NCBI GenBank assembly: GCA_029582155.1
Contig: CM055895.1
Coordinates: 10,702,544 to 10,766,543, forward strand
Length of the DNA stretch: 64,000 nt
Direction: 5' to 3'
Source: Panopea generosa
Lineage: Eukaryota > Mollusca > Bivalvia > Adapedonta > Hiatellidae
The notes beneath the pieces are model-generated. The model worked only from the letters and a program-made list of their open reading frames with translations. It did no database searches and had not been told where the DNA came from. Both the position numbers and the translations under genes were made by a program. Shown in pieces: positions 1 to 64,000 of the stretch; the stretch's first letter is position 1; each line of letters opens with the position of its first letter.

Positions 1-30
1 TAGTACGATGCATGATTGGAACGATGATTA

Positions 31-2251
31 TTAACACATGTTCCCTACGTGTTGGTGTACATAGTTTTTCGCTGTCGCTGCTTGACAGGCGTCCAGAGCT
101 TCTTGTAACAGCGGATTATTGCTATCTAAACCTGTATGTATAAATATAAATAAAAAGTGTATTAGATTATTTCCAACTATTTTATTATAATCTTTATAAA
201 ATGCTTAAATTTAAATATACATATAATATGTATATACATAATTTTAATAAACTGCTCGGAGGGTATTGACTTTCTAATTCATCTTGCATGTCTTTCGTTA
301 TATAGTTGTTTTAAAGGTAAATATTAAATATCAATTTACAAAAAGTAATTGACCAAGGCTTATACCACATGGCTATGACAAAGAAAAAAGATATGGCTCA
401 ATGTTTGTTCGTTGGATAAATTCGTGTAAAAATAAAATTAAAATAAAATTTAATTTACAGGACTTTTAATCTACAAGATTAATGGTTGGTATTGCTACGA
501 AGATATATGATGAGAACAGCTTTATAAAACACAACTGACTTATTCATTGATATCTTAATCCTTTAGTCAGTTCATATCAACTTTTATTCCTTGTCAATTA
601 AAACATGCAGCGGTTATTAAAAACTCTTAGATTATTTTAGAACATTGTACAGCAGTATTTGCAAAACTACTATATATATATTGTTTTATGTCAGTGCTGC
701 GATTGCAATAAACATGGATTACATTATGCTTTCTTTTACTCTGAAGTTCATGTGCAATATTAGAATCAGACACGGTTGATTGGACATTTTTATTTAAACA
801 CATGTTTGTATTACGATGTGGTTTTAGTCTGTAAAACGGACCAGGCGTTCCCGATTGGGATTCGGGAGATATCAGGTTCTGGTATAGACTAGATATGGTG
901 GAATTCGGGAGATATCAGGTTCTGGTATAGATTAGATATGGTGGAATTCGGGAGATATCAGGTTCTGGTATAGACTAGATATGGTGAGATTCGGGAGATA
1001 TCAGGTTCTGGTATAGACTAGATATGGTGGAATTCGGGAGATATCAGGTTCTGGTATAGACTAGATATGGTGGAATTCGGGAGATATCAGGTTCTGGTAT
1101 AGACTAGATATGGTGAGATTCGGGAGATATCAGGTTCTGGTATAGACTAGATATGGTGGAATTCGGGAGATATCAGGTTCTGGTATAGACTAGATATGGT
1201 GAGATTCGGGAGATATCAGGTTCTGGTATAGACTAGATATGGTGAGATTCGGGAGATATCAGGTTCTGGTATAGACTAGATATGGTGAGATTCGGGAGAT
1301 ATCAGGTTCTGGTATAGACTAGATATGGTGGAAGTCGGGAGATATCAGGTTCTGGTATAGACTAGATATGGTGAGATTCGGGAGATATCAGGTTCTGGTA
1401 TAGACTAGATATGGTGAGATTCGGGAGATATCAGGTTCTGGTATAGACTAGATATGGTGAGATTCGGGAGATATCAGGTTCTGGTATAGACTAGATATGG
1501 TGGAAGTCGGGAGATATCAGGTTCTGGTATAGACTAGATATGGTGAGATTCGGGAGATATCAGGTTCTGGTATAGACTAGATATGGTGGAATTCGGGAGA
1601 TATCAGGTTCTGACATAGACTAGATATGGTGAGATTCGGGAGATATCAGGTTCTGGTATAGACTAGATATGGTGAGATTCGGGAGATATCAGGTTCTGGT
1701 ATAGATTAGATATGGTGGAATTCGGGAGATATCAGGTTCTGATATAGACTAGATATGGTGAGATTCGGGAGATATCAGGTTCTGGTATAGACTAGATATG
1801 GTGAGATTCGGGAGATATCAGGTTCTGGTATAGACTAGATATAGATTTGTTTATTTTACTCGTATTAAGTATATAATTTTAGTTTAGAATGTGTTTCTTT
1901 ATATATTTGGTTTCTAAATGTGTGTTATTGTGCTCTTATTTTTTTTTTAATGTTTAATTTCGAAATTACCATTTTCAAAAAAGGCTGAACCCTAAACGTT
2001 GATCAACACTCATTCCTTTATTTCCTATTAGTTTAACACTAATATATCAATATTATTTACTGTCATCTAATAAACTAATTGTTATGTGCTAAGTCTATCC
2101 ATTTCAGTAAAATTGTATCCAATCAAATTACCCATTGCTAACGATGTGATTTTACAGTCCCAAACCTTTTTGTTGTCAATGAAGAGCTCACACGCCTCCA
2201 ATTTGCGTATTTGGACAGGCACCACGACAAAGCCGGCTGAACCAAGTTTGT
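31..2251 (-). CDS. 3' end of an unrecognised protein gene (last two coding exons)
   Basis: Two exons on the minus strand fit together. The upstream one is 2251..2156: acceptor tttacag, 96 nt, donor GACT/gtaaaa, ending in phase 1. The last one is 131..31: acceptor atacag, 101 nt, ending in TAA at 33..31. Joined through a split Cys codon they give about 64 residues, beginning KLGSAGFVVVPVQIRKLEAC and ending QHVGNMC. I do not recognise the family. The segment is soluble-looking, starts with a hydrophobic strand (AGFVVVPV), has an EALDAC helix-like stretch, and contains four Cys. The only splice phase free of stops is the one used here, which supports the pairing. The rest of the gene should lie at higher coordinates, but I found no convincing further exon. 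No poly(A) signal can be judged because the window ends 30 bp downstream. Confidence 0.55.
132..859. other. AT-rich intron sequence, nothing recognised
   Basis: This is the part of the intron between the two exons of the left-edge gene that precedes the satellite. I see no ORF, RNA gene or recognisable repeat in it. Confidence 0.5.
860..1842. repeat. 43-bp satellite array, about 23 copies
   Basis: A near-perfect head-to-tail array with a period of exactly 43 bp. The ATTCGGG landmark falls at 860, 903, 946 and so on. Each unit contains GATATC and the block TCAGGTTCTGGTATAGACTA. Units differ mainly at one junction: GGAATTC, GAGATTC or GGAAGTC. A few also have C/T or GG/GA changes (for example tgacatag near 1611). 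The array is inside an intron of the left-edge gene. Such low divergence implies recent amplification or homogenisation. Confidence 0.97.
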
Positions 2252-2559
2252 CTGTAAACAAAATAAAAGAATATATGTCCAATAGGAGATGCAGTATTTG
2301 TCGAACTAAGCTACAGCAAACATCACAATTATGAAATGCAAATCATACAGTTTGAAAGAGTAATTATTGAAACACAATACCAATATACAGCGGTTACTGC
2401 CACCGGGGACATTCAACCCGTACTAGTATTCACCAATCATTCTTAAGAATAGTCTTAAAACACACTTAAAGACAATTTTTTAGACCAAAATTTGTATGGA
2501 TTTAGGGACACATAATATATAGTCAAATAAACTCTCACAGTTACTCTGTCAAACTTATG

Positions 2560-2755
2560 TAGTGGAACGCGTGACTCAGTGGTAGAGCACCGACCCCATG
2601 ATCGGAGGGGCGTGGGTTCGATCCTTCACCACAGCTGTGTGCTTGGGCAAGACACTTTTTCCGCATATGCTTAATACTAGTTCCACCCAGGAAGACTGAG
2701 CATGATTTGTCTAAGAATTTGTTTCACAATCGATGTAAAATAAATAAGTTTAAAC
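2560..2755 (+). mobile_element. tRNA-derived SINE, family D, copy 1
   Basis: The head is tRNA-like, with a GTGGTAGAGCACC segment (A-box region) and a GGGTTCGATCC B box. The body has the diagnostic GGCAAGACACTTTTTCCGCA, a CACCCAGGAAGA block and a tail AAATAAATAAGTTTAAACTA. The same layout recurs at 33764 and 39960, with a 3' fragment at 56225. A tRNA scan might call the head a tRNA; the attached body shows it is a SINE. Confidence 0.85.
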
Positions 2756-3254
2756 TAAGCCTCTGTAACATATTATGTTTTTACAGAACAACTTGTTTTG
2801 CACCCAAATTAGACTGTTATCATTAGTCACTTTAAAGCCATCTTACTGGTCGATTTAAGTGAAGCATGTAATGTTTTGATATCATAGTTTACAGAGAAGC
2901 AATGCAATACAAACTTTTCAGTCCTGCCAGTCTTCGGTCAGAGTGGACGACCCCGTTTCATTTATGATAGGGGCCGTATCGCAAAAACACCTTTCCCATG
3001 ACTACGTTACACGTTATGCCTCGCCTGTGAGAAAAATAGATTAAACATTGTTTTTTAAAACATGTATTAAACGGTCTTATTCATAATGCAGTTAACGCAG
3101 TAGATACACATATGCAGTCTATATATAGACTAGTGGAGTTATATTATGTTTGCTAACGAGATTAAAACATTGAACAATAAATGGGAATAGGTGAAATGGT
3201 ACATTAATCACCTGTATAATCGATTTTTATATAAGTCGTTTTTATGTAAGTCGA
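2756..3254. other. Intergenic, nothing firm
   Basis: I see no supported gene. A short open stretch preceded by an acceptor-like tract lies on the minus strand near 3025-2945, but it was not accepted as an exon. Confidence 0.4.
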
Positions 3255-3349
3255 AAAGTAATTCGGCATTTTACGTACGAGAGTCGAGTTGTACGGAAAG
3301 TACCGAATGTTGAATCTGAATTATAATACTTAAACTAAGACGTTTACAT

Positions 3350-4514
3350 AGTTTAGTTTAAACATATTTTATTTCATAATTTTTACATGAAATGGGGTTG
3401 GGCCACAAGTTCTGCCAACATTAGATTCGGCCCTTCCCCTACAGATTACATAATCGTTTTTAACAATGGCATAAAATACATAACAAAACCAAAACAATTG
3501 ACAAATATTATGGAAAAACGAAAAAAACAAAAACAATATTAAGGTGAGTATTTTTAAGAGAGGAAGAGAGAAAAGAAGAAGAAAGAGATAGAGCGAGTTA
3601 GTTGCTACATAACAAAGTTTACGATATATACAGTTATTTTGATAGTTCACTTCTCATTTGTTTGGCACCTCCCACTAACAGCCTGCGGCACGTGATAAGT
3701 AATTTCAACAGAAACAGCAGTCAACTGGCATTGACAGGTTCTACTATTTTGCAAACTTAATAAAAACAAATATGTAGAACTTAATCATTATAATCGTTAA
3801 ATCTTTTTGTTGTTTTAATAAAATTATGTACTGATTCAACAATTTTCTTATTTGCGTTTAAAGATAAACTCTTATCGCCAAATAATAGTTTTTTAACGTT
3901 AAGAGGGTGAAACAATCTAGTTGATTGAAAGAGTATTAGTCTTTGATTTCTATAAATGGAACATTTAAAGAAAAAATGTTCTGTGTCCTCAATTGTATCG
4001 CTGCATTTACAGAATGGGCTGAATTTAAGATTGTTTATATATAGGTCATTATTTAAATTACTGCAGTTATTTCTTAACCTAGCATGTTAAACTGACAAAT
4101 GCCGCTTGCCATGAGAAAAATGTAAAAGTATATTACTGTTTTTGTGATTTTTGTTGATTTGTTTTTTAAAAACCATAAGTGAAGGCGAGGTTCGAATTTC
4201 ATTATCTAAAGAATTCCACAAAGAAATGGATGAAGGTATACATGATTTTTTCATCAAATTTGTTCTACAGTGTGGGATAGTAAAATTGTTCTAAGTGGGT
4301 ATTGTGTTGTCTCACCAACATATGATGGAATTAAATCATTAATATAGAAAGGGACATTATTATTACGAACTTTAAACATAAAATAATTCTTTCGGAGTTC
4401 ACGTCTCCATTTAAGTTTCTCCCATCCGCATTCCTGGTATAACTTTTCTAATGATGCAGATCGTGTGAGTCCAGTTATAATTCGCGCTGCCTCATTCTGA
4501 ATTTTTTCTATGAT
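3350..4514 (-). mobile_element. 5'-truncated non-LTR retrotransposon with target-site duplication
   Basis: The insertion is bounded by the 13-bp direct repeat AAGACGTTTACAT (3337..3349 and 4515..4527), as expected for target-primed reverse transcription. The minus strand encodes the C-terminal part of a LINE reverse transcriptase. Its 3' noncoding end includes AATGTTGG and CTTGTGGCCCAACCC, which recurs at 7337. The element is about 1.16 kb, so most of a full-length LINE is missing from its 5' end. It interrupts a pre-existing tandem duplication. Confidence 0.85.
3798..4514 (-). pseudogene. LINE reverse transcriptase C-terminal region, degraded
   Basis: Read on the minus strand, this gives, in order: IEKIQNEAARIITG, LYQECGWEKLKWRRELRKN, a LWNSLDNEIR block, and a Cys-rich module CKCSDTIEDTEHFFFKC followed by SIYRNQRLILF. 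These are the usual signatures of the thumb and post-RT Cys/His region of CR1/Jockey-like non-LTR elements. Two defects are visible: a frameshift near 4290 and an in-frame stop just before HARLRNNCSN near 4084. The palm domain with the catalytic Asp pair is absent through 5' truncation, so it cannot be functional. Confidence 0.85.
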
Positions 4515-4978
4515 AAGACGTTTACATCAAAATTATGTCATGGGTTCATTACACATCTGTATCGTTAATTGTGTAATTAACACATCACACATAAAATTGT
4601 TTTTGCACTCCCCTGCATTGGCCATAAGTCTGCTTTAGGGAATGTACTCGACTTTTAGTTCTGAATTGTATGTTTTCTACATCTGAATTGTAATTCGGTA
4701 TTTTACGTACGAGAGTCGAGTTGTACGGAAAACGCCGAACGTTGAATCTGAATTATAACACTTTCACTAAAATGTTAAAATCGAACGTATGTCATGGGTT
4801 CATAACACATCTGCATCGTTAATTGTGTGATTAACACATCACACATGAAGTTGTTTTTAAACTTCCCTGCATTGGTCATATACTAGAACATGGACCTCGG
4901 AACGGTTAAACTTAGAGGACGTCTGCTATAGGAAATGTACTCGACTTTAAGCTCTGAACTGTATGTTTTCTTTATCTG

Positions 4979-5514
4979 AATACTGTCACTCGGCAGCTGT
5001 TACTTAACTGATATATTAAATATTTGGACTTCACCTACAATCTATGAAATATTATCAACAGTATATTTACATATATAAATAGGTCACGAATCAGTACTTT
5101 CGTACAGCCATTGTGATCGGCCGTTAACTACAAAACAATACTCTGTGATGGCTCCTATTCTGTATCAAATAATCATAATGTGAGCGTGAAATATGTATTT
5201 ATTCAAAGATATGTTAACAATTGTGATATTATAAACAATACTTACAGACGACGATGTATTAAGTTAGATTTTATTCCGTCAGTGAAATCCAACTTATGTT
5301 CAAAAAAAGAATGTCTTCACCTAAAACTAGTTTTATATGGAATCAATAGAGCGTATACTATCGATTTTTAGCCAAGTAGTATAGAATGTGGGTATAGATT
5401 ACTTCCCACCCATTATGTATATATACATTACCTGCGCTTTACAGACATTGTGTACGACAAATGAAATGTAAGTGTGCTATATTGGTTATGATTTGTATGA
5501 CAAATTGTCTACCG
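4979..5514. other. Intergenic, nothing recognised
   Basis: AT-rich sequence with only short chance ORFs. Confidence 0.4.
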
Positions 5515-5775
5515 GGTCCCATTACCTTAGTCAGTAGTACGTCTGGCTATCAATCCAGGTCTCGTGAATTTTATTCTCCACCCGGTTACAGTATCCATGA
5601 TGATTGTTTAAGGCACTGCTTCTTATTGTCATTCGTCTCTCATTGCTGATTCAAGCCCGACAGTTATCAGTTACTTGCAGAGATGGGTATACTTGAGTAC
5701 TGGTTAACTGTTCAGTATCAAAGAAAAGAGTGGTTAGGTAAACTGATCATCTGTTAACCCTCGATGATGAAAAAA
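5515..5775 (+). mobile_element. tRNA-derived SINE, family B, diverged copy 1
   Basis: The order of blocks matches the other family B copies: a TCTGGCTATCAATCCAGG-like tRNA segment, CATGATGATTG, CATTCGTCTCTCATTGCTGATT, then CAGTTACTTGCAGAGATGGG, GAGTACTGGTTAAC, and GTTAACCCTCGATG near the 3' end. It is more degraded than the copies at 27.2, 30.0 and 63.3 kb. Confidence 0.75.
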
Positions 5776-5867
5776 ATACGTTTCACATGAAATGAAATCA
5801 AATTGGCAAATATTTTATACTAATTGCTTGTAGGTTGATTTGTAAACTCCGAGTTTACATGAATTAT

Positions 5868-6005
5868 TCTCGAGTCTGCTTCCTGGGCAATGAGTTTTGA
5901 GTATTGTTTTCGAAAGGTTATCGGGTCGAGTCAGCGACTGAATCAGCGACTCTTGCGTGAGCGGTCAACATTCTTTTCAACGCACTATCATCCCGCTCAA
6001 ATGTC
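5868..6005 (-). mobile_element. SINE-like fragment, family C
   Basis: On the minus strand it shares ACAATACTCA and a (C)CCAGGAAGC(A)GACT block with the element at 33430..33580, in the same relative position. Its tRNA-like head is degraded. Only two copies are visible, so the family assignment is tentative. Confidence 0.5.
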
Positions 6006-7250
6006 GCTTTGTTTTGAATATTTGTATTCCATTAAAGTAATACTAGATGAATTGATCAATTATACCACAAGTCCACACAAAACAAAAATCCGATATTTAA
6101 TAATTATAGCAAATAAACGTCGTAGTTGTAACAAGTAACACGAATGTTTTGATCGTTGTTTATGAAAATACGAAATCAAAACTCAAGTATAAACAATAAC
6201 GAATATAGCAATTAATTAAAAATAATAAATGCAATGACAAGGGAATTGACATAAACACTAGTTATAAAAGACGTATTATAAATATAACAAAAAAAAACGT
6301 GTTTGCTGTGATTCAATGGGTCCTGCAATATGGTTTATGTGGCGACATCAGCAAAGCGCTTACAAAGCTCACTGTTACAATCGTGAAACATCGGGTATTT
6401 CCGTATCCTCCGTATAATACACCTCGCGCGAAAGTAACAAAGTATGTATCCGTCATTAAGTTGAATATATGGCGTTATTATAAAGGTATGAAAGGGAAGA
6501 TGGTAATCACATTTAAAACATCCGTGTTTTTCTTCCTCCCAGACAGAAAATAAAAGTCTTTGGCAAAACTTCTACAAAGGTGGCATTAGGGGGCCGCCAT
6601 TTTATTTAATCATGTGACTGAAAGTAGTTCCAAAATGACGCCTTATTTTGTCAGAAGTCTATTGCGCAGCATAAAGGCCGAGGTGATCAGATTGCTCACA
6701 GCTATACTGATTTGTGGCAACCCAGCGTTCATGGCGACTGATTTTTCTATGCCGGTGACCCTGTTAAAACCGACCCCATAGTTCACGTTTCAACGGATGA
6801 GTGATCCGTTTTTAACATTGAAAACTGACTCCGACCGTTATTAAATAACCCACTCGCACGTGAACAATTTACCCTCGTTAAAAGCTGACCAAATAGTCGA
6901 CCGGACCACATTTTAACATTGAAAACTGCTATTTTTAATTTGGATGTTCTCGTGGATATAAAGTGTGAATTATAACCTGAAAATGTTTGGATAATATATA
7001 TATAAATGGCCGGTATGCTATAGATACGTTGTTTCATCGGTAATAACACGTGTGGTATCGGAATGGTATTTGTTGGAATTGACTTTAGTGTGGTTGTTGT
7101 TTCGCAAGATATGAATGCGATCAATCATTCCTGCATCAACTCCGTGCAACTTGATAACATGCACATATATCAGTAACCTCATATACGATTGATAGGAAAC
7201 TACACTAACGCCCTCGTGTTATCAAACATAGTCTCCCAGCTATGTCCCAT
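6006..7250. other. Intergenic, nothing firm
   Basis: No gene is supported. The phrase TTAACATTGAAAACTG occurs twice (about 6816 and 6914) in a weak local repeat. The 113-codon minus-strand open frame across it has no recognisable domain. Confidence 0.35.
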
Positions 7251-7329
7251 ACCTCTGATGGTGATTTTGACAACAATTATCCCCATTTTTTGCATTTGTA
7301 TATATTTTTATATTTAATACTCATCTGAC

Positions 7330-7400
7330 CCAGGAGAAGGCCGAATGTAATGTTGGAAGACCTTGTGGCCCAACCCAATTTCTATATTATAAATAGAAAT
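7330..7400 (+). mobile_element. 3' end fragment of the same LINE family
   Basis: The stretch GGCCGAATGTAATGTTGGAA followed by CTTGTGGCCCAACCC matches the minus-strand 3' end of the LINE at 3350..4514 (near 3395-3435). It therefore looks like a short 3' remnant in the opposite orientation. Its limits are uncertain. Confidence 0.6.
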
Positions 7401-7439
7401 AGATGTGTTGAAACCATAAACAAACACCTTGGTTAAACT

Positions 7440-9037
7440 TATTTCCTCACTTAAAACGTTTAACAAATCAGAAACAGTTGTAGAACCCAAAACTTAATAA
7501 CTCTCACTTATGTGTGAAAAGTGGATGTGTGTAACAAATAATATAACTTGGTCAGGTCTTTAGTATTTATTGACAAAGCAGTGCGAATAGTCCAGCGCGC
7601 TGTCTTACAGATATGTCTTGCTTTTCTACCAATACCTTCCTATTTTCGATGCAATTCATTACCTTTTTTGTAATATATGAATATATTTTAACAACATAAA
7701 CATAAACGATAATGCAGATTGTACAACGCTGTTAAAGGGAGTTGCCTTGCATTATACAATGATATGAATAAATTAAATGGTTCGCATGGATTTGGTCAAT
7801 GTCAGTTTGAAACGAAATTGTTTTGTTTTATTATTATCACTAACTGCTATAGCAACCATTTGTAATCGTAGCCACCGACCGTAACAACCATGGGTCATAA
7901 TATAATCAATTAAGCAACCTTTGACCACCATGACCCTCTTGTGTAAATTCAAGATCACTACAAACTAGATATTTAACCCTTAAAATCTACATGGCGCACT
8001 GCAGATGCAATGCTATATTACAAAAGGTTTAGATTCCCTTCTAGATGTTTTTAAGAAAGTAACTCAGAACGGGTTATACTTATATTTAGCAAACCCCATG
8101 TCTAATCAAAATTTAACACTGATCAGTTTTCAACGACTGTTTTTGTTGAAATGTGACCCGGCTCAATTCTAACATTTCGACGTGGTCAAAATTTAATGTT
8201 ACACCGGCTAATCAATCAGTGTGAAGCACAATTCACCAAGTATACGGGTGTTTACCGGCGGTGCTGTAATTATGGTTTGTTTGAATACAATTACGAGAAT
8301 AAACATATGGTTGAATGATTTGTTGCTATAAAATTAAAATTGTTTTATGATGACCAATGCAAACAAAAACATGCACCTTTAATACAGTTTGAGAGGTGAA
8401 CAATTCACGGCATACTTGTATATTGTAAAAGTGACGAATGTTAAAAGGCAGAAATCACATTGTGACAAAGTTACATCAGAAGATGTATAATAGTGCCTAC
8501 GAGCGATTTCAACAAATACCCAAGTTACGATTCCCGTGCATACCCAGCAGGGTACTGTGATAAAGGTTAACTAATATTAAAGATAAAAAAGCAAATATTT
8601 TAAAATCTAAGAAGCACAACACTGTCAATGCATTGGAAATTGCAGAACGCAAATCCATTTTCACTATTTCGGTTCATACTGCTGATGAAAATGGTATTCC
8701 GTGTTTCTCCCCCGTTTCTCGCGATCTGAATTCATCAAATAGCTCATCAAGTTCGTAAATGAAGGCAAATTGTACTTAGTTGGTACAATGATGCTGTTTT
8801 CAAAGGTCAAGCTAAAACATGTGATAATGTTTCAGAAACGATATTGTGATATATTTCCACGCTCATTTATTCCCAACAACCGTACAAGGCATGTATCGTT
8901 GATACAGCATTTGAGAAAAATGATTTATTTTGCGGTCATGGTGGAACATGCTCACAAATTCGCCGATTGTACTATGTACATTAACGGTTAACGCTGCCAT
9001 TAGCAGTACAAAACATAAATAGTGAAGAATCGTGGCT
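7440..9037. other. Intergenic / likely 3' flank of the first GPCR
   Basis: AT-rich sequence without a supported coding region. The stretch just below 9038 should include the 3' UTR of the minus-strand GPCR. Confidence 0.35.
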
Positions 9038-9994
9038 TCAATGTATAGTTTCTGATGTAATAACTGACAGTGATGTATTAGGTCGACTGTCCTCACGTCG
9101 ATCTCCTGTAGTTCTACCGCTGTATCCTTTAAATCTCAGAATAATTTTAAAAGCTGTTTGAAAGCCTTTGTTTCTGTACCCGTATATCATCCAGTTTATT
9201 GCAGAATTGAAAAGTCCCGGAATCAATGCGTATCTTCTTATGTATTGTGTATAGGACGTCTCATGGAAAGTTATAACAACACCAACACAAATGTACGGTA
9301 ACCAACAAAGTACAAACATCCCAAGTACTATTACCATTGTCGTCAGCTGGTGTAAGTCCGTCTTTGCCTTTGTGTGTATCGTTAGATCTCCTCCGAGGCG
9401 TGTTGTCTTCGCCTGCCTCAAAGCCTTTCTCATAACAACGGCATACAAGACAAAATTCGCAGCAAGACCGAATATAAGTTGCCAGTTACACAAATTTTTA
9501 TATTCTGGTTTCAGAAGAGTGTCACTGACACATTCGGAGTTGTTTGCATCATATTCATTCCATCCGTATATAGGTATCATTCCAGTAACAGCTATAAACA
9601 TCCATCCGAATCCGATCATAAATATGAGTCTATATTTTGTAAAGTGTGCTCTCGCATGAAGTGGAAACATGATGGCCGCAAACCTCTCGATCGATATCAG
9701 CAACAGGGAGTAGCAAGAACATCCTAAACACGTAACAAACAGCGTTAACCGACCCAAACAAACATATTTGTGAGAGTAGAGTTTACCAAAAGTAGCAACC
9801 AAGTCATATGGTATTAAAACTAATCCAACTAATAGATCGGCCACTGCAAGGTTTCCAATTAGAATGTGCATACTGGTTCTTAGTTTCTTAAATTTTCTAA
9901 TGCTTATGAGAATTAGCACATTTCCAAACACTATCGGAATAATTATTATTATGTAAAATGTGTGCAAAATGTAATCGTAAACTTCGTCAACCAT
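9038..9994 (-). CDS. Class A (rhodopsin-type) GPCR, single exon, orphan
   Basis: A 318-residue seven-transmembrane receptor on one exon, starting at a true ATG (9994..9992). N25 is in TM1 (FGN), D53 in TM2 (LAVADLL), and C79 lies before TM3. TM3 ends SIERF, so E103-R104 replaces DRY. W131 is in TM4, CWLPY in TM6 at 230-234, and TM7 ends NSAINWMIYGYRN. The usual NPxxY Pro is Trp (W268). The second extracellular loop has the sequon NNS (N151) and C155, the probable disulfide partner of C79. The N-terminus is very short and has no sequon. The YGWN motif after TM4 and the overall compactness recall adenosine and aminergic receptors, but the ligand cannot be told. It should act at the plasma membrane through G proteins. 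Its paralogues are at 12163 and 17171. Confidence 0.95.
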   Translation of the reverse strand: MVDEVYDYILHTFYIIIIIPIVFGNVLILISIRKFKKLRTSMHILIGNLAVADLLVGLVLIPYDLVATFGKLYSHKYVCLGRLTLFVTCLGCSCYSLLLISIERFAAIMFPLHARAHFTKYRLIFMIGFGWMFIAVTGMIPIYGWNEYDANNSECVSDTLLKPEYKNLCNWQLIFGLAANFVLYAVVMRKALRQAKTTRLGGDLTIHTKAKTDLHQLTTMVIVLGMFVLCWLPYICVGVVITFHETSYTQYIRRYALIPGLFNSAINWMIYGYRNKGFQTAFKIILRFKGYSGRTTGDRREDSRPNTSLSVITSETIH

Positions 9995-12162
9995 GGTGTG
10001 CCTAAACCAGTGTTCTGTCTAATAGCAAAATATATCCTGATGTATTGTTCCTAGACAAAATATCTACCTATTCATCATATATACACTAAGTTTTGAAGCC
10101 AGCTATCAGAATGTAATCAAACATTTAAAGAACAACCCCCTTGGCCACACATACTTCGCGCTAGTCCATCACATTAGTAATGTGTTGATTTGAAAAAACA
10201 AACCTTTGAATGTCACTATTTACACTTGGTTGTGAGTGTTTGTTTAATCTGAGAAAATGAATATTTGTTAACTAGAGTGGTGTTAAGCCAGATATGTTCA
10301 CTAATGATGCGTGTTCTGAAGATCTTTTTTTTTTGTTGCAATAATTGCATTTGTAATTGAAATATCGCATGAAAAACGGACGCCGGAAATTCATATGTGG
10401 TTAATGGATAGAAAACATTAGTGTTGAAGAGGTTAAATGCGTTTTCTTTCAAACAACATACTGAATGGGTGGCGCTTCCGCAAACCATATTTAGTTTGTT
10501 TTAATAGCAGAATAAAATCTTTGTTATTCAATTACATGATGTTCAAACTGAAAGAGAGAACATTTTAATGTATTTTATTTAAATGATTTAAAAGCAATGT
10601 GAAACGCAATTAATCTAAACATAATAATTATAAGTTTACCGCTGGTTTCAGTTCGGTTTCACAAGCTTTTAAAATATAGCATTTTGAAATAGGAAAACAT
10701 AATGACTGAAATTTTAAAACAACAGTCTATGAATCTTTTAATTGTTGTTATATATTTTCTCGTAGGCGGAGATCCTTTAACGCTTCCATAATAATGAATC
10801 GTTAACAATATACTTTGATACAAACAGTATATGCAGTGTTTAATAACCGCAAATCTAAGAGCACCATCCAATGAAATAAAGGAAATGTCTGAGAGGTGTT
10901 AGAAAATGTGTTTAATGGAACGTCGACGAAAGTTTAGTTAGTATTGTTTGACCGTAATTAAATTTAAGTTACTTATTCAAGTTTAAACTAGTTTAAAATG
11001 TAAATGATGAATAAACCAATTGTTTTTGGAGGTTAACCTTCAGGTTGATTACGTAATGCTATTAGTTTGTTAGTTATTTAATATTAAACAATCTGCTGTT
11101 TTATTTGCTTATTGACTAATACTGGTTAATAGTATTACGAACTGTAGATAAGTCATTTCATAATGATTATCAGAAGTATGTATCGCTAATGGCAACCAAA
11201 TAATGTCAGGGGTTATTTGTAAATTTGGGGCTTCGACCGTGAATACCCATCGAAAAATTGAAAAAGCATTTATGGTTTATTTTATTTTATTAAATAATTC
11301 TCTTGTGTTCTTGATACAGTTATTAATATAAATCAAATAAAACTAGATATAATATTATTTATATGGCATTATGTAAGTATTACTAGAATGTGTTTCGACC
11401 ATTCAGCATTTCAACACTCTAGATTAAATAAATCGCACCATATTAACTGTAAAAAGAAAAGAGAGAAACGTTTAACAAAATCACGAGTACGGAGACGTCG
11501 CGCATGGCAATGGTACTTATATTAAAACGATTATCCGGAACATATAAAACTGTCTCAAAATACTTGAACATTAATTATACTTAAAAAATATTAAACCTTT
11601 TTAGTTGACGGATACATCCTGTTGACATGATCTGTATATTTTAATTTGACAGTAAGACACATTTAACGTCATTTTCCCCATGTCCCGGCGTAGTATTTAC
11701 GTCAGGTCCAGGCCTAAAATGTTATGTTTAAAAAAACGTCAGTTCTATTCACGGGAGAAATTGACATAATTTACGGTAATAGACGTTGTTTTTATTACAA
11801 CAAACTTAACGGCCATTACACAACACGCAATTCATTACGCCCATGCTTAATATCCCAGACGTCTCGTAAATAAAGTCATACTGAACCGTTAAAATGAAGA
11901 ATAGCGGTTTGTATTGCATTAAAACTATGCATGCATATATTCATTTTTACGATATGGTACATAATGATTTTTTTCTTATGGCGGTTATAAGATATTGCAT
12001 TTTTCCAATAGAAAAAAGATGTTGTCCAGCAACGTTATTAAAAAGAGATAACTGAAACGTTTTTGATAGATTTAATTATTTTAAAAAAAAACAATATCAT
12101 CTAAATTCTAAAATCATATCATGTACGTATGTCTCTATATATGTCCTGACTCACAGAGCCAA
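9995..12162. other. Spacer between GPCR paralogues
   Basis: AT-rich. Two minus-strand open frames (near 10216-10488 and 10659-10871) show no domain and have the composition of chance ORFs. The promoter of the first GPCR should lie just above 9994, but I see no clear core element. Confidence 0.4.
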
Positions 12163-13110
12163 TCATGAGCTCCGCCTTCTGTATATACTTGTAATAGACA
12201 TTGAAATGTTACTCGTACTATGGAGGTTCTCTCTCGGAGACTTGACACCTAATATCCTCTTAAATGCCGACTTAAATCCCTGGTTTCTGTAACCGTATAT
12301 CAACCAGTTGGCTGAAGAGTTGAACAGTCCAGGAATTAGCGTACAACGTCTTATAAACTGCGTGTATGCCGTCTCGTGAAACGTTATTATAACACTGATG
12401 ACGACATAAGGAGACCAGCACAACGCAAATAATCCAAGAACAATAACCATTGTTGTCATATGTTGTAGATCTCTCTGAGTCCGGTTGTTATGTATTGTTC
12501 CGTCTCCATCCACACGGGTACATTTCGCCTTCTTCAGTGCAATTTTCATGACTACAGTATACAAAATGAAACTGACAACAAGTGTTACTATGAGTTCCCA
12601 GTTGATTAATGTTTTATAAGCATGTGGATAAAGCGTGTCACTGATGCATTCCGTGTTGTTAGTACCATACATGTTCCAACCGTATATCGGCAGTGTCGCG
12701 TTGACAAAGGCGAACATCCACCCGATGGTAATCATACAATACATCTTATGCTTTGTAAAGTGCTTTTTTAAATGAAGCGGATAAACAATTGCTGCAAACC
12801 GTTCAATTGAGATCAAAAGCAAACAAATACACGAGCTTCCCAGGCTTATTATGAACATAGACAGTTTTATCAAGCACACATACTTTATATCATTGTAATC
12901 ACCTATCGTTGCCACAAGATCGTACGGTATCAAAATTGCGCCTATCATGAGATCGGCCGCTGCTAAATTTCCAATTAGAATGTGAATACTAGAACGGAGT
13001 CGTTTAAACTTCGCAATACTCACTAAAATAAGTCCGTTTCCAAATATGATGGGTGCAGCAACGACGATGTACAATGCATACCACATATAGTCATAAAACG
13101 TGTCACTCAT
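12163..13110 (-). CDS. Class A GPCR, single exon, paralogue 2
   Basis: A 315-residue receptor starting at ATG 13110..13108. It aligns with the 9038..9994 product along its whole length. Landmarks: N25 (FGN), D53 (LAAADLM), C79 (KYVCL), SIERF at the end of TM3, W131, the sequon NNT in the second extracellular loop next to EC(I)SDTL, CWSPY in TM6, and NSSANWLIYGYRN in TM7. Trp again replaces the NPxxY Pro. The cytoplasmic tail is short and rich in Ser and Arg. It has the same orientation as the first paralogue, about 2.2 kb away, consistent with tandem duplication. The ligand is unknown. Confidence 0.95.
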   Translation of the reverse strand: MSDTFYDYMWYALYIVVAAPIIFGNGLILVSIAKFKRLRSSIHILIGNLAAADLMIGAILIPYDLVATIGDYNDIKYVCLIKLSMFIISLGSSCICLLLISIERFAAIVYPLHLKKHFTKHKMYCMITIGWMFAFVNATLPIYGWNMYGTNNTECISDTLYPHAYKTLINWELIVTLVVSFILYTVVMKIALKKAKCTRVDGDGTIHNNRTQRDLQHMTTMVIVLGLFALCWSPYVVISVIITFHETAYTQFIRRCTLIPGLFNSSANWLIYGYRNQGFKSAFKRILGVKSPRENLHSTSNISMSITSIYRRRSS

Positions 13111-16030
13111 TTCTTTTTTTTAATATTTGCTGTGCACTAATTCATGAATCTACCACGCGAAATTGGAAGTATATTCAATTGCATGGAATCATTCTTCATA
13201 ACAATCAGGATGTTTGCTTTCCATCGAAAATAAATATCACGAGAACTCATTCCAATTAAACGAGTTAATTTTTCATTAGGAATAATTTTAATGACACATT
13301 TGATGCATTACATAGTCAGGCAAATTCAATAATTTGCTTCGTTACGTGCATATTTAATCAATTTAATGCTATATTTCACCTTGACATCGTCCAATTGGTA
13401 ACAGCTATCAATTAATCAGTATCTCATATGATTTTGATAAATGTTCTTTTAAAAACAACTATCAACGATTTAGTGCACTTCCAGGCATGTAAATAAAAAA
13501 ACAGAAAATAGAAGATATTTTGCAATTAATGCAATCACGTTATTCCGATAAAACTTCTATTTCTAATCAGATTTTTAATTAAAATATAGATATGTTATAT
13601 ATAACCATAATACCTTTGATAAGTTTAAAAAAACAACAAGTAGATCCATCTGTGTACTGTAATCATCGTGTAATGTTAAGTTTTCCATCATAGAAGCATT
13701 AATTAATTCTATTTTTATTTTTAATTTCTTTAACCTTTAATTTTTCGAAATTTCATATTCCTTTTAAAATATTAACTATTTCATTTATCATAGATAGAAG
13801 TTGAGTCCATTTCGCTCAACGTTTTATTATATACTGAAAATGGAGTTTATTTCATTAGAGAATTTACTTGAAGCATAACCTTCTAACCAGTAAATGTTTT
13901 TTCCTTTCCATTTAACCATGTGACCAACTCATTATAAAACTCTAAACATTAACTACATTAAGTATCAGAAGTGTCATTAAACTTGAGAATTATCTCCAAA
14001 CATAAAAGCAAATATCATACATATCTTTCCATCATAGCAATATCGTATAATTTGATTTCTCTCGGGAACAGTTTTTCATATACTAATGAATATTAACCAA
14101 TCCATTACATGCGTTTTATTTCTGCGCCGTCAGACTAAATTCATTAAGAAGTATTGGACCAATATATATAATGGATGTTAATTAAAGATTTTAAAAGATA
14201 ATATGGGCTAAAACTCTCGAAGATTATTCAGGAATATCCTACTAAAGTACATACAATAAAGGAAGTATGTGAGATCGAATTGTTTGAAATAGCGATAGCA
14301 ATGGTTTCGGCAATACTTAAAGTTGTAAGTATAAAAGACGCGTCATCGTAAAATATAATATGATTATAAATAATATGATTATAACTTAGATACATGCACA
14401 TGTATGATTTATTTAATCATAATTTTCTAGATGGTTTTGTTCATACAAAATTATTGTTACTTAAGCTCAAAAAGAAAATCTGTTACAAATAGTACCTATT
14501 TCCATTTAAAAATCATTCAGGGACAAAGATGTGGCAAAACATTGTATAAGATTACTACCTCTGGTTTTGCCTTTAAAATATATACTTCAAAATAAAAAAA
14601 AATGCACACAGCGATTTGTTAAGCGTTCGGTAAATATCCTGTTAAATGATCTGTACTAGCTTGTATTATGGCCATTTTCCATCTTCATAGTTTGTATTAT
14701 TTATATCCCTTGTTAGTTTAAGAAAATCCAGCATAATTATTTAGTCCATTTCATTTTTACAAAACATATTTTAATTCTATAAATCTTTTTTTCTTTTGTT
14801 GCGGAACAAGACATGACAAATTGTATCATGCCACACATATATACACATTGCAAGCATACAAGGAATATTGAAATAAATAAGGCAAGGAGTCTGTCTGGTC
14901 ATAGATGTTCTTTACATATTAGGGACGGCGGCCATCCCCTTTAAACGATGAATTATAGCATATCCCGATGGCTTAGTTATATTTTATTGACAATATATGC
15001 GTGTAGTAAAAGATTACAGACATACATTATCATTCATATAAAAATGCAAGAATACGTTTTAGATAAAAAAAGAAAGAGTTTTAAATTTCAAATTATTCAA
15101 ATAAAAAAATATATATAATGAACAATATACTTAGAAAAAATGTATTATCAAGTCTTAAATTTAAGCCCAATAGCTCCATTCAAACATTACGCATGGCGCA
15201 TGCTGAATGATTTTATAAAACTAAAATAAATATTACGAAATATGTACTTAATATTTATTAGTCATTACAACGTTTTGTTTGGTAATTCTGCTAAAAGCAT
15301 GTAATAATTAACTATTAATATATATTATCCACTTCAATCGTGTGTTGACTGCCGTGGATATTTAAGAGTGATACGTGAACTATGCTAAAACAATTTCAGT
15401 ATGTATTTAAGATCTGAATAAATACGCTTTTACGACATTTTGGTGGAAACTAACGTATCCAGAGTATTAACTGAGTGTTTAGTTTGCAACTATGGTATCT
15501 CGATTTATCCGGAAGTAGGGTAGCATGACGTAATGTAAACATTTAAATGTACAGTGATTCTTCGATCCACAGAACCACATTAACGAATATATTTCATTTG
15601 AACACTATTCAAATTGTATATTTAACATGTTACATGTATTTAATTTATAAATCATACTATAAGCTATTACTTTTCCGCAACTTTTTATGCTAAAACAAAT
15701 ATTCAAATCTCAAATGTAGCTTACCTCCACACTTGTGTCTGTTTTTCTCAGTCACGTGTTTGCTCGGTATTGGTGTCACATCTCGCGCATGTTGATTCTC
15801 CGGATGCAGTTAAATGGAGCAATTGAGTAATTTACGACATTGACGCGGCGTGATATCATTTATAAACGATCTCAGCTGAACGTATAAACACTATTGTATT
15901 AAATCTGGAAATTACCTCTTGGCGAATGTATTGCTGTTAAATGGAAATCTACGTTTAATAATAAGATCACGTACCATCGATATTGGAAATATTTGTTTTT
16001 CGAAATTAAAATGTCGATTGTTTATATTTC
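13111..16030. other. Very AT-rich spacer, no gene recognised
   Basis: Nearly 3 kb without a supported coding region or a recognisable mobile element. The stretch above 13110 should hold the promoter of GPCR paralogue 2. Confidence 0.4.
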
Positions 16031-16680
16031 TTTTTCAACACATGGGCGCTACACATGGAACTATGACGCTTAAATCAAAATATTTCATTCTTCAACACAT
16101 GGACACTACACATGGAAATATGACGCTTTAATCGAAATATTTCATTTTTCAACACATGGATACAACACATGGAAATATTACGCTTTAATCAAAATATTTC
16201 ATTTTTCTCACATGGATACTTCACATGGAAATATGACGCTTTAATCAAAATATTTCATTTTTAACACAGACGCTTCACATGGAAATATGACGCTTTAATC
16301 AATTATTTATATTCAACACATAGACGATACACATAGAAATATGACGCTGAAATCAATGAAAATTTATTTTCAACACAATGACGCTACACATGGAAATATG
16401 ACGCTTTAATCAATTATTTATTTTCAACACATGGACGCTACACATGGAAATATGACGCTTTAATCAAAATATTTCATTTTTACAGACACCTCACATGGAA
16501 ATATGACGCTTAAATCAATTATTTATATTCAACACATAGACAATACACATTGAAATATGACGCTTTAATCAATGATTTTATACTTAACATATAGACGATA
16601 CACATGGAAATATGATGCTTTAATCAAAATATTTAATGTTTAAAACATGGACGCTACACATGGAAATATGACGCTCTGTG
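16030..16680. repeat. Degenerate 53-60-bp tandem array, about 12 copies
   Basis: The core ACATGGAAATATGACGCTTT recurs near 16050, 16110, 16168, 16224, 16279, 16332, 16388, 16442, 16495, 16549, 16602 and 16659. Each core is followed by AATCAAAATATTTCATTTTT or a shortened form and preceded by CAACACATGGACGCT. Unit length varies through indels. The array ends about 490 bp before the ATG of GPCR paralogue 3, in its putative promoter-proximal region. Confidence 0.93.
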
Positions 16681-17170
16681 GACACTAAATCTCGTGTCTT
16701 ACAAGTCAATAAGCTTCGATTTACATTTCACGATATGATATGCTATACGAACATATATATAGCTTAGTAATACACATAATCAGTCCCGGGATGCGTTAGC
16801 GAGTGTTTAGGTAGACATTGTGAATGTCACTTTTAAGTAGGGTTAACGGTATGTTAAACGTGATACCATTGCCTATATACAACCTTGGACTTTTCTACTT
16901 ATTAGAGTGTACTTGAAAGCACAATAAGAACGTTAATTGATTTGGCGACTTAAGTATGTACATTGTGTATGAATAATGATATGATAAATACCCACAGAAA
17001 ATGGGTACTTATGAAATGATAGCCTAATGTAAAGATAAATTAATGATAGGCATGGTAAGAATGATTCTGTGCCGTTATAGGCAAAAAGAAATTAAAATTA
17101 TTTGGAAGATATGTAACCAAGAAGTTTAAACTTTAAATGCAGCTACACATGTAAAAGTGGTTTGATCGTC
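16681..17170. other. 5' flank of GPCR paralogue 3
   Basis: Upstream region of the plus-strand GPCR. No clear TATA box or initiator can be singled out in this AT-rich sequence. Confidence 0.3.
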
Positions 17171-18121
17171 ATGGAGCTCGCAAATACTGACGTATATATG
17201 ACGATATGGCATGCTCTTTACGTCATTATCACTATCCCTACCATATTTGGAAACGGACTTATCATCGCCAGTATCGTCAAGTTTAAAAGTCTCAGGTGCA
17301 GTATGCACATCCTTATTGGAAACTTAGCTGTTGCAGACATTATTGTAGGTGCTGTTTTGATACCGTTTGATATAGCATCCGACATTGGGAAGTTCAATGC
17401 CAAAAAGTATGTGTGCTTGGTTAAATTGTCATTCTTTGTCATGTGTCTTGGGTGTTCTTGTTACTCCTTATTGCTGATTTCCATTGAAAGATTCATCGCC
17501 ATAATAACACCTTTCCGAAGCCGAGAATATTTCACAAAATTTAAACTTCTACTGATGATAACCTTTGGATGGATCATTACGTTCGTTAACGGAACGCTTC
17601 CCATATACGGTTGGAATAGATACAATGTCAATGACACAGAGTGCGTCAGTGACACCCTCTACGCACCCGGGTACAAATTCATGCTCAACATAGAAATTGT
17701 TGCGGCGCTTTTGTTGAATTTTGTTCTTTACACTATTGTCATGAATATCGCTATAAAGAAAGCGAAATCAACTCGTCTTGGCAATGAAATCGTCATACAT
17801 ACAAGAACGGTGAAAGATCTGCAACAATTGAAGACAATGGTGGTTGTGTTAGGGTTGTTTGTATTATGTTGGTTTCCGTACATGTGCAGTGCTGTAATTG
17901 TTTTAGTGTACGAGACGAGCTACACACAGTTTATAAGAAGATGCACGCTAATACCTGGAATGTTCAATTCTGCAATAAACTGGATTATTTATGGGTATAG
18001 GAACACTAAATTCCGGAAAGCTTTCAAGACCCTTCTGAGATTCAAATCGCCAGGCAATCATCCACATACAGTACGAAATAACAACATGGGGGTGTCCGTT
18101 ACCCAAATGGGGAGAATTTAA
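17171..18121 (+). CDS. Class A GPCR, single exon, paralogue 3
   Basis: A 316-residue receptor. The open frame extends back to a TTG at 17162, but the first ATG is at 17171 (MELANTDVYM) and is chosen as the start. It has the same architecture as the two minus-strand paralogues: FGN in TM1, LAVADII in TM2, KYVCL before TM3, SIERF at the cytoplasmic end of TM3, YGWN after TM4, the sequon NDT with EC(V)SDTL in the second extracellular loop, CWFPY in TM6, and NSAINWIIYGYRN in TM7 with the Pro-to-Trp change. It is inverted relative to the other two, so the cluster needs at least one inversion or an inverted duplication. Ligand and coupling are unknown. Confidence 0.95.
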   Translation: MELANTDVYMTIWHALYVIITIPTIFGNGLIIASIVKFKSLRCSMHILIGNLAVADIIVGAVLIPFDIASDIGKFNAKKYVCLVKLSFFVMCLGCSCYSLLLISIERFIAIITPFRSREYFTKFKLLLMITFGWIITFVNGTLPIYGWNRYNVNDTECVSDTLYAPGYKFMLNIEIVAALLLNFVLYTIVMNIAIKKAKSTRLGNEIVIHTRTVKDLQQLKTMVVVLGLFVLCWFPYMCSAVIVLVYETSYTQFIRRCTLIPGMFNSAINWIIYGYRNTKFRKAFKTLLRFKSPGNHPHTVRNNNMGVSVTQMGRI

Positions 18122-18837
18122 TATTGTCGATTATATTGAATATCTTATTGAACGTGAACAAACCATTATTTTTCTTTCACAAAGGATTTTTTTTAAAATA
18201 GCTTTGTGAACATATTGGGAGTACGTAATACCATGTTGTCCTTATAATTATCTACTCACTCATTTATTGAGTTTGTATCACATTTGTATATCTTATCTTA
18301 CCTGATTTATATGAAAAAAATTAAGCATATCATCCGTGCCATTATTATTAATGCTTATTTTGGTATTGTAATATACAGCAATAGTGTGCTCTCTGCAAGG
18401 CTATACCTGTTTGGATTCCTTGTATTTTTATTCGAGGAGTAATTCCGATATAGTGTTGTTAATTTACATTCAATAATTAAGGCAAAACAAATAATTGTGT
18501 TTCTGGTAGCACGGCAAAAAAGTGGACTGGTATGTAGGGTTTTTTTATGTTTATTTTTAAAACATCTGTTTTCATGTATTTATTTGCTGTATATGTTATT
18601 TTAAATATCAACATTGTCTTGTTTTCCACATTATAACACCACATTACAGTTCTTGTAATAATGATTTGATTAAAGATTGATTTTGATAAAGTATAGTTAT
18701 AATAATCGAGAATTAAAAGATAATTGTAATTATTACTTTATGATTTTCTTGTCGAAATTTTGGCAAGAGAGTCTAAAGTACCCATTTAATGTGTTGTATT
18801 TAATATTGCACTTATGTTAACAGAATGTAATTTTTAA
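18122..18837. other. 3' flank of GPCR paralogue 3
   Basis: AT-rich and probably partly 3' UTR. No further gene is seen. Confidence 0.35.
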
Positions 18838-19073
18838 ATGGTGTTTAACGCCATTTTAAACACATTTCAGGTTATATATGGTATATCCAGTTTTACTGGT
18901 GGAGGAAGACCCCCTGACTGAGTCAGACTGAGTAGAACCACCACCCTTCCGCAAGGTGGCAAACTTTCTCACATGAAGTTTTTGGAGCGAGCGGGACTCG
19001 AACCTACGACCTTAGTATCGAGAGGTAAGTGATCTTGAGATGGCGCCTTAGACCACTCGGTCAAGTAGGACCC
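18838..19073 (-). mobile_element. tRNA-derived SINE, family A, copy 1
   Basis: Minus orientation. The head includes GACCGAGTGGTCTAAGGCGC (A box, tRNA-Ser/Leu-like) and GTAGGTTCGAGTCCCGCTCG (B box). The body then has TTGCGGAAGG, GGTGGTTCTACTCAG, CTTCCTCCACCAGTAAAACT, ATATAACCTGAAATGTG and a 3' end ATGGCGTTAAAC. From recollection, the middle part resembles the conserved core of the MetaSINE superfamily described from bivalves and other animals; that match was not computed. Full length is about 240 bp. Confidence 0.9.
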
Positions 19074-19075
19074 CT

Positions 19076-19550
19076 TAACAAAATGTAAAACAATGCTTGA
19101 TAAGAACAAAAGCACACATGTAGATTTATCTCATTTAATTTACAAAACGGTGTTAACACAATCTTACAACAACATTATCATAAAATGACAAAATACATAA
19201 CAAGGAAAAATCTTAACAATATTGGTCTTGGAACATGCTGAAGGGTCTCAGTTTCTGTTTATAGAGACAGCAATGGTATCAACAAAAAATGTGTCACTAA
19301 GACACGAATGCCCTACTATATGTACTATATATATACTATCATCTGTAATTTCATGCTATATGTAAATAAATTTTATGAAAAATTAAGTAAAAAGGGGTAA
19401 TAACTCCAGTAAAATTGACAAATATCTATTTTATAACTTCACAGCTGCGCACACTAATATCATATCCTTTCAGAAGTTGTTCAATAGAAACCAATTTAAA
19501 AAAAAATGACGAATGCATACTAGATAGACAGGTGGACATGGAAACCTCTT
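19076..19550. other. Intergenic, nothing recognised
   Basis: AT-rich sequence without a supported feature. Confidence 0.35.
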
Positions 19551-19852
19551 AATGCCCATTCACCATTGTTTGAGTGGCGCTAAATAAAAATTGGGACAGA
19601 ATTGGTGCCCATTCACCATTGTTTGAAAGGCGGGAAATAAAAATTGGGACAGAATTGGTGCCCATTCACCATTGTTTGAATGGCGGGAAATAAAAATTGG
19701 GACAGAATTTATGCCCATTCACCATTGTTTGAAAGGCGGGAAATAAAAATTGGGACAGAATTGGTGCCCATTCACCATTGTTTGAATGGCGGGAAATAAA
19801 AATTGGGACAGAATTTATGCCCATTCACCATTGTTTGAAAGGCGGGAAATAA
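19551..19852. repeat. 53-bp tandem array, first block (6 copies)
   Basis: The landmark CACCATTG falls at 19561, 19614, 19667, 19720, 19773 and 19826, exactly 53 bp apart. Units read CACCATTGTTTGAAAGGCGG, then GAAATAAAAATTGGGACAGA and ATTGGTGCCCATT. The array stops at 19852 and resumes near 20138. Confidence 0.95.
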
Positions 19853-20137
19853 CAAAAGTTGTCAGAAGACAAACAAAGCTTGCCTCTGGGTGTCTAAGTC
19901 CAAAAAGGTCCATAACTGTGCCAAAATGCAATCCAGAGTTACAATTCTTATCTCTGTGTGTTCCCTTGATGATGGTAAACACACATGCAAAGTTTCATTC
20001 ATATCCAATGAGTGGTTGCATAGATATCTGAAACTTGTACGCAAAAGTTTAACCTGGGTGTCTACAGTCGACGACAACGACGACGATGATGCCGGGGTCA
20101 TGACAATAGCTCTCCTTGGACTTCGTCCTGGCAATCT
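19853..20137 (+). repeat. Dispersed repeat R1, copy interrupting the 53-bp array
   Basis: Contains CCAAAATGCAATCCAGAGTT, ACACACATGCAAAGTTTCAT and GAGTGGTTGCATAGATATCT, followed by a CGACGACAACGACGACGATG stretch. The same ordered phrases occur at 23640-24000 and 55380-56135. It carries open frames on both strands of over 110 codons, but the homology to noncoding copies shows these are not genes. Confidence 0.8.
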
Positions 20138-20370
20138 ATTTTGGGACAGAATTTGTGCCCATTCACCATTGTTTGAAAGATGGGAAATAAAAATTGGGAC
20201 AAAATTAGTGCCCATTTACCACTGTTTGAAAGGCGAGAAATAAAAATTAGGACAGATTGGTGACCATTCACCATTGTTGGAATGACAGGAAATAAAAACT
20301 TGGACAGAATTGGTGCCCACTATTCACCATTGTTCAAATGGTGGAAAATAAATATTGGGACAGAATTGAG
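20138..20370. repeat. 53-bp tandem array, second block (4 degenerate copies)
   Basis: The units seen at 19551 resume after the interruption (GGGACAGAATTTGTGCCCAT, then CACCATTGTTTGAAAGATGG). These copies carry many more substitutions than the first block. Confidence 0.88.
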
Positions 20371-20844
20371 TCTTTCTCAATGACTACCTTACAGTTCATC
20401 ATGACAACGGTACAGATGATTAAATGTAAAAAGCAACAACAACTATTCTTGTTACCATGGTTCCTGACCAACAATAATGTTATCTGAAAACATGGTAACT
20501 AATTCATATTTGTAAAGATAATGATTAAACATAAGTTACTAGTCATTGTTAGTTGGAACACACTATGTATAACAAAAAAATATAGACAGTGATATTGGTC
20601 AGGGAGGGTAACATGGTAATGTTTATCATTTATGTTTATATACATAAAAGAAGTAAATGTTATTATGAGAAAATAGATCAAGGTAATTTATATCCATATA
20701 ATATGCAATATTGTAACTGTTACAATATTTATCTCGGGAAAAACTGCAAGGCTCATGATTTATGGTTAAATATACAATTACATCACTGTAATAAATGTTG
20801 AAGTAGGTTAAATGAAATGGAGGCTTATGTTTATTTTACTTTAA
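20371..20844. other. Intergenic, nothing recognised
   Basis: AT-rich with chance ORFs only. Confidence 0.35.
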
Positions 20845-21072
20845 ATGATTGATTGATTGAATATTTAGCGTCATTTTTATGCCATCGAGGGCTAACAGAC
20901 GATCAGTTAACCTAACCACTGTTTCCTGGGATTAACCAGTACTCGAGCACACCTCGCCTCCGCAAGTAACTGATAAATTTCCCACTTGAATCAGTGGTGA
21001 GAGACGAATGATAATGAGACGCAATGTCGTACATCAATCATCACGGAGACTGTTGCCGGGCGGGGGATATTT
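20845..21072 (-). mobile_element. tRNA-derived SINE, family B, copy 2 (head truncated)
   Basis: Minus orientation, with a (GATT/AATC)n tail at about 20845. It contains ATGCCATCGAGGGCTAACAG, ACGATCAGTTAACCTAACCA, CGCAAGTAACTGATAAATTT and CATCACGGAGACTGTTGCCG. The tRNA-like head present in the copy at 27237 is missing beyond 21072. Confidence 0.87.
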
Positions 21073-21155
21073 TACTTTAAAGAGACTTCACCTCTAAGTT
21101 TATGTCAATAAACGATTTCCAATTTACTGAACCATGAAAATGAGAATGACATTAA

Positions 21156-21459
21156 CCCTTTACTTCATATAGACGCCTTTGGACACCTAATATAGACACC
21201 TTTCGACACCTCTAATATAGACGCCCTTGGACACCTAATATAGATGCCTTTTAACACCTCTAATATAGACACCCTTGGACACCAAAAATAGAATGCTTTT
21301 GAATTAATGGGTGAATTATGTTTATATTAATTAAGAGAGTGGAAAACAGTGCAGGAAGTGTTCAGATTGCTCGTTACAATCAATCTGAACTCTTCCTGCA
21401 CTGTTTTCAAAGGCCTTCTGTGATTGGTGCGGGAAAATGTGTATCTATTGAGTAAAGGG
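21156..21459 (-). mobile_element. piggyBac-type MITE, copy 1 (internally expanded)
   Basis: Flanked by TTAA (21152..21155 and 21460..21463), with CCCTTTACTTCATA at one end and AGTAAAGGG at the other. It is inverted relative to the copies at 28451 and 31618 and about 84 bp longer, because a CTAATATAGACGCCYTTGGACAC-type segment is repeated about five times (21170-21290). The central inverted repeat (AACAGTGCAGGAAG ... CTTCCTGCACTGTT) is intact. A TTAA target site with CCC/GGG termini is typical of the piggyBac superfamily; no transposase is present. Confidence 0.88.
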
Positions 21460-21463
21460 TTAA

Positions 21464-22713
21464 ATTACTTGTATTTATAACTTGCCTAAAAAAATTTAAA
21501 ATACTATACTATACACAAGATCCAAAATTATCGTATTTAACCTATGTATTGTGACTAAATTACCATATTTTTTGGTATTGAAACAGTAACAAAATTAAAA
21601 AATTTAGATCATTAGAAAAGTAGGGATCATTTTCCCTGTACACTTGTTGACAAAGTGAAAGTAGACCTCAAAAATAATGTTTTCAGACCCCAATTTCCAA
21701 GCATCAATTTTTTTTTAAATGCACAAATCAAACATGACAATGCTTACAAACTGTTCAAAGTACATCAATAAATGCCCTTCAAATCACAAAAATAGAAAAA
21801 GGAAAATGTCATTTAAAAATGCTATTATGTGACTACCTCGCAGAATCACTTTCTGTTCCCAACAGGTGTGTTATGTCATAACAAACTGATCTTACAAAAA
21901 TGGATCTAGTATGTGTAACCTTTGTCAGACAACAAATGAAAGTAAGAGCGACGAGGAAGATTTGAATACCACTTGTTTAGCAAAGTTGCAATAAATAGGG
22001 GATTTGATCATTTAAGAAATGTAACTATAATATAATCAGATACAGAGGATATGTAAAATGAAGTTGATGAAAAATTAAATTGTAATAAAAGTAACAATCC
22101 AAGCCATACCTTATATAAACATCAATTAAGTATTACAATTGATTAACAAAATATTTTAGAGTTAAGTCTCAACTGACACCTTTTCCCTTTCCAAGTGTCT
22201 ACTAATCAGACTTCTATATGTACCATTGTCGTATTTTCATTGATAACATACATATACCCTGAGCAGCATTCAGCACTGTGTATCAGCAATAATGTTTTAA
22301 TGCCTGGTTCCCTAAAATTATTGGGTACTGAATGCTAATATGAAAACTAGCCAGTGACCAGGAAACTATGTTAGCTAACGTTGGCAAATGTTTAACCAAA
22401 CTGAATGCAGCCCTGGTAAATACAATAAGATCATTGCTGAAAATATTGATGTCAACATTTGATTTCTATATAAATACCAACAGAAACAAAAAATTATTAT
22501 CTGACATCTATATCTATACAGCACCAGATTTTCAAAACTAGTCTTTCATCTTCACATACAATGTAAGTAACATTTTAGTAATTAATAGACAATTCAACCT
22601 CATTCAGCAGTGCCTAGTATCAAATCATCCTTTATATGGCCCTAAAGCAGTCCCACTCTGTAGTACTCAACAAGGAGCTCACTTGAGATGATTTTTGAAG
22701 GGACTAATGGATG
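21464..22713. other. Intergenic, nothing recognised
   Basis: About 1.2 kb of AT-rich sequence without a supported feature. Confidence 0.35.
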
Positions 22714-22784
22714 ATGAATGAATGAATGAATGAATGAATGAATGAATGAATGAATGAATGAATGAATGAATGAATGAATGAATG
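22714..22784. repeat. (TGAA)n microsatellite, about 18 copies
   Basis: Perfect tetranucleotide run. It forms the tail of the dispersed repeat that follows, whose other copy at 24296 has only a short tail. Confidence 0.97.
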
Positions 22785-23090
22785 GGGTTTAACAGTGTAC
22801 CAACACATAATAGGTTATTCAACACCAACAGGAAGGAAGATTCCAGGTTCACTCTACAAGCAAAAAAACAACAAATTGACATAAAGATGAAAACACTTCA
22901 ACAAATTAAAATGCAGAATGAACCTAGAACCTTGAAAAAATCGTATTACTCAAATTATCGCTTCTTGCGATATACATGAGCCACCTTGATCCCTATCTTG
23001 CCATCACTCATATGGCTGCCTGGAACCACACAGGGGATGGTAATTTAACCACAATAATGAACATGACAAATAAGATCTGTCGAAGGAACA
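22785..23090 (-). mobile_element. Dispersed retroposon-like repeat R2 with (ATTC)n tail, copy 1
   Basis: Shares with 24296..24720, in order: CAACACCAACAGGAAGGAAG, ATCGCTTCTTGCGATATACA, ATCTTGCCATCACTCATATG and TAATTTAACCACAATAATGA. Read on the minus strand it ends in an ATTC run, as many SINE or LINE 3' ends do. No coding sequence is recognisable. Confidence 0.7.
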
Positions 23091-23639
23091 GCATGCTCCA
23101 CTATTTCGATGCTGTTCTTAAACAACCGCTTTTTCAGGAAATAAGTACCAAATGCAAAACAATTAAAACTCAGGGGTGGTAAAATTAACCTACAATAATT
23201 GCCTTACAATAAATTAGCAAAATAATTAACCAACAACAGTTTTGTTTTTTTGAAAACTACAAAGTGAACATACAAATATTGCCTTAATATTTCAATTATT
23301 TGGTTACATTTGTCTTTCAAACTTTCAAGCATATCAAGAAATACTTATTAAACATTACCTGAAATAATTCCAGCAAGAATTTATAATTTAGTGTAAGCTA
23401 ATGTATGATCTTCTGTTTCAAGATTAGTTTATCATATTTTTTACATATACGATACAATTATGCACTATGCAACTATGCAAAATCATATGGTAATATACCA
23501 GTTCTTGTTAATAAATCTATAGTCTTGAACCAACACATACAGTTTATCAATGCTGGATATCCTTCTATATTCTAAGTTGTTCAGTTTTATACAATGATTG
23601 GTTGATGAAATAAGTACCAACTTAAAACCTTTAACCTGC

Positions 23640-24000
23640 TAAAAACCTCTAACCAAAGTCTGCAAGGGTCATTACTCTGTAAAAATGCAACGCCGAGTGA
23701 TGGTTCTTATCTCTATGCATTCTTTTGATGATAATGAACACACATTAGAGGTTTCATTCATATCCAACGATAGGTTGATGTAATATGTACCTGCTTAACC
23801 ATATAAAAAACTTTAACCTGAAAAATTAAGTCCAAAAACGACCGTAACTGTGCCAAAATGCAACCCAGAGTTATGATTCTTGTCTCTGTATATTCCATTG
23901 ATGATGCTGAACACACATGTGAAGTTCCATTCATATCAAATGAGTGGTTGCATAGATATCTTACTTGATAAAACTTCAACCTGAAAAACGCCGACGTCAA
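23640..24000 (+). repeat. Dispersed repeat R1, second location (about two units)
   Basis: Two successive units carry GCAACCCAGAGTTATGATTC, GATGATGCTGAACACACATG and GAGTGGTTGCATAGATATCT or diverged equivalents. Same family as 19853 and 55380. The short open frames here belong to the repeat. Confidence 0.75.
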
Positions 24001-24110
24001 TGTAATTGAGCTTAAAATGATGAAATGAACACGACACCCATTTGGAGGATTCCTACCCCTTTGTACAGATCAACAATGATTTTATTCTTAGCTGGACGAT
24101 TTTTTAAGGA
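24000..24110 (-). repeat. Fragment of repeat R2 head
   Basis: GGAGGATTCCTACCCCTTTG followed by GATTTTATTCTTAGCTGGA matches the head of R2 near 24630-24700. Confidence 0.55.
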
Positions 24111-24295
24111 ATTAAAAACCTTAGAATGACACACACTCTAGATGAGAGATCATTCAATGTCAAATTATCAGAAATACTTAATATTTTGATTGATTTATAG
24201 AACATTAATATAATTTTTGTTTTCAAATATTGGCTTAATCTATGTTGAAGACTTTCATGACAGACCAAAAACAAAATATTCACTATATCATGAAG

Positions 24296-24720
24296 AGAAT
24301 GAATGAATGAATATGGTTTTACGACGTACCAACACATTATAGGTTATTCGACGCCAACAGGAAGGAAGATTCTAGGTTCAATCTACATGTACAAAAACAC
24401 AAAAAAAAAAATACACCAACAAATGAATATGCAGAACATCATATAAATCTGGTCCATCTATAGTGTTCATATGTTTCTGTGTTACAATTGTCGCTTCTTA
24501 CGACATGTATGAGCCACAGTGGTCCTATTCTTGCCATCACTCATATGGCTCCCTGAAACCACACAGGGGCTGATAATTTAACCACAATAGTGAACATGAC
24601 AAAAAAAGATAAAATGAACATGATACCCATTCGGAAGATTCCTACCCCTCTACAGAGATCGGCAGCGATTCTATTCTTAGCCGGAACCACGCGGGCTTTC
24701 ATGAAGTGAAAACCTATAAG
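24296..24720 (-). mobile_element. Dispersed retroposon-like repeat R2, copy 2
   Basis: The longer copy. It starts on the minus strand near 24720 (GCCCGCGTGGTTCCGGCTAA) and ends with an ATTC tail at 24296. It shares four ordered blocks with 22785..23090. Confidence 0.7.
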
Positions 24721-25084
24721 TATTAGAACATATTAATAATACACACGCACCAGATGAATATATTATAAAGAGTGGCAAACACTTAACTTTTAAATTAAAT
24801 GAAAATAAAATGCCCACTCATTTCTACTCTGTCCAAGTCTGCTTAAAAACTCTTACCATTTAATCTATATGATGAAACATTGAGATCGACAACAGTGGCC
24901 AAATATAAACAGAATTCAATTTTTATTGTAAATGTCAATAATATTTAACTCTTTAATACAATACTGCTGTTAATGACAAGAAAAATTAAACCATTCAACA
25001 ATACATGAAAAGAAAACATTTCCTGATCAGTAGGGATGAAACAATGACATCAATATTATATGCAAAGAAACCTCACACTACTTA

Positions 25085-25810
25085 TACAATAAGAAGAAGT
25101 CCAAGAGGGCCTAAGGATACTCCACTGGCTCATAGTGACCATAGCACTTTTTAAATTTCACAATATTAACCATCTTTGAGCGTCATCTAAACAACTTATG
25201 GACAAATACCCCCACCACACCCACACTGAACAAAAAGTTGATTGCTATGAAAAGGAAATACTTTAAAATTCCCATAATATTCATCTGTAAAATAAATATA
25301 GTCCCCATAAAGAACCCTTATACATCCCAGCCCCTTGATTTGTCAAAACTTCAAACACCCACTCTTTAGGATTTGTCATGAGCAGAAATGCTTTAGATTT
25401 TAAATAGAAGTTTCTTTGTACATATGGATGCAATAATGAAAAATTTCAGTTTTCCCTATAATATTCCTATGTAAAATTACATTTATAATGACATGTGTTC
25501 CCCAATAGAACTATAGTTGGTAACCATTACTACATAAATATTTTAAAAATTTGATGGGTGGTTCATGAGAAGATTTTATAAGTTTTAGACTATTTTTAGT
25601 AATGGGGACCATCTTGAATTTCAGATCGAAAAATAAAATTCTTCTGTATAGTCTCTTATGCAGTAGAAACATCCATGTGAAGTTTGAATTTAATTGGCCT
25701 AGTGGTTTCAGAGAAAGTGCTGTTACTGGACGACAGACGACAAAGAAGGACAACGCACCATCGTATAAGCCCTTCTGGCATTCGGCCAGTAAAGCTAATG
25801 ACAAAAAACA
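25085..25810 (+). repeat. Dispersed repeat R3
   Basis: Begins near AAGTCCAAGAGGGCCTAAGG and contains GAAACATCCATGTGAAGTTT, AATTGGCCTAGTGGTTTCAG, a run of GAC triplets and a terminal GCCCTTCTGGCATTCGGCCA. A diverged partial copy lies at 31845-32095. Open frames on both strands (112-127 codons) belong to the repeat, not to genes. Confidence 0.6.
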
Positions 25811-26042
25811 AAAATTTAACTCCATGATAAATGAGACGTTCATTGACGTGTACACAAAAAAAGCAAAGGCAAAGAGACATGTAGACATACACATTTTTCT
25901 TAAACTAGATATAAAATTAACAAAACAAACAATATGTTAAAAAATAATAATGAGGATTAATGCCATTTTCAACACATTATTCAATTATTCATGTTAATTA
26001 TGCATGAATACAGCAAAAGATTTATTTACCAAGGAATAATAA

Positions 26043-26185
26043 GGATAATTCCGAGTAAAACCGCCATCCTTCTGCAACAAACTAGGTAATTGTTTCACTC
26101 AGCTGAGCTTGAATCCAAAACCTCAATAGTAAATCAAACATCATCTTAAGACAGGTGCAACAACTCGGCCACAAAGGACACAATT
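26043..26185 (-). mobile_element. Degraded family A SINE
   Basis: Minus-strand order GTGTCCTTTGTGGCCGAGTT, GGATTCAAGC (decayed B box), then TTGCAGAAGGATGGCGGTTT and TACTCGG. This corresponds to the 5' half of family A with heavy substitution. Confidence 0.6.
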
Positions 26186-26984
26186 AACAAATTTCATGTT
26201 ACAATCGAAAGTTAAAGTGATTTAAATATCAGCTTGAATCATCCAGTGTCTACATTTGGGGATGAAAAATTTGTACGAAAAATAATTAACAAAACGGAAA
26301 TCTTCATCCAATAAAACCCAGAGAGCAAATCTGTTTGACAAAATGAACAAGTGGAGAATAAATCTTGAAATATTAATGATGTCACAAAAATACCAGTATC
26401 ACTGTGGAAAACATAAAAAATTTTCAACAAGTTTACAAAATGCAGTTAAAGTCACTGCAATCCAAGTCGAAGTATTGGAGAGGCAAAATTACTTTTTCTC
26501 CACTTCCTGAAACAATATTCAATCAAAGTTACAATCGCTTTTCTATATTCAATAATTGTTTCAGCAATGAATAAAAACAAATTTTATGAAATAATATTTA
26601 AGTAACAGAACAGTTCACAAATGAAAGCCACACTAGCACAAACACACAAAACATTTGTTTGATCTCGATATTTAAGAAGATTCATCCTACAAATATATAA
26701 ATGTATCTACATGTATAATATTATTTGTGTATTCTTTATCTCTATTCATTAATACCTTTGTAGCTCAACTTTCGAAGAAAGGAAGCTACAGTACTCATCC
26801 CGGAATGGCATCAGTTTGTTGTTTTCCAGGCAAGTTCATATCTCTGACAGTAGCCACTACCAATAAATCAATGAAACTTCACAAATATTCACTACCATAA
26901 AGGGGACTGAAGGGATAACATGAAATTACTTCCATTTTCATTTTAGGCAGAATTATGGTCCTTTTCATACTTAAAAATGTTATT

Positions 26985-27009
26985 GGGGGGGGGGGGGGGG
27001 GGGGGGGGG
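26985..27009. repeat. Homopolymer run of about 25 G
   Basis: Uninterrupted G tract, potentially G-quadruplex forming. Its length is the least reliable base call in the window. Confidence 0.9.
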
Positions 27010-27236
27010 TGCTAACTCTTTGTTACTACTAGTCATATCATTATAATTATAATATAACATAATGTCTGTCTCAACTACCGTTTAGTGCACTGAAGGGAAC
27101 AAACCCCAGATAACTTGGTGTTGACTTTGGAAACATTACAGCCCCTTTAATACTTTGTATACTTCAAGTTTTACAACAAGCTCGATTTCAATTTGATTAA
27201 AGTTTTAGAAAGCTCTTATCTAAAAAAAATACTACT

Positions 27237-27540
27237 GGTATTTTATTGATTGATTTAATATTTAGGTCATTTTCATGCCATCAAGAGCTAACAGATGATC
27301 AGTTAACCTAACCGCTATTTTCTGGAATCTTAAAAGGTTAAACAGTACTCGCACACATCCCATTTCCCCAAGTAACTGGTTACTTTCCCGCTTGAATCAG
27401 CGGTGAGGAACAAATGATGAGACACAATGCTGTATATCAATCATCACGGAGACTGTTGCTGGGTGGGGATTCAAACTCATGACCCCTGGATTGATAGTCA
27501 GATGTGTAACCAACTGTCAAGAGCTAATCAGGCTTGGCTG
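27237..27540 (-). mobile_element. tRNA-derived SINE, family B, copy 3 (near full length)
   Basis: Minus orientation with an AATCAATC-type tail at 27240-27250. The body carries AACCTAACCGCTATTTTCTG and CATCACGGAGACTGTTGCTG. The tRNA-like head (27475-27540) has a B box matching the TCAAACTCATGACC complement. It defines a family length near 300 bp. Confidence 0.88.
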
Positions 27541-28231
27541 GTATTTTATTCAAAATTAATTCAATTAGTTTAATTTTAAGATAAAAACCCAAAGGGACAA
27601 GTGTTGGAGTGTGTATTTGTATTTTGTTAAAGTAATGGAAAGCACAGGTAAGTTTAAACATTTTAACCAAAACGTATTGAACCATCTTGTACAAGTTCAT
27701 ATGAACTAAACCATCTTATTAGTGTAATATGGTGCCAAGTGTATTTTAAATAAAATTTGGTACTTTTTTGTTCTTATGGTGCAATAATACATTTTCATAA
27801 AAAAAATCATCAAAAAAATAAAAATAATGGAGCACTATATTGTAAATATATTAATTGTTTACTTCAACAAACAGTAGCCTCTGTTTACACCAGGTCTTAA
27901 AAAAAACAAAATAAAATACAACCTGATTTTATGACATACCAACACAAACAAGACTTTAATGAAACAACTTGACTGAGCATAATATCTAACCCCAACTGCC
28001 AGTAACAATCAACAATCTTTCTGTCTTAAAAACGGACAAATTATCATTAGCCATAGCAGATCAAGTAGTACCATGTGGTAAAAAGCCTTATCTCCAATTT
28101 CATTTATCCAAGTTTTTAGTGAAAATCCAACTTGTATTAAGATGCCACTGTCTTTATAAGCCAATATAAAATTGCTCTTTCTAATGAGTGGCTGCTTTTG
28201 ACAGAATCAACTGTATTTTAATATACAATCT
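27541..28231. other. 3' flank / UTR of the PRPSAP gene
   Basis: AT-rich sequence below the stop codon at 28232. Part must be the 3' UTR. I could not pick a convincing minus-strand poly(A) signal. Confidence 0.35.
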
Positions 28232-31200
28232 TCAGTCGTCCATGCCAATGTATCTAAATAAGTATGACATTGACTCGTTATTGTGTATTCTGCGTATAGC
28301 TTCCACCAACATCCCACTGATGTCCACTGTCTTTATCTTATGGCACTGCATCTTCTGGACCTCGTGTGGGACTGTATTTGTCACAACAACCTGTACCAAC
28401 ACACACGTAAAACATGTTTAATGTTGCACAGACTCAAGAACAATGTTTAACCCTTTACTCCATAGATATGCGTTTTCCCGCGCCAATCACAGAAGACCTT
28501 TGAAAACAGTGCAGGAAGAGTTCAGATTGCTCGTAATGAGCAATCTGAACACTTCCTGCGCTGTTTTCCACTCTGTCAGTTAATATAAACATAATTCATC
28601 CATTGCTAATACTTGGTGAATTAATGCTTTCAATATAAGGTGTCCAAAGGCGTCTATATGAAGTAAAGGGTTAAAATCATAAACCGACATGCTAATATTA
28701 GGAGCTTCTTCCAACAAAAACTGAAGAAGCAAAAAAAATTATTTTCATTTTTCTAAAATGACATTCTACATGTGGGTCAATTATTTCTACTCTTAATAAA
28801 AATCTTTCATGGGATTGAAGTTTTTGTAGGAAATTTTGTCCCTGGGGTAAACTTTTTAGGCAAGAACAAATCTCTGTGCTTGAAAACAAAAACGATTCTT
28901 TTTCTTGAATATTAAACACATTAAATAATTATTTAAATTTAATTCATGATCATTTTGTTACCATGGCCATTTTTAAAATGTCAAATTATACATTTTACGT
29001 CTTTTATATATTATATTACAGCACAAGGAGAGCCAGGAGGGGGTGCAAGATGATGTTTTTGTACTCGTTTAAAATTTTGAAATCCAGGCTAGTATGAAAA
29101 CCAGTTTCTTACCCTGATCCTAACTCCTTAACCACAAATATTTGTTAGTATAAACCACAAATATTTTCTTGTATGTACCAAATAATCTTATTTATTGTGT
29201 TCCAGAGAATAAATATATAACATGGTCCCTGGAGCCAAAGAGCCAGACCATGACATAGACGTGTTATAAATATCACGTCTATGAAAATCCCACACATGGA
29301 GCGAGACATCATCTGTAGAAATTTATGAAAACATATTTTTTCTGTTTCTTTCAATATAATGTGTAACTTACTGTGAATTGATAAATTATCTTTTTTCTGT
29401 TCTATTATGTTATTCTATCGTATATGTTGTTTATTGTATATTGATAATTTGGACAAAAATACCTTTGTTTCTGAAACAAAGACATTCTACATTGGCTATC
29501 TTTATACGTCTTTTCATCAATGTGATCAACATGTGGTTCATTTTGAGAAGTCTATATAAAAAAAACCATTGGCAATACTATATCGGGTTAAAGTGTAAAC
29601 AATTGGTACATGCTAAAACATGGCAATTGATGCGTGATAAATAAGATAGCGCAAATGAAACTACGCTGTGTTTAACCAGAAGCAGTTATTATCTTGTCAA
29701 TCTGCATTATTCAGGTGTAATTGATGCAAAAAATGTGGCCAAAGTTGTAAAGAAAAAAACGCAAATGAGCTCACAAAATTGTCGCGAAAAATTCTTTAAC
29801 ATACAAGACAACCCACCTCATCTATACAGGAATCCTCTATAAGTCTGGGAGCATCTGATGACAGGAGCCCATGTGTGGCCATGGCATAGATCTTATATGC
29901 CCCCCTCTCCTTCAGCACTTTTGCAATATTCACAAATGATTGGACATCGTCTATCATGTCATCCTGTAATGACAAGAATATGAAAACATGCCCTTTTGTT
30001 TTATACCTCAATTAAAATTTGTTAAATATGTCTGAATATGTTTGACTATTTAGAGTCATTTTTATGCCATTGAGGGTTTACAGATGATCAATTAACCAAA
30101 CTACTCTTTCCTAGAATCCTGGAAGGTTTACCAATACTTGAGCACATCTCTGTAATTTATTGATAATTTTTCAACTCGGTGGTGAAAGACGATTAACAAT
30201 GAGATGCAATGTTGTTTAGCGATCATCACAAAGACTGTTGCCAGGCCGGGATTCAAACTCACAACCCCTGGATTGATAGTCAACCACACTACCGACAGAG
30301 CTAACTGGATCCTGCTACTTTAGAAATAAGTAAACACTTGATACAGTTGAAAAAACTAATCTAAAGAATAGACATCGAGCCTTCTATCATATATATTTTA
30401 TATTAGCATACTAGTGTAAAAGCATAATGTGATATTATAACAGCAATGTTGTTCATACAGTATTAAAGCAAATTTGTTATTCAGTTCTGATACCAACTAG
30501 TTTCAAAGAATAATCAGAATACAATAACTGGCATATATTGTTCTTAAACAACTCTTAAATAGTATAAAATATTACTCATAGAAGACAAGAGTACAGTCAA
30601 ACCTGTGTAAGCGGTCACCTCTATTAAGAAGTCACCAGTGTTTTAAAGCAAATTAACCTGTATTAAGCCAAAACCTGTCTTGAAAGCTACTTTTGCTCCT
30701 TCTTTTAACTGGCAGCTTAAGACAGGTTAGATTGTACCAGTACTTGTTGGTTTATGGGCAAGTATTTGACCCCTTCTTTATAGTTGAATGCAGTGTCAAA
30801 TAAACAATATGACCAAAACATGTACGTACCACGATGATAGCTATTCTCCCTCCCACATCACCGACAACATTCAATGGTGGTTTTTCTTTTGGATGCATTG
30901 CTGTAAACAACAAATTACAAGAAAATATCAGTAAGCATAAAAATTATATTCTGATTTTTTTACCTATATACTTTTTCAGTTTAACAAACAGATTTATTTA
31001 ATTTTGTTCTAACAAATAATGTTGTCTAAAAACATTAACATAACATTGTATTTTCTTGTCAAAGCGAAACGTATATTCTACATCAAACTCAAACTCCACT
31101 TGTATGAAGTATCTATAGTTTATTCTATACACAATTTGGATGGGGTCACAACAATGGAGTCAAATTTGACACCATTGTTTCAGCTTAATAAAGCACTATA

Positions 31201-34200
31201 AATTGATGCTACACGCAGAGCTCTGTACCATTTAGTTTCAGTGATCGGTATAAAAATGAATTTTATCTTATTTTATATACAATTCAATGTAAAACTAAGA
31301 TTTTTCCTGGGTATAGGAGCTAAATAAATGCTACAGGTAACATCCTAGAAGAAGATGATTTTTAAAGGTTTTCTTATCTATCTCCATATAATTTAAATGA
31401 TCCACTTTGACAATGGGATACAATGCACTATACAAATGTAGGTTATACATGGTGAATAAAAACTCAGATCCATATTATACATGAATCTGGACTGAACCAG
31501 ATGAACCTGCATCCTTCCATGATTAAATGGCAAACTTCCCCCGCTTGTGATATTTGGACTGAGTTGGTCTCACATCCACAACTTCATATCTAGAGAAAGA
31601 ACCTTAGACCCATTTAACCCTTTACTCCATAGATACACGTTTTCCCGCACCAATCACAGAAGGTCTTTGAAAACAGTGCAGGAAGAGTTCAGATTGCTCG
31701 TAAAGAGCAATCTGAACACTTCCTGCACTGTTTTTCACTCTGTCAGTTAATATAAACATAATTCACCCATTGCTGATATGTGGTGAATTAATGCTTTCAA
31801 TATTAGGTGTCCAAAGGAGTTTATATGAAGTAAAGGGTTAACATAGAAGTCTAAATGGTTCTAATGGGGAGTTGTTAAGGCTTGATATTAAATTTTGATA
31901 TTTTTTTCTAAAGATGGTCATCCTAAATTTCAGACCCAAAATCATTCCAATGTATCTGCTATATATCAGAAACACCCATGTGAAACTTATGGAGTATAAT
32001 TTGTTAGACCCTTTCAGATTCAGTAGTACTGATGGATGATGACAACAGATGAAGACAAACTATGACATATATGCCTGTCTGGTCTTTTACCTCTCAGGCA
32101 ATTTATTTCAAAAATATGTTTTCTACTACTGTTTGGGACATTTGTTTCAGTCCAAGTGTTTTTTTTTTACTTTTTAATGTGATTTAATGCCATTTTCAAT
32201 ACATTTCAGTTTATATTGCATATCCAGTTTTACTGGTTGAGGATGAGTCACACTGAAACAATCAGAGTGGAACCGACGTCATTCCACAAGTAACTGGCAA
32301 ATTTTCTCACATAAAGATTTTGGAGCAAGTGGGACTCGAACTTATGACCTTAGCGGTGAGAGGTAAGTGATCTTGAGACGGCGTCATAGACCACTCGGTC
32401 ACAGAGGACCAGTTTTTTTACTTTTGAACACAGTATATATGGAAATAAATGCAAATTATATAGCAGATATTAGCTAGACAGTATATAGAGGTCAATAAGA
32501 TATTTCATGTTTCAAAATCTGTTGAACATTTTTTGAAATATCACAAAAAATTATTTGGGTGAATGTAACTTTTTAATACAATCTTTTTCAGAGCTTTATT
32601 TCAAAACTTCAATTTAATATTTTTCAAATGCCTATATTAAAATTTTCTGAAAGTTTATTACAATATTATTTATATATCAGAAGATATTGAAAAATATCTA
32701 GATGTTTGCTCTTTTGGCAGAATAATTCGCCATTCCTCATTAAAAGTCAGTTAGTGTGGTAAAATTTGTTTTACTTGGCACATTTTCAAAGGTGACACAT
32801 TTGTATTTACTAAGTTATATAAGTACAAGGCTGTCAGATATATACAATTGATATTTTATTCATGAAAGCAAAGTGATCTTTGGCTGAAACATGTGCCACA
32901 AACTATAGTAAATAAAGTCCTTGATATAAATATTCCCTTGATATAAGTAAATGTTTAGTAAAAACTGAAAGAAAACAGCATTCAATGTGTTAATGATAGT
33001 AAATAGCAACTAATGATATTCAAATTTATACAATACGGGGCAGCGTATGTCATTAAAAGTATTAGTAGATGAATATCCTCAAAGGCAATGTGGATGTGTG
33101 GCCTTGCTTTTGTCATTTTATATGAAACAGACATAAAATGTTTTTTCAAGTGATTGGAAATTAATTATTTTGGATCTGTGCTAAAGGGCTCTTGCTATTT
33201 CTTGAAATCAATTTCATGTGCACTTTATTCAGAAAAAAAGTTCTAATATTTCATTTTAAAACTACCATTTACCACTGCTTTTTCAAATTAATTCTTTTAC
33301 ATAATGAAACATTTTGATGTTCAAAGCAAATTCTTTGCACTGCACAAAAGCTTCCATGTGGCTCTAGCAATCCCACCACAGCTAGTTTATACTAATATAT
33401 TTCAGCTTGATTGCAAAGAATGCTTAAAGCTTATTTGTTTCACTCTCAAGTCCGCTTCTTGGGTTAAAACTAGTACTGAGTATTGTTTTATGAGAGACAT
33501 CGAATCAAGCTGGTAATCGAACCTGGTACCTCTGATGTGAGAGGCCAACCCTCCTTCCACTCAACTACCACCCGGCTTTGTTACATGTCACTACTATTTA
33601 CACAATAAATGTAACAATTACTAAATGTATTAGTTATTTATTTTACTTCAGTTGAGAAACAAGTTATTACAACTTATACAAATCACAATCTAAGTCTTTC
33701 TGGGTAGAACCAGTACTTACCATATACGGAATAAATGTCTTGCTTAATGACACTAGACATAACCAAGGGGTCCAGTGGTAGAGCATCAATTCACGATTAG
33801 AGGGTCATAGGTTTGATCCTCTGCCACTGCTATGTCTGGTGTAATTGAGCAAGACAATTTTTCCGGATATGCTTAGTACTGGTTCTACCCAGGAAGATCG
33901 AGCGTGATTTGTCTAAATTGTATGAAATTGTTTCACAATCGCAGTAAAATAAATAAGTTTAAACTAATATGAGAGTTAAAATCCATACTTGAATTAACTA
34001 CAGATTTCAGATTAAAACTTATGGCAATGGAGACTTGTTTATTTGCAAATGGCAACAATTCAAGATAAGCCACTCTTGGTGGTATAGCTGAAGATTTTTA
34101 AGGGAAGAAACTGAAAAATCCAAGTTTATCAAATCTGTGTACATGTATTTGATCCACTAAAAACCATTTATACATTGATGAAAAGTGACTGCACTGTCTT

Positions 34201-37200
34201 GTATTTAAGAAACAAAATATCAGAAACACCCTGATGAGAAGTGACTGCACTCCAGAGCATAATGGCTTGAGAAACTAATATATTGTTTAAATAGTTTAAC
34301 ATTATTTTATACTAATATAATCTAGTTCAATAGCTAACAGGACTTAGTTTCCCAGGTAGTCCCTGAGTGTTACCATTTCTAAATAACCCATGACCTCTCA
34401 GCATGTTTATGTTGCTTTTTATTTCTAGATAACCTGTATGACTATAACAAAATTTCACTTTGTGAAAACATAAACAACCGTTTATGTATTCAGAACATTA
34501 ATATATTAACTAAAGTAGTATTAAGCAGTCTAGCAAAGTCAAGGTCAATAAAAAATCAGCCATTATCAAGCACTGAGTATACATGCATTAATAATATACA
34601 CATCACGCTAAGCAAATATTACACCAACTATCACTGCTGAATGCTCCATAGATGGGGAACAACCTCGTGTTGTGACCTTGACAGTGATCTGAAACATGCG
34701 GCAACAATCACCAAATATTATGCAACTACCAACTATAATTAATAGCACATAGGGCATGCAACAAATTCAAATTTATCGTAAATAACACAATATAAAGAGA
34801 GTTTAATTGTAATAATGGATATATTATTTGAGTTACAAGTTGTTGTTTTTTTATGATTAACAGGTATTAAACCATACCATATTCATTGGCATTGATTTTA
34901 AGAGGCTTCAACCATTTACGCCACAGTGCTTAGATACGATTGATCAATGTTATATTAAAGCATTTATTTTTAAGCTAGTAGCTTTTAGATTTGATTTCTG
35001 AAGCAAAACTGAAATAATCTAATTAAATGCAATAAGTACTGCAGGAAAATCCCATAATATGCTTTCTATTTTTTATAAATAAAAGCAGAAATGCTAACAG
35101 TAAGTAGGAAAGTAAAAGCATAAATAAACCAATAATATCAATGATTCGTACTCATTAATACAGTAATATCTAATACCTGGTATAGAGCCAAGTCCAAAGT
35201 CCGCTTCCTGTAGCTGAGGTCCCATGGGAGGTGGAGGTGAATAACGCCCGTCACATGCCTCACTGTCATCATCCTCTTTCTCCTCTCCGTGAATCACTGC
35301 AATACTCAAACGGAGACGCTCGGCAAAGGACGTCACGCGCTTCACTGAGTTAGGATTTCTGGCTACTATCACAGAATTTCTGTAGTCTGGAATCTGTAAT
35401 AGAGCAAAGTGTTGTAAAGAAGTTTAGAATATCAAGTCACTTTTTGTTTTAATGGGGTTTTAACTCCATTTTCAACACAATTCAGTTATATATGGCATAT
35501 CCAGTTATATTGGTGGAGGAAGACCCCAGCATGAATCTGAGTAGAACCATCATCAGTCTGCAAGTAACTGGCAATCTTTCTCACATAAAGTTTTGAACCA
35601 AGCAGAACTCAAACCTATGACCTCACCAGTGAGAGGTAGGTGATTGACAGAGCCTTGGGCCACTCGGCAATTGAGGACCCTCACATCCAGTCACAAATTT
35701 ATAATACAGTACATCTCCACATATTTAAGTAATGGATATTTATTATTACATGTATATACTTAGTTCTTATGTTCCAATCAGAATTCAGCATTTGTACCAC
35801 ATGACTTAACAATTAATTTTTTATTTTTTGGACACCAAAAATTATATCAAACCCATGTATGGCACGGTTTTTTTTCATCATATATAGTTTTTCAGCTGGA
35901 TATTTATCAAACTATTCCATTTTAAATCAATGTCTATATTAAACTCTTTTTTCAAATTTTCAGATTATGCCTTTATCAGGAAAATAGCAATAACATTTTA
36001 AAAACTATGTCACATCCATCTTGTAAGGTCATTTCATATAAAAATCATATCATAAATCACGAAAGTGGTGAATATGAACTCTTGTCCAACTGCACTTACT
36101 AGTCGTATAAACTCTATAAGGAATGGTGAAGCTCTCAGATTATCTACTGGAATATCAAAGAATCCCTGGATTTCCTTCTGATGAAGATCCAAAGTGATAA
36201 TGTGAGTCAAACCTGCAAATACAAAAAAACAAATGTTTTGAGTAAGCGGTAAATATATCAGAAAAAGGTTCTTTTTAAGAATGAGACTAATGTATTAATC
36301 TGTACTATCCTTAATTGGATTGTTACTGTCATTCACATGGATTAGCCTGGTAATGGTTACTTTACAAATTCTGTTGTTTACAATTTTGGGTATAATTTTT
36401 CAAAGAGTGACTTTAATACACTGCTTCATACTAGTGTCACCGTCTGTTTGGTGATGTATTGTGAATTTGGTTTGTTTTAGTGTGTACTGGATCACCGGGC
36501 ATCCTTTGCATACAACACTATGGTAATGTATCCATGGCAAGGGCAGAAAAACTCTAAAAAAACACAATGTATACCCCCCCCCCACCCACCCCATCACTTA
36601 AGTCCCAAATTTTATTCAAATCCTCTATATTTCTACTGAAAAACATGGTCCAGTTCAGATTTTGTGTTGCGCTCTCCCACCCCCTAAATCCGTCCCCGCT
36701 AAACTGAAATTCTGGATTGGCCCCTGCATGGCAGTTTGCCCGTGCATAGATTTTGTTGTTTCAACATATTTTAGTAAGGAGTCCAGTTATTGCTTCTAAT
36801 ACGTGAAAGTGTTACAGGTTGGACATATGGATGTATACATTCATTGTTTACTATTTTGATAAAGTTGTGATGTTTCGGACAGACATTGCAATTACATTAT
36901 CTTTCCAAAATACTTTAATGGACACAAAAAGAAATCAGATGTAAAAATCAAAGAAGAACAACCATCCATTCCCAACTAAGTAACAGACTGTTATTTAAAA
37001 TAATGTATATGAGTGATGCAGAGACTTAGTCACTAGATCTATGACCCAAACATTAGATTTGTTGATCCTGAGATACAGCAATCTAAAAAGTTCAAACATA
37101 TATCTTTTTTTTTAAAGTTGTAAAACTAAAAAAAAATATAAAAAAAACATAATATACCAATTATCAACAAAAATGGCCTCATAAAAACCCATCAATTCGC

Positions 37201-40200
37201 AGTATAGTGATAATATATTGATATTATGAATCAGTAAATATATCTGTCAAATAACTTATATTTTCCTTTACATGTATATTCTTTCGTTATCTTTGAATTT
37301 TATATCTACCTGATTTGCTCAACATTTTAGCAAGAAGTTTACACACGATCGATCCTCTCTTTCTCATCTTACTCTGTTTGGAATAGGGTAAATATGGAAT
37401 GACACCAACTATATTACGGGCAGAGCTCGTCTTACAGGCGTAGGCAATAATCTGCAGCTCCATCATGTCGTTGTTGACATCTCTGGTGTAAAATAATAAG
37501 AATTTTTATAGTACAAAATGCATCATAAAATAAAGTCTTTGTTAATTATAGAGTCATCCGTATTGAAAGGGCCACAATGGGCTTACGAGACACTTTCATG
37601 TTGTGCACGGTTACACTCAATAGCTCTCAATTTAACTAACTGCTTGGTGAGCAACCGACTGCATCAGAAAAAAACAAGTGCTACCATGGAATTCGAACCC
37701 CCCACTTCTGGGGCAGATGCCTTAATCATCAAGCCACAGAAGATGGTATATACATGGTTACAAAAGGTGTATAAGAACTATCAACAAGAGCATTGCATGT
37801 GGGTGCATACGTTCATCTTTATTAAAACCATTAAGTAGGTAAAGACAACATCAAAGATGTAAAAAATTTTAACATGATGGTATTCAGTTTAAGGAATCAA
37901 TACTATTACTGAAAATTAAAATAGATTTATAAGTATATCGAACCTAAGCTCAACAAAAAAAAAAAATCATGTTTTAGAGGCACAATGATGGAAACTTAGC
38001 TAAATAAATTGTTAATATATAACATAATATGAATGTGTTTATGAAGTTTAGTCAATATAACAAAAGTAATTTGTTCAAAAACAGAGAAAAGGCCAAGCTA
38101 AATATAAAACTGATGAATAAAAAACAGTATTTATAGCAAAATATTATAAGGATCTGTCTAATTGGTATGTAATAATATATTTTAATAATTTTTTTTTTTT
38201 ATAATTTTTAAAGAACTGATAAGACAGTAAATGAAACTGGTTTGATACTGATCTCTTCCAATAACAACCTTCCACCTACTTAGTGCCAGTCTGTATAATG
38301 TATACATCCTTCCCTCTCACAGACTCCTTCATCTCTACAGATGTCTCTGAAACACAAACACATTTGTATAAAATATTTGTTTATACATGCACATGTAATA
38401 AATGACATAATTCTAACTATTGTCAAGAAAGTCAATCTTAAAAAGAAAGCAAGAAATTTACTAGATAATTACACCAGTGTATTTGTGGACATAAGATATT
38501 GTTTAATATTGCTGATTCACATGTTTTAACTCTGAATTCTAGGAGAAAACTTTGAGCTTATTTATACCTCCTAGATAGATGACAGACTTTTAATAAGATG
38601 TGAGAAAGATAGAAAACTTGCATCGTCTGACTAAAATGCTGATAATATAGCATGGGAATAATCAATATGTCAACCTGTTAAATTTCATAAACATATTTAA
38701 AATTTTGTTCAGAAAATGTAAGGGTTTTTTTTTATAACCTTTAACATTTTTAAATGTTTTGGCCATACAAAATGGTGACAAATTAATTTTCATAACATTC
38801 CAGGTTATATATGCCATATCCAGTTTTATTGGTGGAGGTAGACCACATAATGAAACTGAGTAGAAACACAGTACTTCCACAAGTAACTGGAAACTTTCTT
38901 GCATAATGTTTTTGGAGCAAGCAGAACTCAAACCTAGGACCTTAGCGACGAGAGGTAAGTGTTGAATTAATAAGATGGCAGTTTTTGGCAACACTAGAAA
39001 TTGTGTTGTTTTTAAGATGGCAAATTACAGAATTTGTAAAAAATAAAACTTAATAATTTTGAACAAAATTGTTGGAAATTGTATCAGTATGTGCAAAATT
39101 TTATTCTGCAAAGTAGAAAAAAATATGTTACCCTCACCCCATCCCTGAGATGAGTAAATGTGATTTGTATTTTACTCATTTATTAAATGATCAAACCAAT
39201 TCATGAACACATAAAGTGGAGCAATGTTTTGTATGTTTCATCAGACTTATACAAGAAAAAAGTAACTGTATATTTAAAATCAGACTTACCCCTGTTTGCC
39301 TTGTGATAGCAGCAGCATTCTACCAGGTGTATACCAAGTTTTCTGAAAAGTAAAACCATTTTATTTCTATAACAGTTTATTTGTTGGTTTGAAACCATTT
39401 AAGTTCCTCGTTTTAATTACTAGTACATTATAATTGTTTTATTATTAACGGGAATTTTTCAATAAAGGAAAAAAACATGTTTTTGGGAAGGGAATGTGGC
39501 TGAATCTAGCCCCTAAAACAGCTAAAAACACAAATTATGTACAGTATGTGTTACAAAAAAAACTCTATAGAGACTAAGGATCTTCTGATTTCCGATGGTC
39601 AGGACTTTGCTCAGTTCACTGAAACATGTTTAATTTGTTTATAAAATTACAGTTAATGAGATTCAAACTACATGGGTGCTGTCCCTGCAATTCTCTTCTG
39701 GCCTTGTGATATAACAGAAGCAAAAGTTCTTAGATGTTAACAGAAACATGTCATTCAGTTGACTTGTGTTATCAAAATATTTTTTTAACATTTAATGTGT
39801 TTGCTATAATTCGATTAAACAAGTCAATTCATTTGCTAACACAGCAAACACATTTCAGCTTTTTGCTTACAACACCAATGAGAGATGTTTGCTTACAAAC
39901 ATACCCATGACACATTATAGTAAGTTATTACCAGTGTATTAATAGACATGTACGAGAGCTTTATTGTGTGGAGTGTACGATCCAGTGGGTACAGGATTGG
40001 AGGATCGTGATTTGATCCTCAGTATGGCTACAAGTGGTGTCCTTGAGCAAGACACTTTTTCCACATATGCTTCAGTACTGGTAGTACCCAGGATGACTTT
40101 GAGCATGATTTGTCTAAGTTGTAATAACATGTTACACAATCGCAGTAAAATGAATAAATTTAAACTAGAGAGTTATTGAGGTTAATTGACTGAAGAAAAG

Positions 40201-40718
40201 AACAAGTGTTTAACCATGCAACTTAAGGGAAATTGCGGCACAGCATCAATATAGTCAGATTTCCGCTTACTTTTAGTAAACAAGGCTGCGTTCAGCACGG
40301 TTAAACATCTTTACTCTGTTTATATATACGCAAACGATGACAAAATGAATGAAAAGTAAACGGAAATTGGTCAACTTGGTACTATCCCTCCATTTCTCAT
40401 TTAGTCATGAGATTAAACACAAGCTAACAGCTCTCGGAGGCTCTATTAGCAAACGTTTAAACAGAACATGTCGTTTACCTAATTGTCTTCTGTTATCAAA
40501 CGTTTGCAAAAAAATTAAATGTTTAAGCAAACTTAACTCTGCCCATATGTGCGTGCAGCCAAGGGAGACAATCATTTTCATGCACGTTTCAATAACTAAA
40601 ATAAAGTTTCATTTCAAGAATGCATCCGTGCAGCTTACTCTGAAATCATATGTGCCAGTTCTGGATGAGAATTCCCCGTAAAAACGACCATAGGACATCG
40701 TTGTCCTGGTAAAGACAT
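28232..40718 (-). CDS. PRPSAP: Phosphoribosyl pyrophosphate synthetase-associated protein, complete, nine exons
   Basis: Exons in coding order: 40718..40639, 39342..39290, 38346..38280, 37482..37310, 36212..36100, 35393..35177, 30900..30830, 29963..29817 and 28390..28232 (TGA). All have GT-AG junctions with matching phases (1080 nt, 359 aa; human PRPSAP1 and PRPSAP2 are about 356 and 369). It has the PRPP synthetase fold: [26 protein letters not shown] (about 52-65), [20 protein letters not shown] (129-149), and [17 protein letters not shown] at the exon 7/8 joint. It is the non-catalytic paralogue. The catalytic-loop Lys and Arg of PRPS are replaced (HGEEKE at 197-202). An acidic and Pro-rich insert follows (about 203-240). 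The PRPP-binding DDMADTCGT is here DDMIDDVQS (259-267). Such proteins bind PRPS in the cytosol and modulate PRPP supply for nucleotide synthesis. PRPSAP1 versus PRPSAP2 cannot be decided. It lies divergently next to NTHL1. Confidence 0.95.
28451..28670 (+). mobile_element. piggyBac-type MITE, copy 2 (PRPSAP intron 8)
   Basis: 220 bp between TTAA duplications (28447..28450 and 28671..28674), starting CCCTTTACTCCATAGA and ending TATGAAGTAAAGGG. A central inverted repeat of about 30 nt per arm (28502..28531 and 28538..28567) has two mismatches and a 6-nt loop. It is noncoding. Confidence 0.92.
30035..30312 (-). mobile_element. tRNA-derived SINE, family B, copy 4 (PRPSAP intron 7)
   Basis: Minus orientation. 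Contains TTTATGCCATTGAGGGTTTA, GATCATCACAAAGACTGTTG and the head complement ATTCAAACTCACAACCCCTG. Diverged relative to the copy at 63276. Confidence 0.85.
31618..31837 (+). mobile_element. piggyBac-type MITE, copy 3 (PRPSAP intron 6)
   Basis: 220 bp between TTAA sites (31614..31617 and 31838..31841). It has the same termini and hairpin as the copy at 28451, with arms differing at one position. Equal length and high identity suggest recent spread. Confidence 0.92.
31845..32095 (+). repeat. Diverged R3 repeat fragment
   Basis: CATCCTAAATTTCAGACCCA and CAGAAACACCCATGTGAAAC correspond in order to the R3 repeat around 25610-25690. It directly follows the MITE. Confidence 0.5.
32176..32410 (-). 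mobile_element. tRNA-derived SINE, family A, copy 2 (PRPSAP intron 6)
   Basis: Minus orientation, with the head complement GTGGGACTCGAACTTATGAC and CATAGACCACTCGGTCACAG, and the body complement CCAGTTTTACTGGTTGAGGA. Near full length. Confidence 0.9.
33430..33580 (-). mobile_element. tRNA-derived SINE, family C (PRPSAP intron 6)
   Basis: On the minus strand it starts GCCGGGTGGTAGTTGAGTGG, has a B box CCAGGTTCGATTACC, and continues through ACAATACTCAGTACTAG to AACCCAAGAAGCGGACTTGA. Shorter than families A and B. Confidence 0.7.
33764..33968 (+). mobile_element. tRNA-derived SINE, family D, copy 2 (PRPSAP intron 6)
   Basis: Head GTCCAGTGGTAGAGCATC with B box AGGTTTGATCC, then GAGCAAGACAATTTTTCCGG, CTACCCAGGAAGATCGAGCG and the tail TAAAATAAATAAGTTTAAAC. 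Confidence 0.85.
35451..35680 (-). mobile_element. tRNA-derived SINE, family A, copy 3 (PRPSAP intron 5)
   Basis: Minus orientation, with the 3' end complement AATGGGGTTTTAACTCCATT and head complement CTTGGGCCACTCGGCAATTG. Inserted about 60 bp upstream (in transcript order) of the 35393 acceptor, so it sits close to a splice site. Confidence 0.88.
37560..37745 (-). mobile_element. Possible tRNA-derived SINE, family F (PRPSAP intron 3)
   Basis: The minus strand reads TGTGGCTTGATGATTAAGGC, then a B-box-like GGGTTCGAATTCC about 20 bp on. There is only one copy in the window, so the body and limits are uncertain. Confidence 0.5.
38787..38962 (-). mobile_element. tRNA-derived SINE, family A, copy 4, head truncated (PRPSAP intron 2)
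   Basis: Contains CCAGGTTATATATGCCATAT, CCAGTTTTATTGGTGGAGGT and CAAGTAACTGGAAACTTTCT. The tRNA-like A-box end beyond 38962 is missing. Confidence 0.85.
39960..40170 (+). mobile_element. tRNA-derived SINE, family D, copy 3 (PRPSAP intron 1)
   Basis: Body GAGCAAGACACTTTTTCCAC, TAGTACCCAGGATGACTTTG and AATCGCAGTAAAATGAATAA in family order. The tRNA-like head is decayed (GATTTGATCC B box). Open frames on both strands fall within the SINE. Confidence 0.83.
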
Positions 40719-41044
40719 CGTGCTTTTTTTTTTTGCTGTTTACCAAAACAATCGAGTATCTCTGACCTTGACCCAAGCCGTTTAGAAGATAAAAAAAAAT
40801 CATAAACAACTATACAGTAATATCTAATAGGCACAATAAATTGGGTTTCAATATTATTTTACTACTTTTTAATCAAAATTAATGCGTAAGAATATATTAT
40901 ACTGTGCATATATTTTTGACGATTAATGCTGATTGTTGTTGGTGGCCCCATGATGTAACGGGGTTATTAGTCTGGGTTATGCACATGCTGAGAACCTTAT
41001 TTGTTTACAAATCAATTACACCAAGTTGGTCGTTGATTTTAACA
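40719..41044. promoter_or_regulatory. Divergent intergenic region, candidate bidirectional promoter (PRPSAP / NTHL1)
   Basis: Only 326 bp separate the two start codons, which point away from each other. The 5' UTRs and both promoters must fit here, or use a non-coding upstream exon. TGACCTTGA at 40763..40771 is the complement of TCAAGGTCA, an ERR/SF-1-type half-site extension. CCCCATGATGTAACGGGG near 40946-40963 is palindrome-flavoured. No TATA box can be separated from background AT richness. The sites are inference. Confidence 0.45.
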
Positions 41045-44000
41045 ATGACAACATCGCAATACTTCTCAACAACACGACTAACCCGATCTAAACTGAATTC
41101 ATCGCAGATAGATCCAGCGTCAACGCGATCGACCAAATCTAAAGATGAGGTATCCCCTTCACTCCACTCTATATGATTTATTTTATGTAGCTAGCCGAAA
41201 GCTATAGAAACATAGGTCCTGTGCTTCACTTAACTGTTTTTAGCAGGGGCGGATCCAGTGTTTCAGATAGGATTTGGGGAATGTATTTATTTCTAGGTGG
41301 AAAAATGAAAAACAGATCTAAAGCAATCAACACTGTTATTGAGACATCAAACCAATAGATGTAATAACAGTTGGCACACTAAAATGTTGTTAAAGAGCTC
41401 CTCTTGGTATCCCCAAGGAATTTGTAGTTCATTGGTATTCCAGACACCTCTACCTCTGCTCCAAGTTTGGTGATGACTAGAAACAGACTGATTGCTCATT
41501 TTTCTTTTCAGTTATAGAAAATAGCGATAATACGTATGCACTCTCTACTATTTAATCATTAGCCTATTTAATTCAGGACTCTTGCTTGCTCGCACTTTCC
41601 AGAATGGGGTCGGGACCCCTGACTTTGGGAAAATAAGCTTATCTTTAAAGAAATTGGGAAAACTACATAGTATATTATGTTCCTTTAGTGTACGTAACAA
41701 TGCATGTGTAATGTACATCACATGTGATGGTCTTGTAGTAAACTGCATTAAAATCATAATATTAAAAAATATCCAAACTTTCCCCTAAAATATTTTGGCT
41801 TCTTTGATTTTGAAATTGGGAATTTTGTTGCTTTGGATTTGGGGAAAAAATAAACTATTTGCCATTGAGAATGGGGCAGAATATCGGCCCAAAAATTGGG
41901 CAAACAAGTACTCTGTAATTATATGTTCTCTATTAACTGTAGATGTAGAAGGGATGTCTGAGAAACATCCAATTAATAAATTTATTTAACGCCATTATAG
42001 ATTAATTGCTTGATTATCATCCAAATTATTTTTAAAAGGAAGTGAGGGGTTGGGGAGGATTTTTTTGTCATTTTTTCATTTTTAAAAAAGGTCGGGGGCA
42101 GCATGAAAAGTAGGAGGTGGGGATGATAATTTAGCAAATAATTTTTTATGGCCTTATGAAAGTACTGATGTTCAGTCATGATTACCTATTCATAGTTAAT
42201 TATTTTGGAATTATTATTTCATAATTGGCATATTTTGACTTCCTAAAGTGAATTCATAATAGATAGCATGTCACTTTCTCCTGATTAAATGAGGCATGGA
42301 ACTGTATGGACAGCTTTATTAATATTTGGGTATCTGCTTTGCTGTCAATAAATGTTGTCTCGGAGACGCAAATTAAAAAATTCTAAAGGGCTTTTTTGGA
42401 GACGAGTTATAATTATGTCACTTGTATTTCCCAACAGGTGAGTGGAATTTTCGATGTCTGCTTAATGAAATTATTATAAAGGGACATTACAACATCAGCT
42501 ACTTATGCATTTTGTCTTCATTCATCTGATGCGATTGAAACAAATCTTGACTCTTCATTATCCGCAGCAGGTGACTGGTGTTTCAGTGGTTAAAATACTT
42601 GCTCCAAGGCCCAGAGGCTTCCAATTTGATTTTCAATGGGGTTAAATCCAGGAAGTTTTTAAATGTACGCTCACAGTACAGTATTTTATGCAAGGTGGTG
42701 TGAAAGTATACTATCCTTTGTAGACGATGTTGTTGTTGTTGTATGGTGCTTAGCGTCGCTTTCAAAAATTTTCAGTCATATTGCGATGGTGTCCACTTGA
42801 GACAGTATTCTGAGCGCTGTCACACTGGGGTGCCACAGTCATATGGTATGATACCCCACCCAGTCACATTATACTGACATCAGGCCGATTAGACCTAGAA
42901 CTTTCTTCAAAATACTGAGTGTCAAGCAAGGAAGCTTCTAGTACCACTTTTAGAGTCTTTGGTATGACCTGGCCAGGGATCGAACCCATGACCTTCCGTA
43001 TGCGAGGCGGAAGCTCTACCACTAGACCACGCTGCGGTCTTGTAGAAGATGTAAAGCAGTAGGTCCGCTGGAAGTGTGCTGGGAGAACCATTCCAAAGAT
43101 CTTGCTAAACTTCTATCTCAAACAGTGATCCAAAGTACCCATAATCATTCTTGGGGACAATGCTTCCTAGTTCTTCAAAAGGGGTATGGAAGTAATGGAA
43201 AGAAAATGTGTTCTTTATAAATATCTGACCAATACAATTCTAAACACTTTTATAGAGATAAAATTATCATTTCAGTCATTTCAAACTGAACTTGCAAGGT
43301 GGTGTCATTACTGATATTATTGTAAACCTTATTAATTTTCTTCAAATTGTCAAATTTCATTGCAGTTCAATGAGACAAAAACAGATATCACTGGGTTCAA
43401 ACGACCTGAAATTCAAAGGAATTACATGAATGAACATTCTGATGGAGAATCACTAGCAACAGGACAAAGAAGGAAAAGAAAGCACATTAGAATTAAAGTA
43501 GAAAATGATTTATGCAAAGAGGAACATCCTTCAAAACCACTTAAAAACATTGCAGTGAAATCAGAATATTTGGATACGAAAACAATTAAAACTGAACCAC
43601 TTGACTCTGTTGGAGATAATTCAGTATGTGAGAAAGTGTTTGAATCAAAGAACAATGTTAAAAAAGAAACTTGGGAGCCACCCTTGTGGAGACATGTGAT
43701 GGAGAACTTATACGAGATGAGGAAAGCAAGAGATGCTCCGGTTGACACGATGGGATGTGATGTAATCAGTGATGCAAAGGCTGAACCACAGGTTTGTTTA
43801 CTTCTTCTTTTGTTCATCATGACAAAATAATCTTAGGCACAGACTGAGGCACACTAACCTCTTACCACTTAAGTTGTGGGTTCAAGCCAAGCTCGGTCCA
43901 AACACTGTGTGAAATTTACCATTTACATGACATTGTGACAGAACAGTGTTTCTACTCGGTTCCATTTTGATATTTTTCTCCAGGAATAACACTAGATTCC

Positions 44001-47000
44001 ATATAATACATATCCTGTATTGTGTTGAAAATGGCGTAAAACCCCATTAAAAAAAATTTTTTTAACATTAAATCTAATTCTAAAATAAATGCTACTGGTA
44101 AAACTAAATATTAAATAGAATAACATCTCACTGCATTATTCATTTTCAAATTAATTATTGCTCTTTAGGCCAAACTTTAAAAAAATATTTGTTTGCTGTG
44201 CTCCAACCCAGTATTTTTCATGTGGGTAGGTAGATAGCTAATTTTTTTCTCTCCAAATTTTGATTTTTGCATAGTCATTTTAAAGAAAAATAGACATAAA
44301 TCATAAAACATGCTTTGAATGTTAATAAAAAAAATTTGGGTACCGGTAGCTGCAGTTTTGAGTGAATAGGTAGGAGCATGGCAAACAATATATTTTTTAA
44401 GGATGGCCTCATTGTCTGTCTACCATGTACAATCAATTGGATTAACTGCGACATATCTTGAGTATTTTTATTAGAAGGCAATTCAGAATTGCAGAGAAAG
44501 AAATTGATTGAATGCACATCTGTATATACCATAGAACTACATTTATAGATATAAATATACATATTTCTTCTGCCAGGTGTATAGATACCAAGTGTTGTTG
44601 TCCCTGATGTTGTCCAGCCAGACAAAGGATCAGATCACCTCCGCAGCCGTGTCACGACTGAGACAACACGGTTGTAATGTAGACAACATTCTTGCCACCT
44701 CAGATAAAGTCCTAGGAGATCTCATATACCCTGTTGGCTTTTGGAAGGTAATGGAAATTATATTCATATCAATGACAATTAAAATCATTTGTTGAAAATA
44801 TTCATTGAATATAAATCATCAAACTTCAAAATCTAGGTTTCGAAGTTTGTACAATTAAAAATATGAAATACTAGTACATGTAGTTCATTTGTTATAGGGA
44901 CCTCCATGGCCAAGTGGTCTTAGGCTCCATCTCATGATCACTTACCTCTCACTGCTAAGGTCGTAGGTTCGAGTCGCATTCGTTCCAAAAACTTTATATG
45001 AGAAAGTTTCCAGTTACTTGCGGAAGGACGGTGGTTCTACTCAGTCTGACTCAGTCTGAGGTCTTCCTCCACCAGTAAAACTGGATATGCCATATATAAC
45101 CTGAAATGTGTTGTAAATGGCATTAAACCCCATTCATTTGTTAAAAAATGCAACTTCAATTAAAATAAGTCAAAGTTACTATCAAAATTAGCAAGACTTA
45201 AAAATCGAAGTCTATGCAGTTGCTTATAATTTGTAGCTGGTCCTAAGGAACCCGTATACTATTTGACATGTACATTGTATCTGTGACCATTAATCCATTG
45301 ACTTAAGATGCTAAAACTATAACAGTGTATTAATGTTCCAATTGGCCATCGATTATAACCAAAATTACAGACTGATCTGAAAGCAATATAAAGAAGCAAT
45401 TAATAATAATCTTGTAAAAGTATTCCCATAATTATCATCTCCTGGATTACTGGTGATGATTTTGCCATAATTATCATATAAATAATGGTAAATATTTTGC
45501 CATAATTATCATAACACCTTGATTACTAGCAATGATTTTGTCATTGTTTTTATCATATATCCAGGATTACTAGTAATGATTTTCCGATAATTATCATATC
45601 CCAAGAAGATCTGGTAATGATTTGCTATGATTATCATATCACCATGATTACTATCAATGATTTTGCCGTAGTTATCATATCTCCATGAATACTGATAATG
45701 ATTTGCCATAATTTTCATACCACCTTGATTACTAGCAATGATTTTGTCATTGTTACCATATCTCAAGGATTACCAGTGATGATTTTTCTATAATTACATC
45801 AGCAGGGTTACTAGCAATGATGTTATCATAATTATCATATCAGCAGGAAAACTGGTAATAATTTGCCATGATTATCATATCACATTGATTACTTGCAATG
45901 ATTTTTCCATTATTATCATGTCACCAACTGATGATTTTGTCATTGATATCATATCACCAGGATTACTGGTAATGATCTCCCCATGATTATTGTAATGTTT
46001 TCCCCAAACTTATATAACACTGCAAGTGTATGAAATGTGTTAACATTTTACTAATTCAGTTTATGTGCATTTTGTAGAAAAAGATTGACTACATCAAAAG
46101 AACAAGTGAAATATTGAGAAGTCGGTATGATGCGGACATTCCAGCCACGGTGGAGGAGCTATGTAAACTGCCAGGGGTTGGGCCCAAGATGGCCCACCTT
46201 GTCATGAAATGTGCCTGGAATCAGGTGACAGGTTAGTCATTTTTCTGTTTTGAACAGGATCATAAATCTCAGGTGAGTATAATATATATGCAGGGCTTTT
46301 CATCAGAAAATTGGGAAGAGGCCTTGGCCTCTCAAATTGGGAAATTCATGCGCGATAATTGCCCATTTTGGGAAAAAGACATTTTATTGAAAGATGGACA
46401 GTGTATAAATTTGAACAGTATTTTCAACTAAGTAATTCCAGTCTATGGGATGGATGACTTCCAAGCAACGCACCAGTTGAAACAAAAGCTGTTTCAGTAG
46501 ATACACCTTCTCCGAAAAGCTCACAATATTTACAAATACAACCTTTCCTTTTTGGGCTGAAGTATAGCCATGTGTACCTGTTTTCATACTGAAGGAGACA
46601 TTGTTTCCTGCCATCAAAATTTGAAATTTCTGGTTCACATTGAATGGTAGAATCTGTTACAACAGGAAGAGAGTTCACTTTAACGGGCTGTTCTTCAGTG
46701 TTGGATATATTACTGCAGCTTGGGACAGTGTCATTGTCAGTGCCAATGGCCTCCTCGGTAGCTGTTGATTGATTTACGATACTTTCAGCCTCAAGTTTTT
46801 TTTACACCACAATCAAACAACATTTTTTGACTTTCCTTTGAAAGAAACTGATGTTTAATGAACTTACTATAATATTTCTTATTGGATGACATTTTTAATC
46901 AGAGAAAATCAACCGGAGGTAAACATCGTTAAAAAAAACAGAATAATTTACCTCCTTGTAGTCTAGATCATTGAGGACGCTTGCTTTCTAAAAGGTTGTC

Positions 47001-50000
47001 TTTGCAGAGTTATGAGTCGAATGTGTTAGAGAGGCGTTGCCGATGATCTAGACTGCTTCCCTTGAGAAAAGCATAGACTAAATTCCAAACCACAGAATAT
47101 TACGGATTAGACTGGTTACACGTAACCTGCATGTACGATTGCCGCGCTATAGATGCTTTTAGGCAAATAGATACCAGACCAGCGCTTTTGGCGGATATGT
47201 TGAAATGTAAACAAAACGTAGAGATTTTGAGAAATCTTAACTGGCTTATTTGGGAAGTTTCTCTGCCACAGTTGGGAAAAAATAATGCATTTTTCAATTG
47301 GGAAGTGGCTGAATATCGGTCTCTGTTATATAAGGATGAAAAGCCCTGATATGGCAATACTTTGCCTTTGTGACCAGAAGTTAATTTTGTTCTCTAGAAA
47401 AAAACGGGGTCGAAAACCAGGCTGACTCATGAAGCAGAATCTACATTTATTATATACCTATTAATACAACCTGGATTCAACAGGATTTCTACAGTGTGGT
47501 AAAGTGTTCCATATAGATCACCTACTCAAGTTTTTAGGATTACCCTCTGTCCCACGTCTGGCCAGTGTCCATCCAGCCGTCCGGACAAATTACTAAAAAA
47601 GTATCCAAGCTTAGTTTTTCAAACTTTGCATGTGGATAGAGGAAAATAGGGAGATAATGTGGGTCATTTTGTTTTTCCAGTCTGACAAAAGTTGGGGTTG
47701 CTATGGCACTAAATAAGTGAAATTACAGATACAACCTTGATCCTGTGATAACAGAAAAAGTGCGGATAGAGAGAAATATCATACAGATCCTTTAGTTATT
47801 ATTTCAGCAGATAAAAACTTGTGATTGGTATGGCAACAACCACATTTTGCTTATAGCACTGCAAATCTTATGTCACCATTTATAGGAAAAAGTCCTCAAA
47901 AACACTAATTTTTTGTACGTTAACAAATTCCTACCTGTGAACTGGTAGGGGACTTATGTATTGCTTGCAATACTCTGCTGTCTTGTTTCTTATGATGTTG
48001 ATGTTGTTTGTTGATTGTGTATCTCAATGACTTGGTACTAAAAACAAAGAGGTATGTAATAAAATGATACTAAACGTTTACCAGCATCATCTCATGAATA
48101 TATCAAATCAGCTAATTCCCCTCAAGACTTTGCCTCTCCTGTGACAAATTCACTAGAAATGATACGAGTAACCAAGTTTGTATAGTAACAATCTTTATGT
48201 ATACTTCTTGATATACGACTAATATACGATTAATACTGATCTTATTAATCTGGAAAGTATGCTTTTTGTTAAGTAGGCAGCAGCTGTAAAGTAAAATGTA
48301 GGTCCAGAACGTCTGACATCACTATTTGTTAAGTAGGCAGCAGCTGTAAAGTAAAATGTAGGTCCAGAACGTCACACATCACTATTTGTTAGGTAGGCAG
48401 CAGCTGTAAAGTAAAATGTAGATCCAGAATGTGTCACATCACTATTTGTTAGGTAGGCAGCAGCTGTAAAGTAAAATGTAGATCCAGAACGTCTCACATC
48501 ACTATTTGTTAGGTAGGCAGCAGCTGTAAAGTAAAATGTAGGTCCAGAACGTCTGACATCACTATTTGTTAAGTAGGCAGCAGCTGTAAAGTAAAATGTA
48601 GGTCCAGAACATCACACATCACTATTTGTTAGGTAGGCAGCAGCTGTAAAGTAAAATGTAGGTCCAGAATGTGTCACATCACTATTTGTTAAGTAGGCAG
48701 CAGCTGTAAAGTAAAATGTAGGTCCAGAATGTGTCACATCACTATTTGTTAGGTAGGCAGCAGCTGTAAAGTAAAATGTAGGTCCAGAATGTCTCACATC
48801 ACTATTTGTTAGGTAGGCAGCAGCTGTAAAGTAAAATGTAGGTCCAGAACGTCTGACACCACTATTTGTAAGGTAGGCAGCAGCTGTAAAGTAAAATGTA
48901 GGTCCAGAACGTCTCACATCACTATTTGTTAAGTAGGCAGCAGCTGTAAAGTAAAATGTAGGTCCAGAACGTCTCACATCACTATTTGTTAGGTAGGCAG
49001 CAGCTGTAAAGTAAAATATAGGTCCAGAACGTCACACACCACTATTTGTTAAGTAGTCAGCAGCTGTAAAGTAAAATGTAGGTCTAGAACGTCTGACATC
49101 ACTATTTGTTAAGTAGGCAGCAGCTGTAAACTGTCACTATTAGACCGTGTGTGCTCTCTAGCACCTGCATTTTTCATTTGATCATCACTACACTTGCACA
49201 GTAGTTATATAACCATTATCTTGGAAAAGTTCTTGAAATGGCCAAATCGGATTACTGTTGTCAGAGCTCTGGCCTTTGAAACATTAAAAAATGCAATGTT
49301 TGACCTTGTGTGCACTCTGTCACCTGCAAAAATTGTTGTCTTTGGCATTGTCTCCTCTACCACAGGAGAGTGATTTAGGGCTATTATGGCCCTGTTGTTT
49401 TTTTAATTCAATGGTTTTGTGATACCTATCAATTTCCAGTGTAATAAAATGTGAAGAAAAAGAGAACTAAAGTTCTACTTCTACATCCTTTATCATTTTG
49501 TAGGTCTGGAGTATTCAAGGGAGATACTAGTGGTGTGAGTCCAAAAGTTCTTTGTTTAAAAGGTACCTGAGTGAGGCATTGTTCTCTTGTGAATGAAATT
49601 TTCATAACCTCTGCTTTAAAAAAATGTTAAAAGCATAAATTTAAAGATAATTATCAAACAGTAATGTTATAGAGTAGTATACATGTACATATATCTCCAG
49701 GTATAGGGGTGGATACTCATGTACACAGAATATCTAACCGGCTAGGATGGGTAAAAAAGATGACAAAGCAACCGGAGGACACGAGAAAGGCTCTTCAAGA
49801 TTGGTTGCCAAGGTAACAATTTACAATAACATTTTTTTTTTCTCAGGATATTCAAATTGTCAACTCTTTTCAAATGAATATTAACATTCCTACACTTGTA
49901 TTTGAGCAGTTATAACAGAAATGTATTTGAAATTTAAAAAGGGCTATTTGATACAAAAATGTATAAATCATATTATCAAACCAATTTACATCGTAAGTTA

Positions 50001-51864
50001 CATCAAAGGTTATGATAGTTTGCTGATATTAACTTTCATCTTGTTTGGTTTCAGGGAACACTGGGCTGATATTAGCCATCTTGTTGTTGGGTTTCAGGGA
50101 ACGCTGAACTGATATAAACCATCTTACTTGTTGGGTTTCAGGGAACACTGGACTGATATTAAACATCATCTTGTTTCGTTTCAGGGAACACTGGACTGAT
50201 ATTAGCCATCTTTTTGTTGGGTTTCAGGGAACACTGGACTGATACTAACCATCTTCTTTTTGGGTTTCAGGGAACACTGGACTGATATTAACCATCTTGT
50301 TGTTGGGTTTCAGGGAACACTTGACTGATATTAACCATCTTCTTGTTTGGTTTCATGGAACACTTGACTGATACTAACCATCTTCTTGTTGGGTTTCAGG
50401 GAACACTGGACTGATATTAAACATCATCTTGTTTCGTTTCAGGGAACACTCGATTGATATTAACCACCTACTTGTTGGGTTCCAGGGAACACTGGACTGA
50501 TATTAGCCATCTTCTTGTTTGGTTTCATGGAACACTTGACTGATACTAACCATCTTCTTGTTTGGTTTCATGGAACACTTGACTGATACTAACCATCTTC
50601 TTGTTTGGTTTCAGGGAACATTGGACTGATAATAGCCATCTTCTTGATGGGTTTCAGGGAACACTGGACTGATATCAGCCATCTTGTGTTGGGTTTCAAG
50701 GAACACTGGACTGATATTTACCATCTTGTTGTTGGGTTTCAGGGAACACTAGACTGATATCAGCCATCTTGTGTTGGGGTTCGGGAAACACAAGACTGAT
50801 ATCAGCCATCTTGTGTTGGGTTTCAGGAAACACTGGACTGATATTAACCATCTACTTGTTGGGTTTCAGGGAACACTGGACTGATATTAACCATCTTGTT
50901 GGGTTTCAGGGAACACATGACTGATATTAGCCATCTTCATGTAGGGTTTCAGGGAACACTGGACTGATATTAACCATCTACTTGTTGGGTTTCAGGGAAC
51001 ACTGGACTGATATTAACCATCTTGTTGGGTTTCAGGGAACACTGGATTGATATTAGCCATCTTCATGTAGGGTTTCAGGGAACACTGGACTGATATTAAC
51101 CATCTACTTGTTGGGTTTCAGGGAACACTGGACTGATATTAACCATCTTGTTGGGTTTCAGGGAACACTGGACTGATATTAGCCATCTTCATGTAGGGTT
51201 TCAGGGAACACTGGACTGATATTAACCATCTACTTGTTGGGTTTCAGGGAACACTGGACTGATATTAACCATCTTGTTGGGTTTCAGGGAACACTTGACT
51301 GATATTAACCATCTTCATGTAGGGTTTCAGGGAACACTGGACTGATATTAACCATCTACTTGTTGGGTTTCAGGGAACACTGGGCTGATACTAGCCATCT
51401 TGTTGGGTTTCAGGGAACACTGGGCTGATATTAGCCATCTTGTTGGGTTTCAGGGAACACTGGACTGATATAAACCATCTTCTTGTTTGGTTTCAGGTAA
51501 CACTGGACTGATATTAGCCATCTTCTTGTTGGGTTTCAGGGAACACTTGACTGATACTAACCATCTTCTTGTTGGGTTTCAGGGAACACCGGACTGATAT
51601 TAACCACCTTCGTGTTTGGTTTCAAGGAACACTGGACTGATATTAACCATCTTCTTGTTTGGTTTCAGGGAACACTGGACTGATATTAACCATCTTCTAG
51701 TTGGGTTTGGACAACAAACATGTTTACCTGTTAACCCGAAATGCTCCCAGTGTCTCAATAAAAAGGTTTGCCCATTTGGAAAACTACAAATGAAATATGG
51801 CAGCCCCAAAAAGATGAAAATGGAAAACAAAAAGGATGTAAAGAAGGAGATCAAAGCAGAGTAA
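41045..51864 (+). CDS. NTHL1: Endonuclease III-like DNA glycosylase / AP lyase NTHL1, complete, six exons
   Basis: Exons: 41045..41149, 43366..43791, 44577..44747, 46078..46231, 49701..49812 and 51669..51864 (TAA). All junctions are GT-AG with consistent phases (1164 nt, 387 aa). The enzyme removes oxidised pyrimidines and nicks AP sites in base excision repair, in nucleus and mitochondria. Visible: an Arg/Ser/Thr-rich start ([16 protein letters not shown]) that could target mitochondria; a Lys-rich, disordered-looking region (about 36-140) that makes it longer than the ~305-residue human protein; [17 protein letters not shown]; helix-hairpin-helix [11 protein letters not shown] with catalytic K271; [10 protein letters not shown] with catalytic D290; and Fe-S ligands C341-X6-C348-X2-C351-X5-C357. 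The C-terminal tail is Lys-rich. In-frame Met codons exist upstream of 41045, so the start is the least certain point. Introns 3, 4 and 5 carry tandem arrays; the one in intron 5 copies the last acceptor. Confidence 0.95.
41235..41930. other. NTHL1 intron 1, decayed DNA-transposon-like sequence
   Basis: Contains AGCAGGGGCGGATCCAGTG at about 41242, a motif often seen at ends of decayed DNA transposons. Further on are several ATTGGG/TTTGGGGAAAA motifs and GAATATCGGCCC, which resemble the subterminal parts of the hAT element at 46291. No termini could be paired. Confidence 0.3.
41989..42154. mobile_element. Palindromic MITE (family M2), copy 1 (NTHL1 intron 1)
   Basis: The left end has GCCATTATAGATTAATTGCT then GATTATCATCC. 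The right end has GGATGATAATTTAGCAAATA then TTATGGCCT, i.e. imperfect ~35-bp terminal inverted repeats. TA flanks both ends (41987..41988 and 42155..42156), as in Tc1/mariner-type elements. The interior is G/T-rich with GGGTTGGGGAGGA and GTCGGGGGCAGCATGAAAA. Confidence 0.75.
42727..43040 (-). mobile_element. tRNA-derived SINE, family E (NTHL1 intron 1)
   Basis: Minus-strand head GACCGCAGCGTGGTCTAGTG, anticodon-arm-like TTCCGCCTCGCATACGGAA and B box GGGTTCGATCCC give a well preserved tRNA-like shape. A ~240-bp body follows, ending in a (CAA)n tail (the TTG run at 42729..42742). Single copy in the window. The head could be called as a tRNA, but the body and tail argue for a SINE. Confidence 0.82.
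43835..44056 (+). mobile_element. Degraded family A SINE (NTHL1 intron 2)
   Basis: B-box remnant GTGGGTTCAAGCC, then GTTTCTACTCGG and the terminal GTGTTGAAAATGGCGTAAAA with an A-rich tail. It starts about 45 bp after the exon 2 donor. Confidence 0.65.
44897..45142 (+). mobile_element. tRNA-derived SINE, family A, copy 5, best preserved (NTHL1 intron 3)
   Basis: Plus-strand copy that shows the family clearly. Head GGCCAAGTGGTCTTAGGCTC, B box GTAGGTTCGAGTCGC, core CCAGTTACTTGCGGAAGGAC, GGTGGTTCTACTCAGTCTGA, GGTCTTCCTCCACCAGTAAA, 3' end GTGTTGTAAATGGCATTAAA. About 245 bp. Confidence 0.92.
45425..45985. repeat. Degenerate 40-43-bp tandem array, about 13 copies (NTHL1 intron 3)
   Basis: Units contain GATTACTAGCAATGATTTTG followed by CCATAATTATCATATCACC, recurring about every 41-43 bp with substitutions and indels. 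It ends about 90 bp before the exon 4 acceptor at 46078. Confidence 0.88.
46291..47348 (-). mobile_element. hAT-like DNA transposon remnant (NTHL1 intron 4)
   Basis: Perfect 14-bp terminal inverted repeats CAGGGCTTTTCATC (46291..46304) and GATGAAAAGCCCTG (47335..47348) bound 1058 bp. ATATG is repeated directly at both outer ends (46286..46290 and 47349..47353), shorter than the 8 bp typical of hAT. Ends contain several ATTGGGAA motifs. It holds only an N-terminal transposase fragment, so it is an internally deleted, non-autonomous copy. Confidence 0.8.
46424..46892 (-). pseudogene. Transposase N-terminus (TTF/BED-like zinc finger) of the hAT remnant, frameshifted
   Basis: Starts at ATG 46892..46890 ([15 protein letters not shown]) and changes frame at a homopolymer of about eight T near 46797-46804. 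It then runs open to 46424, with [20 protein letters not shown] followed by CELFG. The W-x-x-F-SP-x-KKG-x-x-C-x-x-C-x-LFG pattern is typical of the TTF-type zinc finger at the start of hAT/ZMYM-like proteins. The RNase H-like catalytic core and dimerisation domain are missing. Confidence 0.7.
47349..48264. other. NTHL1 intron 4 sequence
   Basis: Contains a possible decayed R3-like stretch (GTCCATCCAGCCGTCCGGAC near 47566). Nothing else is recognised. Confidence 0.35.
48265..49130. repeat. Exact 60-bp tandem array, 14.4 copies (NTHL1 intron 4)
   Basis: Period exactly 60 bp without indels. Unit landmarks: AAGTAGGCAGCAGCTGTAAA, GTAAAATGTAGGTCCAGAAC, then GTCTGACATCACTATTTGTT. Variation is concentrated in the GTC(T/A)(G/C)ACATC segment. 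Because 60 is a multiple of three, a 121-codon frame stays open on the minus strand; this follows from the period and is not evidence of coding. Confidence 0.98.
49131..49700. other. NTHL1 intron 4, distal part
   Basis: Nothing recognised. It ends with the exon 5 acceptor atctccag at 49700. Confidence 0.35.
50043..51712 (+). repeat. Splice-acceptor minisatellite: ~39 units of the NTHL1 last-exon boundary
   Basis: Units of 40 or 43 bp read TTGTTGGGTTTCAG / GGAACACTGGACTGATATTA / ACCATCTTC. That is the 3' splice site plus the first 11-12 codons of exon 6 ([11 protein letters not shown]). The last unit is the genuine exon start (acceptor 51667..51668, exon from 51669). It differs at CTAGTTGGGTTTGGACAA, where the gene continues into the Fe-S ligands. 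About 32 of 38 upstream units keep a CAG acceptor; others read CATGG, CAAGG or CGGGA. Between about 50850 and 51360 the units are organised in a 126-bp trimer. Confidence 0.97.
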
Positions 51865-52037
51865 ACTTTGGACATATATTTAATCTTGTATCTGTGATAG
51901 ATGCAGTATTATAAAATGACTTTATGATGGTCAGAATGTTCGACAAAGAACTGAAGTGTTATAATATTATAGATTAAAACAAAACTGATGCTTCTTAAAC
52001 AACTTTTATCTATAATCAGAAATTGTTGGGTTTTTTT

Positions 52038-52043
52038 AATAAA
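52038..52043 (+). promoter_or_regulatory. Candidate NTHL1 poly(A) signal AATAAA
   Basis: First canonical hexamer downstream of the NTHL1 stop (51862..51864), about 175 bp into the presumed 3' UTR. Another AATAAA-containing stretch is at about 52210. Neither is proven. Confidence 0.45.
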
Positions 52044-53510
52044 TGTATTTTTGTAAGAAATTATTACATTGTAGAAAAAAAAAATTTGCTTTTTGCACAC
52101 CTTCTATTTGTATCAATAACCATAACCAGAAAAAGATATTGCTGTCAAAATTCTCCCTCTCAAGAACAGATCTGTCAAATTTGTTCATGATGTGATATAC
52201 TGTAGAATCTAATAAATAAGCGTATGCACTTTAAAGTATTAATTTTAGTGACTCTTTTATGTGCTTATTATTGGTAAGGCTTATACTGAACCTCTAAACT
52301 ATACACCTATATTTGATAAGCGCTTATACATAAGCCATATGCACCAAATTTCAACATTTTGATTATGAAAGTAAAATACTAAAACTTGTACCGACATGTG
52401 CTGGTGTTACCTCTGTTTATTTTATAACTGATTTCACAAATATAAAATTTATCAAATGTAAAAAAAATATAAACATGAACAAGTTCAATAGAGTTCAACA
52501 CAGTTTTAGGTCCGCGTCTATGTTGCTTTATTTTGATCAAGATTGATAAAAGATGCCAACGGGATATCATCTTCATCACTGTCAGCCGTATCAGAATATG
52601 CATAGTTGATCCGATCTTGTGCCAAACCACCAGTGTTTGATATTTAATCCTTTAGCGGGCAATTCTCAAAATTCAGTTTAACCTTTTCTCCATTAACGGA
52701 TAGAACACCGTGTGTTAAAATTAAATTGTTTACAAGTTTTATATTGATTGCTAGTTTTTATGAAACCAATAATCTCCACTTTTTTCTCTCGAGAGTATGG
52801 TTTTCTTTTTAAAGGAGTGTTATCTATGATTAATGTTCTCAGAATGGCCACAAACAAACTGTTAGGTATAACAACTCGAGCAATAAACTAACATCTTGTT
52901 TTGTGTTTATATTCATGAAAAACTATTCAAACAACACGATTATCGGAGCTTAATTACCAGATTCTACAGTAAACTATTCTTAAATAAAGGGATTAAAGTT
53001 TCTCCTAGTCAAGGGGTTGAGATGTATAGGAACCTGACATCTAAAACATTGCAAGATCATAGCACATTGCCACAAAGGGGCTGGGATATATATAGGGGGA
53101 CTAATTTTCTACATAGGAATGGTATGGTAAACTGCGTTTCCATTTCATTGTAAATAACATTTTGTCCAGAAACATTGGGCAGGGGAGTTGAAATGACTGC
53201 CCAAAATGGTTTATATTTTGGAATTTCAAAACAAACTATCATGTAGGGTTGGACAGGCTACTGAGACTGAACTGAAACTCATATTAAAAAATACGGGTAC
53301 ACACTCTCATCTGCAATAAAAATTCCAAATAATTACACATTAGTAATTAAAAGGAATGAAACGACTATTCCTTCAAATCTTATATTGACAATTAGTAAGT
53401 AGCCACCATATTTATTTATGGAACCAACTTCTCCAGTATACATATTGCCCAAAATAATTTCCTTTTAAAAATATAAACACTGAAGAATTTTGGTTACTTT
53501 GTGATGAACA
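52044..53510. other. Intergenic, nothing recognised
   Basis: AT-rich sequence downstream of NTHL1 without a supported gene. Confidence 0.35.
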
Positions 53511-53514
53511 CCAG

Positions 53515-54290
53515 TCCCAAAAATAAGAGACCCAAGGGCCGTAATGGTCACCTGTTTGTTCTTGATGATATAAAGCTATATGAATCTATTTTCCATCTTT
53601 TGTCAATAAAGCATAAGCACTTTAGCAATAACAAATCACACCAAAAACCATTGAAATGAGTCTTATTTAGTCATCAGATATTATGTTTTTTTGCCATTTT
53701 CTTTTACATAGATTTAGTAAAGTAGGCCCCACCCCCAGGGCTAAACCGTGAGACACGGACATGCAATCCACAATATTTATAAAGGACCCATATTTGACAT
53801 AATCATGCTCACCATTTGTTTCCCAGAGCTTCCTATAGTAAGAAGTTTACATTAAGTTTGACTGTTTTGGCCCCTTCCCCCCCATTTGTAGCGCAGTGCA
53901 CCCTTGGAGAGTTTGTATAATATTACTACCCTCATTTAATTGCAACTTCCACCAAATAGTTTCGAATTGAAACATTATCTTTTTAAAATTGTTATTAATG
54001 TTCTTTCCAAACAGTAATTTTTTTTCCTGTCATATATAAACTGAGTTATAATTTACTGAAAAATCATATTTCAATTCCAAAACATGCAAAAGTAAATAAA
54101 TCTCAATATTGAAAAACAATAAATAATAACCTCACTGGTAACGATAATGGTATTGTTAATATACTGTTTCATCTTGTTAGTATAGGTACCATACCGTATC
54201 GTTTCTTTAATAACAGTATCCAATCCAAGTACTATGGCCACTTTAAGCCAGTAGTGTTCTCAGACCCTCTTGGGCCTCTTTTGATATTAA
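53515..54290. repeat. Candidate terminal-inverted-repeat element
   Basis: The left end has AATAAGAGACCCAAGGGCCG. The right end has ACCCTCTTGGGCCTCTTTT, whose complement resembles the left end. The left end also resembles the R3 start at 25090. A ~770-bp non-coding element is plausible, but the ends are imperfect. Confidence 0.35.
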
Positions 54291-55379
54291 AGGAAATTAA
54301 ACTAAGCCAACCACTGATAGATTGATCTGGTTTTCAAACTTTTCAGAGTTATAAACACACATCGAAGTTTAATTAAAATCAGATCGAAAATAGAAATTTT
54401 ATCATATAAATGAGAAGAAATATCACATACTGACCGCAGTTGGTTCACCCTGGAATCTAAACTGATCTGAGGTCTTGTGGCTATGTATAACATATCCAAG
54501 TTCAAGTATATAAAGCTTTTATAGGATTAATAAGAAGGAAAAGCTAACTTGCAGCCAAATATCCGTGACATAAGCAAAGTATTTCACAAAAGTTACGTTT
54601 TTTTCATATATTTTACTCGTTCTCCTGGTGATAATTCCGCAAGACTTTTTATATATCTTGCATGGCTGATTCACATCAATTTAGGTATTGAACCCTTCAG
54701 TCTAGAAAATATGTTGCTGGTATTTCATCACAACAACTAAGACAATGTCTAACTGAGTTTTATTCTTATAACTGTAAATAAATATATAACAAATACACAA
54801 AATAAAAATCTTCATTGACGTTGTGATGTCTTATATAAGCAAAGCTGGTTAAATCCTGATTATCAAAAATAGACATATTTTACACAAGATTATCTATGGT
54901 CTTTTTAGTACAGCTCTTCCCCGAGCCAACTACAGTTAATTTTGAAGCAAAGAAGACAATTAACTGTAAAATTAAATTTATTTTCAATTGATCACAACAA
55001 ACATGCATAAACAAATAATGTTGTGCAAAATATCAGTCCTGTTTTAAACCATTTTTTTCCATCAATTACTGGTAAACAATAAAAAAAACAACTAACAATT
55101 GACTATTTCAATACTGTTCTAAAACAACAGTTTTTTTAGGAAATAAGTACCAAATGGAAGATAATAATTCAACATGACGTATAGGCCTTTACACTAACTT
55201 CACCTCAGAGGGCAATATACTGGTATCAGTTCACGAAAATCTATAGTTTAAATAAAAAAAATTACCCCTTAGGGTGGGCCAATTTTGATCCCAGGGTCAT
55301 GGTTTTGAACAAATTTGAGAGAGGACCACAAATTGATCCTATTTGTCAAACATCTTAGATCCAAGCCTGTGTACTACAA

Positions 55380-56135
55380 ACTTTAACCTGCTAAAAACAA
55401 AATTTCTAAGTCTAAAAGGGAAAAAAAACTGCCAAAATGCAATCTATGATTCTTGTCTCTATGAGTTTCCTATAGGATGTTGAAAACACATGTTAAGTTT
55501 CATTCATGTCCAATGATAGGATCATGAAATAAGTACCAAATCAAACACTTTAACTCCTAAAAATCTCTTAACCAAATTTTTATGTCCAAAAGGGCCATAA
55601 CTCTGTAAATATGCAACCCAGAGTTATGGTTCTTATCTCTTTGTGTTCCATTGATGATACTAAACACACATGTGAAGTTTCATTCATATCGAATGGGTGG
55701 TTGCATAGATATCTTACCTGATAAAAAACTAAAACCTGAAAAATTAAGTTCAAAAAGGGCCATTAAGTAAAAAAAAAGGCCATAACTCTGCCAAAATGCA
55801 ACCCAGAGTTATGGTTCTTGTGTCTATGAGTTCCATTGATGATGCAGAACACACATATGAAGTTTCATTCATATTGAATGAGTTGTTGCATAGATATCTT
55901 ATCTGATCAAGCACTTCAACCTGAAACATTAAGTCCAAAAAGGCCCGTTACTCTGCCAAAATGCAACCCAGAGTTATGGTTCTTTTGTCTGTGAGTTCCA
56001 TTGATGATGCTGAACAGACATGTGAAGTTTCATTCATATCAAATGAGTGGTTGCATAGATATCTTGCCTGATAAAAAACTTTAACCTGAAAAACCAACGC
56101 CAACACCAGGGCGAGTACAATAGCCCCCTTATTCT
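55380..56135 (+). repeat. Dispersed repeat R1, third location, 4 tandem units of 164-183 bp
   Basis: The GCCAAAATGCAACCC landmark falls at about 55433, 55608, 55791 and 55955. Each is followed by GAGTTATGGTTCTTGTCTCT, TTCCATTGATGATGC, GTGAAGTTTCATTCATATC and GAGTGGTTGCATAGATATCT. It ends CAGGGCGAGTACAATAGCCC. Copies at 19853 and 23640 have one and two units, so the family exists as short tandem oligomers. Confidence 0.88.
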
Positions 56136-56224
56136 ACAAAAAGTAGAGCTAAAAATGAATATTTGATCCATATGAATAGTCAAAGTAAACAATAATACCG
56201 ACTAGAGTGTTGATTGGTTTGGAT

Positions 56225-56320
56225 TACCAGGACTCGCGGTAAATGACTTTGAGCGTGATTTGCCTAAGTTGTAAGAACTTGTTTCACAATCAAAGAAAAA
56301 TAAATAAGTTAAAACTAATA
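56225..56320 (+). mobile_element. tRNA-derived SINE, family D, 3' fragment
   Basis: GACTTTGAGCGTGATTTGCC, GTTTCACAATCAAAGAAAAA and TAAATAAGTTAAAACTAAT match the 3' half of family D. Confidence 0.75.
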
Positions 56321-57468
56321 AAATGTCTTCAGTTCATTCAAATGACTTCCCATCATTCCATTCGTTATCTAAATCCACCTTGCAATGAAAGGAAAGTTAC
56401 CTTTGTTGAACTGAGAATGAACACAATTAAGCAAGAACTAAATGGTATGAATTTGGCCCAGAACTTGTCACATGATGCAATCATCTATAATAAATGGATG
56501 TACCAAGAACAGAGTAAATGCTCTAAAATTGAAAGTACTGGGGGTTTTAAAGCTGTCCAATGCATCATTGTACTACTTCAAAGTTTTTCTCATTTGTAGA
56601 ACAATACAATTGGTTTTTTGTGTAAACAGGAAATAAAATTTATATCAACAAGATGATATGTTAAGGGAGTGTATCGGGATGAAACATCATAAATGTCTTA
56701 TAAAGTAAATAATGATCAAAATGGTTAAGAAAAGCATCTCATTATCATAAATAAATATAAAAGAATAGTTTAGTATGTCAAATCCACCAAAACGTGACAA
56801 AATTGATATGTAAATGGGAATGGTAAACTTGAAACAAAATCCTCATGCTAAAAATAGACAGCACTAAAATACTGTTTGATGACCTTCACATTATCATTGG
56901 GACTCTCTCTCTAAGATGAAAGATTTTTTACTATGTGTAAACCTGTATAATGGATCAAACTGAAATCTTAATGAAATCATGTGACTTATTTAATACATCA
57001 CAAAATATGTTACCATTTTAAGCAAGAAACCTATTTTAGTCTAACCTAGGCACGTAGACCAAGTTAGGAAAGCCCTTTTCAATACACTATTTTGGCATGT
57101 TTAAAATAATTTAATAAATATCTTCCAAGCATGGTATATTGGAAAAAAATGTTTTCAGCCAATTTTAAAATTCAATCCTAATAAATTCCCTTAAAGAGAA
57201 TGAGGAAATTTAAAGTTGAACAAGCAAGACTTTGATTGGAATGTCAATAAACAATAAAGTTTAGTACACATATCTATATACAGTCTCAATTAAGGACTGA
57301 AGTACAGTATCCACATGTACTGAATATACACTCAAGACACGAACAAGCAACACCTAGAACCTATTCAGCTTGCACATCATACCACTGACATAACACCATG
57401 ATGTACCATTTAGTTACTCTCTACTATCAGTCACATCTATACAGTCATCATTTATTAAATGTCTCTTA
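56321..57468. other. Intergenic, nothing recognised
   Basis: AT-rich sequence. A 118-codon frame starting in the SINE tail has no domain and is treated as chance. Confidence 0.35.
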
Positions 57469-57757
57469 GGCCATAATAATTGCTAGATTATCATACACCC
57501 CCCCCCCCCACCCCATAATTTTCATGCCGCTTCAACCCTTTTTATTTTCATAACCCAAGCCCCAACCAACCAAATCATACCCCCGCCTCCCCCTTCCCCC
57601 ATAATTTTCATGCCGCCTCGACCCTTTTTATTTTCATAAAAAAAATAAAAAAATAAAAAAAAATTAAAGATGAAAATAAAAAAAAATAAAATCCTCCCGC
57701 CCACCATGTTTTTAAGAAAAATTTGGATGATAATCTAGCAACTAATTAATAATGGGT
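57469..57757. mobile_element. Palindromic MITE (family M2), copy 2, expanded interior
   Basis: Ends TAGGCCATAATAATTGCTAG then ATTATCATAC, and GGATGATAATCTAGCAACTA then ATTAATAATGGG. The interior has duplicated ATAATTTTCATGCCGC(T/C)TC plus a C13 tract (57498-57510) and long A-rich runs. The open frame here is an artefact of low-complexity sequence. Confidence 0.75.
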
Positions 57758-60548
57758 TATAGGGTACTATCAACAAATATTTGTGTAATTATAAGGATTG
57801 TTATACTAAAAATATACTCTGGCAAAAAGTGCTAATATACTGATATACATATTACTTAACTATAACTAAAATTTAATAAACATGCCTACATAATGCTTTT
57901 TTTAAAACAAGGTTTTTATTGGTCACAACTCAACTTGTAATTACATAATAATAAATATAACATCTCTTTGATAAGTCAACAACAATTCCTGTGGAAGTTG
58001 ATACAAAGTGAGATATGATTGTTTTCATTAAGAACACAAGATGGATATTTTTCATTTTATAAAATTAAATTATTAAGAAATAATCGAACTAACACATCTT
58101 GAAAACAACCAATAATTTGTTGACTGAAAGGAAATGAATGAATGAGTATAGAATTTGTCATTTGAAAAATACTAGAAATTTGTCATTTGACAAATAGAAA
58201 TCAAAATCACATAGTTGTACATTGAAAGAGATCTCCCTTATAAATATATGTCCACGATATGCTCCAACTGCACGTAGCCTAAGAGAAAATCATATACATG
58301 AACCTTCAAGAAATAAATACGCTTGTCTCCAGCAACATGACAGAAGAAAAACAACATATTTACATTTTTCAACATCTCAACATGATTCATTTCTGAAAAC
58401 AATGCATCCGTTTGTGATACACATCTTACTGGCATGAGACGACATACTGGCACTACTGGGAAAGTTACAAGGAGAGTTAGAACTAACAGATACATATGAA
58501 AGTCTCATTATAAATGCAGCAAAGTTTGACAAAAAATAATGCACCTGTCAGAATACAAAAGTCATTCTGTAACAAGAATTCAGCAGAATGATATGTCTCG
58601 CCGTGTTCACTTTGACCGTTAATACACACATGGGAGAGAATGAAATTAAAATACAAAGACAAAAATGGCCGCATGTATCTGTAAAGCTCAAAAATTATTG
58701 TTTTAATCCAGTGGTAACAGAGAAATGACATAACAACTTCCATAATATATTAAAGAGTGGTTATTTACAATAGTTATTTTGATTTGATGAATTTAGTAAC
58801 AGCAACGATTTGCAAAAATATAACACAAGAATTTGCATCATATTCATGCAAGAGTTATCTAACTTGGTTAATATAGTAGGTTTAATGACTAAGAAATATT
58901 GTAGGAAGTATTGTGTGAAGTTTCGACCAAATACATTAAGTGATTTTTGAGATATGAACTTGATGGTAGTTGCACACAAAACTTTAACTAGTATTTCTAA
59001 GTAAAACATATTAAAAAAAAAATTTAACCAGTATTTCTTAGTAAAACATATTTAAAAAAAAAAAATAACAAAAAAAATAACAAAAATAACAAAAGAATAA
59101 AAAAAAGTTTAAATGAATTAAAAAAAAAAAGTACTCAGCATCTCCATTATATTATGTAATGCAGGTTGTTAGTTGTAACTTTGATCCAAGTATGAGTGTC
59201 CTAGCACCAGTACTTATTGAGAAATAGTGTAAAAAACGAAAAGTTAACGTTGGAGCTAAATATGAATGTTTGATGCTGCCGCCATCGACAGAAAACCAAC
59301 ACCTTAATCTAGCTTTGGCTCCTTCATCGCGACAAGACAAAAATCAGGACATGAAAATATTAATATAATATTGTTTAAATACAGTATAAAACCCAATAAT
59401 GGATTTCTTTGTCCTTTACAATAACAAAATAATTGAACATGGAAATTTTAAAGAGAGTGAAAATTTGAAATGCAAATTGAGCAAGTTTTTAAATTCCATA
59501 AACATGATCCATATTAAATCACTTGATCTGACAAAAGGTCTATTCATAACTTCAAAAACAGATCATACAGACAACTAGATGATACTGTACTTCAGATATT
59601 TGCAGGTGTGTTTACAAAAACAAAACTGCCAATGACATTAAAACTTATAAATTTCGACATCGAGTCCAATATAGTTTTCACCACAATATGTACGATTGCA
59701 ATATATTCCCATATTGTACTAAACACTGTAAAATGATTTTTTCATTCTATACCCCAATTTGAAAGAAATCTATCAAATGGGTAAATAAATCAAGTAAATA
59801 AACTGTGAGTTCATTATCATTAAAATTTCTACTAAATTTATTTCCTTTTTTTTTAAGACGCCATATTGAAAATTGAACTGTACAATATAAAAGTTATTGG
59901 ATCCAATAAACTTCTACATATTGTACGGTCAGTTGGTAACATCAGGGGTAGCTGATTGGCTATACACTACAGGTATAGAATAATGTTCAATCTGGTGTAC
60001 AAAGCAATAAGCAGACATTATTTTGTACCAAAACATGGGCAATATAAAATGTTAATATGGGTACTAAAATACGGTCTATTATGGCCTAGGCCGCTATGTG
60101 GTTAGTGGTATGTAATTATGTACAAAATCATTCAGTTTTATTATCAATTGATAATTTGTTGCCTTTTTGATGAGAAAAGATGTCATGGTTCCGGCAAGGT
60201 ATGCATCATACTAATAACTGTCGGATTAGTTTTTAAACGAATGTGTCTACTAACCTTTTTGACACACTTTGTACTGGTTAAATCCAGTGATTAATACTAC
60301 ATGTATGTATTAAGAAATATTGTTATTTAATATATTGGTTGGGCAATACTGGCACAGCATTCCAGAAAATGTCTATGAAAGAAGTTAAAATCAACATATA
60401 CGTACACATCTACATGTAACTACATTGGTTGATATCAAGAAGCATTGCTTTTTACCTTTACATGTACTTTTTGATTTAACGCACAATTTAAAATTTAATT
60501 AAATACAGAGACCCTTTCAAAAGTTATTGAGTGGAAATTATTACATTA
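57758..60548. other. Gene-free, AT-rich; may include 3' UTR of the ABCG2-like gene
   Basis: No ORF with a recognisable domain. Poly(A)/AAT-rich low-complexity stretches lie at 59010-59135. Confidence 0.35.
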
Positions 60549-60759
60549 AGGCCATTATAAATTAATTGCTAGATTATCATCCAAATTTTTCTTAAAAACG
60601 GGGAGGGCGGGAAGATTTCATTTTTTTCTTCATTTTTTTTATTTTTGATGTTGTTTTTTTTATTTTGTTTTTTTTTTAAGAAAATAAAAAGGGTCGGGGC
60701 AGCATGAAAATTAGGGTGCAGGCTGGGATGATAATCTAGTAATTAATTTGTTATGGCCT
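60549..60759. mobile_element. Palindromic MITE (family M2), copy 3
   Basis: Best-preserved termini: AGGCCATTATAAATTAATTG, CTAGATTATCATCC and the complementary GGATGATAATCTAGTAATTA, ATTTGTTATGGCCT. TA is present at both flanks (60547..60548 and 60760..60761). Interior rich in T and G, containing GGTCGGGGCAGCATGAAAAT. Confidence 0.82.
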
Positions 60760-61343
60760 TATTGAAAATTAAATAAAAAAAAGGGTTCCAACTTCTGTAA
60801 AATTCACCAAACATTGACCATTGAATGTCAAACTTTACCTGTATTTTATAATTATACATAACACACAATATATTAATTAAGTCCATAGACCTTTTCAAAA
60901 GCTATTGATATGAAATTTGACCCCCGCACAGCGAGGATACATGAACATAGCAATGTACAGGAGTAGCACTTAATGCACCTCCAATATTCTTTAAATAGCG
61001 GGCACATATAATTACAGCTAAAACTGATCTGGTTTCAAGCTGATCATGACAATCAATATACTAGTAGCCATAGACCATCTTTTAAAGCCCTTAAACCATA
61101 GCATGTTATGATTGAATTCCCTCTGTCATGGACAGGCTCCTTTTAATCATATACAAATTCTTAAACAGCTCACTTGCTATTGTTGATTTCTTTCTATAAT
61201 TAACAACAATGAACAATTTTGATTTATAAAATGTTACTTCTCCACACTGACATGGTTGTTTTACATCATGGTAGTTTATCCAATACTATATTTTGTTTCT
61301 ATTTCTATAGTAGAGTTCATTGTCCAAATCCAGCTACTTGTGT
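60760..61343. other. Presumed 3' flank / UTR of the ABCG2-like gene
   Basis: Non-coding sequence between the MITE and the ABCG2-like stop codon. Confidence 0.35.
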
Positions 61344-62488
61344 TTACTTGAGCTTGTTCATGAAGAGTAGTCTCAAGAATGCCAGGATGAGGAATCCAAC
61401 TGATATGGCCCCAAGAGCCACAAAGTTCACCCAGAGGTCCCAGTCTTCCTTGTAATCGATATTCTGGGATTCCAAGAATTCGTTGCCAGTTGTGCTGTAA
61501 AATACAAATACATCTTCAACTTGTACAATCAGCAATTTACTTAATAATTACTTTCTGTTGTGATGTGTCTCATCTAGTGTTACGTTAGGTACGACTCAGG
61601 ATCTATGGATCGTTACCAGTATACTATAAATGTTTAATTATATATTGTTAATGTAACAATAACAAACATTCCATATAGTTTCAGTATTTACTTCCGAGAA
61701 CTATCAATTCAGAATGTCACCCAAAACTTACAATTTTTAATTTCAGAAGTTATCTATTTCTTCAAAAACTTCAGATTCTTAAACCCAGAATTGTAGAATT
61801 TTCAACTATATACAGAACACAATTTTTCATTGAGCATTTTACCATAACTCTGACAGAATGCTATACGGTTAGAAATTCTAGTATTTTAGGATATGTGAGG
61901 TGCTGTGTATCCTATTTTTCTTTTATGTCGATCCCCTCGGGTGAGATTTTTCTAACAACTATCCCACATGGATACTCCTGATGAATTCTTGTAATCTGGT
62001 CGGCTACGATAGAAAAATACTGGTACCTTACTATTAAATACGCTATGCAATAAGATAATATGGCTTTTTAATTATTTGACTGACAGTGTTTTCTCTTTAT
62101 TTTAGTACTTTCTGTAAAACCATGCATTAATTTTTCAGTTGTCTGCAAACAATAGACCTGTTTTTGACATTAAAAACAAGTTGATCCTTTAACTATAGAC
62201 TTACCAATTTCCATCAAATTGAAAATCTTTCAATTCATTTATTTCAAGAGCCTGAAATAAATAATAATATTGATTAAAACTTCAGATTAAGTATGTTTCT
62301 CTTAATCGGGGGAAAAACGAAACAACTATTACACAATAAACTTCCATCATATCAACCATACTCGGTCCTCTCATTATTAACTTCCTCACTGAAGGTAACA
62401 AGATGAAAAGATAGACATAAAAAACTCCAACAAATGTCTTCTTGCAGTCAATGGGAATCAATGCCATTTTTAACACATTTCTGGTTGT

Positions 62489-62540
<52 letters not shown>

Positions 62541-63843
62541 CGTGTCCAGTTTTATTGGTGGAGAAAGACCTCGGAATGAATCTGAGTAGAACCACCAACC
62601 TTCATTAATTACTGGCAAACTTTCTGGTGTAAAAGTTTTTGGAGCAGGCGAAACTGGAATTTACGAATATAAGCGGTGTGAGTGATCTTAAGACAGATCC
62701 TTAGACCACTTGACCACAGAGGACCTTTTTGCAGTCAAAAAATCATTCTTCATTAGTTGAAATCTACAAATTTAAATCAACTAGATTTGCACAATTATTT
62801 CACTGTTTTCATCACTGCGAGTACCAACCAATGGAAAAGTTTTAATCTTAAAGGGGGAAATTATGTACAAGTATACAACACATGAACATAATGGAAATTA
62901 TGTACAGGTATACAACACATGAACATAATGGAAATTATGTACCAGTATACAACACATGAATATAATGGAAATTATGTACAGGTATACAACACTGTACATT
63001 AAACACATGAACATAATGGAAATTATGTACAGGTTTACAAAACATGAACATAATGGAAATTATGTACAGGTATACAACACATGAACATAATGGAAATTCA
63101 TTTTGATTCTTCCTACACATATGTTTTTTTTTCAAAAATTTATTTTAATTATTTTTTTTGTACATGGAGAGAGTCTAGCACCTTCCTTTTAGCTGTCTTC
63201 ATATAACCTTAAATAGTTCAATGTATGCAAGGAGGATATCTTTAGTTTCTGATTGACCTTTGTTTGTATTTGCTAAGCCTGATTACTCAGTCGGTAGCGC
63301 ATCTGACTATCATTCCAGGGGTTGTGAGTTTGAATCTCTGCCCAGCAACAGTCTCTGTGATGACAGATATACGACAATGTGTCTCATTATCATTTATCTC
63401 TCAACGCTGTTTCAAATGGGAAAGTTACATGCAGAGATGGGGTATGCTCGAGTACCGGTTAACCTTTCAGGATCCAAGGAAACTGGTTAAGTTAACTGAT
63501 CTTCTGTTAGTCCTTGATGGCATAAAAATAGATGCTAGATATTCAATCAATCAATCGTTTGTATTTAAATATTGATAAAGGTAACTGTTTTTCAGAACTT
63601 AAAGATTGTTATAAACTTAGTATTTTTATTAAAGACAATTATGTAAAAATGAACATTTAAACTATAATAGCAAGAAGCTCAATTCATGAATTTTAGAGAC
63701 TATCAAAACTTGGCAGTATCCGCTTTAACTAGTTCACTATGACTTCTACTTACAGTGAGTGAATATCTGAAGATACTGATATATTTCAGCCATTCTAGGA
63801 AGTCTGGTACTGTGTCCAGGTTTACTAGCAGTCCACTGAATAC
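61344..63843 (-). CDS. ABCG2-like half-transporter, last three coding exons (gene runs off the right edge)
   Basis: Exons in coding order: 63843..63754 (30 codons, phase 0), 62251..62205 (47 nt) and 61494..61344 (TAA), with matching phases and GT-AG borders. They encode the C-terminal ~95 residues of an ABCG protein. First comes the end of a transmembrane helix and loop (VFSGLLVNLDTVPDFLEWLK, then YISIFRYSLTALEINEL). Next is a short extracellular loop whose split codon gives C-TTGNEFL, matching the Cys and GEEYL region of ABCG2. Then comes the last membrane helix (VNFVALGAISVGFLILAFLR), ending in a basic LLFMNKLK tail. The family comprises ATP-driven efflux half-transporters that act as dimers or oligomers in the plasma membrane. 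The ATPase domain lies outside the window, so the exact subfamily member is not certain. Confidence 0.88.
62453..62725 (-). mobile_element. tRNA-derived SINE, family A, copy 6, with internal (AT)n (ABCG2-like intron)
   Basis: Minus orientation, with 3' end complement TCAATGCCATTTTTAACACA and core complement CCAGTTTTATTGGTGGAGAA. The TATATATGGCATAT segment near the 3' end has expanded into an (AT)n run at about 62491..62538. Confidence 0.88.
62491..62538. repeat. (AT)n microsatellite inside a SINE
   Basis: About 24 AT dinucleotides, arising at the short TATATAT of the family A consensus. Confidence 0.95.
62855..63102. repeat. 37-bp tandem array, about 6.5 copies (ABCG2-like intron)
   Basis: Units read GGAAATTATGTACAGGTATA then CAACACATGAACATAAT. 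One copy is interrupted by a short TGTACATTAAA insertion near 62993. Confidence 0.93.
63276..63560 (+). mobile_element. tRNA-derived SINE, family B, copy 5, best preserved (ABCG2-like intron)
   Basis: Plus-strand copy. Head TACTCAGTCGGTAGCGCATC with TATCATTCCAGGGGTTGTGA and a TTTGAATCTC B box. Body AACAGTCTCTGTGATGACAG, AAGTTACATGCAGAGATGGG, GAGTACCGGTTAACCTTTCA and CCTTGATGGCATAAAAATAG. Tail TATTCAATCAATCAATCG. Confidence 0.9.
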
Positions 63844-64000
63844 CTGGTGAACAGAAAATACAAGGTAAAGTTACGCTATTCATGAAGATAGAGGGGAAAT
63901 AATATATACTGATACAACTATTCTCTGAATATTTATTAAACATACCAATAATTTTTAACAAAATAAACAAGATGGCAGATGAAAGGACGGACGCAAAAAA

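Follow-up and report, generated by a model that had tools for sequence, protein, structure and literature searches.

The window, the whole stretch of 64,000 nucleotides of Panopea generosa DNA that was analysed, holds an NTHL1 gene in which the border between the last intron and the last coding exon stands multiplied in a minisatellite. Five coding exons were found from open frames and splice signals (Table 1); a further first exon is without proof, and 51669..51864 is safely named ‘last coding exon’. The protein model was begun at MNEHSDG in exon A. Spliced through the last acceptor of the array, it is colinear with human NTHL1 (7rds_A, E 4.6e-95, aligned model residues 73-305) without a gap at the D/E junction, and contains four cysteines spaced C-X6-C-X2-C-X5-C, as in human NTHL1. 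A Pfam scan gives PF00730 (HhH-GPD, E 4.5e-20) and PF00633 (HHH, E 4.9e-11) and reports no separate Fe-S model on the protein. Domains and colinearity bear out the gene name proposed in an earlier sequence-only reading, in which the last coding exon had been numbered 6. A protein search of the animal's own genome (E<=10, match counts being lower bounds) returned at least 11 matches, comprising the five exons, five array units and one weak match (C18, E 3.9), and detected no second NTHL1 copy. Beyond the stop codon lies a candidate poly(A) signal; the other AATAAA (51757-51762) falls within the coding sequence, and with 8 matches against 6.5 expected the signal is no better than chance.

Table 1. 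Features of the NTHL1 locus, in coordinates of the window
Feature	Position	Strand	Basis or remark
NTHL1 exon A	43366..43791	+	Open frame, donor CAG/GTTTGT; 5' end uncertain
NTHL1 exon B	44577..44747	+	Frame, splice signals, colinear with 7rds
NTHL1 exon C	46078..46231	+	Helix-hairpin-helix LPGVGPKMA; Pfam HhH-GPD and HHH on model
NTHL1 exon D	49701..49812	+	Donor AAG/GTAACA, GT at 49813
Mirage minisatellite: partial unit, 38 upstream border copies, authentic border last	50022..51708	+	TRF, unit parse
u1, first upstream acceptor	50053..50054	+	Unit parse
Higher-order block u19-u31, 126-nt super-unit (43+40+43)	50819..51365	+	Lag identity
u35, acceptor joined to donor-like hexamer, TTTCAG/GTAACA	51489..51531	+	Parse
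u38, closest upstream copy, acceptor lost (TTTCAA)	51618..51660	+	Parse
Authentic acceptor AG of exon E (u39)	51667-51668	+	Keeps frame and homology, sole one of 39
NTHL1 exon E, last coding exon	51669..51864	+	Fe-S cysteines; stop TAA 51862-51864
AATAAA, candidate poly(A) signal	52038..52043	+	Motif match

Anatomy of the array

TRF reports a single array at 50023-51708 (period 43, 39.7 copies), which parses into 39 acceptor copies: 38 upstream and the real one, as the earlier reading had it with its roughly 38 decoys and a real acceptor in last place. Its start at 50043 has to be moved, since a partial unit (CTGATATTAAC...) stands ahead of u1 and sets the edge at about 50022. The proposed unit length of 40-43 nt is mostly right (43 nt in 28 of the upstream units, 40 nt in six, 42 nt in three), but one unit has 44 nt. 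AG is retained in 32 of the 38 upstream copies, again as proposed, which with the real site makes 33 live acceptors; it is lost in u8, u12 and u13 (AT), u16 and u38 (AA) and u18 (GG). An intron ending at u1 would measure 242 nt, against 1856 nt for one ending at the real acceptor (by subtraction from 49813).

The 38 units share a mean pairwise identity of 0.876; chance plays no part in the array. Within the u19-u31 block identity is 0.984 at lag 3 against 0.893 at lag 1. That an assembly error inflated the array is hardly credible: tandem arrays are hard to assemble and a single assembly was analysed, but the units differ from one another, they fall into an ordered super-unit, and the array sits inside a 100-Mb contig.

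The T-rich tract within the copies comes from exon codons. A branch-like motif, TTAAC or CTAAC, is present in 17 of the 32 live upstream copies, and three of the live copies (u1, u6 and u14) match the real site in both pyrimidines and branch motif. In u35 the AG runs directly into GT, so that by sequence it could serve as the acceptor plus donor that defines a recursive splice site, and its donor-like hexamer is that of exon D's own donor (GTAACAC in u35, GTAACAA in exon D). Splicing to u35 would regenerate GTAACA behind exon D, and a second step downstream could follow. Such recursion is very unlikely, given that the fusion occurs in one of 38 units only, that a single substitution accounts for the hexamer and that the u35 acceptor has no TTAAC or CTAAC ahead of it.

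Choice among the acceptors

Translated conceptually, all 38 upstream choices hit a stop after 1-33 codons. The expectation of about 19 residues before the stop holds for 33 of them (18 or 19 codons) and fails for the remaining five (1, 3, 3, 33 and 33). The cysteine-encoding sequence is reached from u39 only, so upstream acceptor use is predicted to give a truncated protein without Fe-S ligands, in line with the earlier reading, and a productive NTHL1 mRNA must, on the reading frames, use copy 39. The exon-junction rule of nonsense-mediated decay needs a junction downstream of the stop. Every decoy stop would lie within the last coding exon, behind which no further junction is predicted, and the rule is therefore inapplicable; classical decay of decoy transcripts, which had been anticipated, is rejected as a prediction. 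A long 3' UTR might still have an effect, its length being about 1.9 kb when u1 is used and about 0.2 kb with the regular stop (stops 50112 and 51864 to AATAAA 52038).

In toy models without any preference the real site receives 3.0% of transcripts under equal competition and 0 to 0.9% under first come, first served; for half of the transcripts to reach it, a 32-fold preference is needed. The upstream copies might accordingly capture most transcripts and make the allele near null or hypomorphic, as the 32 retained AGs, the branch-like motif in 17 of them and the 3% or less left to the real site in these models would suggest. This outcome is unlikely, since NTHL1 looks maintained: the gene has intact coding exons, similar to human NTHL1, and the genome search detected no further copy. 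There is also a precedent against it in amphioxus, where Adh3 data and RT-PCR on globins suggest that regular splicing is undisturbed by comparable arrays (PMC3087553). Some use of upstream acceptors, with truncated protein, is nonetheless to be expected.

How copy 39 would be singled out is a matter of proposal. Terminal-exon definition would favour it, real coding sequence and the 3' end of the gene lying only downstream of this copy, and loss of the AG in u38, its nearest upstream neighbour, would help. Exon definition as the chooser is a proposal with mixed support, to which we give somewhat less than an even chance. Purines make up 0.48 of the array and 0.64 of exon E's unique part; the frequencies of GAR-type trimers are 0.087 and 0.169 respectively. 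Measured downstream of each acceptor, GAR trimers at the real site do not stand out over 60 nt (0.069, against 0.069-0.138 for the 38 copies) or 120 nt (0.076, against 0.059-0.102); only over 200 nt does the real site exceed the copies (0.146, against 0.071-0.106). Shuffled versions of the unique part of exon E have the same GAR level as the original (0.168, sd 0.028); exon B (GAR 0.112, 50% purine) is near the array level. The purine signal favouring the real site is weak.

RNA structure that hides the decoys is not supported. In predicted openness the real acceptor comes out among the least open of the 39, which counts against the favouring of copy 39: its hexamer ranks 31 and 33, its AG 36 and 38, and the six nucleotides ahead of it 24 and 19. 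For three single stretches the predicted fold did not surpass that of shuffles (z 0.60, -0.15 and -0.22).

Proposed origin and probable neutrality of the array

The mirage minisatellite probably arose by tandem multiplication of the intron-3'/exon-5' border ahead of NTHL1 exon E. On this reading it would be a neutral side product of the rampant growth of minisatellites, and terminal-exon context would lead most splicing to the final copy. The seed probably lies in the exon start (...GAT ATT AAC CAT CTT CTA GTT GGG TTT), whose end shares GGTTT with the intron end (GTTTGGTTTCAG). Duplication via this short identity would yield a 43-nt unit of exon start plus CAG, from which the array could have grown by unequal exchange. 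The D-I-N codons can be read as a branch-point-like GATATTAAC and the H-L-L-V-G-F codons as a T-rich tract; because exon codons supply both elements, many copies look like complete 3' splice-site modules.

The units vary like non-coding DNA, without visible constraint: variant cells at codon positions 1, 2 and 3 number 10, 35 and 17, and distinct alleles 6, 9 and 7, with no third-position excess. The G of the AG has 2 variant alleles against a mean of 0.84 over 43 columns, and seven other columns have at least 2. AG is lost in four of the seven upstream copies whose tract is TTTGG, as at the real site (u1, 8, 12, 13, 14, 35 and 38), and in two of the 31 others, among which u4, u6 and u10 were placed (Fisher p 0.006), a contrast picked post hoc that becomes 2/5 against 2/31 (p 0.084) when u8, u12 and u13 are counted as one event. 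Selection removing decoy AGs is not claimed, given the post hoc contrast, its p value with related units merged and an AG column that is not exceptional. The loss of these strongest rivals may still help the choice in NTHL1.

Nothing firm points to selection on the array units, which bears on a regulatory role for the repeat. Tuning of NTHL1 output by copy number had been suggested in the earlier reading, and the array might act as a rheostat whose copy number sets the productive fraction of NTHL1 mRNA under selection; all 38 upstream choices are unproductive, and splicing of human TERT is reported to be controlled by the number of an intronic repeat (PMC3948165). The absence of codon-like constraint and the richness of the genome in arrays make this improbable.

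Mirages in this genome and elsewhere

In 200 kb sampled from the same 1.47-Gb assembly, 26 minisatellite arrays occupy 23.9% of the sequence. At least one of the 26 is a second mirage, on the donor side of a C-type lectin gene. The lectin was spotted by eye among the 68 edge-crossing frames listed for the 26 arrays; 10 of the 68 went through a Pfam scan and the other 58 were inspected by eye only, which makes ‘one of 26’ a lower bound. Besides the lectin, the scan gave a weak zf_ULT1 match, below its cut-off and taken as chance. Four or more GTAAGT or YYYYNCAG on one strand occur in six of the 26 arrays, including the lectin mirage. In array L027, acceptor-like sites number 22 on one strand and 23 on the other, and beyond the array edges no frame reaches 30 aa; array L025 has 45 GTAAGT and no exon seen by eye. 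Splice motifs within arrays are rejected as evidence of mirages, the sole criterion being that the unit is homologous to an exon at its flank. A stricter test for branch, tract and AG on consensus units is passed by two of 33 arrays, NTHL1 and L031. Other searches of the genome gave no COX1 match at E<=0.001 and, for the GFP family, a best score of 17.3 bits against a cut-off of 22 in an exon-by-exon search of unproven sensitivity, its 14 control genomes being prokaryotes; for the amphioxus genome 16 encoded GFPs are reported (PMC2679011).

The class to which the NTHL1 array belongs is known but little studied, and this member of it is large. The earlier reading knew of no such case: this stands for NTHL1 among the literature matches listed, but the kind has been published from amphioxus as ‘mirages’, at Adh3, the globins BflGb6 and BflGb9, PGBD5 and troponin C (PMC3087553, PMC3902484), cephalochordates being the hosts among the cases met in the literature. 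As described there, those are likewise tandem minisatellites with a unit that reaches across an exon-intron border and so repeats exon sequence plus splice signal, the signal being kept in many copies and not in all. Length instability, between haplotypes or somatic, is a further trait of the class. The BflGb6 mirage has 6 and 3 units of 150-160 bp in two haplotypes (PMC3087553), unlike the 38 upstream copies of 40-44 nt here, and the NTHL1 unit differs from the amphioxus accounts in its branch-like motif and T-rich tract, as well as in the gene affected.

Other systems are more distant. The VNTR in TERT intron 6, with 38-nt repeats of which at least nine are needed for splicing control, is likewise intronic and affects splicing, but is described as lying >1 kb from exon junctions, acting by RNA pairing and copying no splice site (PMC3948165). 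Intron gain by tandem genomic duplication (the Rogers idea, cited in PMC3087553) also multiplies splice signals, whereas NTHL1 multiplies an existing acceptor and gains no intron. Human internal tandem repeats in segmental duplications are, like the NTHL1 array, minisatellites at exon/intron structures, which they alter, with some cryptic sites activated; they average four 30-bp units, far fewer than in NTHL1, and the account does not describe them as border copies (PMC2812944).

It is conceivable, though doubtful, that mirages are no lancelet oddity but arise at many genes here, on acceptor and donor sides, and that the spliceosome as a rule picks out the authentic border from dozens of near-identical copies, guided mostly by context beyond the splice-site motif. 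With 33 live near-identical acceptors and one productive outcome, NTHL1 is a natural test of splice-site choice, in which the shares of position, terminal-exon context and kinetics could be told apart in a single RNA experiment. Gene predictors may choose a wrong copy as the start of the last NTHL1 exon, a warning for annotation. That a donor-side mirage, the lectin one, turned up in so small a sample suggests that natural experiments of this sort may be numerous in the genome, and that new splice sites can come from minisatellite growth.

The NTHL1 gene and its acceptor array

The NTHL1 model comprises five coding exons, A to E. Its residues 73-305 match human NTHL1 (7rds, E 4.6e-95) in an alignment that is gap-free at the last junction and extends beyond the four cysteines, and Pfam assigns HhH-GPD and HHH. 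The contig is 100.3 Mb long, in a genome of 1.474 Gb and 39 contigs. Searching this genome with the NTHL1 protein at E<=10 gave at least 11 matches, five to the exons, five to array units and a weak one to contig C18, and a DNA search with the 3' end gave at least 15 places, every one in the array or exon. Because these matches, whose counts are lower bounds, fall on exons or array bar the weak C18 match, a single NTHL1 was detected; neither a second gene nor a spliced retrocopy revealing the junction appeared in the protein and 3'-end DNA searches.

NTHL1 coding exons and the lectin-gene mirage (L026, a sampled piece of the same genome, is C3:40000001-40010000)
Feature	Coordinates	Strand	Remark
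NTHL1 coding exon A	43366-43791	+	joins in frame; 5' end uncertain
NTHL1 coding exon B	44577-44747	+	joins in frame
NTHL1 coding exon C	46078-46231	+	joins in frame
NTHL1 coding exon D	49701-49812	+	joins in frame
NTHL1 coding exon E	51669-51864	+	joins in frame
Donor-side mirage, C-type lectin gene	L026:2089-3600	-	exon end and GTAAGT repeated

Tandem Repeats Finder describes 50023-51708 as a tandem array with a 43-nt period and 39.7 copies. Parsing into units yields 39 copies of GGTTTCAG/GGAACACTGGACTGATATTAAC... (the slash marks the border), the final one being the authentic border (AG 51667-51668), and a degenerate partial unit containing CTGATATTAAC lies 5' of the first copy. Both analyses bear out the sequence-only reading, which had placed an acceptor array before the last NTHL1 exon. 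The 38 upstream units (u1-u38) measure 43 nt (28 units), 40 nt (six), 42 nt (three) and 44 nt (one), and u19-u31 are organised in a 126-nt super-unit, with an identity of 0.984 at lag 3 vs 0.893 at lag 1. The AG is intact in 32 of the 38 and replaced by AT in three, AA in two and GG in one; u38, the closest copy to the real acceptor, has lost it.

Across the 38 units, codon positions 1, 2 and 3 hold 10, 35 and 17 variant cells and 6, 9 and 7 distinct alleles, a variation without codon pattern, so the upstream copies are not evolving as coding sequence. The G of the AG is not exceptional, being one of the 8 columns in 43 with at least two variant alleles. AG is lost in 4 of 7 copies that share the TTTGG tract of the real site vs 2 of 31 others (p 0.006), a contrast chosen after the fact whose p is 0.084 with three related units counted once.

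Two more minisatellites lie in other NTHL1 introns, at 45423-45990 (41 nt x 14), stopping 88 nt short of exon C's first base, and at 48265-49130 (60 nt x 14). Between exons C and D, a minus-strand open frame of 125 aa containing a C-x2-C stretch (46424-46801) has no Pfam match and is perhaps a transposon remnant. Elsewhere in the window, three similar-looking intronless rhodopsin-type GPCR frames form one cluster: 9038-10018 (-), 12163-13119 (-) and 17117-18121 (+), with Pfam 7tm_1 E values of 4.4e-37, 1.3e-37 and 2.1e-39.

Predicted upstream splicing and the possible choice of the last copy

The exon-start codons D-I-N resemble a branch point and the codons after them are T-rich; judged by sequence, they would form a complete-looking acceptor with the intron's CAG. 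TTAAC or CTAAC occurs within 34 nt before the acceptor in 17 of the 32 live upstream copies, and u1, u6 and u14 match the real site in both the number of pyrimidines and the branch motif. Where the branch A is supposed to lie, 13 of 38 units have G; TGATA, part of an alternative possible branch site, CTGAT, is invariant.

Exon D was joined by script to each of the 39 acceptor positions and the products were translated. Joining to any of the 38 upstream positions, of which 32 have AG, leads to a stop 1-33 codons on (18 or 19 codons in 33 cases), within the chosen unit or the next two, and copy 39 alone continues as far as the stop codon ending at 51864. The sequence-only reading had called the typical decoy product correctly. 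The suggestion that such transcripts decay fares worse, since the stop would sit in the last coding exon; under the classical exon-junction rule, mRNAs with a stop there are not decay targets, and NMD is therefore not predicted. Decoy mRNAs would carry a long 3' UTR, a feature that can affect mRNAs in some animals, and an intron in the NTHL1 3' UTR is possible.

In toy models, equal competition leaves the real site a share of 1/33 (3.0%), first-come-first-served (assuming elongation at 25-50 nt/s with half-times from 10 to 300 s) at most 0.9%, and for half of the transcripts to be productive a 32-fold preference is required. Predicted RNA folding does not account for such a preference: in hexamer openness the real acceptor is 31st and 33rd of the 39 copies, in AG openness 36th and 38th, and over the six preceding nucleotides 24th and 19th, and the stretches tested folded no better than their shuffled versions.

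The last copy may instead be picked through terminal-exon definition. The unique coding sequence downstream of copy 39 is 64% purine vs 48% in the array, with twice its density of GAR-type trimers, and the gene's 3' end (AATAAA at 52038) is also unique there. Over 200 nt downstream, GAR trimers reach 0.146 at the real site vs 0.071-0.106 at the copies; within 60 and 120 nt they are not above the copies (0.069 and 0.076). This support is slender: shuffled versions of exon E have the same trimer density, and exon B (0.112, 50% purine) is much like the array. That terminal-exon definition favours copy 39 is a tentative proposal, somewhat short of an even bet; the best explanation of the array as a whole we consider probable.

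Mirages in this genome and in amphioxus

A mirage, a name from amphioxus, is a minisatellite whose unit copies an exon-intron border including the splice signal. Twenty 10-kb pieces at round coordinates on 14 contigs (200,000 bases, including 5,000 N) contain 26 arrays with periods of 20-200 and at least 4.5 copies, making up 23.9% of the bases (observed periods 20-111, up to 187 copies); the window has seven (8.1% coverage). A 44-nt array at L027:7168-8321, many of whose units carry an acceptor-like motif, has no adjoining exon and is a useful negative control. By eye, the short element ATATAGACGCCTTTGGACACC, in this or the reverse-complement orientation, stands in tandem at two unrelated places, 21167-21292 and about L027:7050-7105.

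At least one of the 26 is a second mirage. The minus-strand exon 3600-3377 of L026 encodes the beginning of a C-type lectin domain: Pfam Lectin_C scores E 4.7e-4 (21.3 bits, under the cut-off of 22.6), and 35 PDB sequences match at E<=0.01 (best 1.6e-7), aligning as far as WIGLSD. The exon terminates GATACT/GTAAGT, and six more copies follow the authentic border, five equal to it at 45-47 of 58 positions and one at 39; 16 units with only the core GATAC(T/A)/GTAAA come after them. Mirages therefore affect donor sides too. With a 95% interval of 0.1-20% on the rate of 1/26, and a scan that covered 10 of the 68 edge frames, genome-wide figures can only be guessed.

In amphioxus, an acceptor-side globin mirage, BflGb6, has two haplotypes of 6 and 3 units, and mirages are reported to leave regular splicing undisturbed (PMC3087553). 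As a weak test of whether the present animal is a cephalochordate, a GFP-family search gave no match above the cut-off, and the genome is about three times the size of Branchiostoma's. The NTHL1 array is of the same kind as the amphioxus mirages but has many more units than the globin ones and lies in a different gene; among the titles and abstract openings searched, none describes such an array in NTHL1 or outside amphioxus. It is a striking further mirage, most likely neutral in its origin, and with RNA in hand would serve well as a natural test of how an acceptor is chosen.
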